Below are positions 1 through 42,373 of a stretch of DNA of 42,373 nucleotides, in pieces. A model generated the notes under the pieces. It searched no databases, was not told the origin of the DNA, and saw nothing but the letters and a program-made list of their open reading frames with translations. Positions within the stretch are counted from its first letter, which is position 1; the number at the start of each line of letters is the position of its first letter. A program made the translations under genes and the position numbers. Source of the stretch: Pseudomonadota bacterium (GTDB lineage: Bacteria > Desulfobacterota > Desulfobulbia > Desulfobulbales > Desulfocapsaceae); assembly GCA_018820855.1 (NCBI GenBank), contig JAHJNL010000080.1, positions 1 to 42,373 of the forward strand. Direction: 5' to 3'.

Positions 1-40
1 CTCGAATGCCAAACCCATGGTACAATAAGCTCGTGGACAT
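1..40 (-). CDS. Transposase N-terminus (partial, runs off the window)
   Basis: ATG (complement of 38-40) opens a frame reading MSTSLLYHGFGIR before the window ends. A purine-rich AAGGAGAAGGGAG stretch directly precedes it and can act as ribosome binding site. The same 13 codons occur at 42335-42373. Such N-termini are known from ISL3-family transposases, where a zinc-ribbon DNA-binding region normally follows. Only the start is visible, so integrity of the transposase cannot be judged. Confidence 0.6.
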   Translation of the reverse strand, partial: MSTSLLYHGFGIR

Positions 41-102
41 ACTCCCTTCTCCTTTCCAAAGTTGATTGGTCTCTTCTTAGAAAGGAAGAACAGTATGTCC
101 AC
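33..102 (-). promoter_or_regulatory. Hairpin sequestering the transposase start
   Basis: On the minus strand GTGGACATACT (complement of 92-102) pairs perfectly over 11 bp with AGTATGTCCAC (complement of 33-43). The second arm contains the transposase ATG. Inside it, CCTTTCTAA can pair with TTTGGAAAGG, which covers part of the Shine-Dalgarno region. A weak promoter-like pair (TACTTA, 17 bp spacer, CATACT; complement of 92-120) places the -10 inside the outer arm. A transcript starting there would lack the outer arm, while read-through RNA from outside would fold. This matches the logic known for IS10/IS50, but is inferred here. Confidence 0.55.
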
Positions 103-140
103 ATTTTCAATTTTTAAGTACGCTTAAACCGGATGAACCA

Positions 141-329
141 TAAGTTACATTATGATTTGTTGGTTTTGTGAAAAACAACAATAATATTAAAAAAGAAGAG
201 TTAAGGTGGATAGTATCAAACAACATCAGGAGCAACAAGAAACAAAACGACTACATTGTAGAATCTCTTCTGTCAGCATATCCGTTCCCGTTCGATTGAG
301 CAACTGCCGGCCTTTCTCCGCAATCTCCC
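141..329. other. Noncoding debris between IS end and GLUG gene
   Basis: This stretch is AT-rich next to the IS and holds no convincing gene. On the minus strand, just past the GLUG stop, an alternative frame stays open for about 35 codons and reads VREIAEKGRQLLNRTG then continues to a TGA near 228. It has no start codon of its own and looks like the tail of some other reading frame. It may be a remnant left by a deletion or recombination that truncated the GLUG gene. Confidence 0.4.
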
Positions 330-3300
330 TTACCGGATCGTGCCGTTGTTTTCACCGACCAGTTGCCCTGTATATCCTCCATGGCCCGTTACCATGCCGG
401 TGGCGTTGCAACTGCTGATTGTTCCGTTGTTCATTCCCGCAACTCCACCCCTGAAACCTCCTGAGCCGCTGACATTGCCGCTGGCCTGGCAGTTGCTGAT
501 TGTGCCGTTATTGCTGCCGATCATGCCTCCGACGAATCCGCCCCTGGTACTTTTTACCGCAACAGAAATTCGGCAATTTGTCAGTGCGCCGTAATTGATG
601 CCAGCCAATCCACCTATACTGCCACTGTATCCATTTATAGTGCCGCCGGCCAGTGTTGTATTCTCCACTGTAGCGCCTGAGTCGATGACACCGAACAGGC
701 CAACACGGTTGAGCTTGTGCTGATAGATGGTCAAGTTGCTGATGGTATGTCCTTGCCCGTCGAAGATTCCGGAAAACGGCACTGAGTAACCGCCGACAGG
801 TGCAAAGCCTTTGCTGCCCCAGACATCGCCGGTGTTTGAGGTGCCGGTAGCATCGATATCCGCATTCAGTGTGTAAGCAGCGGCAGATTTAAGCGTCATC
901 AGTTGCAACTGATGCGCATTGTTGATTGAAGTGGAGTACTCAGCAGCCAGCATTGGAGAGGTGGCGCCATCTGAACCGTTGGCATGGTTCAGTGTGCCGT
1001 CGTTATCCACGATTACCCACACTGGCCTTTTGAAATCGAAACCGATGAAATTGTTGGCGCTTAGCATCTGTTCGCCGCTCAGACCAGCGCCGCCCGCGGA
1101 AATATCCTGCCCCGAGGTCTGCATATTCCAGTAACTGGAGCTGACTGAACCGGAAGTGTTGAGGCCAACCAGTCCGCCTACGTTTCCGGACGATCCGATT
1201 ACGGGACCTGCGGCATAGCTGGTGCGAATAGAGGCCGTGCCGGTGCCATTTGCCTGGATTTGCCCGGCAAGACCGCCGACATTGCTGGAACCTGATACAC
1301 TGCATGTTGCGTAGCTGTTGCTGATCGCAGAGGAGCCTGAATCGGTACCCAGGCTATGCCCCACCAGCCCGCCCACCTGGTTGCTTCCGCTCACGCTTCC
1401 AGAGGCGTAACTACTGGTAATGATGGTACTTCCAGTTCCGCCTCCGTTATATCCGACCAGCCCGCCCACATCGTTAATGCCGGTCACATCAACAAGGGCA
1501 TAGCTATTTGTGATACTGGATGTACCGTTGCCCAGGCTGTTCCCCACCAGTCCACCGATGCAATTCCCCGATCCCCTGACACGGCCTGTGGTGAAACTGT
1601 TACTGACCTCGCTGCCGTTCAGGTAGCCAACCAGCCCACCGACATTATTGCCCCCGCTCACGCTGCTGCTGAGAAGCCCAAGGTTACAGATTGCAGCTTT
1701 CGGGTCAACATTCCCGAACAGACCAACATTTGTTGAGGAAGGCAAATTAATACTAAGGTTGTTTATTGTGTGTCCCAGGCCATCAAAAGTACCGCTGAAC
1801 CCATTGATTGGTGTAAAACCTGAGCCTGTATCCCACTGAGCGGTAGCCGTTGCATCGATATCGCTGCCCAGTGCATAGTTGCCTGCAAGGTTCCCATTTA
1901 TGCCCTGCAAATCAGAAGCGGTGGTACTTCCCGGCATCCCCAGCGTGTTGATAACCCTATAATTCGTGACTGTGCCGTCCGTACCCAATTTGGTGGTAAA
2001 ATTGCTCGTACCGGCAGGCAGGTTGACTGGTGCATTGATGAAGTGCTTGCCGGTGTTGTTTGCTGCAACACTTCCCTGACCATATTGCAGTACGAGGCCG
2101 CCAGCCCCTGATATCGTCAGGTTGGCATTGAGGTTGATGTTGCCCTGCGCATTGAGGGTCAGCGTGCCTGTACTCCAGGTGAGCGGGGCATTGATATCCA
2201 GGTCGTTAGCACCACTGCCGCTGCCTGTGATGGTGCGAGTTGGGACTACATTGATATCGTAACCGTGCTGATTGCTTACAAAGTTGTATGAATCCCATGT
2301 GGCGGTGTAGCTGCCCGGCGTAGCGCTGCTGCTCAGAGTCAGACCCGTTGCCGAACCGATGATATTGACACTGACAGGACTAGGGATATTGACCGCGTAG
2401 TCGGCGATATTGTTCAGTGTCTGAGTGGTGCTGTCATAGGCAGGTGTCAGCGTAATTGGCGCAAGAAAGTCACGCAACAGGGGGGAAGAGCTGTCTTCGT
2501 AAATGCGCCATGTAGCTGTACTGCCACCGGCATTGGCGATGCTCCAGCCCTTAAAACTCGAAATCATCATCATCTGAGCACTGGTCAATCCCGTTCCGCC
2601 CGCGGAAGTCGTCTGACCTGAAGTCGTGGTGTTCCAATAGCTGTTGCTGACATTGCCCAGGTTCCCGCCTACCAGGCCACCCACGATATTGCCGGTGCTA
2701 CTTACGCTGCCTGCGGCATAGCTGTTGGTGATTGAGGCCCCTTGGTAACTGCCCCCTGCCAGCCCGCCGACGTTGACGGAACCACCGCTTACCTTGTTGG
2801 CGGCATAGCAATTGGTAATACTGCTGTTTGTACTGTTGTTACCGACCAGCCCTCCGACATCGTTGCCTGGGCTGTCCACGCTTCCCATGGCGCAACTGAC
2901 GCTGATGTTGCCGGTACTGGCTCCTGCCAGCCCACCAACACCATTGCCCGAACCACTAACATTACCTGTGAAGTAGCTGTTGCTGAGTGTGCCGTCGTTG
3001 AGGTATCCTACCAAACCGCCGATATTGACGTTGCCGCTCACGCTGCCATCCATCACCCCCACGTTTTTGATAGTTGCTCCCGTTGATGTGGTTCCAAACA
3101 AACCGACATGACTCGCCGTGGGCTGGTTGATACTGAGATCGGTTATAATATGTCCCAATCCATCGAAAGTACCCGTGTATGGAGTAGTTGTATTTCCCAC
3201 AGGAATAAACCCTGCGCTCCCCCAAACAGTGCTGTTGCTGCCGGTGGACGAGCCATTGATATCGTTGGACAGCGTATAGTCCTCAGCGGGAGCCATCGCC

Positions 3301-5015
3301 ATTAATTGCAGCTGCTGTATATTGGTAATGGTTGTAGAGTATTCAGATGCCAGTATCGGCAGCGTCCCGCCAGTCGACCCCTTTGCATTGTTCAAGCTCC
3401 CGTCGCTATCAACAATCACCCAGCCGGATGCGCCTGGAGTGGAGGTGAAGTTGAAGTCGGTGAAACTGCTTGTCGTTTTCATCTGTTGTGTAGTCAGTCC
3501 ACTGCCTGTAATCGTGCCTCCAGGTTTGTAACCTGTACCGCTCGAATTGGCAGAATTCCAGTAGCTATTGGTTACAGTGCCGGAATTCATGAAGCCCACC
3601 AGGCCGCCCGGGCTCTGCCCCCATTCGTCGTTCGATGTCGCAACTCCTGCGGTGTAGCTATCGGCAACCGTTCCGCCCTTACTGGTGAGTCCGCCGCCGT
3701 TGCCGTTGCCTCCCATCGCTCCAATCAGGCCACCAATACCGGTACATGAATTCAAATTGGGGGTGATATTACAGCTGACGTTGCCTGTCGAGTAACTATT
3801 GCTGATGGAACCGCCGTCACCCAGATTATCTCCCTGGCCCCCCACCAGTCCACCAAAATTCATCCCGCCAAACCCAGTTCCTCCACTGACGCTCCCCGTA
3901 GCGTAACTGTAGGAGATTGCACCAGGTGCATAATTCTCTCCCACCAGTCCTCCGGCGTCCGTCATGCCGGCCTGGCCTCCGGATACAATGCCTGTGGCAT
4001 GGCTATTGCTGATCTGGCCGTAGTTGCGTCCCACCAGTCCTCCGAAACCATACCCAGTTCCCGCATCCGATCCTGTCGAACTCACATTGCCAGTGGCATA
4101 ACTGTTGGTGATTGGACCCTCGTTATCGCCCACCAGTCCGCCAAGCCTTCTGTATCCGCTGATAGTGGCCGTGGAGAAGCTGTTGTAGAGTGTCCCCCCC
4201 CGGTTTAATCCCGTCAGCCCTCCAACGCCAGATAATCCCTTTATGCTGCCGCCAATTATGCCTATATTGCGGATCATCGCTCCCGGCCCAGTCTGTCCGA
4301 TCAGGCCGACCCAAATAGCATTTGGTCTGTTAATCATAAGATTGCCGACGCTATGGCCCAAGCCTTCCAGGGTTCCGCTAAAAGCATTGCTGGTGCTGCC
4401 GATCGGCGTGAAGCCCTGCCCTCCGTTCCAGCCGGAGGTTACACTGCCGTCGATATCGCTGCCAAGCGCGAACCTCTTTGTCAGGTTGGCCGCTTCTGCC
4501 ATGCCTTGCAGCGTTGGCCTAGCCGGTGCGATTGTTGCATCCGCTGCTGTACCAAGGCTGGTGATCACGGTGTAGGTTTGGGCTGGGCCGTCTGTTCCAA
4601 GTGTGGTGCTGAAATTTTGCCCGGCGGGGAGGGTGACCGGAACATTGATGAAATAGTTGCTGGAGTTGTCTGCGGCCGGGGAGCTTTGCCCATAAACAAG
4701 GGCGAGGCTGGCAGTGCCGGAGCCTTTCATCGAGGTGTTGATGCTGATGTTTCCCAGGGCATTGATGGACAGAGTATTGGCGCTCCAGGTCACGATATCA
4801 TTGATGATCACATTACCCGATCCACCATTCTTGCCCTGGCTGCTTTGCAGTATTACTTCGCCAGTTGCCAGCTGGGCAGAAAGTGCTGCCCCGGTGATAT
4901 CGCCGCCGTTTGGCGCTACGATGTAGTCGGTTGCGGCATGGCTCGTAACGGTGCAGAGTGTTAAGGCAATGGTAATCAGCCAGTCGCGACAGCCGTGAAA
5001 TCTATGGTGCTTCAT
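330..5015 (-). CDS. Giant exported GLUG-repeat protein (adhesin-like), C-terminus probably truncated
   Basis: About 1561 aa. I chose ATG 5015 (MKHHRF) over the earlier in-frame start at 5057 because AAAGGAA lies 6-7 nt upstream and a signal peptide follows at once (charged start, hydrophobic residues 12-22, likely cleavage after SHA at 27). The mature N-terminus has a beta-rich module (DYIVAPNGGDI, then NVIINDIVTWS) as in filamentous-haemagglutinin-like proteins. Dozens of GLUG motifs (GGLVGxNxGxIxNSYAxGxVSG) follow, broken by SYWN...GLTxxQM linkers. A bacterial-Ig-like stretch at about 855-925 precedes a second copy of the N-terminal module at about 930-1010. The family is associated with surface or secreted proteins; a beta-helix fold is inferred. 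No C-terminal anchor, sorting signal or beta-barrel is visible. The frame ends in mid-repeat (ENNGTIR), unlike the upstream paralogue 58 nt away, so truncation is likely. Confidence 0.85.
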   Translation of the reverse strand: MKHHRFHGCRDWLITIALTLCTVTSHAATDYIVAPNGGDITGAALSAQLATGEVILQSSQGKNGGSGNVIINDIVTWSANTLSINALGNISINTSMKGSGTASLALVYGQSSPAADNSSNYFINVPVTLPAGQNFSTTLGTDGPAQTYTVITSLGTAADATIAPARPTLQGMAEAANLTKRFALGSDIDGSVTSGWNGGQGFTPIGSTSNAFSGTLEGLGHSVGNLMINRPNAIWVGLIGQTGPGAMIRNIGIIGGSIKGLSGVGGLTGLNRGGTLYNSFSTATISGYRRLGGLVGDNEGPITNSYATGNVSSTGSDAGTGYGFGGLVGRNYGQISNSHATGIVSGGQAGMTDAGGLVGENYAPGAISYSYATGSVSGGTGFGGMNFGGLVGGQGDNLGDGGSISNSYSTGNVSCNITPNLNSCTGIGGLIGAMGGNGNGGGLTSKGGTVADSYTAGVATSNDEWGQSPGGLVGFMNSGTVTNSYWNSANSSGTGYKPGGTITGSGLTTQQMKTTSSFTDFNFTSTPGASGWVIVDSDGSLNNAKGSTGGTLPILASEYSTTITNIQQLQLMAMAPAEDYTLSNDINGSSTGSNSTVWGSAGFIPVGNTTTPYTGTFDGLGHIITDLSINQPTASHVGLFGTTSTGATIKNVGVMDGSVSGNVNIGGLVGYLNDGTLSNSYFTGNVSGSGNGVGGLAGASTGNISVSCAMGSVDSPGNDVGGLVGNNSTNSSITNCYAANKVSGGSVNVGGLAGGSYQGASITNSYAAGSVSSTGNIVGGLVGGNLGNVSNSYWNTTTSGQTTSAGGTGLTSAQMMMISSFKGWSIANAGGSTATWRIYEDSSSPLLRDFLAPITLTPAYDSTTQTLNNIADYAVNIPSPVSVNIIGSATGLTLSSSATPGSYTATWDSYNFVSNQHGYDINVVPTRTITGSGSGANDLDINAPLTWSTGTLTLNAQGNINLNANLTISGAGGLVLQYGQGSVAANNTGKHFINAPVNLPAGTSNFTTKLGTDGTVTNYRVINTLGMPGSTTASDLQGINGNLAGNYALGSDIDATATAQWDTGSGFTPINGFSGTFDGLGHTINNLSINLPSSTNVGLFGNVDPKAAICNLGLLSSSVSGGNNVGGLVGYLNGSEVSNSFTTGRVRGSGNCIGGLVGNSLGNGTSSITNSYALVDVTGINDVGGLVGYNGGGTGSTIITSSYASGSVSGSNQVGGLVGHSLGTDSGSSAISNSYATCSVSGSSNVGGLAGQIQANGTGTASIRTSYAAGPVIGSSGNVGGLVGLNTSGSVSSSYWNMQTSGQDISAGGAGLSGEQMLSANNFIGFDFKRPVWVIVDNDGTLNHANGSDGATSPMLAAEYSTSINNAHQLQLMTLKSAAAYTLNADIDATGTSNTGDVWGSKGFAPVGGYSVPFSGIFDGQGHTISNLTIYQHKLNRVGLFGVIDSGATVENTTLAGGTINGYSGSIGGLAGINYGALTNCRISVAVKSTRGGFVGGMIGSNNGTISNCQASGNVSGSGGFRGGVAGMNNGTISSCNATGMVTGHGGYTGQLVGENNGTIR

Positions 5016-5073
5016 GATTGTTCCTTTTGCTGTTTTTTTTTCGGGATTATGGGACATTTCGGTCGTGGCCCGC

Positions 5074-8000
5074 TCAGGGCATATAGCCCACCGGCATGTT
5101 GCGCAGTGCGGGATAGATTTTCATCTCCCACGTATTGGTGAAATCCCAGCCGTAGAAGCTGGATTGCTGCTGCATCTGCGTGTCGTTCAGGCCGCGGCCG
5201 CCAGCGCTGCGGGATTGGCCGGAAGTCGTGGTATCCCAGTAGCTGTTTGTGATCGAACCATTGCCATAGCTCACAAGCCCGCCGGCTGCGCTATTCCCTT
5301 TCACGATTACTGGTCCTCTGGCATAACTGTTGGTAATTGTGCCCGCATTGTACCCCACAAGCCCGGCGGAATTCGATTTTCTTGCATTCGTGTTGCTTGC
5401 CGCATAGCTGTTGTTGATTGAACCACTGCTATAGCCCACCAGTCCGCCAATACTGGTTCCTCCATAGGCAATACCCGTTGCATAGCAGTTATTGATCGTC
5501 CCCCCATTGTTCTGACCGACCAACACCCCAATATTATCCCCCTCGGAATTATAGAAGGTGTAACAACCGTATATGTGGCCGCTGACGTAGCAATTGCTGA
5601 TTGAGCCCTTGACGTTGTATCCCGCCAGCCCACCGACGCTATTGGCTCCACCCACCTGTACTTGAGACAGGCCCACATTTTTTATCTCGGCATCTTTTAT
5701 GTAGCCGAACAGGCCGACGTTGTTGTCTGTTCGATCGATGCGTAGTTTGCTGATTTTATGGCGCTGTCCATCGAAGGTGCCGGTGAACGGAGTATTGGTG
5801 TTTCCAACCCTGACCGGGACAAATCCGAGTATTCCCCAGACCTCCTTGCCGTTGCCGGTGCCTTCCGCTTCTACATCTGCATCCATGCTGTAGCTGGCCC
5901 CAAGGTTCATCACCATCATCTGCAACTGGTGCGCGTTATTGATGGTGGTCGAATATTCCGTCGCCAGCATCGGCGAGGTTGCGGCTGCCGTATTGAAGGC
6001 TGAGGTTTGCAGACTGCCGTCGGTGTTGATGACCACCCAGCCAAGTTCTCCAGGGGTGGGAGTGATAGTGAACTCGTTGAAATTGGATGAAACCAGCATC
6101 TGTGCAGCAGTCAATCCGGTCGCACCTGTTGTGGGGCCCTGACCTACTCCAGTTGAGTTGACACTGCTGTTCCAATAGCCGTTGGTGATGGTACCTTGGT
6201 TCTCTCCCACTAATCCGCCTGCGTTTTCACTGGCGGCGACAGTACCGGTTGCATAGCTTTGTTCGATGGTCGATCCCGTAGCGTTACGACCGACCAGCCC
6301 GCCGGCATGGTGGCCTATTCCGCTTACACCGCCCGTGGCATAGCTGTTGGCAATACTGCCGCTATTGTTTCCAGCCAGCCCACCGCCGGAGGAACCATTG
6401 CCACAATCCACTCTGCCCAGTGCATTGCTGAAAATGATGCTGCCGGTATTGAGTCCTACCAACCCCCCCAATTCGCCCGTCGCGCCGACATCGCCTACCA
6501 CTCCAATCGCGTAGCTGGAGCTGATTCTTCCTTTCTTATCGTTTGTTCCGACGAGCCCGCCAGCCTGGCCTGTGGCATTGGTTACTGCAGCCAGCGAATA
6601 ACCGGCATTAATCTCTCCTCCGTTGACTCCCACGAGCCCACCGACATCATCGATTCCTGTCACATTGCCGGAAGTATGGCTGTCATTGATGGTACCGCCA
6701 TTTGTCCCCACCAGCCCACCGCTGCCGCTGTTCTTGTCACCCATACCTGTGACATTGATCTGCTCAGCGAAACTACTGTTGATATTACCGCCGTTATAAC
6801 CCGCGAGAACACCCACGCTGTTTTGTCCGGTCACTGCACTGTTGTTTAACCCGACATCGCGAATGTTGGAAGATACGCTCGTGTAACTAAATAATCCCAC
6901 GTTATCAGTTTCTTGCCAGTTGATCGTGATGTTGCTGATGGTGTGCTCCTTGCCGTCTAAGGTACCGGTGAATGGAATACTTTCCGTGCCAATCGGGATA
7001 AACCCCTTGTCGCCCCAGATATCCTTACCCGTACTTGTGGCCGAAGCATCAATGTCGGCGCCAAGTGTATAGTTCGCACCCAGATTTGTCGCCATTAACT
7101 GTAACTGGTGCGCATTGTAAATCGTGGTGGAATATTCGGACGAAAGCAGGGGAAAGATCGCCCCCTCTATAATTGTCCAGATTTTGGGGAAATCGAACCC
7201 CGTAAAACTGGATTGTATCTGCATTTCTGCAGTGGTCAGTCCCTGGCCGCCTGCTGATGCTGTCTGGCCGGATGTCTCGGTGTTCCAATAACTATTGTTT
7301 ATCGTTCCACCGGTGTTAGTCCCCGCAAGCCCGCCGATATTCTGTGAACCGGCAACAGACCCTGCAGCGTAGCAATTACTGATCGTGCCATGGTCGTTTA
7401 AACCCACCAGCCCGCCGACTTCTTTGCCGTTGCCGCTCACACTGCCTGTTGAATAGCTATTGCTGATTACCCCCGAATTGGCTCCCACCAGGCTGCCACC
7501 ATTCAGACCTTTATTTGTTATATTCACATTGCCTGAAGAATAGCTTTTTTTGACGGCACCTGAAGAGGTGTTGTAACCTACCAGGACTGCGACATTGTTG
7601 ACTCCGGTGACAACGCTCTGTGCGTAGCTTTGAGTGATCAAACCATTATTCTCTCCAACCAGGCCGCCGACACGATGATTCCCCGTGATGTCTGCATCAA
7701 TAAGACCTAGGTTTCGGATCTCCGAGTCTTGGCCTGTGTTTCCAAACAAACCGACCCACCAGGTCTTGTCCGGTAGGCTAATCTCTAGTTTCCTGATAGT
7801 ATGGCCCAGTCCATCAAAGTTTCCGGTGAACGGGTGGGCCGGATCATCCAGTGTCTTCCCACCGTCCCCGATCGGCGTAAACCCTGCACCGGAGTTCCAT
7901 GTTGAAGTCTCCGTGGCATCAATGTCGCTGCCGAGTACGAAATTCTTTGCCAGGTTGGCCGTTGCCGCCATTCCTTGCAGTGTCGAAGTAGTTGTCGGAG

Positions 8001-8487
8001 TTTTTGCGTCAGCTGCTGTACCAAGGCTGTTGATCACCGCATAAGAGCTACCCGCAATAATGAGGTTCGGGGTATTGCCGGAAAGGGTAATGGATGAGCC
8101 ATTGAGGCTGTAGGCGCCAGTTGGATTTGCAGACTCGTTTCCGTTTGCTGTGGCGGGGCTGATCATCAGACCGGCATTATCACCGCCAGCGGAGATGTTA
8201 GCCATGATAATGACGCTATTCGAGGCTTCCAGGGTGAGGGTAGTGTTGTCACTCCAGCTAACGATATCGTTGATGATGACGTTGCCCGATCCTGAAGCGC
8301 CACCTTGGCTGCTTTTTAGTGTTATGTCGCCATTTGCCAATTGTGCCGAGAGTTTTGTTCCTGAAATGTCTCCACCACTCGGTGCAACGATATAGTCTTT
8401 GTTCGCGGCCTCAGTGCACATCGCGCATCCTATCAGTGCGATTACTGTCAGCAAGTGAACATACCCTTTATTCGTCATGATATTCAT
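5074..8487 (-). CDS. Giant exported GLUG-repeat protein, paralogue
   Basis: 1137 aa. ATG 8487 has AAAGGA 8 nt upstream. Residues 1-28 form a signal peptide; LIGC inside it also fits a lipobox, so lipoprotein export is an alternative. The mature start (DYIVAPSGGDISG, NVIINDIVSWS) is nearly the same as in the downstream gene. The rest is GLUG repeats in blocks, each closed by a SYWN/SYWD...GLTxxQM cassette and separated by stretches with YSTTIxNAHQLQLM and a GxxFxGTxDGxxHxIxxL motif. The protein closes on such a cassette (SYWDTTTSGQ to the end), which looks like a natural C-terminus. No TPS secretion motif (NPNL/NPxG), no autotransporter barrel and no partner transporter is encoded nearby, so the export route beyond Sec is unknown. 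The close spacing suggests co-transcription with the downstream paralogue. Confidence 0.87.
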   Translation of the reverse strand: MNIMTNKGYVHLLTVIALIGCAMCTEAANKDYIVAPSGGDISGTKLSAQLANGDITLKSSQGGASGSGNVIINDIVSWSDNTTLTLEASNSVIIMANISAGGDNAGLMISPATANGNESANPTGAYSLNGSSITLSGNTPNLIIAGSSYAVINSLGTAADAKTPTTTSTLQGMAATANLAKNFVLGSDIDATETSTWNSGAGFTPIGDGGKTLDDPAHPFTGNFDGLGHTIRKLEISLPDKTWWVGLFGNTGQDSEIRNLGLIDADITGNHRVGGLVGENNGLITQSYAQSVVTGVNNVAVLVGYNTSSGAVKKSYSSGNVNITNKGLNGGSLVGANSGVISNSYSTGSVSGNGKEVGGLVGLNDHGTISNCYAAGSVAGSQNIGGLAGTNTGGTINNSYWNTETSGQTASAGGQGLTTAEMQIQSSFTGFDFPKIWTIIEGAIFPLLSSEYSTTIYNAHQLQLMATNLGANYTLGADIDASATSTGKDIWGDKGFIPIGTESIPFTGTLDGKEHTISNITINWQETDNVGLFSYTSVSSNIRDVGLNNSAVTGQNSVGVLAGYNGGNINSSFAEQINVTGMGDKNSGSGGLVGTNGGTINDSHTSGNVTGIDDVGGLVGVNGGEINAGYSLAAVTNATGQAGGLVGTNDKKGRISSSYAIGVVGDVGATGELGGLVGLNTGSIIFSNALGRVDCGNGSSGGGLAGNNSGSIANSYATGGVSGIGHHAGGLVGRNATGSTIEQSYATGTVAASENAGGLVGENQGTITNGYWNSSVNSTGVGQGPTTGATGLTAAQMLVSSNFNEFTITPTPGELGWVVINTDGSLQTSAFNTAAATSPMLATEYSTTINNAHQLQMMVMNLGASYSMDADVEAEGTGNGKEVWGILGFVPVRVGNTNTPFTGTFDGQRHKISKLRIDRTDNNVGLFGYIKDAEIKNVGLSQVQVGGANSVGGLAGYNVKGSISNCYVSGHIYGCYTFYNSEGDNIGVLVGQNNGGTINNCYATGIAYGGTSIGGLVGYSSGSINNSYAASNTNARKSNSAGLVGYNAGTITNSYARGPVIVKGNSAAGGLVSYGNGSITNSYWDTTTSGQSRSAGGRGLNDTQMQQQSSFYGWDFTNTWEMKIYPALRNMPVGYMP

Positions 8488-8826
8488 AGAAGTGTCCTTT
8501 AAATGTATTGCTTGTGATGGCTGGAATCAAAGCAGGGAACGCCTGAAAAACTAATCAAAAACGGGGATCACTTTTTTAGAATTATCCATCAAGTTGTTGG
8601 GCTGAACGATTTGGTGGCCAATGACTATTCTTGACTTTGAGTAAAGAGACCGTTTATTCTTCTTATACTTCTGCGGGAAGTGAAATTGCAAAATAATTCC
8701 GCAGGATAGCCTGCGGCTCGTGAGAATGAATCTGTATCGTAAACTCTACTGGTATTCAGGGGACGTCGATGATCGATAATGACGACATTCGTGAATATCT
8801 TTCTGAGATTGCAAAGAAGAGAGAAC
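8488..8826. other. Divergent intergenic region, GLUG operon / sulfotransferase
   Basis: This 339-nt AT-rich region separates the divergent GLUG operon and sulfotransferase and must hold both promoters. A perfect 7-bp hairpin CCGCAGG-ATAG-CCTGCGG sits at 8699-8716. It has no clean T-tract on the plus strand; on the minus strand it is followed by AATTATTTTG. It could be an operator, an RNA element in the sulfotransferase leader or a weak terminator. I saw no recognisable riboswitch, including the c-di-GMP (GEMM) consensus. Confidence 0.45.
8631..8658 (+). promoter_or_regulatory. Possible promoter for the sulfotransferase
   Basis: TTGACT at 8631-8636 and TTTATT at 8653-8658 are separated by 16 bp, an acceptable sigma-70-like pair. 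It would give a leader of roughly 160 nt containing the 8699-8716 hairpin. The match is moderate and untested. Confidence 0.3.
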
Positions 8827-9633
8827 ATGGGGAAAACAGAAATACTCCGGACGGAAGAGGCGCGCAGCGTCACTGATGGAAAAAGGATGAAACGTCCCAA
8901 CCTCTTTGTTCTCGGGGCTGCCAAGTGTGGCACGACAAGCATGTACAGCTATCTGCGGCAGCACCCTGAAGTCCATATGTCTCCGTTCAAGGAACCTTCA
9001 TTCTTCTGCCGCGAATTCCAGGTGGTGAGGAATCCGATTGACTATTTCAGACTGTTTGAGTGCGGGTCGGAGAAAAAGGTCGTCGGGGAGGCTTCCCATG
9101 TCTATTTTAGCAATCCCGATACGCCGCCCGTCCTTAACGCTCTTTTCCCTGATGCCCGCTTCATAGTCATTCTCAGAAATCCGGCTTTGAGGAGTTACTC
9201 TCTCTACCAGTTTATGCGGCAGCTCGGCTATGAAACCATCCCATCTTTCGAAGAGGCGCTGGCCGAAGAAGAGGGGCGGTTCAATGACCCGTCGTTTCTA
9301 ACGGACTGCCCGCAGTATTTCTGGAATTTCATGTATTTCCGGTCGTCCCTTTACGATGAACAACTTGTGCGATATTTTTCGTTGTACGATAGAAGTCGGT
9401 TTTTCATAATGTCCCTAGCCGAGCTGGCCGGGGCCCCCCAACTCTGGATGGAGAAGATATTCAGGTTTCTCTCGGTCTCTCCTGATGCAGTGATAGATTA
9501 CACGCCGTGTAATGTCTCCGATTACCCTGAAATATCCCAGAATATCAAGGCGAAGCTGGAGATGAGGTTCGCGTCGATGCTTTCACGCATCCCACTGCTC
9601 GCCGGAAGGCCGCTTGACCTTGAGTCCCTGTGA
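8827..9633 (+). CDS. PAPS-dependent sulfotransferase domain protein
   Basis: 268 aa from ATG 8827, chosen because AAGAAGAGAG precedes it; an upstream ATG at 8779 has no ribosome binding site, and ATG 8887 (MKRPNLF, preceded by GGAAAAAGG) is a real alternative. The 5'-phosphosulfate loop is clear: LFVLGAAKCGTTSMYSYL, with HPEVHMSPFKEPSFF behind it. The 3'-phosphate region is FIVILRNPALRSYSLYQF, with the usual Arg and Ser. Family members transfer sulfate from PAPS to hydroxyl or amino groups of glycans or small molecules, usually in the cytoplasm. The substrate cannot be read from sequence. It lies divergently beside the two large surface proteins; a role in decorating a cell-surface glycan is possible but only inferred. 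Confidence 0.85.
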   Translation: MGKTEILRTEEARSVTDGKRMKRPNLFVLGAAKCGTTSMYSYLRQHPEVHMSPFKEPSFFCREFQVVRNPIDYFRLFECGSEKKVVGEASHVYFSNPDTPPVLNALFPDARFIVILRNPALRSYSLYQFMRQLGYETIPSFEEALAEEEGRFNDPSFLTDCPQYFWNFMYFRSSLYDEQLVRYFSLYDRSRFFIMSLAELAGAPQLWMEKIFRFLSVSPDAVIDYTPCNVSDYPEISQNIKAKLEMRFASMLSRIPLLAGRPLDLESL

Positions 9634-9818
9634 AAAGAATTCAAGAAAGAGTGGAAAGACTGACGGAACACATCAAAACCAATTATCTTCACTACGCTGG
9701 TGGTAGATGGTGTCTGCCGTCGTCAGCCCCTTTGGAGCTGGTACACTTTTCATTGCCATTATTGGTACAATTTTACATTTCCAATGACAACCCTCATATT
9801 GACAAGCGTAGCATGTGA
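9630..9818 (+). CDS. Doubtful small ORF after the sulfotransferase
   Basis: A GTG overlapping the sulfotransferase stop (GTGA) opens a 62-codon frame starting MKRIQERVERLTEHIKTNYLH. The overlap resembles translational coupling and the first 20 residues look helical, but the rest has no domain character and there is no clear ribosome binding site. It may be a degraded tail or chance. Confidence 0.2.
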   Translation: MKRIQERVERLTEHIKTNYLHYAGGRWCLPSSAPLELVHFSLPLLVQFYISNDNPHIDKRSM

Positions 9819-9829
9819 CCAAATCTGAA

Positions 9830-10813
9830 TTATTTCATTATAGACACTTGTTGTCGTCTATCTAAAAAGAAGCTGCTCCCTGGTATTGACTTGGCTTTTT
9901 TCTTGGTAATCGCACAGACATCATTAACTTCAAGATATTTTGTGTACACATGATATGACAAATCTACACCGGCTAAACTAATTGACATTAAGGGAAAGGT
10001 CTGTTTTTCACCAAGACGGTTTATCGATTGAATACAGTTAGACTCCACATCTTTATGTAAATAAAATTTCAAGATGCCTTCATCGAACCAATTTACAATT
10101 TTATCAGCCGTGTTTTGAATCTGGTTTGACGGTACAATCAGGACAAAGTCATCTCCTCCGATATGACCAATAAATGCATCCTTAATATCCAATTCAGAAA
10201 TAACTTTTTGAAATATCCGGCAAGTGAACTTTATTACCTCGTCTCCTAACGCAAAACCATACTGGTCGTTAAATGCTTTAAAATTATCCAAATCAGAATA
10301 AATCACACCAACATTTTCTCTTTTGTCTAATGCAGTTATAATTCGGTTTGCGACACTGTTATTCCCAGGAAGGCCAGTCATTGGGTTAGAATCCAATGCT
10401 GTATTGTATAGTCGTTTCAGCTCCTGCATGGCCTCCCGTAGCTTTAAATGACTTTTCACCCTGGCCTTAACAATCACAGGACTTATTGGCTTAGTAATGT
10501 AATCCACCGCACCAATTTCTAATCCTTTTGTTTCATCTCCAACGTCACTCATTGCTGATATAAAAATAACAGGAATATCATTGGTCCGTAAATTTGATTT
10601 GAGTTTTTGACATACTTCATACCCATCCATTTGTGGCATCACAATATCCAGCAGTATAAGATCAGGACTTTTGTTTTGTGCTAACTCTAAGGCTTTTACA
10701 CCATTATCGGCAAAATATGTCTTATAGTCAGGCTTCAGCAGATCGATTAGAATTTTGATATTATCTTTGACATCATCAACGATTAACACTTTCTGCTTGA
10801 TTCCTTCAGCCAT
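9830..10813 (-). CDS. Response regulator with GGDEF-type output (GGDDF variant)
   Basis: 327 aa. An N-terminal receiver domain (residues 8-122) has the phosphoacceptor Asp in LILLDIVMPQMDGYE and the conserved Lys in DYITKP. The C-terminal GGDEF domain (about 145-310) has NPMTGLPGN, the metal-site motif YSDLDNFKAFND and the signature IGGDDFVLI in place of GG(D/E)EF. GGDEF proteins make c-di-GMP from two GTP; whether the Asp variant keeps activity must be tested, although GGDDF occurs in natural family members. GAGGG lies 6 nt before the ATG. The gene starts 9 nt after the hybrid kinase stop, so it is almost certainly co-transcribed and may be the kinase's target. Confidence 0.92.
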   Translation of the reverse strand: MAEGIKQKVLIVDDVKDNIKILIDLLKPDYKTYFADNGVKALELAQNKSPDLILLDIVMPQMDGYEVCQKLKSNLRTNDIPVIFISAMSDVGDETKGLEIGAVDYITKPISPVIVKARVKSHLKLREAMQELKRLYNTALDSNPMTGLPGNNSVANRIITALDKRENVGVIYSDLDNFKAFNDQYGFALGDEVIKFTCRIFQKVISELDIKDAFIGHIGGDDFVLIVPSNQIQNTADKIVNWFDEGILKFYLHKDVESNCIQSINRLGEKQTFPLMSISLAGVDLSYHVYTKYLEVNDVCAITKKKAKSIPGSSFFLDRRQQVSIMK

Positions 10814-10822
10814 AATTTTCCC

Positions 10823-13800
10823 TCAAATCGAAATAGACATTATTTCAATTAAATCTTTTAGTTTTCGATACGCTTCTTCAAATTGCAAATCATTTACCAA
10901 CTCTTCAATTTGACCAAGATTGTATCGATACTCAGAACCTACATGTGATTTCAAGATGTTGATATTATCTATGGCATCAAAATCATTGTCTTGTAAACAT
11001 GAAGCCAAAGCTCTCATCGCAGGTTCAATAAGGAACATATCTGGAGGGGATTCCACCTCCTGCATTACGTTTTGATTTTCTCTTTCTGTTTTTTCACTAA
11101 CTTCCCAATGGCTCAGCGAATCGATTAGGATCTTTGTTTCTTTCTCCAACTTATCCAGCACCTCATTACATTCAGACCGTTTATCTTGTTTAATCGCTTG
11201 CTCCAAATCACTCGTTAATGAAAAAATAGTAGTTGCCCCAATATTTCCGCTAACGCCTTTAAATGTATGGGCGAGATCAGCTGCTATTTTGATTTTATTA
11301 CTCTCCAATGCCCTTCGAATTTGTTTTGGTGATTGGGAATGTTTCTCTATAAATTTAAACAAAAGGGTTTTGTAAAGTATCTTATTTCCACCTACTCGCT
11401 GCAGCCCTGTCCCAATATCGATTCCAACAATATGCTCAGGCATGTGGATTTCAGCTTGGTCAGGAGCAGGTGGTTTTATTGCTACTTTTCGATCACCAGG
11501 TTTGATCCACTTAAAGAGGACCTCAAATAATTGTCTCGTATCAATTGGTTTGGTTACATAATCATTCATTCCGACAGTCAGGCACCTGTCTCTATCAGCT
11601 TCGAATGCGTTGGCGGTCATGGCGATGATTGGTAAAAAGAGAGCTTCTTGCTTATCTGAGGTGTTTTCTTGTGTTTTTTCCCATTTCCGAATTTTTTGAG
11701 TGGCTTGACAACCATCCATTTCAGGCATTTGTATGTCCATCAGCACTGCATCGTATTGACTGTTTACGACACAGTCAACGGCTTCACTACCGTTGGATAC
11801 AGCCATGACTATCAATCCAGCACTCTCCAGAAATTCCGTGGCCACCTGCCGATTAATTTCGTTGTCATCGACAAGCAATACTTTTGCTCCTCTGATGGCT
11901 TTAGTTTTCACAGAATCAACCTTATCTTCCCTTTTTAAACTTTCTTGAACTTTATTTTCATGGCCGAAAACAACCATTATTGTATCGAATAAAATTGATG
12001 GATTTAATGGTTTTAAAAGAAAAGCATCAACGCCGATGACTTCTGAATTTTGGGCGAGCAAGCCTTCTTTATCATAAGCTGACATCAAAATGATTGGTAT
12101 TTCAGATATCGATGAATCTTCTTTTATCCTTTTGCATGTCTCAATTCCATCCATTCCTCCCATCTTCCAGTCCATGATAACCAATTGAATTAAATCTTTT
12201 CTTTTAGAGTTTTTCAACAACGCCAGAGCCTTTTCTCCAGAGTCTACGGTAGTAACCTTAAACGTCTGAATAGCCAGCATTCTCTCTATCACTTTTCGGG
12301 CAACGGGATTGTCGTCCACCACAAGGACATGTAGACCTGTCAGATCGGGGGGGAGTAACAATGTAGTCTTTCCGTCATCCACTTGAATCCCGAACTCAGC
12401 TTCAAAAGAAAAAACACTTCCTTTACTTTCTTCACTATCAACCCAAATCCTTCCTTTCATCTTTTCTATCAATTGGTTACAAATGGATAGTCCTAAACCT
12501 GTTCCGCCGTGTTTTCTGGAAGTTGAACCATCGGCTTGAGCAAATGGCTCAAACAAACCAGCTATCCTATCTTTTGGAATCCCAATACCCGTATCAGAAA
12601 TTGAAAACAGCAACCTTACTTGCTCTGAATCTTTTTTTAAGCAAGCCACACTAATCACAATTTCTCCCTGATCAGTGAATTTGACAGCATTGTTAATCAA
12701 ATTGGTGAGTATTTGTCCTGTTCGTAATGGATCACCTTGAAGATTCCATGGCACATCAGGCTCAATGGAGACAATCAACTCGATTCCTTTCTTGGCCGTA
12801 GTAAAATAAAAGATGTTGGTGAGATCATTTAACACATCAATCAAAGAAAAATCTATGTGTTCCAAATCCAATCTACCCGCCTCGATTTTGGAAAAATCGA
12901 GGATGCTGTTGATAATTCCCAACAAAGAATTTCCTGATGAATGTATTTTGGTAAGATAATCTCTTAATTTCGGAGTCATATCCTGATTAAGGCTGAGCTC
13001 GGATAACCCGATGATGGCATTCATCGGCGTACGAATCTCATGACTCATGTTGGCCAGAAATTCACTCTTGGCCATATTGGCTTTCTGAATAGCTCGGTTC
13101 AGTATTGTCAATCTGCGGTTCCAGTAAAAAATTCCGAGTAAAACTATAAAAAACACACCCATGATTTTCCAGAGCAGGATGTAATCAAATGTTTTTTCAA
13201 AAACAATGGAAACCCATTTGTTATAGATGTGTTGTCTTTCTACTTCTGTTAACGACTCAACAGCCTTCTCCATAATGGAAAATAAGACAGGGTCGTCATT
13301 GCGCACGGCAATGGACAGGTCATGATTCATGTCAAACTTACCTGCAATCTTTATGTCCGCGATTCCTGACTGTTGCATTTTATAGCCAATGGCAGCCATG
13401 GAACAGATAAACCCAAAGGTCTCTCCTGAGCGAACTTTTTCAATGCCTTCTTCAACATCCGAAACTTCAATAATAGAGATACCTGGGTATCTGTTTTTCA
13501 GGTTTTGGATATAGGCAAAATCTTTAATACCGGAAAATTTCTGGTTCAATATTTTATTAATATCATCGATGAACAATTCGTCCGATCGTGTCGCAATAAC
13601 AATTGGCATACGGACATATGGTTCGGTAAAGTTCAGATATTCTTTTCGCTCTGATGTTTCCTGAGCCAAAGAAAGGATGTCACATTCGCGCTGTTTCGAA
13701 ATACTCAATGTTTCACTGAAATTTTTTGTTGGTATCAGTCTAATATCCTTGCCGATCCGTCGACTGACAATATTCATGAATTCGGCTGCCATACCCTCAT

Positions 13801-15550
13801 GGATGCCGTTCTTATTGATAGACTCAAAAGGCATCCAGTTAGGATTCACACCCATTAGTATCTCGTTTCGATTTGACAGGTATTCCTTTTCAGCAGAAGA
13901 GAAGGCAAGTTTTGTTTCTTTCAAACTGTTAACTTTGAAATCCGTACTAAGCCAACGATTAGCAATTAATACAAATTCACCATCACTAATTGCATCCAGT
14001 CCTTTTTGTAGAATAGTGAATAGTATTTTTTTGTCTGGTCTTACACCTAGTCGTAAATCTTCTTTTCCAACACCCTCCAACTCTAACTCTCCGGCAACCT
14101 GAATATTAGTGAGACCAAATTTTTTAACTTGATAGTTAATGACGGACATATTTTGGATCAATGCATCAATTTTACCATAAGCCAATGCCTTGGATTGATC
14201 TTCATAATTATCAAACATGATTAGAGTCATTCCCTTAATATCGCGGAGTTCTTTTTCGTAAAAGATACCTCTCTGTACACCTACCTTATGCCCCTCGAGG
14301 CTTTCCAGTCCTTTATAATTCTTAAAATCATCCCTTACAAAGACGACAACGGGAATTTCATAATAAGGCGTGGTAAAAAGAGTAAAGGGTTCACGTTCTT
14401 TTTTATGTGAAATATTAGCGATAATATCGACTTCTTTCTTACTAAATTTATGAAGATTATTATTCCAATGGTCCACTTTATTATCAAATTTCAACCCGGT
14501 TTTTTCAGAAATCAGTACCAACATCTCCTCAACAAAACCTTTAAAATCTCCGTTTTCCTCGTAACTAAATGGAGCATAATCACTCAACAAAGCAATTGAG
14601 GCGGTCGGATGGTCTGCAAGATAACCTTGTTCCTCCTGGGTTAATGTGATGGGCTCATTTTTGACAATTGTCTGCAGAATAAGCCATTTCTGTTTAAGCT
14701 TCTGCTCCTCCTGATAAGTTACTGACTGGAGGGCTTTATTAAAGGCACTCACCATTGGTGACCAATCTTTGCGAACGCCTATACAATTATAGAAATTATC
14801 CCCTCCTGGAATCTTGGTCTCTCCAGAGATAATGAGATTGGGAATGTTATACTCAAGCATAAGGTGCTGCATGACGACTCCAATATCGATGGTGGCGTCA
14901 GCCTCTCCAAAAGCGACAGATTTAAGTGCATCTACACTGGTATCTGTCAAATGAAGTTTAATTCCAGGGAGATGTTTTTCCAATAATTCTTGAAACCAGA
15001 ATCCTTTTACGATGGCTACTGTATGACCTTCAAGTTCTTTGAGATTCCTAAATGGCTTATTGGGTTGGCTAACAATATTGAGAGGATTTTTAATGATCGG
15101 CTTTGTAAAAATAGCAAATTTTTTCCGTTCCTCGTTTTCCACCATATTTCCTATAATATCTATGTCTTTACTCTTCAGCATCCCCATAAACTCATCCCAC
15201 GTGGGACCGCTGATATATTCGATTTTTATTCCAAGTTTTTTTGCCAGCAAATTCATTAGATCTATTGTATAGCCTTGGGGAATCCCATCACGATTGAAAT
15301 TGAATGGTATCCAGTTCTGTTCGTTATGAGCGCGGATAACCGGATGGATTTCGAGGAAGGAACGTTCTGCTGCCGTCAATGGTATGCTGTATCTATTAGT
15401 TTCTGGTATGTTATCAATTGTCTGACTCGATCGCGTCTGTGCTTGTTTTTTTTGGGGTTCCCAAGACGATTGTATAGCATGCAGGGTGGATGTATAGAGA
15501 CAGCATTCGACTAACAGAAAAAGCAATACCACTAAATACGTTACTCTCAT
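10823..15550 (-). CDS. Hybrid sensor histidine kinase, three periplasmic SBP_bac_3 domains, two receivers, HPt
   Basis: About 1575 aa from ATG 15550 ([15 protein letters not shown], signal peptide; preceded by AAGAGCTTGAA); an upstream in-frame ATG at 15586 is less likely. Order: three tandem solute-binding domains (about 50-290, 298-530, 545-780), a membrane helix (about 787-807), HisKA with [12 protein letters not shown] (His near 835), HATPase with NNAVKF, DTGIGIP and GGTGLGLSI, receiver 1 (VIMDWKMGG, Asp near 1126), receiver 2 ([12 protein letters not shown], Asp near 1270) and HPt ([12 protein letters not shown], His near 1424). This is BvgS/EvgS-like but with three sensor domains where BvgS and EvgS have two. 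The periplasmic domains should bind amino acids or other small ligands; which ones is unknown. A four-step phosphorelay is expected, with the downstream receiver-GGDEF protein as candidate acceptor. The region is clearly AT-richer than its neighbours (one sampled line is 38% GC), hinting at transfer. Confidence 0.93.
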
Positions 15551-15913
15551 TTCAAGCTCTTTATAGAAAATTTGAGGACAGACCACAATTATTCAACAAT
15601 TCCATAGCAGATGATGCACTTTTGAAATCAATTCACCCCCTGGCGACAAGACAGCTTTCGACAATCAAACCGTTAGGCACCATTATGGCTGTACCTCCTT
15701 AAAAACCTTGCAGCTGTCCTGTTCTTTTGATTATCTGTTCTGCAACTATTAAGATATCTGTAAATAGAGTTATGACTAACTTGCCTAAATCTACCTTGCA
15801 GAATATGTTTTTTCCAATTTTTTAATTACTCCTATACTTCTGTTTATGTTGAGAACCAGATTTCTTGCCCCTGGTAACCTCTTGCTCATACCCTCTAGCA
15901 TCCGACTCTCTCC
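15551..15913. other. Intergenic region upstream of the kinase and the acetyltransferase
   Basis: AT-rich region between the minus-strand kinase and the plus-strand GNAT gene. It contains a short ORF with an unusually good ribosome binding site (15633-15683, minus) and presumably the kinase promoter. No hexamer pair was convincing enough to annotate. No RNA gene was recognised. Confidence 0.4.
15633..15683 (-). CDS. Possible 16-codon leader peptide upstream of the kinase
   Basis: AAGGAGG lies 10 nt before an ATG (complement of 15681-15683), the best Shine-Dalgarno match in this part of the window. The frame reads MVPNGLIVESCLVARG and stops at TGA. The same frame stays open after the TGA for 23 more codons, ending in TAA just before the kinase ribosome binding site. 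It could be a leader peptide coupling translation to the kinase, the start of a degraded gene, or chance. Confidence 0.25.
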   Translation of the reverse strand: MVPNGLIVESCLVARG

Positions 15914-16405
15914 ATGCAAATACGCAACGTCAGGCCAGGTGACCTGGAACAGATCATCAATATCTATAATCAGGCAGTGGCAGCGGGAAACTGTACGGCG
16001 GATATTGAGCCGCTTGTGGTGGATGAACGAAGGGAATGGTTTGCCCAGCACAGTCCAGATAAGTACCCCATCTATGTCATGGAGGAAGCTGGAATAATCA
16101 CCGGCTGGTGCAGTCTCAGTGCTCACCGTCGGGGGAGAAAGGCCCTGGAGTGCGTGGCTGAGATCAGCTACTATGTGGACTTCAGCTTTTTAGGCAGGGG
16201 GATAGGGCAGAGACTGATCAGCCATGCCCTGCACGAAGCGCCTGACCTGGGGCTGCACAATCTCTTTGCCATTCTTCTTGATATCAATAAACCCAGCATT
16301 GCTATCCTGGAAAAAAACGGCTTTAGTAAATGGGGGCATCTTCCGGATATTGCAGAATTCCCGAACAGGATATGCGGCCAGTATATCTACGGCAGAAAGC
16401 TGTAG
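15914..16405 (+). CDS. GNAT N-acetyltransferase, phosphinothricin/methionine-sulfone acetyltransferase type
   Basis: 163 aa. The start MQIRNVRPGDLEQIINIYNQ and the motifs YVDFSFLGRGIGQRL (acetyl-CoA pyrophosphate loop), LHNLFAILLDINKPSIAILEKNGF (motif B) and the C-terminal NRICGQYIYGRKL follow the PAT/YncA (MnaT) branch of GNAT enzymes. These acetylate L-amino acid analogues such as methionine sulfone or phosphinothricin using acetyl-CoA in the cytoplasm. The exact substrate is not visible. No strong ribosome binding site precedes the ATG. It stands alone between the divergent kinase and a convergent membrane-protein gene. Confidence 0.85.
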   Translation: MQIRNVRPGDLEQIINIYNQAVAAGNCTADIEPLVVDERREWFAQHSPDKYPIYVMEEAGIITGWCSLSAHRRGRKALECVAEISYYVDFSFLGRGIGQRLISHALHEAPDLGLHNLFAILLDINKPSIAILEKNGFSKWGHLPDIAEFPNRICGQYIYGRKL

Positions 16406-16510
16406 TTTTGAGTTGATAGCTGAGAGTTGACAGGTGATAGTGGTGAAAAAAAAACAGCGCCCGTCCTTTATGTTCACCGTAAACTCTGTACCAGCACCTC
16501 TACGACCACT

Positions 16511-16807
16511 CTATTGAGGAATTCCTGCGCCTGTATATTCATAAATTGCATAGACAAGTCCTGCAAAAATTCCTATTGTAAAAAATAATCTGAAGCGTTG
16601 GGGCCAGGGGACCTTTTCACCCTCTGCCATGTACTGGACAATGGCAACGGCAACACATGTGATTCCAACCACATAGGGAGCTGTCTGCAGAATCTGCCAC
16701 AGCGTTGCCTGTATGGTGCCCATCATATCCTGGGCCAGGCGCAGATTAAAAAGTAAATAGGCTACCGCCGTAATATAAAATGATACTTTTCCCTTGGTCG
16801 TTTCCAT
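16511..16807 (-). CDS. Small membrane protein, three predicted helices
   Basis: 98 aa from ATG 16807 (METTKGKVSFYITAV), preceded by GAGAGATTGCAT. Three hydrophobic segments are visible: FYITAVAYLLFNLRL (about 10-26), PYVVGITCVAVAIVQYM (about 45-62) and FRLFFTIGIFAGLVYAIYEY (about 73-93). I do not recognise the family. Its start codon directly abuts the start codon of the divergent gene (CATATG), so its promoter must lie inside the neighbouring reading frame or the starts are mis-set. Confidence 0.6.
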   Translation of the reverse strand: METTKGKVSFYITAVAYLLFNLRLAQDMMGTIQATLWQILQTAPYVVGITCVAVAIVQYMAEGEKVPWPQRFRLFFTIGIFAGLVYAIYEYTGAGIPQ

Positions 16808-17941
16808 ATGCAATCTCTCAATAGTCTTTATTTTCCCCAAACAGCCCTGCCCCGTCATCAGCGTAACTGCCTCCTCCTGCTGCCAGACACCCTGCACCTG
16901 CTGCAGCCGGTGGAACCGGGTGGCGAAGAAACAGACGAAACTTCAGATAGCGATCTTTTCATGGAACGAGGAATCTGTCAAGTCCATACTCCGTCTCATC
17001 TTGGCAAAGACCGGGATCGTTTCCTCGGCCTGATCCATGAGATCAGGACCAGAAAAGACGGCTATGCCAAGCAGTTAAGCAACCTGACCCTGGCCAATCT
17101 CTCCAAAGTACAGGACAGCGGAGACCACAGTCACCAGGCAATAATTGCTAACCTTCTCGACGGCCAGAGCCTGATCGACAAAGAAGCGGCAGAGGAAGCC
17201 CAAGGTGGAAAACTGTGGCAGGCACGACTTATCCTTGCCCTGGCCGAAATTCTGGACCGGGAAGAGGCGGAACTGGCAATGAATCTCTCGGATATCGACA
17301 GCGACGAGCTTGCGCTTTTTCAGGAGTTAAAAGGTGAGATGGAGGGTGAAACAGGAGACGAGGATGATCCATTTGCCGAACTGCTGCGCATCAAGGCCAA
17401 AATGGGGCAACCGCGACCGGGAACCATGAACAAACGCTTTCAGGCCTGGAAAACCCTCTACAACTCAGGCACTCTGCCCGAGAATTACTGGCTCTGGACA
17501 ACCTGCGAAGAAGAAGCGGCAGACATCCTCCTCAGTAACTACGAAGCGCAGAGTGGCCGACTGTCGGTCCCTCTGCTGCTGCTGGACCTGCCGGAGCAGA
17601 TGTACCTGCAGGATAAGGATGCCCTCAAACGTATCCGGGCCTTTCAGGAAGAAGGGGCTCTCCTGCGCGACTCCATCACTGAAAAACTGACAGCGATCAT
17701 CAAGCAGGGACATCTTGATCTTGTTGATCCAGTTGCTCTGCTCCCTGACGCCGGAATTCTGGCCCGTGACTGGAACGAGCTCATCGATTACCATTTTCCT
17801 GAAGAACGCTTTGGCCGCCGAAAGCTGGATCTCCAATTCCTCGCCAATGTCTCTCTGGATACGCTCCTGCGCGGACCTTCTGCATCAAGGCAGACAGACG
17901 ACGACATATGCCACGGCATCCTGGCCCTATACCGGGAGTAA
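16808..17941 (+). CDS. Unknown acidic cytoplasmic protein
   Basis: 377 aa, not recognised. The N-terminus (SLYFPQTALPRHQRNCLLLLPDTLHLLQPVEP) looks like a genuine folded start. The middle is rich in Glu and Asp (EGETGDEDDPF), and there is no signal peptide or membrane segment. The C-terminal half is helical and Leu-rich, with FGRRKLDLQFLANVSLDTLL near the end. ATG 16808 has no upstream Shine-Dalgarno and abuts the divergent gene's ATG, so a leaderless transcript or a nearby alternative start is possible. It ends facing the universal stress gene, with a shared inverted repeat in between. Confidence 0.65.
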   Translation: MQSLNSLYFPQTALPRHQRNCLLLLPDTLHLLQPVEPGGEETDETSDSDLFMERGICQVHTPSHLGKDRDRFLGLIHEIRTRKDGYAKQLSNLTLANLSKVQDSGDHSHQAIIANLLDGQSLIDKEAAEEAQGGKLWQARLILALAEILDREEAELAMNLSDIDSDELALFQELKGEMEGETGDEDDPFAELLRIKAKMGQPRPGTMNKRFQAWKTLYNSGTLPENYWLWTTCEEEAADILLSNYEAQSGRLSVPLLLLDLPEQMYLQDKDALKRIRAFQEEGALLRDSITEKLTAIIKQGHLDLVDPVALLPDAGILARDWNELIDYHFPEERFGRRKLDLQFLANVSLDTLLRGPSASRQTDDDICHGILALYRE

Positions 17942-17966
17942 AAAGACTATCTAGTTTTTTTACTCC
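17935..17966. terminator. Likely bidirectional terminator between convergent genes
   Basis: GGAGTAAAAA (17935-17944) pairs with TTTTTACTCC (17957-17966) over 10 bp with a 12-nt loop, giving an A/T-rich lower stem with T-tracts in both directions. It spans the stop of the unknown plus-strand gene and the end of the minus-strand stress gene. The stem is weak in G+C. Confidence 0.4.
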
Positions 17967-18445
17967 TCCTCGCAGCAGGTATAAGGATTAATAGTCAGGA
18001 CAGGACATAAGGCGGTTTTTACAACCTTGTCGGCCACACTTCCGAACATGATCTTTTCCAGCCCTTTGTAACCATGGGTTCCCATAACAATGAGATCTCC
18101 CTGCTGAGCAGTGGTATAGGCAATAATCTGCTCAGCCACATCACCCACCAGCACCTTACCGCTCACCTCAGTCACGCCTTTTCCCTGAGCAAACTGCTCT
18201 ATCTCCTGACAGAAGGTTTTCATCTTCTCCTCTGCCTGCTCAAAAAGGTCTTGTTCAAAATCGGGAATATTCATCTGAGGAACAAAAAATCCGGAATAAT
18301 CTTCAAACTTCTGGACAATAAAGACCAGGGCCAGTGAAGCCTGGAAACTTCCGGCTATAAAGGCAGCAGATTCCGCTATTATTTTCGAATTATCTGAAAA
18401 ATCAATGGGAGTCACGGCCTTCTTAATCTGTTCAATCCTCTTCAT
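17960..18445 (-). CDS. Universal stress protein, UspA family
   Basis: 161 aa. KKAVTPIDFSDNS at the N-terminus and the nucleotide-binding signature GTHGYKGLEKIMFGS (G-x2-G-x9-G-S) followed by ADKVVKTALCPVLTI identify an ATP-binding-type Usp. The middle (PQMNIPDFEQDLFEQAEEKM) is the usual variable helix. The tail TCCEEE carries two Cys. These cytoplasmic proteins accumulate under growth arrest or stress; the exact role is unknown. AGGAGC lies 6 nt before the ATG. It appears monocistronic. Confidence 0.93.
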   Translation of the reverse strand: MKRIEQIKKAVTPIDFSDNSKIIAESAAFIAGSFQASLALVFIVQKFEDYSGFFVPQMNIPDFEQDLFEQAEEKMKTFCQEIEQFAQGKGVTEVSGKVLVGDVAEQIIAYTTAQQGDLIVMGTHGYKGLEKIMFGSVADKVVKTALCPVLTINPYTCCEEE

Positions 18446-18560
18446 GGTAAGCTCCTAATAGGTATAGTAGTTATCTTCTTCCTACTGAATTTTCTCACAA
18501 TTTGTCATTCCTCACAAGCAAATTATGAGATTTGCTCAGAGAATTATGCACCGGAACTAA

Positions 18561-18824
18561 TCAGCCCTTCTCATCGCCTTCAACATCCTGCATATAGTGC
18601 TTCTGGACAAAGACAAACTCTGCGATTCCCCAGAAAAGAATGACGAAGCCAAGCCCTATAAAAAAAAGGCCAAAGTCCTTATAGGGATGACGTTTAAGCA
18701 GATGAAAAAAGGCGGCGCCCAGCCCCCAGCAGGCTATGGATGTCCTGATAAAAGCCAGAAAGGTCCTGATATTGGCGAGGCGCACCCGCCTGTCGTGAAT
18801 CAGATGCTCTTTTGATGCTATCAT
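18561..18824 (-). CDS. DUF202 (YidH-type) membrane protein
   Basis: 87 aa. LANIRTFLAFIRTSIACWGLGAAFFHLL matches the conserved RTxLAWxRTSLAxxGxG core of DUF202 proteins; a second helix (FGLFFIGLGFVILFWGIAEFVF) follows. Function of the family is unknown; members sit in the cytoplasmic membrane. The ATG is 18 nt after the asmA stop and has AGAAAGAG upstream, so it is probably the last gene of the tautomerase-ligA-asmA transcript. Confidence 0.85.
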   Translation of the reverse strand: MIASKEHLIHDRRVRLANIRTFLAFIRTSIACWGLGAAFFHLLKRHPYKDFGLFFIGLGFVILFWGIAEFVFVQKHYMQDVEGDEKG

Positions 18825-18842
18825 CCAATTCTCTTTCTGATA

Positions 18843-21050
18843 TTAATTACCGAACAGACCTTTCAGTCCCTGCTCCAGCAGTTGTTGAGTCGTGTCTTTT
18901 TTCTCGCCCGGCTTCTTCTCCCCTTCTCCCTTATCCAACTGTTTCTGCAGCTCGTTCATGAGAAGATTTTGCGCCTGTGACTTCAAGAGACCGGCCACAT
19001 CAGCCTCCTCCTTCAGTTCAGAAAATTTTCCACGGATTCGATAAGGAATGGGGGCCTTACTGAATTCAGCCCGGCCCGACGTATCATCCCGATCCAACCC
19101 CTTGGTAAGATAGATATTGAGCAGGTAATCCACCTGCTCATCGGCAAAGTCCACCTCACCCTTGCCGGTAACCTTCATCAGATCTGATTCAGCCTTGAGG
19201 TCATCATTATAAAAGACCCCTTCCCTGATCACTCCACTGGCACTGACACGGGCAAAGGCAGTGGGTTCATCAGCAGAGGCCTGTACGACCTGTTCCCGGT
19301 TATAGAGGGCCTTGGCCTGGCGAATCACCTTCAGGATCTGCAACTTTTTGATAGCTCCTTCCTGCAGAGCCAGATTCATTTTTCCATTGGCGTGGCGCAG
19401 AACTGCTTCTTTGCTGTTCCCAGTGGTCTCCAGTTGTACCGACAGGGTGGCTACGCCGCTTATTTCCTCTTTTCCTGTCATATCCCGGAGGAGGGGGCCG
19501 ATATGGACATGATCAAGATCTTTCTTTACTTGCAGGCGCGGCGTGTTCCCACGCACATCCAGGATGGACTCGGCCGAGACAGTACCGCTATAAAGCGATG
19601 CCGAAAAGGGTTTCAGTTCTAGCAGTCCATTCTTGCCCTGAGCCTTGAGCTGCACCTGGCTCAACTCAACCCCACTGCTTTTCATGGAATCCGCAACCAG
19701 GTCCAGACGAAAGTTCAGACCTTTTAACAACTCCACCGGAAAAAGGGGCTGCAGCGAAGTTGCTTTCTGCACGGAAGCCTTCGGGGCAGCAGGAGAAAGC
19801 GGTTTCTCCTCCTTCTCGGAAGAGGCGGAAGCTGTGGTACTTTGAGAGGAAACAGTGGCATAACGATCAAGATCAAGCCGATCCAGCTGCATATTCAAGT
19901 CATAGGCAGGATGTGCCGGATCAACAAGGACAAAATTGCCCTGAACTTTGGCTCCGTCAAGCAGGGCCTGGATGTCTGAGACAGTAATTATTTTGCCGTC
20001 TCCCTTGAACTGAAGGGAAAGAGCCAACTGCTGCAGGGCAGAATCATCCTTCCAGACAGGCCCGAGATTCTTCTCCTCCAAAAACTTTCTCAGTGAGAAT
20101 TCGGGGATCTGCAGGCTTCCATGAAAAACCGGGCCGGAAAAATCACTAACCTCTGCCTTGACGGCAAGAGAAAGATCACCGCTGCCAAGGGTAAGGCTGT
20201 CAATTATTGCCTTTTTCTGCTGGAGATCAAGAGATGCATTGCTGGTCAGCCGGACTGTTAGTTCCTGCATACCCGTCATATTGATTTTGCTGACAAGAGA
20301 GAGATTGTCCAACTGAAGCGTCTTGGCGGCCAGAGAAAAAGTCATATCCGTAGCAAGTGTACTCTCCACTGAGAGGACACTGTTGCCACTACCGGAAGAA
20401 GCCAGAACAAATCCAGACTGGAGCTGGAAAGGCTTACCATCTGCCACCCGCCCCGTATGCACACTGAAGTCTTTGAGTTCAAAAAGCTTTCCAGCCTGCT
20501 GATCCTCATAACGAACCGTGATCCTGGACAATTCCAGGGAGCCAAGATCCAGACTGGGTGCACCTCCCTTCTTCACAGCCTGCTCCTGTGGCATACTGCC
20601 CTGCTCTCTCACGACAGGCGGAGAAGAGGCTGGGGCAGCCGCAGAAGACATCTCCCAATTTCCTTTACCCGCCTTGTCACGGATCAGGTTGCAGTATACC
20701 CCGTGCAGGCTCAATCCCTGGATATCCAGGCGTTTCTCCCGCAACAGTGGCAGGAGTGACAGTTCCACACTTGCCTCCTCACTGTCCAGAAGGATGGTAT
20801 CTGAAAATTCAGGCCCGGAAAGAACCCGAACCTGCCCCAGAGAAAAAAGGATATCCAGCCTGGGAGTAACCTGCAGCCTTATCTCTCCGGGAATCTCCAT
20901 CCGGTACCCACTCTTGTCGTAAATCAGATCAGTGATCTTCCCCTTATAGTCATTAGGATCCAGGACCAGAGGCAACAGCAGCATGAGTCCGACAACAATC
21001 ACCACGCAAACCAGGGCAACACCAGCAATCCACTTCAACATGCGTTTCAT
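18843..21050 (-). CDS. AsmA family protein
   Basis: 735 aa. One N-terminal membrane anchor (LKWIAGVALVCVVIVVGLMLLLP) is followed by LDPNDYKGKITDLIYDKSGYRMEI, the AsmA opening motif. A long beta-rich periplasmic body includes a low-complexity Ser/Ala/Pro linker near residues 395-425. The C-terminal AsmA_2-like region (GKMNLALQEGAIKKLQILKVI, then YNDDLKAESDLMKVTGKGEVDF) is conserved. The Lys/Gln-rich tail is polar. AsmA proteins belong to the TamB/YhdP superfamily thought to bridge inner and outer membranes for phospholipid transport or outer-membrane assembly. The gene starts 34 nt after ligA and continues into a DUF202 gene. Confidence 0.92.
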   Translation of the reverse strand: MKRMLKWIAGVALVCVVIVVGLMLLLPLVLDPNDYKGKITDLIYDKSGYRMEIPGEIRLQVTPRLDILFSLGQVRVLSGPEFSDTILLDSEEASVELSLLPLLREKRLDIQGLSLHGVYCNLIRDKAGKGNWEMSSAAAPASSPPVVREQGSMPQEQAVKKGGAPSLDLGSLELSRITVRYEDQQAGKLFELKDFSVHTGRVADGKPFQLQSGFVLASSGSGNSVLSVESTLATDMTFSLAAKTLQLDNLSLVSKINMTGMQELTVRLTSNASLDLQQKKAIIDSLTLGSGDLSLAVKAEVSDFSGPVFHGSLQIPEFSLRKFLEEKNLGPVWKDDSALQQLALSLQFKGDGKIITVSDIQALLDGAKVQGNFVLVDPAHPAYDLNMQLDRLDLDRYATVSSQSTTASASSEKEEKPLSPAAPKASVQKATSLQPLFPVELLKGLNFRLDLVADSMKSSGVELSQVQLKAQGKNGLLELKPFSASLYSGTVSAESILDVRGNTPRLQVKKDLDHVHIGPLLRDMTGKEEISGVATLSVQLETTGNSKEAVLRHANGKMNLALQEGAIKKLQILKVIRQAKALYNREQVVQASADEPTAFARVSASGVIREGVFYNDDLKAESDLMKVTGKGEVDFADEQVDYLLNIYLTKGLDRDDTSGRAEFSKAPIPYRIRGKFSELKEEADVAGLLKSQAQNLLMNELQKQLDKGEGEKKPGEKKDTTQQLLEQGLKGLFGN

Positions 21051-21084
21051 GAAAGCTCCTTTAGATCACCTTTATCATTTTCAC

Positions 21085-23097
<2,013 letters not shown>

Positions 23098-23286
23098 CTA
23101 TTTGGGCGGCTGGAGCAGGATTCCGCCCTTGGCAATATTTTCATGTTCAACTTCATCAAGAAAGATCAAAATCGATTCAGGCGGTTTTCCTGCTTCTTTA
23201 GCAATCACGTCAGTCACTCCCTGGCAGATGCGGCCTTTCTGCTCTTTGCTCAACTTTCCTGCCACCCGTATATTGACGTAGGGCAT
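23098..23286 (-). CDS. 4-oxalocrotonate tautomerase family protein
   Basis: 62 aa, the usual size for this family. After Met removal the catalytic Pro1 is exposed (MPYVNIRVAGKLSKEQK). The remainder (ICQGVTDVIAKEAGKPPESILIFLDEV, then ENIAKGG) is standard. Family members are small homo-oligomers that tautomerise keto-enol acids using Pro1 as base; without a catabolic cluster the substrate here is unknown. AAGGAGAG lies 6 nt before the ATG. It leads the ligA-asmA-DUF202 transcript. Confidence 0.9.
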   Translation of the reverse strand: MPYVNIRVAGKLSKEQKGRICQGVTDVIAKEAGKPPESILIFLDEVEHENIAKGGILLQPPK

Positions 23287-23314
23287 AGCACTCTCCTTTT
23301 TTGATTTATCATTT

Positions 23315-23366
23315 TAAAAAAATTAACAAAAACTCTGGGCCAAGCAAAATTTTATGTTCTTTGGCC
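23315..23366 (-). terminator. Probable terminator after the ClC gene
   Basis: On the minus strand GGCCAA and TTGGCC (complement of 23361-23366 and 23338-23343) form a stem with further A/T pairing in the loop. It is followed by GAGTTTTTGTTAATTTTTTT. It lies between the ClC gene and the tautomerase gene and would separate the two transcripts. Confidence 0.45.
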
Positions 23367-23470
23367 ATTTCCCTCGGGATACAACTAAGAGCATAATATG
23401 CTGACTCCTAAACAAAAAAAGTATACCTTTTTTCTCTTTCCTCACCAAGAACTGTTTGCTCGTCTCCCAT

Positions 23471-25210
23471 TCAACTGTGCAGATCCTGTTTCAACACATG
23501 TTCCCCATAGGCTGTTACAAGCTGAGCTTCTCGAATCACTCCCACTACTTTGCGCGGATTATTCGCTCTGACTACCGGCATCAAGGTATAGGGATGTTTG
23601 GCAAAAAGATGAAATACACGTTCCATATCATCATGTTCACTCACTGTGACCGGCTCACGGCTCATAAAATCAGCGGCACACATATCTGACTGCAGACGCT
23701 CAGGGTGTACCATAATCCCCTTCAGATCGCGCAGGGTAAGGATTCCTGCGAGCAGTCTCTCTTTATCCAGGACCAAAAAATGGGGGAAGAGGCTCCGTTC
23801 AACCTGTGCTATCACCTCGCTTACCTCCATGCTTTCATCTATTTCCTGAAACTCCCTATCCATATAGTCTACCACCCACATACTCCTCAACAGATTCACA
23901 TCATGACCGCGAACAATATGCACGCCGCGGAGATGAAGCTTGGTCTCATAAATGGAATAGCCGTGAAAAAAACGGACCACAAGAAGACTGGCAATACAGG
24001 CCACCATCAACGGCAGGATCACCTGGTAGCTGTAGGTCAGCTCAAAGATTGTCAGGATGGCAGTGATCGGCGCAAGCGTTGTTCCTGATACCACTGCACC
24101 CATACCAATAAGGGCATAATGTGCAGGAAAGATGGTGTGTTCCGGCCAGATAGCCTGGGCCAGATAGCCTACGCAGCCACCAAGCATGGCCCCCAGAACC
24201 AGGGACGGGGCAAAAATACCGCCACTCATGCCCGAACCAAGGGAAAAGCCGGTGGCCACCAGTTTCCAGAAAAGGACGAGGAGGACCAGAGAGAGGGGGA
24301 GATTACCGGCCAGGGCATCATTGATGGTCGCATAGCCAACTCCAAGGGCACGAGGCATAACAAGCCCTACACAGCCAACCAGCAGGCCGCCACAGGCCGG
24401 GGTAAGCCAGGCCGGGACACGCAGCCGCTCATAGACGCGCGGCAGGCTGAACACTGCCAGCATGAGCAACAGAGACAGGAAGCCGGCCATCAGCCCCAGA
24501 CCGAGATAGAGGCCCAGTTCAGCACTGTGATTGAGATTAAACTCCGGGATGACAAAAATGGAGGTTCCATGGAGAAAGGGGCGGGAGATCAGAGTACCGG
24601 TAACGGCAGCAATAACGATATTGGAAAGATTAACCACCTCCAGATCAAAGAGCAGGATCTCCACCACAAAAAGGGTCCCGGCCATGGGTGCCTGGAAAGT
24701 TGCGGCGATCCCTGCCGCCGCCCCGCAGGCCACGGCCAGACGTCGCTGTTCTGTGGACATGCGCAACAGGGAAGTGATGCTCGAACCGATGGAAGAGCCG
24801 ATCTGAACAATCGGTCCTTCACGGCCAAGGGATCCGCCGGCAGATATCATAAGCGCGGTAACAGCAGTTTTTAACAGAACGACCCGACCGCGTATTCTGC
24901 CTTCAGACAGGGCCATTGCTTCCATCACCTCCGGGACCCCTGGTCCTCGCAACTCAGGTGCCAGCCAGGTGATTACCGGACCGACCACAAGTCCTGCCAG
25001 ACATGGGATGGCAAGCTTCAAATACCAGGGAGCTGCAGCAAAACGGTGACAAAACACACCATCTCCTGCCCAGAGCAGATTGACACCAACCTCCAGGAGG
25101 TATTTGAAAGCGACGGCACCCAGACCGGCCAGGGAACCGATCACCAAGGCCAGGACAATCGGAGAGAGGATGATTTTCAGGCTTTGTCTCTGGGAAAGTA
25201 GCTTGAACAT
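23471..25210 (-). CDS. ClC-type chloride channel / H+-Cl- antiporter with CBS domains
   Basis: 579 aa. The ClC signatures are all present: GSLGREGPIVQIGSSIGS (selectivity loop and gating Glu), then GSGMSGGIFAPSLVLGAMLGG (GxFxP). About ten hydrophobic segments precede a C-terminal CBS pair (VSEVIAQVERSLFPHFLVLD, then MSREPVTVSEHDDMERVFHLFAKHPYTLMPVV). These inner-membrane proteins move Cl- as channels or in exchange for protons; I did not establish the Tyr and second Glu needed to tell these apart. GGGAGG lies upstream of the ATG. It follows an unknown gene by 42 nt, so the two may be co-transcribed. Confidence 0.94.
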   Translation of the reverse strand: MFKLLSQRQSLKIILSPIVLALVIGSLAGLGAVAFKYLLEVGVNLLWAGDGVFCHRFAAAPWYLKLAIPCLAGLVVGPVITWLAPELRGPGVPEVMEAMALSEGRIRGRVVLLKTAVTALMISAGGSLGREGPIVQIGSSIGSSITSLLRMSTEQRRLAVACGAAAGIAATFQAPMAGTLFVVEILLFDLEVVNLSNIVIAAVTGTLISRPFLHGTSIFVIPEFNLNHSAELGLYLGLGLMAGFLSLLLMLAVFSLPRVYERLRVPAWLTPACGGLLVGCVGLVMPRALGVGYATINDALAGNLPLSLVLLVLFWKLVATGFSLGSGMSGGIFAPSLVLGAMLGGCVGYLAQAIWPEHTIFPAHYALIGMGAVVSGTTLAPITAILTIFELTYSYQVILPLMVACIASLLVVRFFHGYSIYETKLHLRGVHIVRGHDVNLLRSMWVVDYMDREFQEIDESMEVSEVIAQVERSLFPHFLVLDKERLLAGILTLRDLKGIMVHPERLQSDMCAADFMSREPVTVSEHDDMERVFHLFAKHPYTLMPVVRANNPRKVVGVIREAQLVTAYGEHVLKQDLHS

Positions 25211-25252
25211 GAAAGACGAACCTCCCGAATCTGTTGCCGAATGCCTGCCCCT

Positions 25253-25756
25253 TCAATTCTCCCGGCAAAATCTGTCCGTACCGGCGGGCAGCTGTTCCGC
25301 CTCCACTCCCAGCTCCTCACCAAAACGAATCAGCTCATTCAGGGAGCAATTGATAAAACTCTGGGGCAGACTGCTCCCCGCAGCACCGACACCCTGCTCC
25401 AGAAAAAGCAAAAAAGTGCGGGCAACGATTGGCCGAAAACCATGCAAACTGAGAGATTGTCTCCGGCAAAAAGTCTGGTAACGCTGCCAGTTATAGATGG
25501 ATCGCTTGATACCCCGATAGATGGTCTTATGGAAATTTTCCAGGAGCATATCCCGAAGAACAATCTCCTGACAGCGTTCTACCGCCGCCTCCTTGAGGAC
25601 TTGGATTTCTTCCTCGCTAAGAGTAATGCACGGCCCATCGTCATCTTCCGTAAGATAGTACAATGAAGAATAATAGGCTATTTCGGGGATTTCACCGGAA
25701 TTCCTGACGATGAGCCACTCATCAGCCAGGATGTCCCTGCGCTCTTCTTCAGTCAT
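25253..25756 (-). CDS. Unknown protein, 167 aa
   Basis: Not recognised. The protein is soluble, with an acidic N-terminus (MTEEERRDILADEWLIV), a segment reading YYSSLYYLTEDDDGPCITLSEEE and a helical middle (VLKEAAVERCQEIVLRDMLLENF). A basic stretch with several aromatic residues follows (YRGIKRSIYNWQRYQTFCRRQ). No catalytic motif is apparent. AAAGGCAG lies 6 nt before the ATG. It sits between hemA and the ClC gene on the same strand. Confidence 0.65.
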   Translation of the reverse strand: MTEEERRDILADEWLIVRNSGEIPEIAYYSSLYYLTEDDDGPCITLSEEEIQVLKEAAVERCQEIVLRDMLLENFHKTIYRGIKRSIYNWQRYQTFCRRQSLSLHGFRPIVARTFLLFLEQGVGAAGSSLPQSFINCSLNELIRFGEELGVEAEQLPAGTDRFCREN

Positions 25757-25862
25757 TACAGCTGCCTTTGGATACCATGCGTATCAAAATATCGAGACAA
25801 ATTCACAGGGAACCCGAGTCAGAATCGAATAACACCTGAAGCACTGCTGCACAGGTTACCCA

Positions 25863-27137
25863 TCATTTCTTCTTCTCCAGACCAAAGACGGAACGGAAGA
25901 GATCAACTTTCATCTCAGACTGATCTTTACAGCTTTCACTTTTGAGGAAGACCACAGGGTCATGGAGCAGTCTCGAGACAATGGCAGCAGCCATTTTTTC
26001 CACACTCTGTCGTTCCTTCGTACTCAGGTTCGTAAGTCGGGGCAACGTCCGCTCCAGTTCGATGCGGCAGACCTGATTCCCTTTTTCCCGCAAGGCAGAA
26101 ATGGTGGGAGTGATGGCCAGACCTGCAAGCCAGTCTTTAAACTTCAAGGCCTCCTCATCCACTATCCTTTTTGCCTTTACCGCTTCCTTATCCCGCTCCG
26201 CCTTATTCAGCTCGACGACGTTATTGAGGTCGTCTATATCATAGAGGTAGACATTATTCAGATCATTGAGGGCCGGGTCCAGATCCCGTGGAACAGCAAT
26301 ATCGATAAAGAACAGGGGCTTATTGCGGCGATTGCGCATCAGGGGCTTTACGTCTTCCTTGTGCAGGATGATATTTGGCGCACCGGTGGAACTGATTATG
26401 ATATCAACCTGTTCCAGTTGGTCAAAGAGTTCATCCAGCCCTACAGCACGGCCGTTGAAACGTTTTGCCAGATTGAGAGCCCTCTCCAGAGTCCTGTTGG
26501 CCACCACCACTTCCCGAGCCCCGTTGCCAACCAGATGCTCAGCTGCCAATTCCGCCATTTCTCCGGCACCAATAAGCAGGACCCGCTTGTTTTCAAGAGA
26601 ACCAAATATCTTTTTGGCAAGCTCAATGGCTGCATAACTGATAGAAACGGCAGAAGAACCGATGCAGGTCTCACTTCGCACCCGCTTGGCCACAGAAAAG
26701 GCCTTGTGCAGCAGCTTATTGAGAACAGGACCGGTGCATTTCTCTGCAGCAGCCCAACGATACGCCTCTTTCAGCTGCCCAAGGATCTGCGCCTCACCTA
26801 CGATCATGGAGTCCAGACTGGCCGCCACCAGAAAAAGATGATGGATTGCCTCCTCATTCCGGTAACAATAGAGATATTTCTCATACTGCTCAGGAGACAG
26901 AGCATCGCCAAAGAGAAAACGGGACAATTCTTTCACCACCTGGGCCTCATCCCTGGCAGTAACCATAATCTCCACGCGATTACAGGTGGAAAGGAGATAG
27001 TATTCCCGCACTCCTTCTATCCGTTTCAAGGCCCGCAATGGCTCTTCGTAACCACTGCTCAAGGCCAACTGTTCACGGATCTCCAGCGGGGTACTCTTGT
27101 GATTGACCCCAAGGAGCAGAATCGTCTCACTGGGCAT
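25863..27137 (-). CDS. hemA: Glutamyl-tRNA reductase
   Basis: 424 aa from ATG 27137 (MPSETILLLGVNHKSTPLEIRE); a TTG at 27155 is an unlikely earlier start. The active-site Cys lies in LLSTCNRVEIMV, GEAQILGQLKEAY is the substrate-binding motif, and LLIGAGEMAELAAEHL is the NADPH-binding fold, followed by the C-terminal dimerisation helix region. It reduces glutamyl-tRNA to glutamate-1-semialdehyde, the committed step of C5 tetrapyrrole synthesis. It overlaps the end of the CcsA-like gene by 11 nt, so translation is probably coupled. hemC and hemD are not next to it in this window. Confidence 0.96.
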   Translation of the reverse strand: MPSETILLLGVNHKSTPLEIREQLALSSGYEEPLRALKRIEGVREYYLLSTCNRVEIMVTARDEAQVVKELSRFLFGDALSPEQYEKYLYCYRNEEAIHHLFLVAASLDSMIVGEAQILGQLKEAYRWAAAEKCTGPVLNKLLHKAFSVAKRVRSETCIGSSAVSISYAAIELAKKIFGSLENKRVLLIGAGEMAELAAEHLVGNGAREVVVANRTLERALNLAKRFNGRAVGLDELFDQLEQVDIIISSTGAPNIILHKEDVKPLMRNRRNKPLFFIDIAVPRDLDPALNDLNNVYLYDIDDLNNVVELNKAERDKEAVKAKRIVDEEALKFKDWLAGLAITPTISALREKGNQVCRIELERTLPRLTNLSTKERQSVEKMAAAIVSRLLHDPVVFLKSESCKDQSEMKVDLFRSVFGLEKKK

Positions 27138-27957
27138 AACTGTGCACACCCCCAAGCAGATAGGTGACCCCCCAGAGGGTAAAAATCACCGAGGAAAATC
27201 CGACAATGGCCATGACCGCCGCCCGTTTACCACGCCAGCCAGCGGTTAAACGTTGATGAATCTGGGCCGCATAGAGAAACCAGGTAATCAGGGACCATGT
27301 CTCCTTGGGGTCCCATTGCCAGTAAGTCCCCCAGGCCTGACGCGCCCAAACAGAACCGGTTATGATGCCAAGGGTGAGAAAGACAAAACCTATTGTCAGG
27401 CAATGACTATTGAGTTGATCCAGGGCATCCAGGGACGGCAGGCGACTGAAGAAAAAACCGAATCGTTTACTCTTCAATTCCCGCTCCTGCAGCAGATACA
27501 TGATCCCGCCGATGAAGGCCAGGGCCAGAAAGCCGTAAGCAATGACAGCGACTCCCGCGTGGACCGGAAGCCACAGGGACTGCAGGGCCGGGGCCAGCGG
27601 AGAGAATTCGCGAGAAACTGTAGCTGCCAGCAAGAGCAGTATCAGGACCATAAGTGCAACAAAGGTCCCGAAATTTTTCACCGTATAACGCCAGCGAAAG
27701 GAGAGGTAGGCCCAGGTCACAGACCAGGCAAAAAAGGTCACAGCCTCATGCTGGGAGGTAATGGGTGTATATCCGGCAATGAGATAACGGGAGAGAATAT
27801 AACAGCTTTGCAGTATTCCTGAACCGAGGAGAATCATCCTGCCGATTGTCCGCAGTTTCTCTCGCTGAGAGAAAAAAAACACAAGATAGACAGCAGAGGC
27901 CACAAAACTTACAGCCAACACACTATGAAATAAAAGGTAGTTGATCTCATTCAACAT
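27127..27957 (-). CDS. CcsA/HemX-like cytochrome c assembly family membrane protein
   Basis: 276 aa from ATG 27957 (MLNEINYLLFHSVLA), preceded by GGAGAAGG; the frame extends upstream to 28071 but overlaps the preceding gene there. About eight membrane helices are visible. The family signature GTYWQWDPKETWSLITWFLYA is the tryptophan-rich WWD-type haem-binding segment, with conserved His residues at HAGVAVIAYG and HQRLTAG. CcsA proteins handle haem for cytochrome c maturation; HemX members next to hemA modulate HemA levels. Location directly before hemA and after precorrin-2 dehydrogenase favours a HemX-like role, but true Ccs function is not excluded. Confidence 0.9.
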   Translation of the reverse strand: MLNEINYLLFHSVLAVSFVASAVYLVFFFSQREKLRTIGRMILLGSGILQSCYILSRYLIAGYTPITSQHEAVTFFAWSVTWAYLSFRWRYTVKNFGTFVALMVLILLLLAATVSREFSPLAPALQSLWLPVHAGVAVIAYGFLALAFIGGIMYLLQERELKSKRFGFFFSRLPSLDALDQLNSHCLTIGFVFLTLGIITGSVWARQAWGTYWQWDPKETWSLITWFLYAAQIHQRLTAGWRGKRAAVMAIVGFSSVIFTLWGVTYLLGGVHSYAQ

Positions 27958-27988
27958 GATAACCTTCTCCCGTGGGATGAAACCGTCA

Positions 27989-28666
27989 TCAAGACACCTC
28001 TTTTCGGGCACACTCCACCAGACTCGAGACATTGAGAGTGGAGGGCAAAATATTCCGCAGCAGGGCTTCAAGTTCGCCCCATTCCTGTTTCCTTATAAAA
28101 GTAAAGACATCCGCATTCAGGACTCTTTCAAAAATCCGTTTATGCTCTGCCTGCACTCCGCCGGAGGGGACAACCTCCTTACGCAATTCACTCATCAAGG
28201 CCACAAATCGCCCATACTCAGGCCCGTAAATTAGTTCCAGTTCCTGTTTGATACGTGTAGCCATGGCGGGACTGCCCCCGCCTGTGGACACGGTAATCAA
28301 GAGCTCACCCTGTCTCAAGGCAGCAGGAACCTGAAAGCTACAGGCCTCCGGCCTGGTAACAACATTCACCAGGATACCTGAAGCATTGGCTTCACTGATG
28401 ATCCGGTCCTGAATCTCATGGTCGTCTGTGGCGGCAAATACCAGCTTTGCTCCCTGCAGATCACCATGCCGATATTTTCTCTGCTGCCATTCCAGTAGAC
28501 CTGCCTCTGCCAACTCACCAATTCTTTTTTTTGCCTGGGGACTGATTACCCGAACAGCCGCGCCACAGGACAAAAGAGACGCCACCTTACGAGTCGCCAC
28601 ACTCCCTCCGCCTATGACCAGACAGAGTTGACCGTTGATTGCCAGGTTTACCGGATAGAGGCTCAT
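27989..28666 (-). CDS. Precorrin-2 dehydrogenase / sirohydrochlorin ferrochelatase (CysG N-terminal type)
   Basis: 225 aa from ATG 28666 with AGGAG 7 nt upstream; the TTG before it is less likely. The NAD-binding motif CLVIGGGSVATRKVASLL and the catalytic Asp region VFAATDDHEIQDRI are typical. RPEACSFQVPAALRQGELLITVSTGGGSPAMATRIKQ is the conserved dimer and active-site segment. Only the CysG-B/Met8-type part is present, without the SUMT methyltransferase. It converts precorrin-2 to sirohydrochlorin and, in bifunctional members, inserts iron to make sirohaem, the sulfite reductase cofactor and, in sulfate reducers, a possible haem precursor. It starts 14 nt after the methyltransferase gene. 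Confidence 0.93.
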   Translation of the reverse strand: MSLYPVNLAINGQLCLVIGGGSVATRKVASLLSCGAAVRVISPQAKKRIGELAEAGLLEWQQRKYRHGDLQGAKLVFAATDDHEIQDRIISEANASGILVNVVTRPEACSFQVPAALRQGELLITVSTGGGSPAMATRIKQELELIYGPEYGRFVALMSELRKEVVPSGGVQAEHKRIFERVLNADVFTFIRKQEWGELEALLRNILPSTLNVSSLVECARKEVS

Positions 28667-28680
28667 CAATCAACTCCTGC

Positions 28681-29373
28681 TCACGACTTCCGTTGCAATC
28701 GATTGATAATAATGATTATATCCTCTCCATCCTTCCTGATTACCTGCTTATTAATGCCTATGTGATAATCTTTTTTTGCTCTTTCCAGAAACAGGGACAA
28801 ACACTTTCTCTTTGCATCATGAGCCAGGTAAATAGAGCCTCCTGGCTTCAGGTATTTCTGAAAGACATCAAGCAAGGGTTCAAAAAATTCCTCCCGAAAG
28901 AGGACCTCTGCTGCGGCCAGAACATCAAAGCGCTCTAACTCCGGAGGATCAAGCCAATCAAGATGCACACAGTGCACATTGGTAAGGCCTGAGGCAGCAG
29001 CACTTACCTTCTGGAAATCCATGATGATATCTTCATAGTCAGAAAGAGTGACGTCAAAACCACAGGAAGCAGCAGCCAGTCCCGGGGCTCCGAGTCCAGC
29101 TCCGATTTCCAACAGCTTCTTCCCCTTGGGTTCCGGAAGAGAGGCAAGGACATAGGAAAGGACCATGGCCGCCTCCCAGAGCTTTACCCAGAACGGGAAC
29201 TCAGTCACATTAGCAAAAGGGTCTTTTCCGTCAAGAAACTCCTCGATATCAGCTACCTTGAGCAGACGGACAGTTTGCTCTTTTACAGTCAATTTGTCAA
29301 AAGTCAATTTATATCGCGCACGGATGCGGTTATAGATTTCCCGTTCTTTTTCCGGTAATGTTCTGATATCCAT
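28681..29373 (-). CDS. SAM-dependent methyltransferase, METTL21/ETFB-lysine type
   Basis: 230 aa. LLEIGAGLGAPGLAAASCGFDVTLSDYED is the SAM-binding motif I-II; HLDWLDPPELERFDVLAAAEVLFREEFFEPLL follows, then KPGGSIYLAHDAKR. The EFPFWVKLWEAAMVLSYVL segment before motif I matches the protein-lysine methyltransferase (Methyltransf_16) family, where a WxKxWEAxxxL motif is common. Its target is unknown; a small-molecule or protein lysine substrate is possible. It lies between uppP and precorrin-2 dehydrogenase with short gaps, so it is in the same transcript. Confidence 0.85.
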   Translation of the reverse strand: MDIRTLPEKEREIYNRIRARYKLTFDKLTVKEQTVRLLKVADIEEFLDGKDPFANVTEFPFWVKLWEAAMVLSYVLASLPEPKGKKLLEIGAGLGAPGLAAASCGFDVTLSDYEDIIMDFQKVSAAASGLTNVHCVHLDWLDPPELERFDVLAAAEVLFREEFFEPLLDVFQKYLKPGGSIYLAHDAKRKCLSLFLERAKKDYHIGINKQVIRKDGEDIIIIINRLQRKS

Positions 29374-29404
29374 TCTATTTCACAAAGACAGTCTCGATGA
29401 ACAA

Positions 29405-30214
29405 CTAACTGAGCACTAAGGTGTAGAGTAGGCCTCCGCTGGAGAGCAAAAGGCAGTAATAACCAAACCATTGTAATCGATTTCTGCGAATAATATCGAG
29501 AAGCAGAATAATGGCAAAATATCCACATATCGCCGAGGCAATCATACCGGAAGCAATCATAAGCAGGCTGCCGGATTCAGGTGGATGCTGGAGCAGCTCT
29601 CTGGATTGCAGAACAACTGCTCCGAGGATTGCAGGGATGGACATGATAAAGGAAAAGCGGGCCACGATTTCCCGATTTAGGCCAAGGGCCATTCCGGCAA
29701 AAATAGTGGACCCTGACCGGGAAAGACCGGGAAAAATTGCAAGTGCCTGAGCACAACCAATCAGCAGAGCCCTGGGACAGTTCAGGCTCACAGACCTTTC
29801 CTTGATATAATGAGCAACAGACATGATCACACCGGTGACGAAAAGCATACAGTAAACCAATAGGATATTGTTAAAGATTCCATCAATGGAATCTTTAAGG
29901 AAAAGCCCGACAGCCACTGCTGGCAGAGTGGCCACCACCACATAAATATCCCAGTAAAAAAAACGCCTCAACTCTTCGTCAGCCCGACCCCGGAAAACAG
30001 CCAGAGGTGCTGCCAGCATGGCAGACAGCTCTTTACGAAAAACAATACAAACAGAAATCAGCGTACCGAAATGGACAAAGATATCAAAGGCCAGCCCCTG
30101 TCCCTGAAAATCGAGCAACTCTGACACCAGGACCAGATGTCCGGAACTGGAGATAGGCAGAAACTCGGTAAATCCCTGCACCGCCCCCAGCATTACTGCC
30201 TTGATGATCTCCAC
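29405..30214 (-). CDS. uppP: Undecaprenyl-diphosphatase UppP (BacA)
   Basis: 269 aa from GTG 30214 (VEIIKAVMLGAVQGFTEFLPISSSGHLVL), preceded by GAGGGGAAG; the frame extends to 30295 without a better start. Motif 1 (GFTEFLPISSSGH) and motif 2 (ALAIFPGLSRSGSTI) are both intact. Seven or eight membrane helices are visible. It dephosphorylates undecaprenyl diphosphate at the membrane for peptidoglycan and O-antigen precursor recycling, and overexpression gives bacitracin resistance. It opens the minus-strand run leading to the methyltransferase and haem genes. Confidence 0.96.
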   Translation of the reverse strand: MEIIKAVMLGAVQGFTEFLPISSSGHLVLVSELLDFQGQGLAFDIFVHFGTLISVCIVFRKELSAMLAAPLAVFRGRADEELRRFFYWDIYVVVATLPAVAVGLFLKDSIDGIFNNILLVYCMLFVTGVIMSVAHYIKERSVSLNCPRALLIGCAQALAIFPGLSRSGSTIFAGMALGLNREIVARFSFIMSIPAILGAVVLQSRELLQHPPESGSLLMIASGMIASAICGYFAIILLLDIIRRNRLQWFGYYCLLLSSGGLLYTLVLS

Positions 30215-30293
30215 ATCTTCCCCTCTGGCCTTGCACTGTGAAGACCCATCATTATTTTTACTGCGACTTCTTAACGGCTCGTTCTCAAAACAC

Positions 30294-30328
30294 AAAAAAG
30301 GGCCGATTGATGCAAGATCAATCGGCCC
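30294..30328 (-). terminator. Strong rho-independent terminator of the small exported protein gene
   Basis: A perfect 12-bp stem GGGCCGATTGAT / ATCAATCGGCCC (30300-30311 and 30317-30328) with a 5-nt loop is followed on the minus strand by TTTTTT. It lies 34 nt after the stop of the 70-aa exported protein and upstream of uppP, separating the two transcripts. Confidence 0.9.
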
Positions 30329-30361
30329 TTGTAAACTAACTAAAAAACTGGGTTATGTCAA

Positions 30362-30574
30362 TTAGCAACCCTCGATGGCAGCACCACCGCTCTTTTTAGC
30401 TTTCACGGTAACAGCAGCACCAGCTTTCAGGCTATCAGCGCCCTTACAGGTCATGGTGACTTTGTCGCCGTCAACAGAGTCAACGGTACATTTTACGGTA
30501 GCAGCCATGCCAACACTTACGATGCTTGCAGTGAAAGCCAGAGCCAATACTACAGATACGATACCTTTTTTCAT
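30362..30574 (-). CDS. Tiny exported protein, 70 aa
   Basis: From ATG 30574, with GAGGAG 9-10 nt upstream. The signal peptide MKKGIVSVVLALAFTASIVS ends at GMAA, giving a mature protein of about 45 aa (TVKCTVDSVDGDKVTMTCKG to the end). It carries three Cys, the last one being the C-terminal residue, and a Lys/Ala-rich C-terminal half. It looks like a single small beta-barrel-like or OB-like domain (VKCTVDSVDGDKVTMTC). A strong promoter in front and a strong terminator behind suggest a highly expressed single-gene unit. I do not recognise the family; function is unknown. Confidence 0.85.
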   Translation of the reverse strand: MKKGIVSVVLALAFTASIVSVGMAATVKCTVDSVDGDKVTMTCKGADSLKAGAAVTVKAKKSGGAAIEGC

Positions 30575-30649
30575 TTGTGTTTTCTCCTCATTAACGGTTT
30601 GAATTTTTCTGGAATCACCCAGAACAATATTACCATGATTCAATTGATC

Positions 30650-30678
30650 AGTATAGAGAGCAACCTAACACTTGTCAA
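30650..30678 (-). promoter_or_regulatory. Near-consensus sigma-70 promoter of the small exported protein
   Basis: On the minus strand TTGACA (complement of 30673-30678) and TATACT (complement of 30650-30655) are separated by exactly 17 bp. Transcription would start near 30643, giving a leader of about 70 nt before ATG 30574. This is the best promoter match noticed in the window. Confidence 0.75.
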
Positions 30679-30702
30679 TCAAAATCAGCAATAAAATGAA
30701 TA

Positions 30703-31206
30703 CTAATTCATTATCTTTTTTATGTCATTCTCCAGCACTGCGTGAGATACATAACCGGGATATTTCTTCACAACAGTCCCCTGGCTGTTCACAAGAAAAG
30801 TGGTGGGAATGCCCACAACTCCGCCAAAATCCCTCCCCGTTGCCCCATCTGCCATCAACACCGGATAATTAATAAAACGTCTTTCAACAAGTCGCTTGAC
30901 CACCTTTGCCCCACCTTGATCAACCGAGAGAGCAACTACGGAAAACCCCTTCCCTCCATACTGATTCTGCAGATCAATCAGGTCAGGTACTTCCTGCATA
31001 CAGGGAGGGCACCAAGTAGCAAAGAACGTTACCAAAAGGGTCTTTCCGGCGAAACTACTGCTGTTGACATTGGCTCCGGTCACCGCGTCAGGAAGGGAAA
31101 AAGACGGCATTTTCTTTGCCGCTGCAGCGGTTCCCACTGACAGCAGCAGACAAACGACACACACCAAGAGTATCCCGGCATAACGGGAATAGTAAGATTG
31201 TTTCAC
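30703..31206 (-). CDS. TlpA/ResA-type thioredoxin-like protein, exported
   Basis: 167 aa from GTG 31206, chosen because GAGAGG lies upstream and a signal anchor follows (YAGILLVCVVCLLLSVGTAAAA). The thioredoxin fold has the active site TFFATWCPPCMQEVP, and VVGIPTTFLVNSQGTVV carries the cis-Pro. TlpA/ResA proteins are periplasmic reductants, often for apocytochrome c haem-binding cysteines. No ccs operon is directly attached here, although a CcsA-like gene is 3 kb away. It is transcribed away from surA. Confidence 0.9.
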   Translation of the reverse strand: MKQSYYSRYAGILLVCVVCLLLSVGTAAAAKKMPSFSLPDAVTGANVNSSSFAGKTLLVTFFATWCPPCMQEVPDLIDLQNQYGGKGFSVVALSVDQGGAKVVKRLVERRFINYPVLMADGATGRDFGGVVGIPTTFLVNSQGTVVKKYPGYVSHAVLENDIKKIMN

Positions 31207-31286
31207 GACCAAAATCCTCTCTAATAAATTAAGGTACCTTGATAGACAATGGAAAGCACCATACTCTTCCACATAATAGTACTAAA

Positions 31287-31314
31287 ATCATATTCCATCT
31301 CTTGAGAAAGTCAA
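31287..31314 (-). promoter_or_regulatory. Probable promoter of the TlpA-like gene
   Basis: Minus strand TTGACT (complement of 31309-31314) and TATGAT (complement of 31287-31292) with a 16-bp spacer, about 80 nt upstream of the GTG start. It fits sigma-70 well. Confidence 0.5.
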
Positions 31315-31528
31315 CCTGCAAAGAACCACCTGCAGAAAAGTATCCCCACCAGTTCCAGCTTTTGACACTGTTTTTCCTGCCACCAGAAACGGAAAATCCA
31401 TGGCCATAAAAATATTTTCGCTGGAAATGCTGTTCGGAAAGACTTTTTATGGTAAAGTGACACTAATTTTTCTTACTGGTGTCCCAGAAACAATTTTTTT
31501 TCAGGTATTATCAAGGACAAGGCCTAAA

Positions 31529-32557
31529 ATGACAACACTCTTTCCTGCATGCTTTTATTCCCGATTGCGGACAGCCGCCCTCTTTTCCATCTTTACCTTG
31601 CTCACCATAATCGATCTGCACTCTGCCGAACTTGTGGACCGGGTGGTCGCAGTAGTAAACGATGAGGTAATCACCATGTCCGAGGTCAATGAGGAAGGGA
31701 AAGGTTTTTTCAAGAAAATCACCGAACAGGCTCCGGCCACTCAAATGGAAGAAGCCCTGGGCCGCGCCAGAGAGGAGGTCCTCAATAACCTGATCGACAA
31801 AAAATTGATTGCCCAGGAAGCACTCAAACAAAATGTCAGCGTCTCAGATGAGGAACTGCAGGCAGCAGCAGAACAGATGCTCAGCAACAATAAAATCACC
31901 AGGGAAACACTTGATAACCAGCTTGCCCAAATGGGTATGACATATGAAGCCTATCTCGGCACCTTGCGCAATCAGATCCTGCAGAGCAAACTTGTCAATT
32001 ATGAAATCCGTTCTAAAATAATCATCACCGATGATATGATCCTCGACTATTACGACACGCATTACACCAAGCATGTGAGTCAGGGAGGATACTACCTCAT
32101 GCAGATGGGTTTTATCTGGGGTAAGGATTCAACTGCGAACGGCTCCGCACCAGCCAAATATGCTGACAAGATTGATGCAAAAAAACGGGCTGAACGAGTT
32201 CGTGATCTTGTCCTCAGCGGGCAAGATTTCCGGACCCTTGCTCAGAAATTCTCAGACCTCCCCTCAGCCGCTGACGGTGGAGACATCGGTGTCTTTGAAG
32301 AAGACGAAATGGCAGCCTACATGCGAGAAGCTGTCTTAAAACTCAACCCCGGTGAACTCAGTGAAGTACTGGAGACCCCCTCCGGCTACCAGTTCTTCAA
32401 ACTTCTTTCCAGCCAGGATGGACAGATCGTGGTCCAGGCTTCCTTTGACTCGGTAAAAGAGGAGATAAGAAACAAGCTCTACGAAGAGGAGCTCAAAGGT
32501 GAATTTGATAACTGGGTCAAAAAAATCAAAGAAGACGCATATATCAAAAAACTTTAA
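31529..32557 (+). CDS. SurA-like periplasmic peptidyl-prolyl isomerase / chaperone
   Basis: 342 aa from ATG 31529, with AAGGACAAGG upstream; the frame opens at 31400 without a good start. A signal peptide (LRTAALFSIFTLLTIIDLHSAE) leads to VDRVVAVVNDEVITMSEV, the conserved SurA_N opening. A helical N-domain (to about 190) is followed by one parvulin-type rotamase domain (ERVRDLVLSGQDFRTLAQKFSD, ADGGDIGVFEEDEM, LNPGELSEVLETPSGYQFFKLL), then a C-terminal helix. It should assist outer-membrane protein folding. rodZ follows 32 nt later. Confidence 0.92.
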   Translation: MTTLFPACFYSRLRTAALFSIFTLLTIIDLHSAELVDRVVAVVNDEVITMSEVNEEGKGFFKKITEQAPATQMEEALGRAREEVLNNLIDKKLIAQEALKQNVSVSDEELQAAAEQMLSNNKITRETLDNQLAQMGMTYEAYLGTLRNQILQSKLVNYEIRSKIIITDDMILDYYDTHYTKHVSQGGYYLMQMGFIWGKDSTANGSAPAKYADKIDAKKRAERVRDLVLSGQDFRTLAQKFSDLPSAADGGDIGVFEEDEMAAYMREAVLKLNPGELSEVLETPSGYQFFKLLSSQDGQIVVQASFDSVKEEIRNKLYEEELKGEFDNWVKKIKEDAYIKKL

Positions 32558-32589
32558 TCGTTAACCAGAAAAGGCACAGGATAAAATTA

Positions 32590-33489
32590 ATGTCTCAAGA
32601 AAATACAGTGGAAGAGTCCCCAACGCTTGGCACCTTTTTACGCAATCATCGCGAACAAAGGGGAGTATCACTGGATGAGGCCACTGAAGTCACAAAGATC
32701 TCTAAAAGGGTGCTTGAGGCTATTGAAAGTGATGCTTACGATAGCCTACCGGCAGAGACATTCAGCCGTGGTTTCTATTCCATGTATGCTACTTTTCTTG
32801 GACTTGACTCCGCAGAGATTCTGGCCAGGTATCTTGAGAGCCGAAAACAGCAACCACTCTCAAGGAGAGGTCAAGCCAAAGTCTCATTGAAAAGCAGCAA
32901 TCAATTCAGTACGTTCTCGGAACCGGCTTCTTTCTCTTCCGCCTCGGCGATGAGCTTTATCGCCATAGCCATACTCATCGCAATAGCTGCAATCTGCTGG
33001 TCTCTTGGCTGGAATCCTGCGACATACATCAGTGCCAGACTGCAAAGCCTGAAAACCGTCTCCCTGCCAGGGCAGGAGCAGGTTACCGAATCAACTCCCT
33101 GGGAAGATACATCCGCAAAGAATGCACAGCCTGTTGCCCCTGCACTTGCACCGGAGTTGCCGAAAGTTCAGTTTAACCTCGCCCCCACATCTGAAACAAC
33201 AGAACAGTCGGTCACGTCAAAACCTTCCCCCCCGCCTGCTCTTTATTATGTGATTGAGGCTCGATTCAACAATGGTGGCAATCTGCAAATCACACTAGAC
33301 GACGGCGCTGTTCTTGAAAAAAGTTTTACTGCCGGAGAAACTCTGCAGTGGGAAGCAAAAAACAAGATCTTTCTTGTCTTGCCGGAAGAAATAAGCGGCA
33401 GCCTTTTGCTCAACGGAATAGAAATCCCCTTACCTGAAGCAAAAGATGGACAACGGCGGCTGACTCTCCCGGAAGATCTTCTTGATTAG
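32590..33489 (+). CDS. RodZ-like HTH/DUF4115 membrane protein
   Basis: 299 aa. Residues about 11-78 form a Cro/C1-type HTH_25 domain (GTFLRNHREQRGVSLDEATEVTKISKRVLEAIE, then GFYSMYATFLGLD). One membrane helix (SFIAIAILIAIAAICWSL, about 118-137) separates it from a Pro/Glu/Thr-rich linker and a C-terminal DUF4115 domain (LYYVIEARFNNGGNLQITLDDG to the end). RodZ links MreB filaments to the membrane and supports rod shape; no mreB is in this window. It follows surA and is probably co-transcribed with it. Confidence 0.88.
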   Translation: MSQENTVEESPTLGTFLRNHREQRGVSLDEATEVTKISKRVLEAIESDAYDSLPAETFSRGFYSMYATFLGLDSAEILARYLESRKQQPLSRRGQAKVSLKSSNQFSTFSEPASFSSASAMSFIAIAILIAIAAICWSLGWNPATYISARLQSLKTVSLPGQEQVTESTPWEDTSAKNAQPVAPALAPELPKVQFNLAPTSETTEQSVTSKPSPPPALYYVIEARFNNGGNLQITLDDGAVLEKSFTAGETLQWEAKNKIFLVLPEEISGSLLLNGIEIPLPEAKDGQRRLTLPEDLLD

Positions 33490-33592
33490 CACCCAGTTGG
33501 AAACGACTGGTTTCCCCTAACCCTTCGATACTCTCAGAATTCAATCCCCGGGATATCAGCCAGATGACTGTGAACAAAACCCTTGAGTGCCT

Positions 33593-33618
33593 CGAGTCAG
33601 CGAGAACTGACTCGTTTC
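33593..33618 (+). terminator. Possible terminator after rodZ-like gene
   Basis: CGAGTCAG (33593-33600) pairs with CTGACTCG (33607-33614) around a 6-nt loop, followed by TTTC. The T-tract is short, so it may be a weak terminator or just a hairpin in the 197-nt gap before recO. Confidence 0.35.
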
Positions 33619-33686
33619 TGGACGGACCCTCACTGGAGATTCTCAACAACCTTTCGAGATGCTAACGAATAAAAGATGGTCGTTCA

Positions 33687-34514
33687 ATGCTCGATATTCA
33701 CCAGACATCAACAGCAGTTTCGGATAGAGGCAGTAAACAGCAACTAGAGTCTGCAGCCATTATTCTAGATTGCCGCGAGCACGGTGAATCTGATCTCATC
33801 GTCACCTTTTTCTGTCGTGACCATGGGCGTCTGACTGGTATTGCCAAGGGTGCAAAACGGAGTAAAAAACGATTTGTCAACAAACTTGAGATCTTCACTT
33901 CTCTCCTCATCCGCCACACCATGCCGGAGAATCGACGTCTAGCCTTTATTGCAGAGGCTGAACTTCTGAAAAGTTTTCTCACCCTTCGTCAGGATATTTC
34001 CTGCTACACAACGGCAAACGTTATCCGTGAATGCATCCTCCTGGCTACTCAGGAGATGGAGGGTGATGAGCAACTCTACCCTCTTCTGATCTGGGCCTTT
34101 ACCAGCCTGGATAGCGGTCGCCCCCCCCAGGCCATTCTTATCCTCTTTCTGATACGCTTTTTTACAGCCATCGGCTACAGTCCGCAACTGCGCCGCTGCC
34201 TGAACTGTAGTCAGGAGGTCCATGAGAGAGAGACCTACACCTTTTACACCACAGTCGGAACCATTCGCTGCAGCAACTGCAGCAAGAGGGAAGAGTCAAG
34301 CGGCACCCCACTCTCCCTGGGGACCATCAAATCACTAACAGCGGCTCAAGACCAGCCTCTGGACAGGCTGCAGCGCTTGCAGCTATCCCCTCACAGCCAA
34401 AAAGAGGCCCTTTCCTTTCTCCACCACTACGGCCGCCAGCTTTTTCAGCGAGAGATCATCTCCTGGTCATTTCTAGACACCATTTCCAGCAAAAACGTGT
34501 ACCGAAGCAGATAA
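33687..34514 (+). CDS. recO: DNA repair protein RecO
   Basis: 275 aa. The OB-fold N-terminus (SAAIILDCREHGESDLIVTFFCRDHGRLTGIAKGAKRSKKRF) is diagnostic, followed by the helical C-terminal domain. A four-Cys zinc site is present (CLNCSQEV, then RCSNCSK). RecO loads RecA onto SSB-coated gaps together with RecR. The first 18 residues before the OB fold are longer than usual, so a later start is possible, though no in-frame ATG precedes the domain. No strong ribosome binding site was noted. Confidence 0.93.
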   Translation: MLDIHQTSTAVSDRGSKQQLESAAIILDCREHGESDLIVTFFCRDHGRLTGIAKGAKRSKKRFVNKLEIFTSLLIRHTMPENRRLAFIAEAELLKSFLTLRQDISCYTTANVIRECILLATQEMEGDEQLYPLLIWAFTSLDSGRPPQAILILFLIRFFTAIGYSPQLRRCLNCSQEVHERETYTFYTTVGTIRCSNCSKREESSGTPLSLGTIKSLTAAQDQPLDRLQRLQLSPHSQKEALSFLHHYGRQLFQREIISWSFLDTISSKNVYRSR

Positions 34515-34732
34515 ATGTTTTCGAAGTCTTCGCTTATCTGTGACGCCTTGGTAGCGACTTAGGGAACCTTGAAAAATTAGATTTTTTGTTCAAGATCGAG
34601 GAGCAGAGAAAAAAATTTGCGCAGTATCTGCTTGATATGAGTTACTTTTTTTCAACTATGACGAAGAGTTCTGGCAAAAAGACAATTTTTCGAGGTGACC
34701 TTAGCAGTGATTCTTCAAGTACTGAGTAGCCG

Positions 34733-35659
34733 TTACAAATAACGAATCTCTCCGCTGTGCTCAGTGCTGGTAGTTCCGTCATCATGATTAAGGATCAGCG
34801 CCCCATCGTTGGCAATAGCGCCAACGACTGCCTCATACTGAGGATGCTGCAGAACATCATAGCCAAAGACAACCCGTTTCCCCACAGTATCGGATAACTC
34901 TTTCCAGCGCCTGAGAAGCAGATGCTCTTCGTCATATACTCCTCCACCGTTACGTGCCAGCCATCGCTCTTCCTCAAAGAGCAAAAGACCGATGGACCAA
35001 CGCAGCTTGGCAAGAAAAGAGAGTGCAAAGGCGGAGATATCTACAGAGTGCCCCAGGAACTGAGAAAACGAAACTGCTGAGTCTTGAAGATCCGTGGGAA
35101 AGGAATTGTTATTGAGATTCAGGCCAAAACCAAGAAGATGGTAATTTTCCCCGTACACCGGACTGCGAAATCCTTCAATAAGAAACCCGGCCTGTTTTTT
35201 TCCGTGCAGGAGAACATCGTTGACCCAACGGATCGAGGCGGTGGAGCCCCCCTCTTGACGCAGGACCTCGCAACAGGCAATTCCGGGTATCAGTGGCAGT
35301 AACTGTCTAAAAGCTGGCAGGAAGGTGTCGGCAAGAATCAGACAACCCCATAACCCTCCCAGCGGAGCATGCCATGAGCGACTGAACCGCCCCTTGGAGA
35401 GATGAAGGGAAGAGGCAAGAATCAGAGTTCCGTTGGCAACGGATAGTTTTTTTTCCTCTTGAGAGGCAATGTGCTGACGTGCCTTGTCCATTGCACGATC
35501 CAGAGACGGATAGACACGAATGACTGATCCGACATAGGCCCCGTGGCGAAAAACAACATCACAATCAAGACCGCTCTCCTTCTGCCGCCGAGGGAGTTCA
35601 ATTGCGGAAACATACTCATCCAAGGCCTCTGGAGTGAGAGGAGCAAGGTTATTCATCAT
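34733..35659 (-). CDS. Biotin-[acetyl-CoA carboxylase] ligase (BirA/BPL catalytic type)
   Basis: 308 aa. The catalytic motifs are recognisable but diverged: SKGRFSRSWHAPLGGLWGCL replaces the usual GRGRRGRxWxSPxGxGL, and IRWVNDVLLHGKKQAGFLIEG carries WVND in place of the common WPND. FGLNLNNN and a C-terminal SH3-like domain (GKRVVFGYDVLQHPQYEAVVGAIANDGALIL) complete the fold. No N-terminal HTH is present, so it is not a BirA repressor. It attaches biotin to carrier lysines via biotinyl-5'-AMP. A gene for a biotinyl-like carrier lies just upstream on the same strand. Two ATGs (35659, 35656) are adjacent. Confidence 0.85.
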   Translation of the reverse strand: MMNNLAPLTPEALDEYVSAIELPRRQKESGLDCDVVFRHGAYVGSVIRVYPSLDRAMDKARQHIASQEEKKLSVANGTLILASSLHLSKGRFSRSWHAPLGGLWGCLILADTFLPAFRQLLPLIPGIACCEVLRQEGGSTASIRWVNDVLLHGKKQAGFLIEGFRSPVYGENYHLLGFGLNLNNNSFPTDLQDSAVSFSQFLGHSVDISAFALSFLAKLRWSIGLLLFEEERWLARNGGGVYDEEHLLLRRWKELSDTVGKRVVFGYDVLQHPQYEAVVGAIANDGALILNHDDGTTSTEHSGEIRYL

Positions 35660-35792
35660 CTAGGTACCGGAATTATCAACTCAGGAATATTTTTCAAAAA
35701 AATGGCGTGGAGTGAGTAGAGCAGCGTTAACCAGCAGAAAAAAACAACAAACCTTTTGGTAAATGGAACAGGAAACTGTTTGAGAATGCCTC

Positions 35793-36461
35793 TTAGACGC
35801 TATGCTCCTCATTTTTATCCCAGTCAGCCTTGACCCTGGTAATAATCTTCTGAATAAGAGGAAGTCTATCAGATGGACAGACACCGATAAGGGGGGCTCC
35901 CTGGTCTACAGACACCCCGGGCTGAAAATAGACGGAATGAATCACCCCTTTTTCTCCATTGTAATAGACAGGAGTATCCCGTTTCATCAAGGACATGATA
36001 ATAATCTCATCTCCCGGCTTCACTGAGACCGCACGAGCACCCTTTTTCTCAATCCTTGACTGCACATCCAGGGAAAAAAAGTATTTTGCCCGCTCAGGAG
36101 CTGGGAAGACATAGAGGACTTCTTTAAGAATACATTCGATAATCTCTTTTTTCTTTAAGGGATGACGGATGACCATAAGTTTTTCTCCGGCCTCGACAAA
36201 ACGTCCCTCAAGCTCACTATGCAGGGAAGAGACCACTCCGTTGGTTATCGCCGTTATCTTTTTCGGGTTTCTCTCCCTGGTAATCTCAAAAAGAGGCGTC
36301 CCGGGAATATGGTTCCACTCACCGCTAACTGCCTGTACAGTGCTTCCCTCTTCCACCAAAAAATGGATCTTACCAGTATGCTCGGCACAGATATCCACAT
36401 ACTCGTAAGGATCGGAGTGATACTTCCCCAGAATTTCATCAAAATCTATTTCATCAGACAT
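35793..36461 (-). CDS. Putative biotinyl/lipoyl-like carrier protein
   Basis: 222 aa. The C-terminal part (about 143-205) reads like a biotinyl domain: a flat strand, GDEIIIMSLMKRDTPVYYNG, then KGVIHSVYFQPGVSVDQGAPLIGV. Lys160 in LMKRD sits where the MKM lysine of biotin carriers lies, but the residue after it is Arg. A second, earlier half-domain (EHTGKIHFLVEEGSTV, then ITNGVVSSLHSELEGRFVEAGEKLMVI) has the same hammerhead-like turn without a Lys. No carboxylase or decarboxylase subunit is attached. The gene precedes the biotin ligase by 133 nt. Biotinylation by that ligase is an inference; it might also be a non-modified hammerhead protein. Confidence 0.7.
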   Translation of the reverse strand: MSDEIDFDEILGKYHSDPYEYVDICAEHTGKIHFLVEEGSTVQAVSGEWNHIPGTPLFEITRERNPKKITAITNGVVSSLHSELEGRFVEAGEKLMVIRHPLKKKEIIECILKEVLYVFPAPERAKYFFSLDVQSRIEKKGARAVSVKPGDEIIIMSLMKRDTPVYYNGEKGVIHSVYFQPGVSVDQGAPLIGVCPSDRLPLIQKIITRVKADWDKNEEHSV

Positions 36462-36587
36462 CGCTTAACCTGTGCCGGAAAAATTCAGTAACTCCTTAAC
36501 TCAATAAGGAGCCTGGTAACTTATAAGGATTTGCTTCGTCAAACAGTCAGATCATCCACTGAACGAAAAGACCAGCAGATAACGAGC

Positions 36588-37124
36588 TCAGTGCTGTGCG
36601 CTCTGCTCGGCGCCGTGCCCCGCTGCACCTTGTTGATCATGACCTCCGCCTTCTCCGGCAGATGACCGATGCACGGTGATAAGAGGCGCCTTGACAACTT
36701 GAAGATCAACAATCTGACAATCGGAGCGTACCACACTGTCACTGATAAATCTCTTATCAGAAAAAGTAAAGTCCCCATATCCCTGAGACTTTACTGTATC
36801 GTAAACGACCCATTTGTCTCGCCCTTGCTCTTTGTTGTGACTATCATAAAGAGTACAGAGAATCGTCACGTTTTTTATATCATCTCCGCCCTTATTTTCA
36901 ATGGCAAAAGAAGAATCGACCTGATGATTCTCGGCCTGCACCTTGACTGCTGAGCGAGCAAGAGTCACTGACCGCAGCAGTGCTTCCGTTGAGTCTGAAA
37001 CCTTTATTTCCGGCAGAAAAAGACCTTGCACTCCAGACGAAGCACTGACCTTGACAACTGCCAAGGTCACCAGACCAAGAAGAACAACACTCAGACCCAC
37101 ATTTCCCAAAAATTTTCCATTCAT
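36588..37124 (-). CDS. Unknown exported or membrane-anchored protein with Gly/His-rich tail
   Basis: 178 aa. GGGAGGAG lies 7-8 nt before the ATG. An N-terminal hydrophobic segment (GLSVVLLGLVTLAVVKVSASS) is a signal anchor or signal peptide. The middle (SFAIENKGGDDIKNVTILCTLYDSHNKEQGRDKWVVYDTV) resembles the FxxxN/beta-sandwich segments seen in small periplasmic domains. Two Cys could form a disulphide. The tail HRSSAGEGGGHDQQGAAGHG with a further His at the end is low-complexity and might bind metal. I do not recognise the family. Confidence 0.7.
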   Translation of the reverse strand: MNGKFLGNVGLSVVLLGLVTLAVVKVSASSGVQGLFLPEIKVSDSTEALLRSVTLARSAVKVQAENHQVDSSFAIENKGGDDIKNVTILCTLYDSHNKEQGRDKWVVYDTVKSQGYGDFTFSDKRFISDSVVRSDCQIVDLQVVKAPLITVHRSSAGEGGGHDQQGAAGHGAEQSAQH

Positions 37125-37575
37125 GATACACTCCTCCCTTGTCGTACACTACAGCCTAATTATGATGGCGCTGCAAAAATCAATCATCTGTTGCCTTGTC
37201 ACGAATTTTCAGTCACCGCTGTGTACTCTATACCTTCCTCAGCCCTTCAAATTCAAACATCTCGCATATGAAACTTTTCCACTTCGTCATCTCAGGATTC
37301 GACTTTTCCGAATCTACCTTATTATGTGACTATACAACAATAAAGCTATATTTTATACTTAGATAATTCGCTGAAGGCAAGCCTATTCGTGCTCAGGGCT
37401 CACTCAAAAATAAATTCGCAGCAATGATATATGCGGTGCACATTCAGAGAACTAATCTGAGCACAACGTTATTTCTCAACATGCCCCTCAGATTTTCATG
37501 ACTTTGACCTTTTCGCACTCCAGCAACAGTGGTATATAGTCTGCTCACTCAGTTATCAGATAAACGAATCAAGCC
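37125..37575. other. Intergenic region upstream of cmoA
   Basis: This 451-nt stretch is AT-rich with no convincing gene. GTGCTCAG (37389-37396) and CTGAGCAC (37457-37464) form an 8-bp inverted repeat 60 nt apart. TTGACC and TATATA occur near 37504 and 37533, but 23 bp apart, so they do not make a standard promoter. The divergent promoters for the 178-aa protein and the cmo operon should lie here. Confidence 0.4.
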
Positions 37576-38352
37576 ATGAAAAAAACTACACCAACTCATA
37601 ATACTGAGCAAGCCCATGCCGGAACCAGAGACGCCCTCTTCCAGGTGGAGCGGATCAACGGGGATTTCGTCTTTGACGATCGCGTTGCCCAAGTCTTCGA
37701 CGATATGCTCGACCGCTCCGTTCCCCATTACCAGGAAGTAATCCAATCCATTGCCAGAATCCTGGGCTGCCTGCTGCAGGAAGGTTCACAGATCGTAGAT
37801 CTCGGCTGTTCCACCGGCACCACGCTCCTGCAACTGAGCCGTCTGCTTGAAGAAAAAAAATTCACTTATCTGGGAATAGACAACTCAGCTGCCATGCTCG
37901 ACAAAGCCAGACTCAAGGCGGAACTCTTTTCCAGACAGGAAAGCCTCAACTTTAGCGATGGGGATATCACGAAAGTTGACCAGCCCGGAACCTCTGCCTT
38001 TCTTCTCAACTACACCCTGCAATTTATCCGCCCTCTACACCGGGAAACTTTTCTCCGGCGGGTCTACGAGAATCTTAGTCCGGGAGGTGTTCTTATCCTC
38101 AGCGAAAAAATCATCTCCCATCATCCCGGCCTCAACCGCCGCTATATTGAAATCTACCACCAGTTCAAGAAAGAGCGCGGCTATTCCGAACTGGAGATCG
38201 CCAAAAAGAGAGAGGCTCTGGAAAATGTTCTTATCCCCTGCTCCCTTGAAGAAAATCGCAATCTCCTGCAGACTGCTGGTTTCACTGAAGTAGAGCCTTT
38301 TTTTCAATGGTTCAACTTTGTCTCTTTCCTTGCTGTAAAACCAGCAAACTGA
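37576..38352 (+). CDS. cmoA: Carboxy-S-adenosyl-L-methionine synthase CmoA
   Basis: 258 aa. FVFDDRVAQVFDDMLDRSVPHYQEVIQSI is the CmoA N-terminal signature, followed by the SAM-binding VDLGCSTGTTLLQL, then FLLNYTLQFIRPLHRETFLRRVYENLSPGGVLILSEKI and the C-terminal FQWFNFVSFLAVK. It converts SAM and prephenate to carboxy-SAM, which CmoB uses. Length matches the E. coli enzyme (247 aa) with a short N-terminal extension. cmoB follows 17 nt later. Confidence 0.95.
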   Translation: MKKTTPTHNTEQAHAGTRDALFQVERINGDFVFDDRVAQVFDDMLDRSVPHYQEVIQSIARILGCLLQEGSQIVDLGCSTGTTLLQLSRLLEEKKFTYLGIDNSAAMLDKARLKAELFSRQESLNFSDGDITKVDQPGTSAFLLNYTLQFIRPLHRETFLRRVYENLSPGGVLILSEKIISHHPGLNRRYIEIYHQFKKERGYSELEIAKKREALENVLIPCSLEENRNLLQTAGFTEVEPFFQWFNFVSFLAVKPAN

Positions 38353-38369
38353 CTTCCCCTTTTTCTGCC

Positions 38370-39329
38370 ATGAACTACCTTGATCAGTTGCCAGCATCGG
38401 CCCAAAGAGATGAAATTGCCCACATCCACCAACAACGGCAACAATGGGTCAATCAGCCCAAAAAGGGCTTTCTCCGTTTTCGCCTTCCCTGCGAAGCCTT
38501 GCAGGCCTGTCCTGCAACTAACGTTGACTGCACCAGTGATGTGGTAAAAATTGGTTCGGCCGATGAACTATCGGCTGAAGATCGAACAGAGGTTGAATCT
38601 CATCTGCGGGCCTTCATGCCCTGGCGCAAAGGCCCGTTTTCTGTTTTTGGTATCGACATTGATGCCGAATGGCAGAGCCAGCGCAAATGGCAGCGACTCC
38701 TCCCGCATCTGCCTGATATGCAGAACAAGGTCGTGGCAGATATCGGCTGCAACAACGGCTACTACATGTTTCGCATGGTGCCTTTCGCGCCAAAGGTTGT
38801 TGTCGGGTTTGAGCCTTCGGTGCAGCATTACTACTGTTTTAAGGGACTCAATGGCATGGCCCGACAGGAGAACCTGCACATCGATCTCCTGGGCGTAGAG
38901 CACCTGCAACTCTTTCCCGACTGCTTTGACATCCTCTTCCTGATGGGGATCATCTATCACCGCAGCTCGCCTGTGGAAACCCTGCGTGATATTTTTTCCT
39001 CCCTGCGTAGCGGCGGGACTCTTGTACTCGAGTCCCAGGCCATTCCAGGCGAGAGCGAAACAGCACTCTTTCCGGGAAAAACCTATGCCAAGGTCCCTGG
39101 CACCTACTTTGTTCCCACTGGCAACTGCCTAAAAAACTGGGTCCTCCGCGCCGGATTCAAAGATGTGGAGATCCTCTGCCAGCACCCCATGTCCAGCAAG
39201 GAACAGCGGCGTACAGATTGGATGCGATTTGAATCATACTCCGACTTCATCGCCCCGTTGGATCCCGAAAAAACCGTTGAAGGCTACCCTGCACCGGAAC
39301 GGGTTTACCTGCTGGCCCGGAAAAAATAA
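38370..39329 (+). CDS. cmoB: tRNA U34 carboxymethyltransferase CmoB
   Basis: 319 aa from ATG 38370 (MNYLDQLPA); a start at 38307 would overlap cmoA. MPWRKGPFSVFGIDIDAEW, then WQRLLPHLPDMQNKVVADIGCNNGYYMFRM, matches E. coli CmoB closely, as do LFLMGIIYHRSSPVETL, YFVPTGNCLKNWVLRAGF and TVEGYPAPERVYLLARK at the end. It transfers the carboxymethyl group of carboxy-SAM to 5-hydroxyuridine at tRNA position 34, giving cmo5U. No strong ribosome binding site is visible, so translation may depend on coupling to cmoA. Confidence 0.96.
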   Translation: MNYLDQLPASAQRDEIAHIHQQRQQWVNQPKKGFLRFRLPCEALQACPATNVDCTSDVVKIGSADELSAEDRTEVESHLRAFMPWRKGPFSVFGIDIDAEWQSQRKWQRLLPHLPDMQNKVVADIGCNNGYYMFRMVPFAPKVVVGFEPSVQHYYCFKGLNGMARQENLHIDLLGVEHLQLFPDCFDILFLMGIIYHRSSPVETLRDIFSSLRSGGTLVLESQAIPGESETALFPGKTYAKVPGTYFVPTGNCLKNWVLRAGFKDVEILCQHPMSSKEQRRTDWMRFESYSDFIAPLDPEKTVEGYPAPERVYLLARKK

Positions 39330-39431
39330 TAATGCCAGCACAGCTCTTTCTTGCCTTTGCCTGCAAGTATGGTAAACTTGGTATAATTTTCGTATAGATT
39401 TCGGGGAAACAATTCAGATAAGGAGCATGCA

Positions 39432-39977
39432 ATGGATTACAAAACCTGTACACTCTACAGCGGTGGCCTCAAAGGTGCCGAGGCTACCTTTGGCGAAGTA
39501 GCCGAAAAATTAGGGGTAAAAGAAATAATCTTCACCTTTGAAGACCACAAACTGAACCGTAATAAAAATGCGGTGACCCTGAGCAAAGAAGAGCTGGAGC
39601 GAGGAGATATATCCATGGAACTGGCCTCGCGCATGCTCAACAGAACCTACTATGAAACAGAAAAGATTCGCAAGGTCCTGCAGACTATTTTTCACATGGT
39701 CAATAACGGACATCAGGTCTTTGTCGTCGGCACAATTCAAGAAGACCATTCTGTTAAAGGCGGCACCGGATGGGCCGTAGAACTTGCAAAACTCTTTAAC
39801 CGTCCCCTCCATGTCTTTGACCAGCCCCGCAAACAGTGGTTCACCTGGAAAGGAAATGAGTGGAAGGAAGACAGCCCCGTAATCGAATTTGATACCTTTG
39901 TCGGTTCTGGTACCCGTTACCTCAGCGATGCTGGCCGGGAAGCCATTGAAAAATTATTCACCGATTCTTTTGCCTAG
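39432..39977 (+). CDS. SLOG-superfamily-like predicted nucleotide-binding protein
   Basis: 181 aa. The opening TCTLYSGGLKGAEATFGEVAEKLG has the SGG turn and GAE of SLOG/YpsA-like Rossmann folds, and GGTGWAVELAKLFNRPLHVFDQP then FVGSGTRYLSDAGREAIEKLF fit the nucleotide-binding and C-terminal elements. The middle (FEDHKLNRNKNAVTLSKEELERGD) is polar. SLOG proteins are predicted to bind or process nucleotides or nucleotide-linked signals; a substrate cannot be named. It follows cmoB by 102 nt and precedes the HIT hydrolase by 18 nt. Confidence 0.6.
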   Translation: MDYKTCTLYSGGLKGAEATFGEVAEKLGVKEIIFTFEDHKLNRNKNAVTLSKEELERGDISMELASRMLNRTYYETEKIRKVLQTIFHMVNNGHQVFVVGTIQEDHSVKGGTGWAVELAKLFNRPLHVFDQPRKQWFTWKGNEWKEDSPVIEFDTFVGSGTRYLSDAGREAIEKLFTDSFA

Positions 39978-39995
39978 GTCTTCAAAAGGACACAC

Positions 39996-40337
39996 ATGGA
40001 AACTGACTGCCTCTTTTGCAAGATAGCTGCCGGTGGCATCCCTGTAGACGTACTCTACGAAGACGATGAATTGCTAGCTTTTCGCGACATCGCACCCCAG
40101 GCCCCCATCCACTTTCTGATCATTCCCAAAAAGCATATCCAGAATCCTGCCAAGATAACCGCCGAAGACGAGGAGCTCATGGGCAGGATGCTGCGCCGAG
40201 GCGCAGCCATTGCCCAGGAGAACGGAGCCAAAGACTTCCGTCTCGTTTTTAATAGCGGGGCAGAGGCTGGTCAGACTGTCTTCCACATCCACATGCATGT
40301 CCTGGGAGGCCGCTCCATGCAGTGGCCTCCGGGCTAG
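39996..40337 (+). CDS. HIT family hydrolase (HinT-like)
   Basis: 113 aa, typical for HinT. CLFCKIAAGGIPVDVLYEDDELLAFRDIAPQAPIHFLIIPKKHI is the classic N-terminus and VFHIHMHVLGGRSMQWPPG carries the His-triad (HxHxH). HinT proteins hydrolyse adenosine phosphoramidates and aminoacyl-AMP. It ends the apparent cmoA-cmoB-SLOG operon. Confidence 0.95.
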   Translation: METDCLFCKIAAGGIPVDVLYEDDELLAFRDIAPQAPIHFLIIPKKHIQNPAKITAEDEELMGRMLRRGAAIAQENGAKDFRLVFNSGAEAGQTVFHIHMHVLGGRSMQWPPG

Positions 40338-40665
40338 CCCTCAGACGATTCAGATAATTTTGTAACGTACCAATTTCTTTCTCATCACATGCTGGTGGGT
40401 TTTCGCATTTTTCAGATTTATATGCCGCCAAATTACCAGAAGATCAAGATCTCGATGTGCTAAGAATTGCCCCTTGCTTTCCATCTCACTCATGATAAGA
40501 TCATAATCTCATGCATCAACTAAAGCGAATCGAGAAAACGGAATTCAGGCCTAAGATGCTTGCCTTAAAAACACGACAGGCGGAAGGATAAAACCAACAC
40601 AGCCATATCACGAGATATTTCATATCTATTCAACCCCTTCGTTATACTCCTCGGCAAAATTTATT
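40338..40665. other. Noncoding region between HIT gene and K+ channel
   Basis: Base composition drops to clearly AT-rich after about 40340. A 47-codon minus-strand ORF (40350-40493) is the only gene-like feature. I saw no terminator or promoter strong enough to annotate and no RNA gene. Confidence 0.35.
40350..40493 (-). CDS. Possible 47-aa ORF or gene remnant
   Basis: ATG (complement of 40491-40493) opens MSEMESKGQFLAHRDL and continues through LLVIWRHINLKNAKTHQHV to a TGA at 40350-40352. The composition is protein-like (basic, His/Lys-rich C-terminal half), but no Shine-Dalgarno precedes it and I do not recognise it. It may be a small gene, a fragment or chance. Confidence 0.2.
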   Translation of the reverse strand: MSEMESKGQFLAHRDLDLLVIWRHINLKNAKTHQHVMRKKLVRYKII

Positions 40666-41409
40666 TTGATCAGCAAAGATACCCTTTCAGAAATAATAAA
40701 TGAGACTGACACAATTCTTGGTAAGGCTTTTGCACTTAGTATTCAGATGCTCATCGTCACCTCTCTGATATCTTTCTCAATTAGTACGTTACCAAATCTT
40801 TCGAAAGGTACCGTCAATTTATTACGTATTGTAGAAATATTCACTGTTTGTATCTTTACAATTGAATATTTACTGAGAATCCTGGTCGCTGAGAAAAAGC
40901 TAAAGTTCATTTTTAGTTTCTTTGGCTTAGTTGACCTGGCTGCAATACTCCCATTTTATATTGCCACGGGTTTCGATATTCGTTCCGTTAGGATATTCAG
41001 GCTCCTTCGCCTTGTTCGAATACTTAAACTACTCAAATACAGCAAGGCTACAACCCTATTTCACAGGGCATTAATAATTTCAAAGGAAGAGCTTATCCTC
41101 TTTGGATTTGTAGCTTCCATCATGCTTTATCTTTCAGCCGTCGGCATCTATTACTTTGAAAACCCTGCACAACCAGACCATTTCAAATCAGTATTTCATT
41201 GCCTTTGGTGGGCGATTACAACACTGACTACAGTTGGGTATGGTGATATGTTCCCAGTAACAACTGGCGGAAAACTATTTACATTTTTTGTGCTGACAGT
41301 TGGGTTGGGTATTGTCGCAATTCCGACTGGTTTAGTGGCTTCAGCACTCTCACAGGCCCGTAATGAAGATAAGGCAGAACAAATTTCCACGCAGAACTTA
41401 CCCCGTTAA
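40666..41409 (+). CDS. Voltage-gated K+ channel-like protein (six-helix, TVGYGD filter)
   Basis: 247 aa, with a TTG start (ISKDTLSEII); no good ribosome binding site or alternative ATG was found, so the start is uncertain. Six membrane segments are visible, with an Arg-rich S4 (RSVRIFRLLRLVRILKLLKYSK). The pore loop WWAITTLTTVGYGDMFPVTTGGK carries the K+ selectivity filter, followed by S6 (FFVLTVGLGIVAIPTGLVASAL). A short polar tail ends the protein; no cyclic-nucleotide-binding domain or RCK domain is present. It should pass K+ across the cytoplasmic membrane. The region is AT-richer than the genes to its left. Confidence 0.88.
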   Translation: MISKDTLSEIINETDTILGKAFALSIQMLIVTSLISFSISTLPNLSKGTVNLLRIVEIFTVCIFTIEYLLRILVAEKKLKFIFSFFGLVDLAAILPFYIATGFDIRSVRIFRLLRLVRILKLLKYSKATTLFHRALIISKEELILFGFVASIMLYLSAVGIYYFENPAQPDHFKSVFHCLWWAITTLTTVGYGDMFPVTTGGKLFTFFVLTVGLGIVAIPTGLVASALSQARNEDKAEQISTQNLPR

Positions 41410-41455
41410 CACCCCGCAGACTCGATCAATTTCACGTCAGACGAAGAAGGATATC

Positions 41456-41926
41456 ATGAAAAGGTTTTCTAGAATGCTCGAGTGGATTCGACCTGTTGGT
41501 ATAGGGCTTGTGTATTTCCTTGCTGAATATCTGGGCACAGACGCCATATCACGATTCCATATTCTTGGGCCAATTGTGGTAATTGTCATGTCTGGAACAG
41601 TGGCATTCGAATCTTTGCTACTTGGAGAAACTGCTTCTGAAAAAATCGGTTTTAAACCAAACCGTGCGTATCAGATTCAGTCCGGCTTGAATAACTTGGC
41701 AACGGCATTCACTGCCCTGCTTGTTTTTGTCTTGGATTGGGGACGATATGCAGACGCAACCATAGTAATCACAATGTTGCTGTTCTTTGTTCTTTCGGCT
41801 GCAAACCATGCAGCAACTGCAATTAAAGAGCACAATATGAAACCAGTCAACCTAATGCGGCCAATGATGACATTGCTACTGTTAGGCCTCCTGCTTCCTC
41901 CCATGTTTCAGGCACTACTGCAATGA
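41456..41926 (+). CDS. Unknown membrane protein, about four helices
   Basis: 156 aa from ATG 41456, with AAGAAGGA 5 nt upstream; the frame opens at 41363 inside the channel gene, but that start is not supported. Hydrophobic segments lie at WIRPVGIGLVYFLAEYL, LGPIVVIVMSGTVAFESLLL, ATAFTALLVFVLDWG with VITMLLFFVLSAANHAA, and MMTLLLLGLLLPPMF. I do not recognise the family. It follows the K+ channel by 46 nt and may be co-transcribed with it. Confidence 0.65.
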   Translation: MKRFSRMLEWIRPVGIGLVYFLAEYLGTDAISRFHILGPIVVIVMSGTVAFESLLLGETASEKIGFKPNRAYQIQSGLNNLATAFTALLVFVLDWGRYADATIVITMLLFFVLSAANHAATAIKEHNMKPVNLMRPMMTLLLLGLLLPPMFQALLQ

Positions 41927-42192
41927 AGAGACAACAGGCAGGACATGAGAACCGAAACCGTACCGACCAATCCACCGGACATTTACCACGCCATCAATTT
42001 CGCATGTTATATATGAAACGTTATGGCCTTTACGAACTACTCTCAGTATTGAAATGAAAATATAATTGCCGTGCCTCGCGGTTTTTAACATCCCGTTCAG
42101 CAACAGAATTTCATCAAAATACGTTTGAAATAATACTATGAAACAGCGATATGCGTGGGTCTGGAAACGACTACTTTGAAGGGTGGACTATT
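41927..42192. other. AT-rich intergenic stretch before the right IS end
   Basis: No gene was supported here. A 62-codon minus-strand frame (start near 42103) lacks a ribosome binding site and domain character. The stretch probably holds the promoter for the signal-peptide ORF that the IS interrupts. Confidence 0.35.
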
Positions 42193-42261
42193 ATGAAAAG
42201 CAAACTGATACTTTTTCTATTCATAGGCTTACTTTGGTTCATCCGGTTTAAGCGTACTTAA
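42193..42261 (+). pseudogene. Signal-peptide gene fragment interrupted by the IS
   Basis: ATG 42193 has AAGGGTGG 9-10 nt upstream and encodes MKSKLILFLFIGLL, a typical signal-peptide or membrane-anchor start. The native codons end at 42234; the IS terminus begins at 42235/42236 and supplies eight more codons (WFIRFKRT) before a stop. The original exported or membrane protein therefore lost everything after residue 14. The remainder should lie beyond the IS, outside this window. Confidence 0.6.
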
Positions 42262-42272
42262 AAATTGAAAAT

Positions 42273-42342
42273 GTGGACATACTGTTCTTCCTTTCTAAGA
42301 AGAGACCAATCAACTTTGGAAAGGAGAAGGGAGTATGTCCAC
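42273..42342 (+). promoter_or_regulatory. Hairpin sequestering the transposase start (right copy)
   Basis: GTGGACATACT (42273-42283) pairs with AGTATGTCCAC (42332-42342), and the second arm includes ATG 42335-42337. An inner stem covers part of the Shine-Dalgarno. A weak promoter-like pair, TACTTA (42255-42260) and CATACT (42278-42283), 17 bp apart, would start RNA after the outer arm. Confidence 0.55.
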
Positions 42343-42373
42343 GAGCTTATTGTACCATGGGTTTGGCATTCGA
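42335..42373 (+). CDS. Transposase N-terminus (partial, runs off the window)
   Basis: ATG 42335 opens MSTSLLYHGFGIR up to the window end, identical to the left copy. GGAGAAGGGAG precedes it. An ISL3-family assignment is likely but rests on 13 residues. Confidence 0.6.
   Translation, partial: MSTSLLYHGFGIR

Follow-up and report, generated by a model that had tools for sequence, protein, structure and literature searches.

The 42,373-nucleotide stretch analyzed here (the window) corresponds to an entire contig (G000:C67), which begins and ends within the same insertion sequence (IS). The left end of the IS runs from position 139 to position 1 on the minus strand, and a second copy on the plus strand closes the contig (Table 1). 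Overall, the genome holds four such left ends: two on C67 and one on each of the contigs C66 and C44. The same 138-139 bases begin C66 and C44 and sit at the right end of C67; the sequence is common to all up to position 139 and diverges beyond it. Right ends with a matching terminal repeat (GGTTCATCCGACTAAAGCGTACTT) were found on contigs C100 and C98, which encode the end of an ISL3 transposase, with PF01610 matches at the contig ends.

The window itself includes 13 transposase codons, and the family assignment was tested on a related element (L011, which equals L021) whose leader is 96% identical to that of the window and whose hairpin is identical. This element is complete in a Desulfocapsa sulfexigens MAG (DQTH01000059.1), where the protein start MSTSLLYHGFGIR continues to 403 aa. 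Its product matched NCBIfam NF033550 (ISL3) with 332.5 bits (cut-off 180), PF01610 with 264.1 bits, and PF13542 with 45.7 bits. ISL3 elements carry terminal inverted repeats of ~20-30 bp and a target direct repeat of ~8 bp, and terminal inverted repeats are present here, GGTTCATCCGGTTTAAGCGTACTT facing GGTTCATCCGACTAAAGCGTACTT. Judged by these sequences, the IS with the hairpin is a member of the ISL3 family. A second intact ISL3 element of the same genome (contig C82) does not show start sequestration. Searching plasmid DNA with the leader gave no match, and no relative was found among viral contigs; phage records carry ISL3 transposases, with identities of 23-30% among the ten matches listed. 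At a further locus (L015, G018:C155:55678-55701), we observed a lone 24-bp perfect match to the left terminal repeat, with the rest of the leader missing, which is possibly a solo end.

Given their surroundings, both copies in the window could be exposed to read-through. The left copy is ~190 bases past the stop of a co-directional open reading frame (ORF) of 1575 aa (330-5057, minus strand) that points into the IS. The right copy interrupts, in the transposase sense direction, a short signal-peptide-like ORF (42193-42261, plus strand; MKSKLILFLFIGLL...) ~14 codons after its start, and translation in the frame of this ORF would stop inside the terminal repeat. The 1575-aa ORF resembles a secreted repeat protein, with GLUG-like repeats recognized by eye. 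We also considered stops in all three frames between the left terminal repeat and arm 1, which could keep host ribosomes from melting the hairpin. The window has them, as do just 7 of 28 relatives (3.0 expected), and this feature is therefore not claimed.

Table 1 Features of the insertion sequence in the window
Feature	Positions	Strand	Remarks
Left terminal inverted repeat (IRL), GGTTCATCCGGTTTAAGCGTACTT	116..139	-	Outer end at 139, the limit of the sequence shared by the four left ends
TTGAAA box just 5' of arm 1	105..110	-	Candidate -35 of the transposase promoter; also contributes to the U-rich tract on the opposite strand; either reading possible
Arm 1, GTGGACATACT	92..102	-	From sequence; co-varies with arm 2
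Arm 2, AGTATGTCCAC	33..43	-	Covers the start codon (40-38), the second codon, and most of the third; from sequence and covariation
Shine-Dalgarno AAGGAG	49..54	-	8 nt before the ATG; paired in the inner helix, which co-varies in relatives
First transposase codons, MSTSLLYHGFGIR...	1..40	-	Run off the contig end
Candidate antisense extended -10, TGGTACAAT (TGG-TACAAT)	18..26	+	Within transposase codons 5-8; 6 nt from the perfect stem
Predicted antisense stem-loop RNA, ~80 nt	33..115	+	5' end near the stem base; ends in the U-rich tract 103-115 (ATTTTCAATTTTT)
Second IS left end	42236..42373	+	Same hairpin at 42272-42343

The hairpin over the transposase start

Read on the minus strand, the two arms form a perfect 11-bp inverted repeat with the transposase ATG in the second arm, within the outer helix. 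The initial annotation had described this stem, leaving the strand unnamed. The inner stem that it proposed over part of the AAGGAG is present in the minimum-energy fold of the window's leader and co-varies in relatives, and the predicted fold of the leader sequesters both the Shine-Dalgarno (SD) and the start codon. The inverted repeat carries the SD and ATG in its distal arm, as in the fold-back of IS10. Read on the plus strand, an ATG inside the 92-102 arm opens a frame of only 10 codons. The minus-strand leader (139-1) folds with -40.0 kcal/mol (z = -2.8; 1 of 200 shuffles as stable), and the plus-strand hairpin (33-115) with -30.5 kcal/mol (z = -5.7; 0 of 200).

To compare relatives, we used the best 80 of 131 loci, 75 of which reach residue 1. 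Adding the window, L011, L013, L014, L016, L017, and L019 gave 82 leaders; L011 and L017 repeat L021 and L030, leaving 80, and removal of near-copies left 58. Anchoring was done on the arm-1 core GG[AG][CT]A alone, which 34 of the 58 non-redundant leaders hold and 24 lack. In the five pairs upstream of the ATG, which were not used for anchoring, 114 of 170 cells were complementary across the 34 leaders. When arms were exchanged between elements, the mean was 82.6 (sd 4.8), and none of 10,000 permutations reached 114. On a maximum-likelihood protein tree that includes 25 of these elements (13 of the 58 proteins are too short for it), 91 of their 125 cells were paired with 21 both-sided changes; sliding the partners by 1-3 bases gave 33-49 paired cells and 3-13 both-sided changes. 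Once the pairing count was done, three leaders (L063, L082, and L092) were taken to be chance anchors and dropped, leaving 31 for the promoter, U-tail, Leu5, joint-feature, and A-tract counts; the 25 elements of the tree count do not include them either.

With the window also excluded, alignment A2 has 30 rows, and in it RNAalifold found the SD helix unprompted (alignment columns 15-18 with 60-63), with many both-sided changes. The two helices together show 60 both-sided cells, against 25.8 in shuffled alignments (0 of 500 as high). The initial annotation had named the comparison of the arms across related ISs as a test on which it could fail, and the counts instead revealed co-variation. A covariance model built from A2, from which the near-identical L021 is absent as well as the window, matched window positions 103-32 on the minus strand with 42.4 bits (E 8.5e-10) and the other strand with 29.3 bits. 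Among 198 genomes of the phylum, nine, including that of the element itself, had matches with E of 0.001 or lower. Of nine such loci that were read, five (L144, L145, L146, L149, and L151) start with MST..(L/I)YH after the hairpin, mostly with a stop early on; two others gave different frames, and two passed no filter.

The coding sequence is constrained at the hairpin as well. Ser2 is encoded by TCC in 32 of the 34 elements with the core, compared with 104 of 434 serines elsewhere in these genes (P 1e-16), and in 6 of the 24 elements that lack the arm-1 core. The third base of Thr3 gave no pairing signal with arm 1 (9 of 34 vs 9.2). A conserved RNA control element of one ISL3 branch is the best explanation for the hairpin. 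The leaders of Nitrosomonas type (L039, L045, L059, L064, L076, and L088) have no GGACAT arm; upstream they have TTGAA(A/G), and most carry TTTTTCAA or something like it directly before the ATG. They perhaps form a different stem at the same place, and three of them (L039, L059, and L076) were not significant in the sequestration test described below.

We next estimated how arm 1 affects access to the translation start. The free energy to clear positions -14 to +3 had a median over the 34 leaders of 18.8 kcal/mol with both arms, 8.3 without arm 1, and 8.9 with arm 1 scrambled, and the full RNA was costlier to open than the cut RNA in 32 of the 34. The corresponding values for the window were 20.5, 10.0, and 7.5, and in its fold the inner stem over the AAGGAG persists after loss of arm 1. 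A shuffle test of start sequestration was positive for 45 of the 58 leaders of this branch, 9 of 18 other ISL3 elements (from plasmids), and 6 of 96 random ATGs; the remaining 13 of the 58 showed no significant sequestration. Of the plasmid elements, 17 of 18 are just 23-34% identical, and their stems are mostly unrelated in sequence. The positive ones are IS1476, ISRta1, and ISAeme19, elements of Loigolactobacillus, Rhodococcus, Pandoraea, Cupriavidus, and Vibrio, and the closer element of Pseudodesulfovibrio. Directly downstream of the Cupriavidus ISL3 transposase, Rfam identifies a Group II intron (L127:1984-2275). The reading of the hairpin as a translation lock is well supported by the covariation, and stray host-gene transcripts probably cannot make transposase, because the start signal sits in a hairpin kept by matched changes.

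Candidate transcripts of the two strands

The initial annotation had placed a -10 box at CATACT in the first arm, so that RNA initiated in the IS would lose this arm and stay translatable and read-through RNA would fold shut. CATACT is present in arm 1, and its CAT is the complement of the ATG. Relatives have CATGCT, CATGTA, CATGCG, CAATCA, and others at that hexamer, its bases varying with the arm. A general sigma-70 promoter and terminator scan of positions 1-2500 listed nothing at the IS, and starts inside arm 1 scored no better than shuffles (mean z -0.16). We thus rejected CATACT as a conserved -10. A promoter at the circle junction, judged by eye, did not fit.

Sigma-70-like scores had a mean z of 0.11 for starts before arm 1 and were slightly above shuffles for starts beyond it (mean z 0.69, SE 0.18, n = 31). 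A TTGAA box lies between the IRL and arm 1 in 18 of 31 relatives, with 6.2 expected from shuffles. The best promoter fell beyond arm 1 in 23 of 31, a placement that by itself is as in shuffles (70%), and the window's own best promoter scored 5.9 vs 6.3 for its shuffles. A start of the transposase mRNA beyond arm 1 is tentatively favored, because the scores there and the TTGAA box exceed shuffles, and a weak promoter bracketing arm 1 would fit slightly better than CATACT. With this candidate in place of CATACT, the logic that the element's own RNA lacks arm 1 survives.

The opposite strand carries signals of its own. The sense strand immediately 5' of arm 1 is rich in A (present in 18-27 of the 31 relatives at positions -8 to -3), and on the antisense strand this stretch becomes a U-rich tract after the stem. 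Averaged over the 31 relatives, the U-tail score was 2.56 on the antisense strand; random DNA from these loci scored 0.68 (z 14.6), and the sense strand, which has no terminator-like U tract after arm 2, scored 0.56. The antisense tract is imperfect in the window, and only 5 of 31 relatives pass our own implementation of a terminator score.

At the other end of the stem, antisense promoter scores were 6.27 in the first 120 bases of the gene, compared with 4.0-4.6 in the next four segments of 120 bases and 5.65 in the sixth (24 of the 31 elements, those with enough gene). An extended -10 (TGnTAnnnT) formed by the LLYH codons ends 4-8 nt before the stem base in 19 of 31, where chance is ~6% per window. 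The protein dictates most of this box: its T and A are forced by Tyr7 and its TG by His8, and its last T needs an A-ending Leu5 codon. Leu5 has such a codon in 20 of 31, vs about 59 of 743 other leucines (8%; P 5e-14), and the adjacent Leu6 in 0 of 30. A U-tail score of 2 or more was found in 20 of 31 relatives, the -10 in 19, and both antisense features in 13. The asymmetry of G-U and A-C cells (38 vs 37) gave no pointer to the acting strand. Positions 1-400, compared with all Rfam families, had a single match with E up to 1, to a microRNA family (E 0.47, 18.5 bits; gathering score 78); Rfam gave no family for the relatives' leaders either, and its RNA-OUT model was not matched.

On the opposite strand, a promoter-like box stands at the base of the hairpin, and a U tract follows its far end. 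An antisense stem-loop RNA complementary to the transposase start, as RNA-OUT is in IS10, would have this layout, and it looks as if this strand encodes a small antisense RNA spanning the hairpin. These features were absent from the initial annotation, and a putative RNA-OUT-like gene coextensive with the hairpin is the most interesting part of the locus.

Start hairpins in other families

The hairpin had also been expected to be an informative case in another IS family. ISL3 indeed lies outside the IS10/IS50 family, but similar leaders are frequent in other families of related genomes: start sequestration was found in 11 of 20 DDE_Tnp_1 and 3 of 8 IS256 transposases (start codons called automatically), so a start hairpin is not specific to ISL3. 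Having a stem of at least 8 pairs at the start is by itself a poor discriminator: 16 of 25 ISL3 elements have one, as do 120 of 268 random ATGs.

Further sets were scored for the antisense -10 near the stem base and for the U tail. Stems of 6 pairs were accepted for the DDE_Tnp_1/IS256 and plasmid ISL3 sets. The former consisted of 18 of 28 other-family leaders, mostly sequestration-positive, 14 of which had stems; the antisense -10 reached z 2.6, and the U tail 1.77 vs 0.71 on the sense side. In the plasmid ISL3 set, which had been eyed beforehand, the values were z 3.5 and 1.98 vs 0.52. The fresh sets, with a threshold of 8 pairs, comprised 27 of 29 new ISL3, 10 of 24 PF13701, and 11 of 21 PF13751 loci (25, 8, and 9 after removal of near-copies). 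In fresh ISL3 elements (16 stems), the antisense -10 was not enriched (z 0.6), and the U tail was 1.67 vs 0.45 on the sense side and 0.87 in random hairpins at ATGs, whose two tails scored 0.87 and 0.73. IS1380-like elements (7 stems of 8) gave z 2.4 and a U tail of 4.02 vs 0.19 on the sense side; IS1182-like elements (5 stems of 9) gave z 0.9 and 1.13 vs 0.40, which is not clear.

In the four sets not previously inspected for -10 and tail, 10 of 42 stems had both antisense features, compared with 2 of 120 random hairpins, at joint cut-offs (4.7 and 2.4) set after the DDE_Tnp_1/IS256 and plasmid ISL3 results had been seen; four of the ten look closely related. L202, L203, L218, and L219 look related, and a single locus appears in two sets as L201 and L274. 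Individual loci of PF01609, PF00872, and PF13701 (L193, L202, L203, L218, L219, L170, L162, L251, L262, and L253) combine a start-codon hairpin with an antisense -10 close to the stem base, and most of them also have a U tract past arm 1. We tentatively propose, at somewhat less than even odds, that one inverted repeat with two jobs, a sense fold-back lock and a promoter-to-terminator antisense RNA, arose repeatedly in ISL3, DDE_Tnp_1/IS4-like, IS256, and IS1380-like elements.

Alternative readings and known systems

Our main reading, to which we assign a probability of roughly 60%, is an IS10-like module in which a fold-back lock is combined with an RNA-OUT-like antisense RNA, built like the IN/OUT region of IS10. 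The sequence analysis provides paired and conserved arms, an SD and a start codon within helices, constrained codons, and the placement of an antisense U-rich tract and -10; we infer the translational effect, both transcription starts, and the existence and action of the antisense RNA. RNA entering from host genes would contain both arms and fold, and it would yield little or no transposase because the fold hides the SD and the ATG. Transcription from the IS itself probably begins at arm 1 or past it, so that the resulting mRNA would lack this arm, and the inner stem would still dampen that mRNA. On the opposite strand, the same inverted repeat probably gives rise to an RNA-OUT-like antisense RNA of ~80 nt, with its promoter within transposase codons 5-8, its 5' end at the stem base, and its 3' end at the U-rich tract on the far side of arm 1. 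This RNA would pair with the transposase start region, keeping expression down as copy number rises.

A simpler account is that the fold-back lock acts alone on sense read-through RNA, the antisense -10 and U tract being by-products of the LLYH codons and of an A-rich or -35 box. It explains all the structural and codon-2 evidence with no antisense RNA, and the bases imposed by Tyr7 and His8, the possible -35 TTGAAA within the A-rich stretch, and the fresh ISL3 set with its unenriched -10 speak for it. We nevertheless consider it unlikely, though a serious contender, since it leaves unexplained both the A-ending bias of Leu5 (20 of 31 vs 8%, with 0 of 30 at Leu6) and the stem-adjacent U tail, which recurs in other ISL3 elements and in other families with unrelated stems. 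Distinctly improbable is the converse, in which the repeat serves as an antisense RNA and/or as an outward terminator of antisense transcription leaving the IS and sense folding is incidental. The pairing statistics, which do not separate the strands, and a U-rich tract on the antisense side only (mean 2.56 vs 0.56) would agree with it, but the helices cover the ATG and the SD, arm 1 more than doubles the cost of opening for the ribosome, and the sense strand scores better with the hold-out model (42.4 vs 29.3 bits), although sequence terms contribute to this score.

The arms could also act at the level of DNA, as a binding site for the transposase or a repressor; the repeat lies just inside the IRL, and an inverted repeat could bind a dimer. 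Such a role is very improbable, as arm sequences vary among relatives with complementarity kept (the 21 both-sided changes on the tree), other ISL3 elements mostly have unrelated stems at the same place, and the right end, by eye, has no equivalent. We give the least credence to chance or pure coding constraint: ATGTCCAC does encode the conserved MST, but the covariation, the hold-out search, and the codon bias at Ser2 contradict it.

For a handful of elements, it is known in detail how the transposase is protected from host transcription, and the preferred combination of lock and antisense RNA can be compared with these. IS10 belongs to the IS4 family, and its protection from external promoters, which the ISL3 element would share, was reportedly described by Davis, Simons and Kleckner in 1985. 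IS200 is said, in work of Beuzon in 1999 and Ellis in 2015, to have a structure over its transposase translation start together with antisense control, and in this it would resemble our element, whose antisense RNA is predicted; the IS200 structures are separate ones, and its transposase is different. ISPpu9, too, is of a different IS family from ISL3. IS10 and, by prediction from sequence, the ISL3 element have an antisense RNA that overlaps the translation start and comes from the opposite strand; they differ in that the transposase here is of the ISL3 family and the Rfam RNA-OUT model finds no match. The predicted module resembles IS10 in function and is a member of neither the IS10 family nor the Rfam family.

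RNA-OUT of IS10 is 69 nt long, its first 35 nt are complementary to the start region, and it ends at nt 47 of IS10 (PMC5006887). Two pIN changes each destabilize RNA-OUT, according to the same source (PMC5006887), which suggests that the IS10 mRNA promoter overlaps the hairpin DNA. In ISPpu9, a 5'-UTR structure blocks transposase translation, and the UTR is covered by an antisense RNA, which differs from the one predicted here in that it stimulates translation (PMC8450116). The "mobile attenuators" of Naville and Gautheret (2010) are predicted 5' terminators upstream of IS transposases, ISL3 in Firmicutes included (PMC2965389). The purpose proposed for them is the same, namely to limit how strongly an IS is expressed after insertion into transcribed DNA, but they are predicted sense-strand terminators, whereas the element in the window would target the ribosome-binding site and has no U tract on its sense side. 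Among the matches listed from the open-licence literature, the text available describes no ISL3 start hairpin or antisense RNA beyond the 5' terminators of PMC2965389; the excerpts of PMC10266640, PMC11677980, PMC3141674, and PMC7968456 likewise mention neither.

In the ISL3 element, which is of an unrelated IS family, such protection can be read from comparative sequence: the helices covering the start codon and the SD co-vary, synonymous codons are constrained, and the signals for an antisense RNA are strand-specific. A start-codon inverted repeat, a -10 by the stem base, and a U tract past arm 1 make up a simple signature that may serve for finding antisense-controlled ISs in uncultured bacteria, and it would let one ask how often the IS10 design evolved. 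If the tentative proposal of repeated origin is true, the IS10 arrangement would be a general convergent design of bacterial ISs, with the antisense promoter written into the first codons of the transposase.
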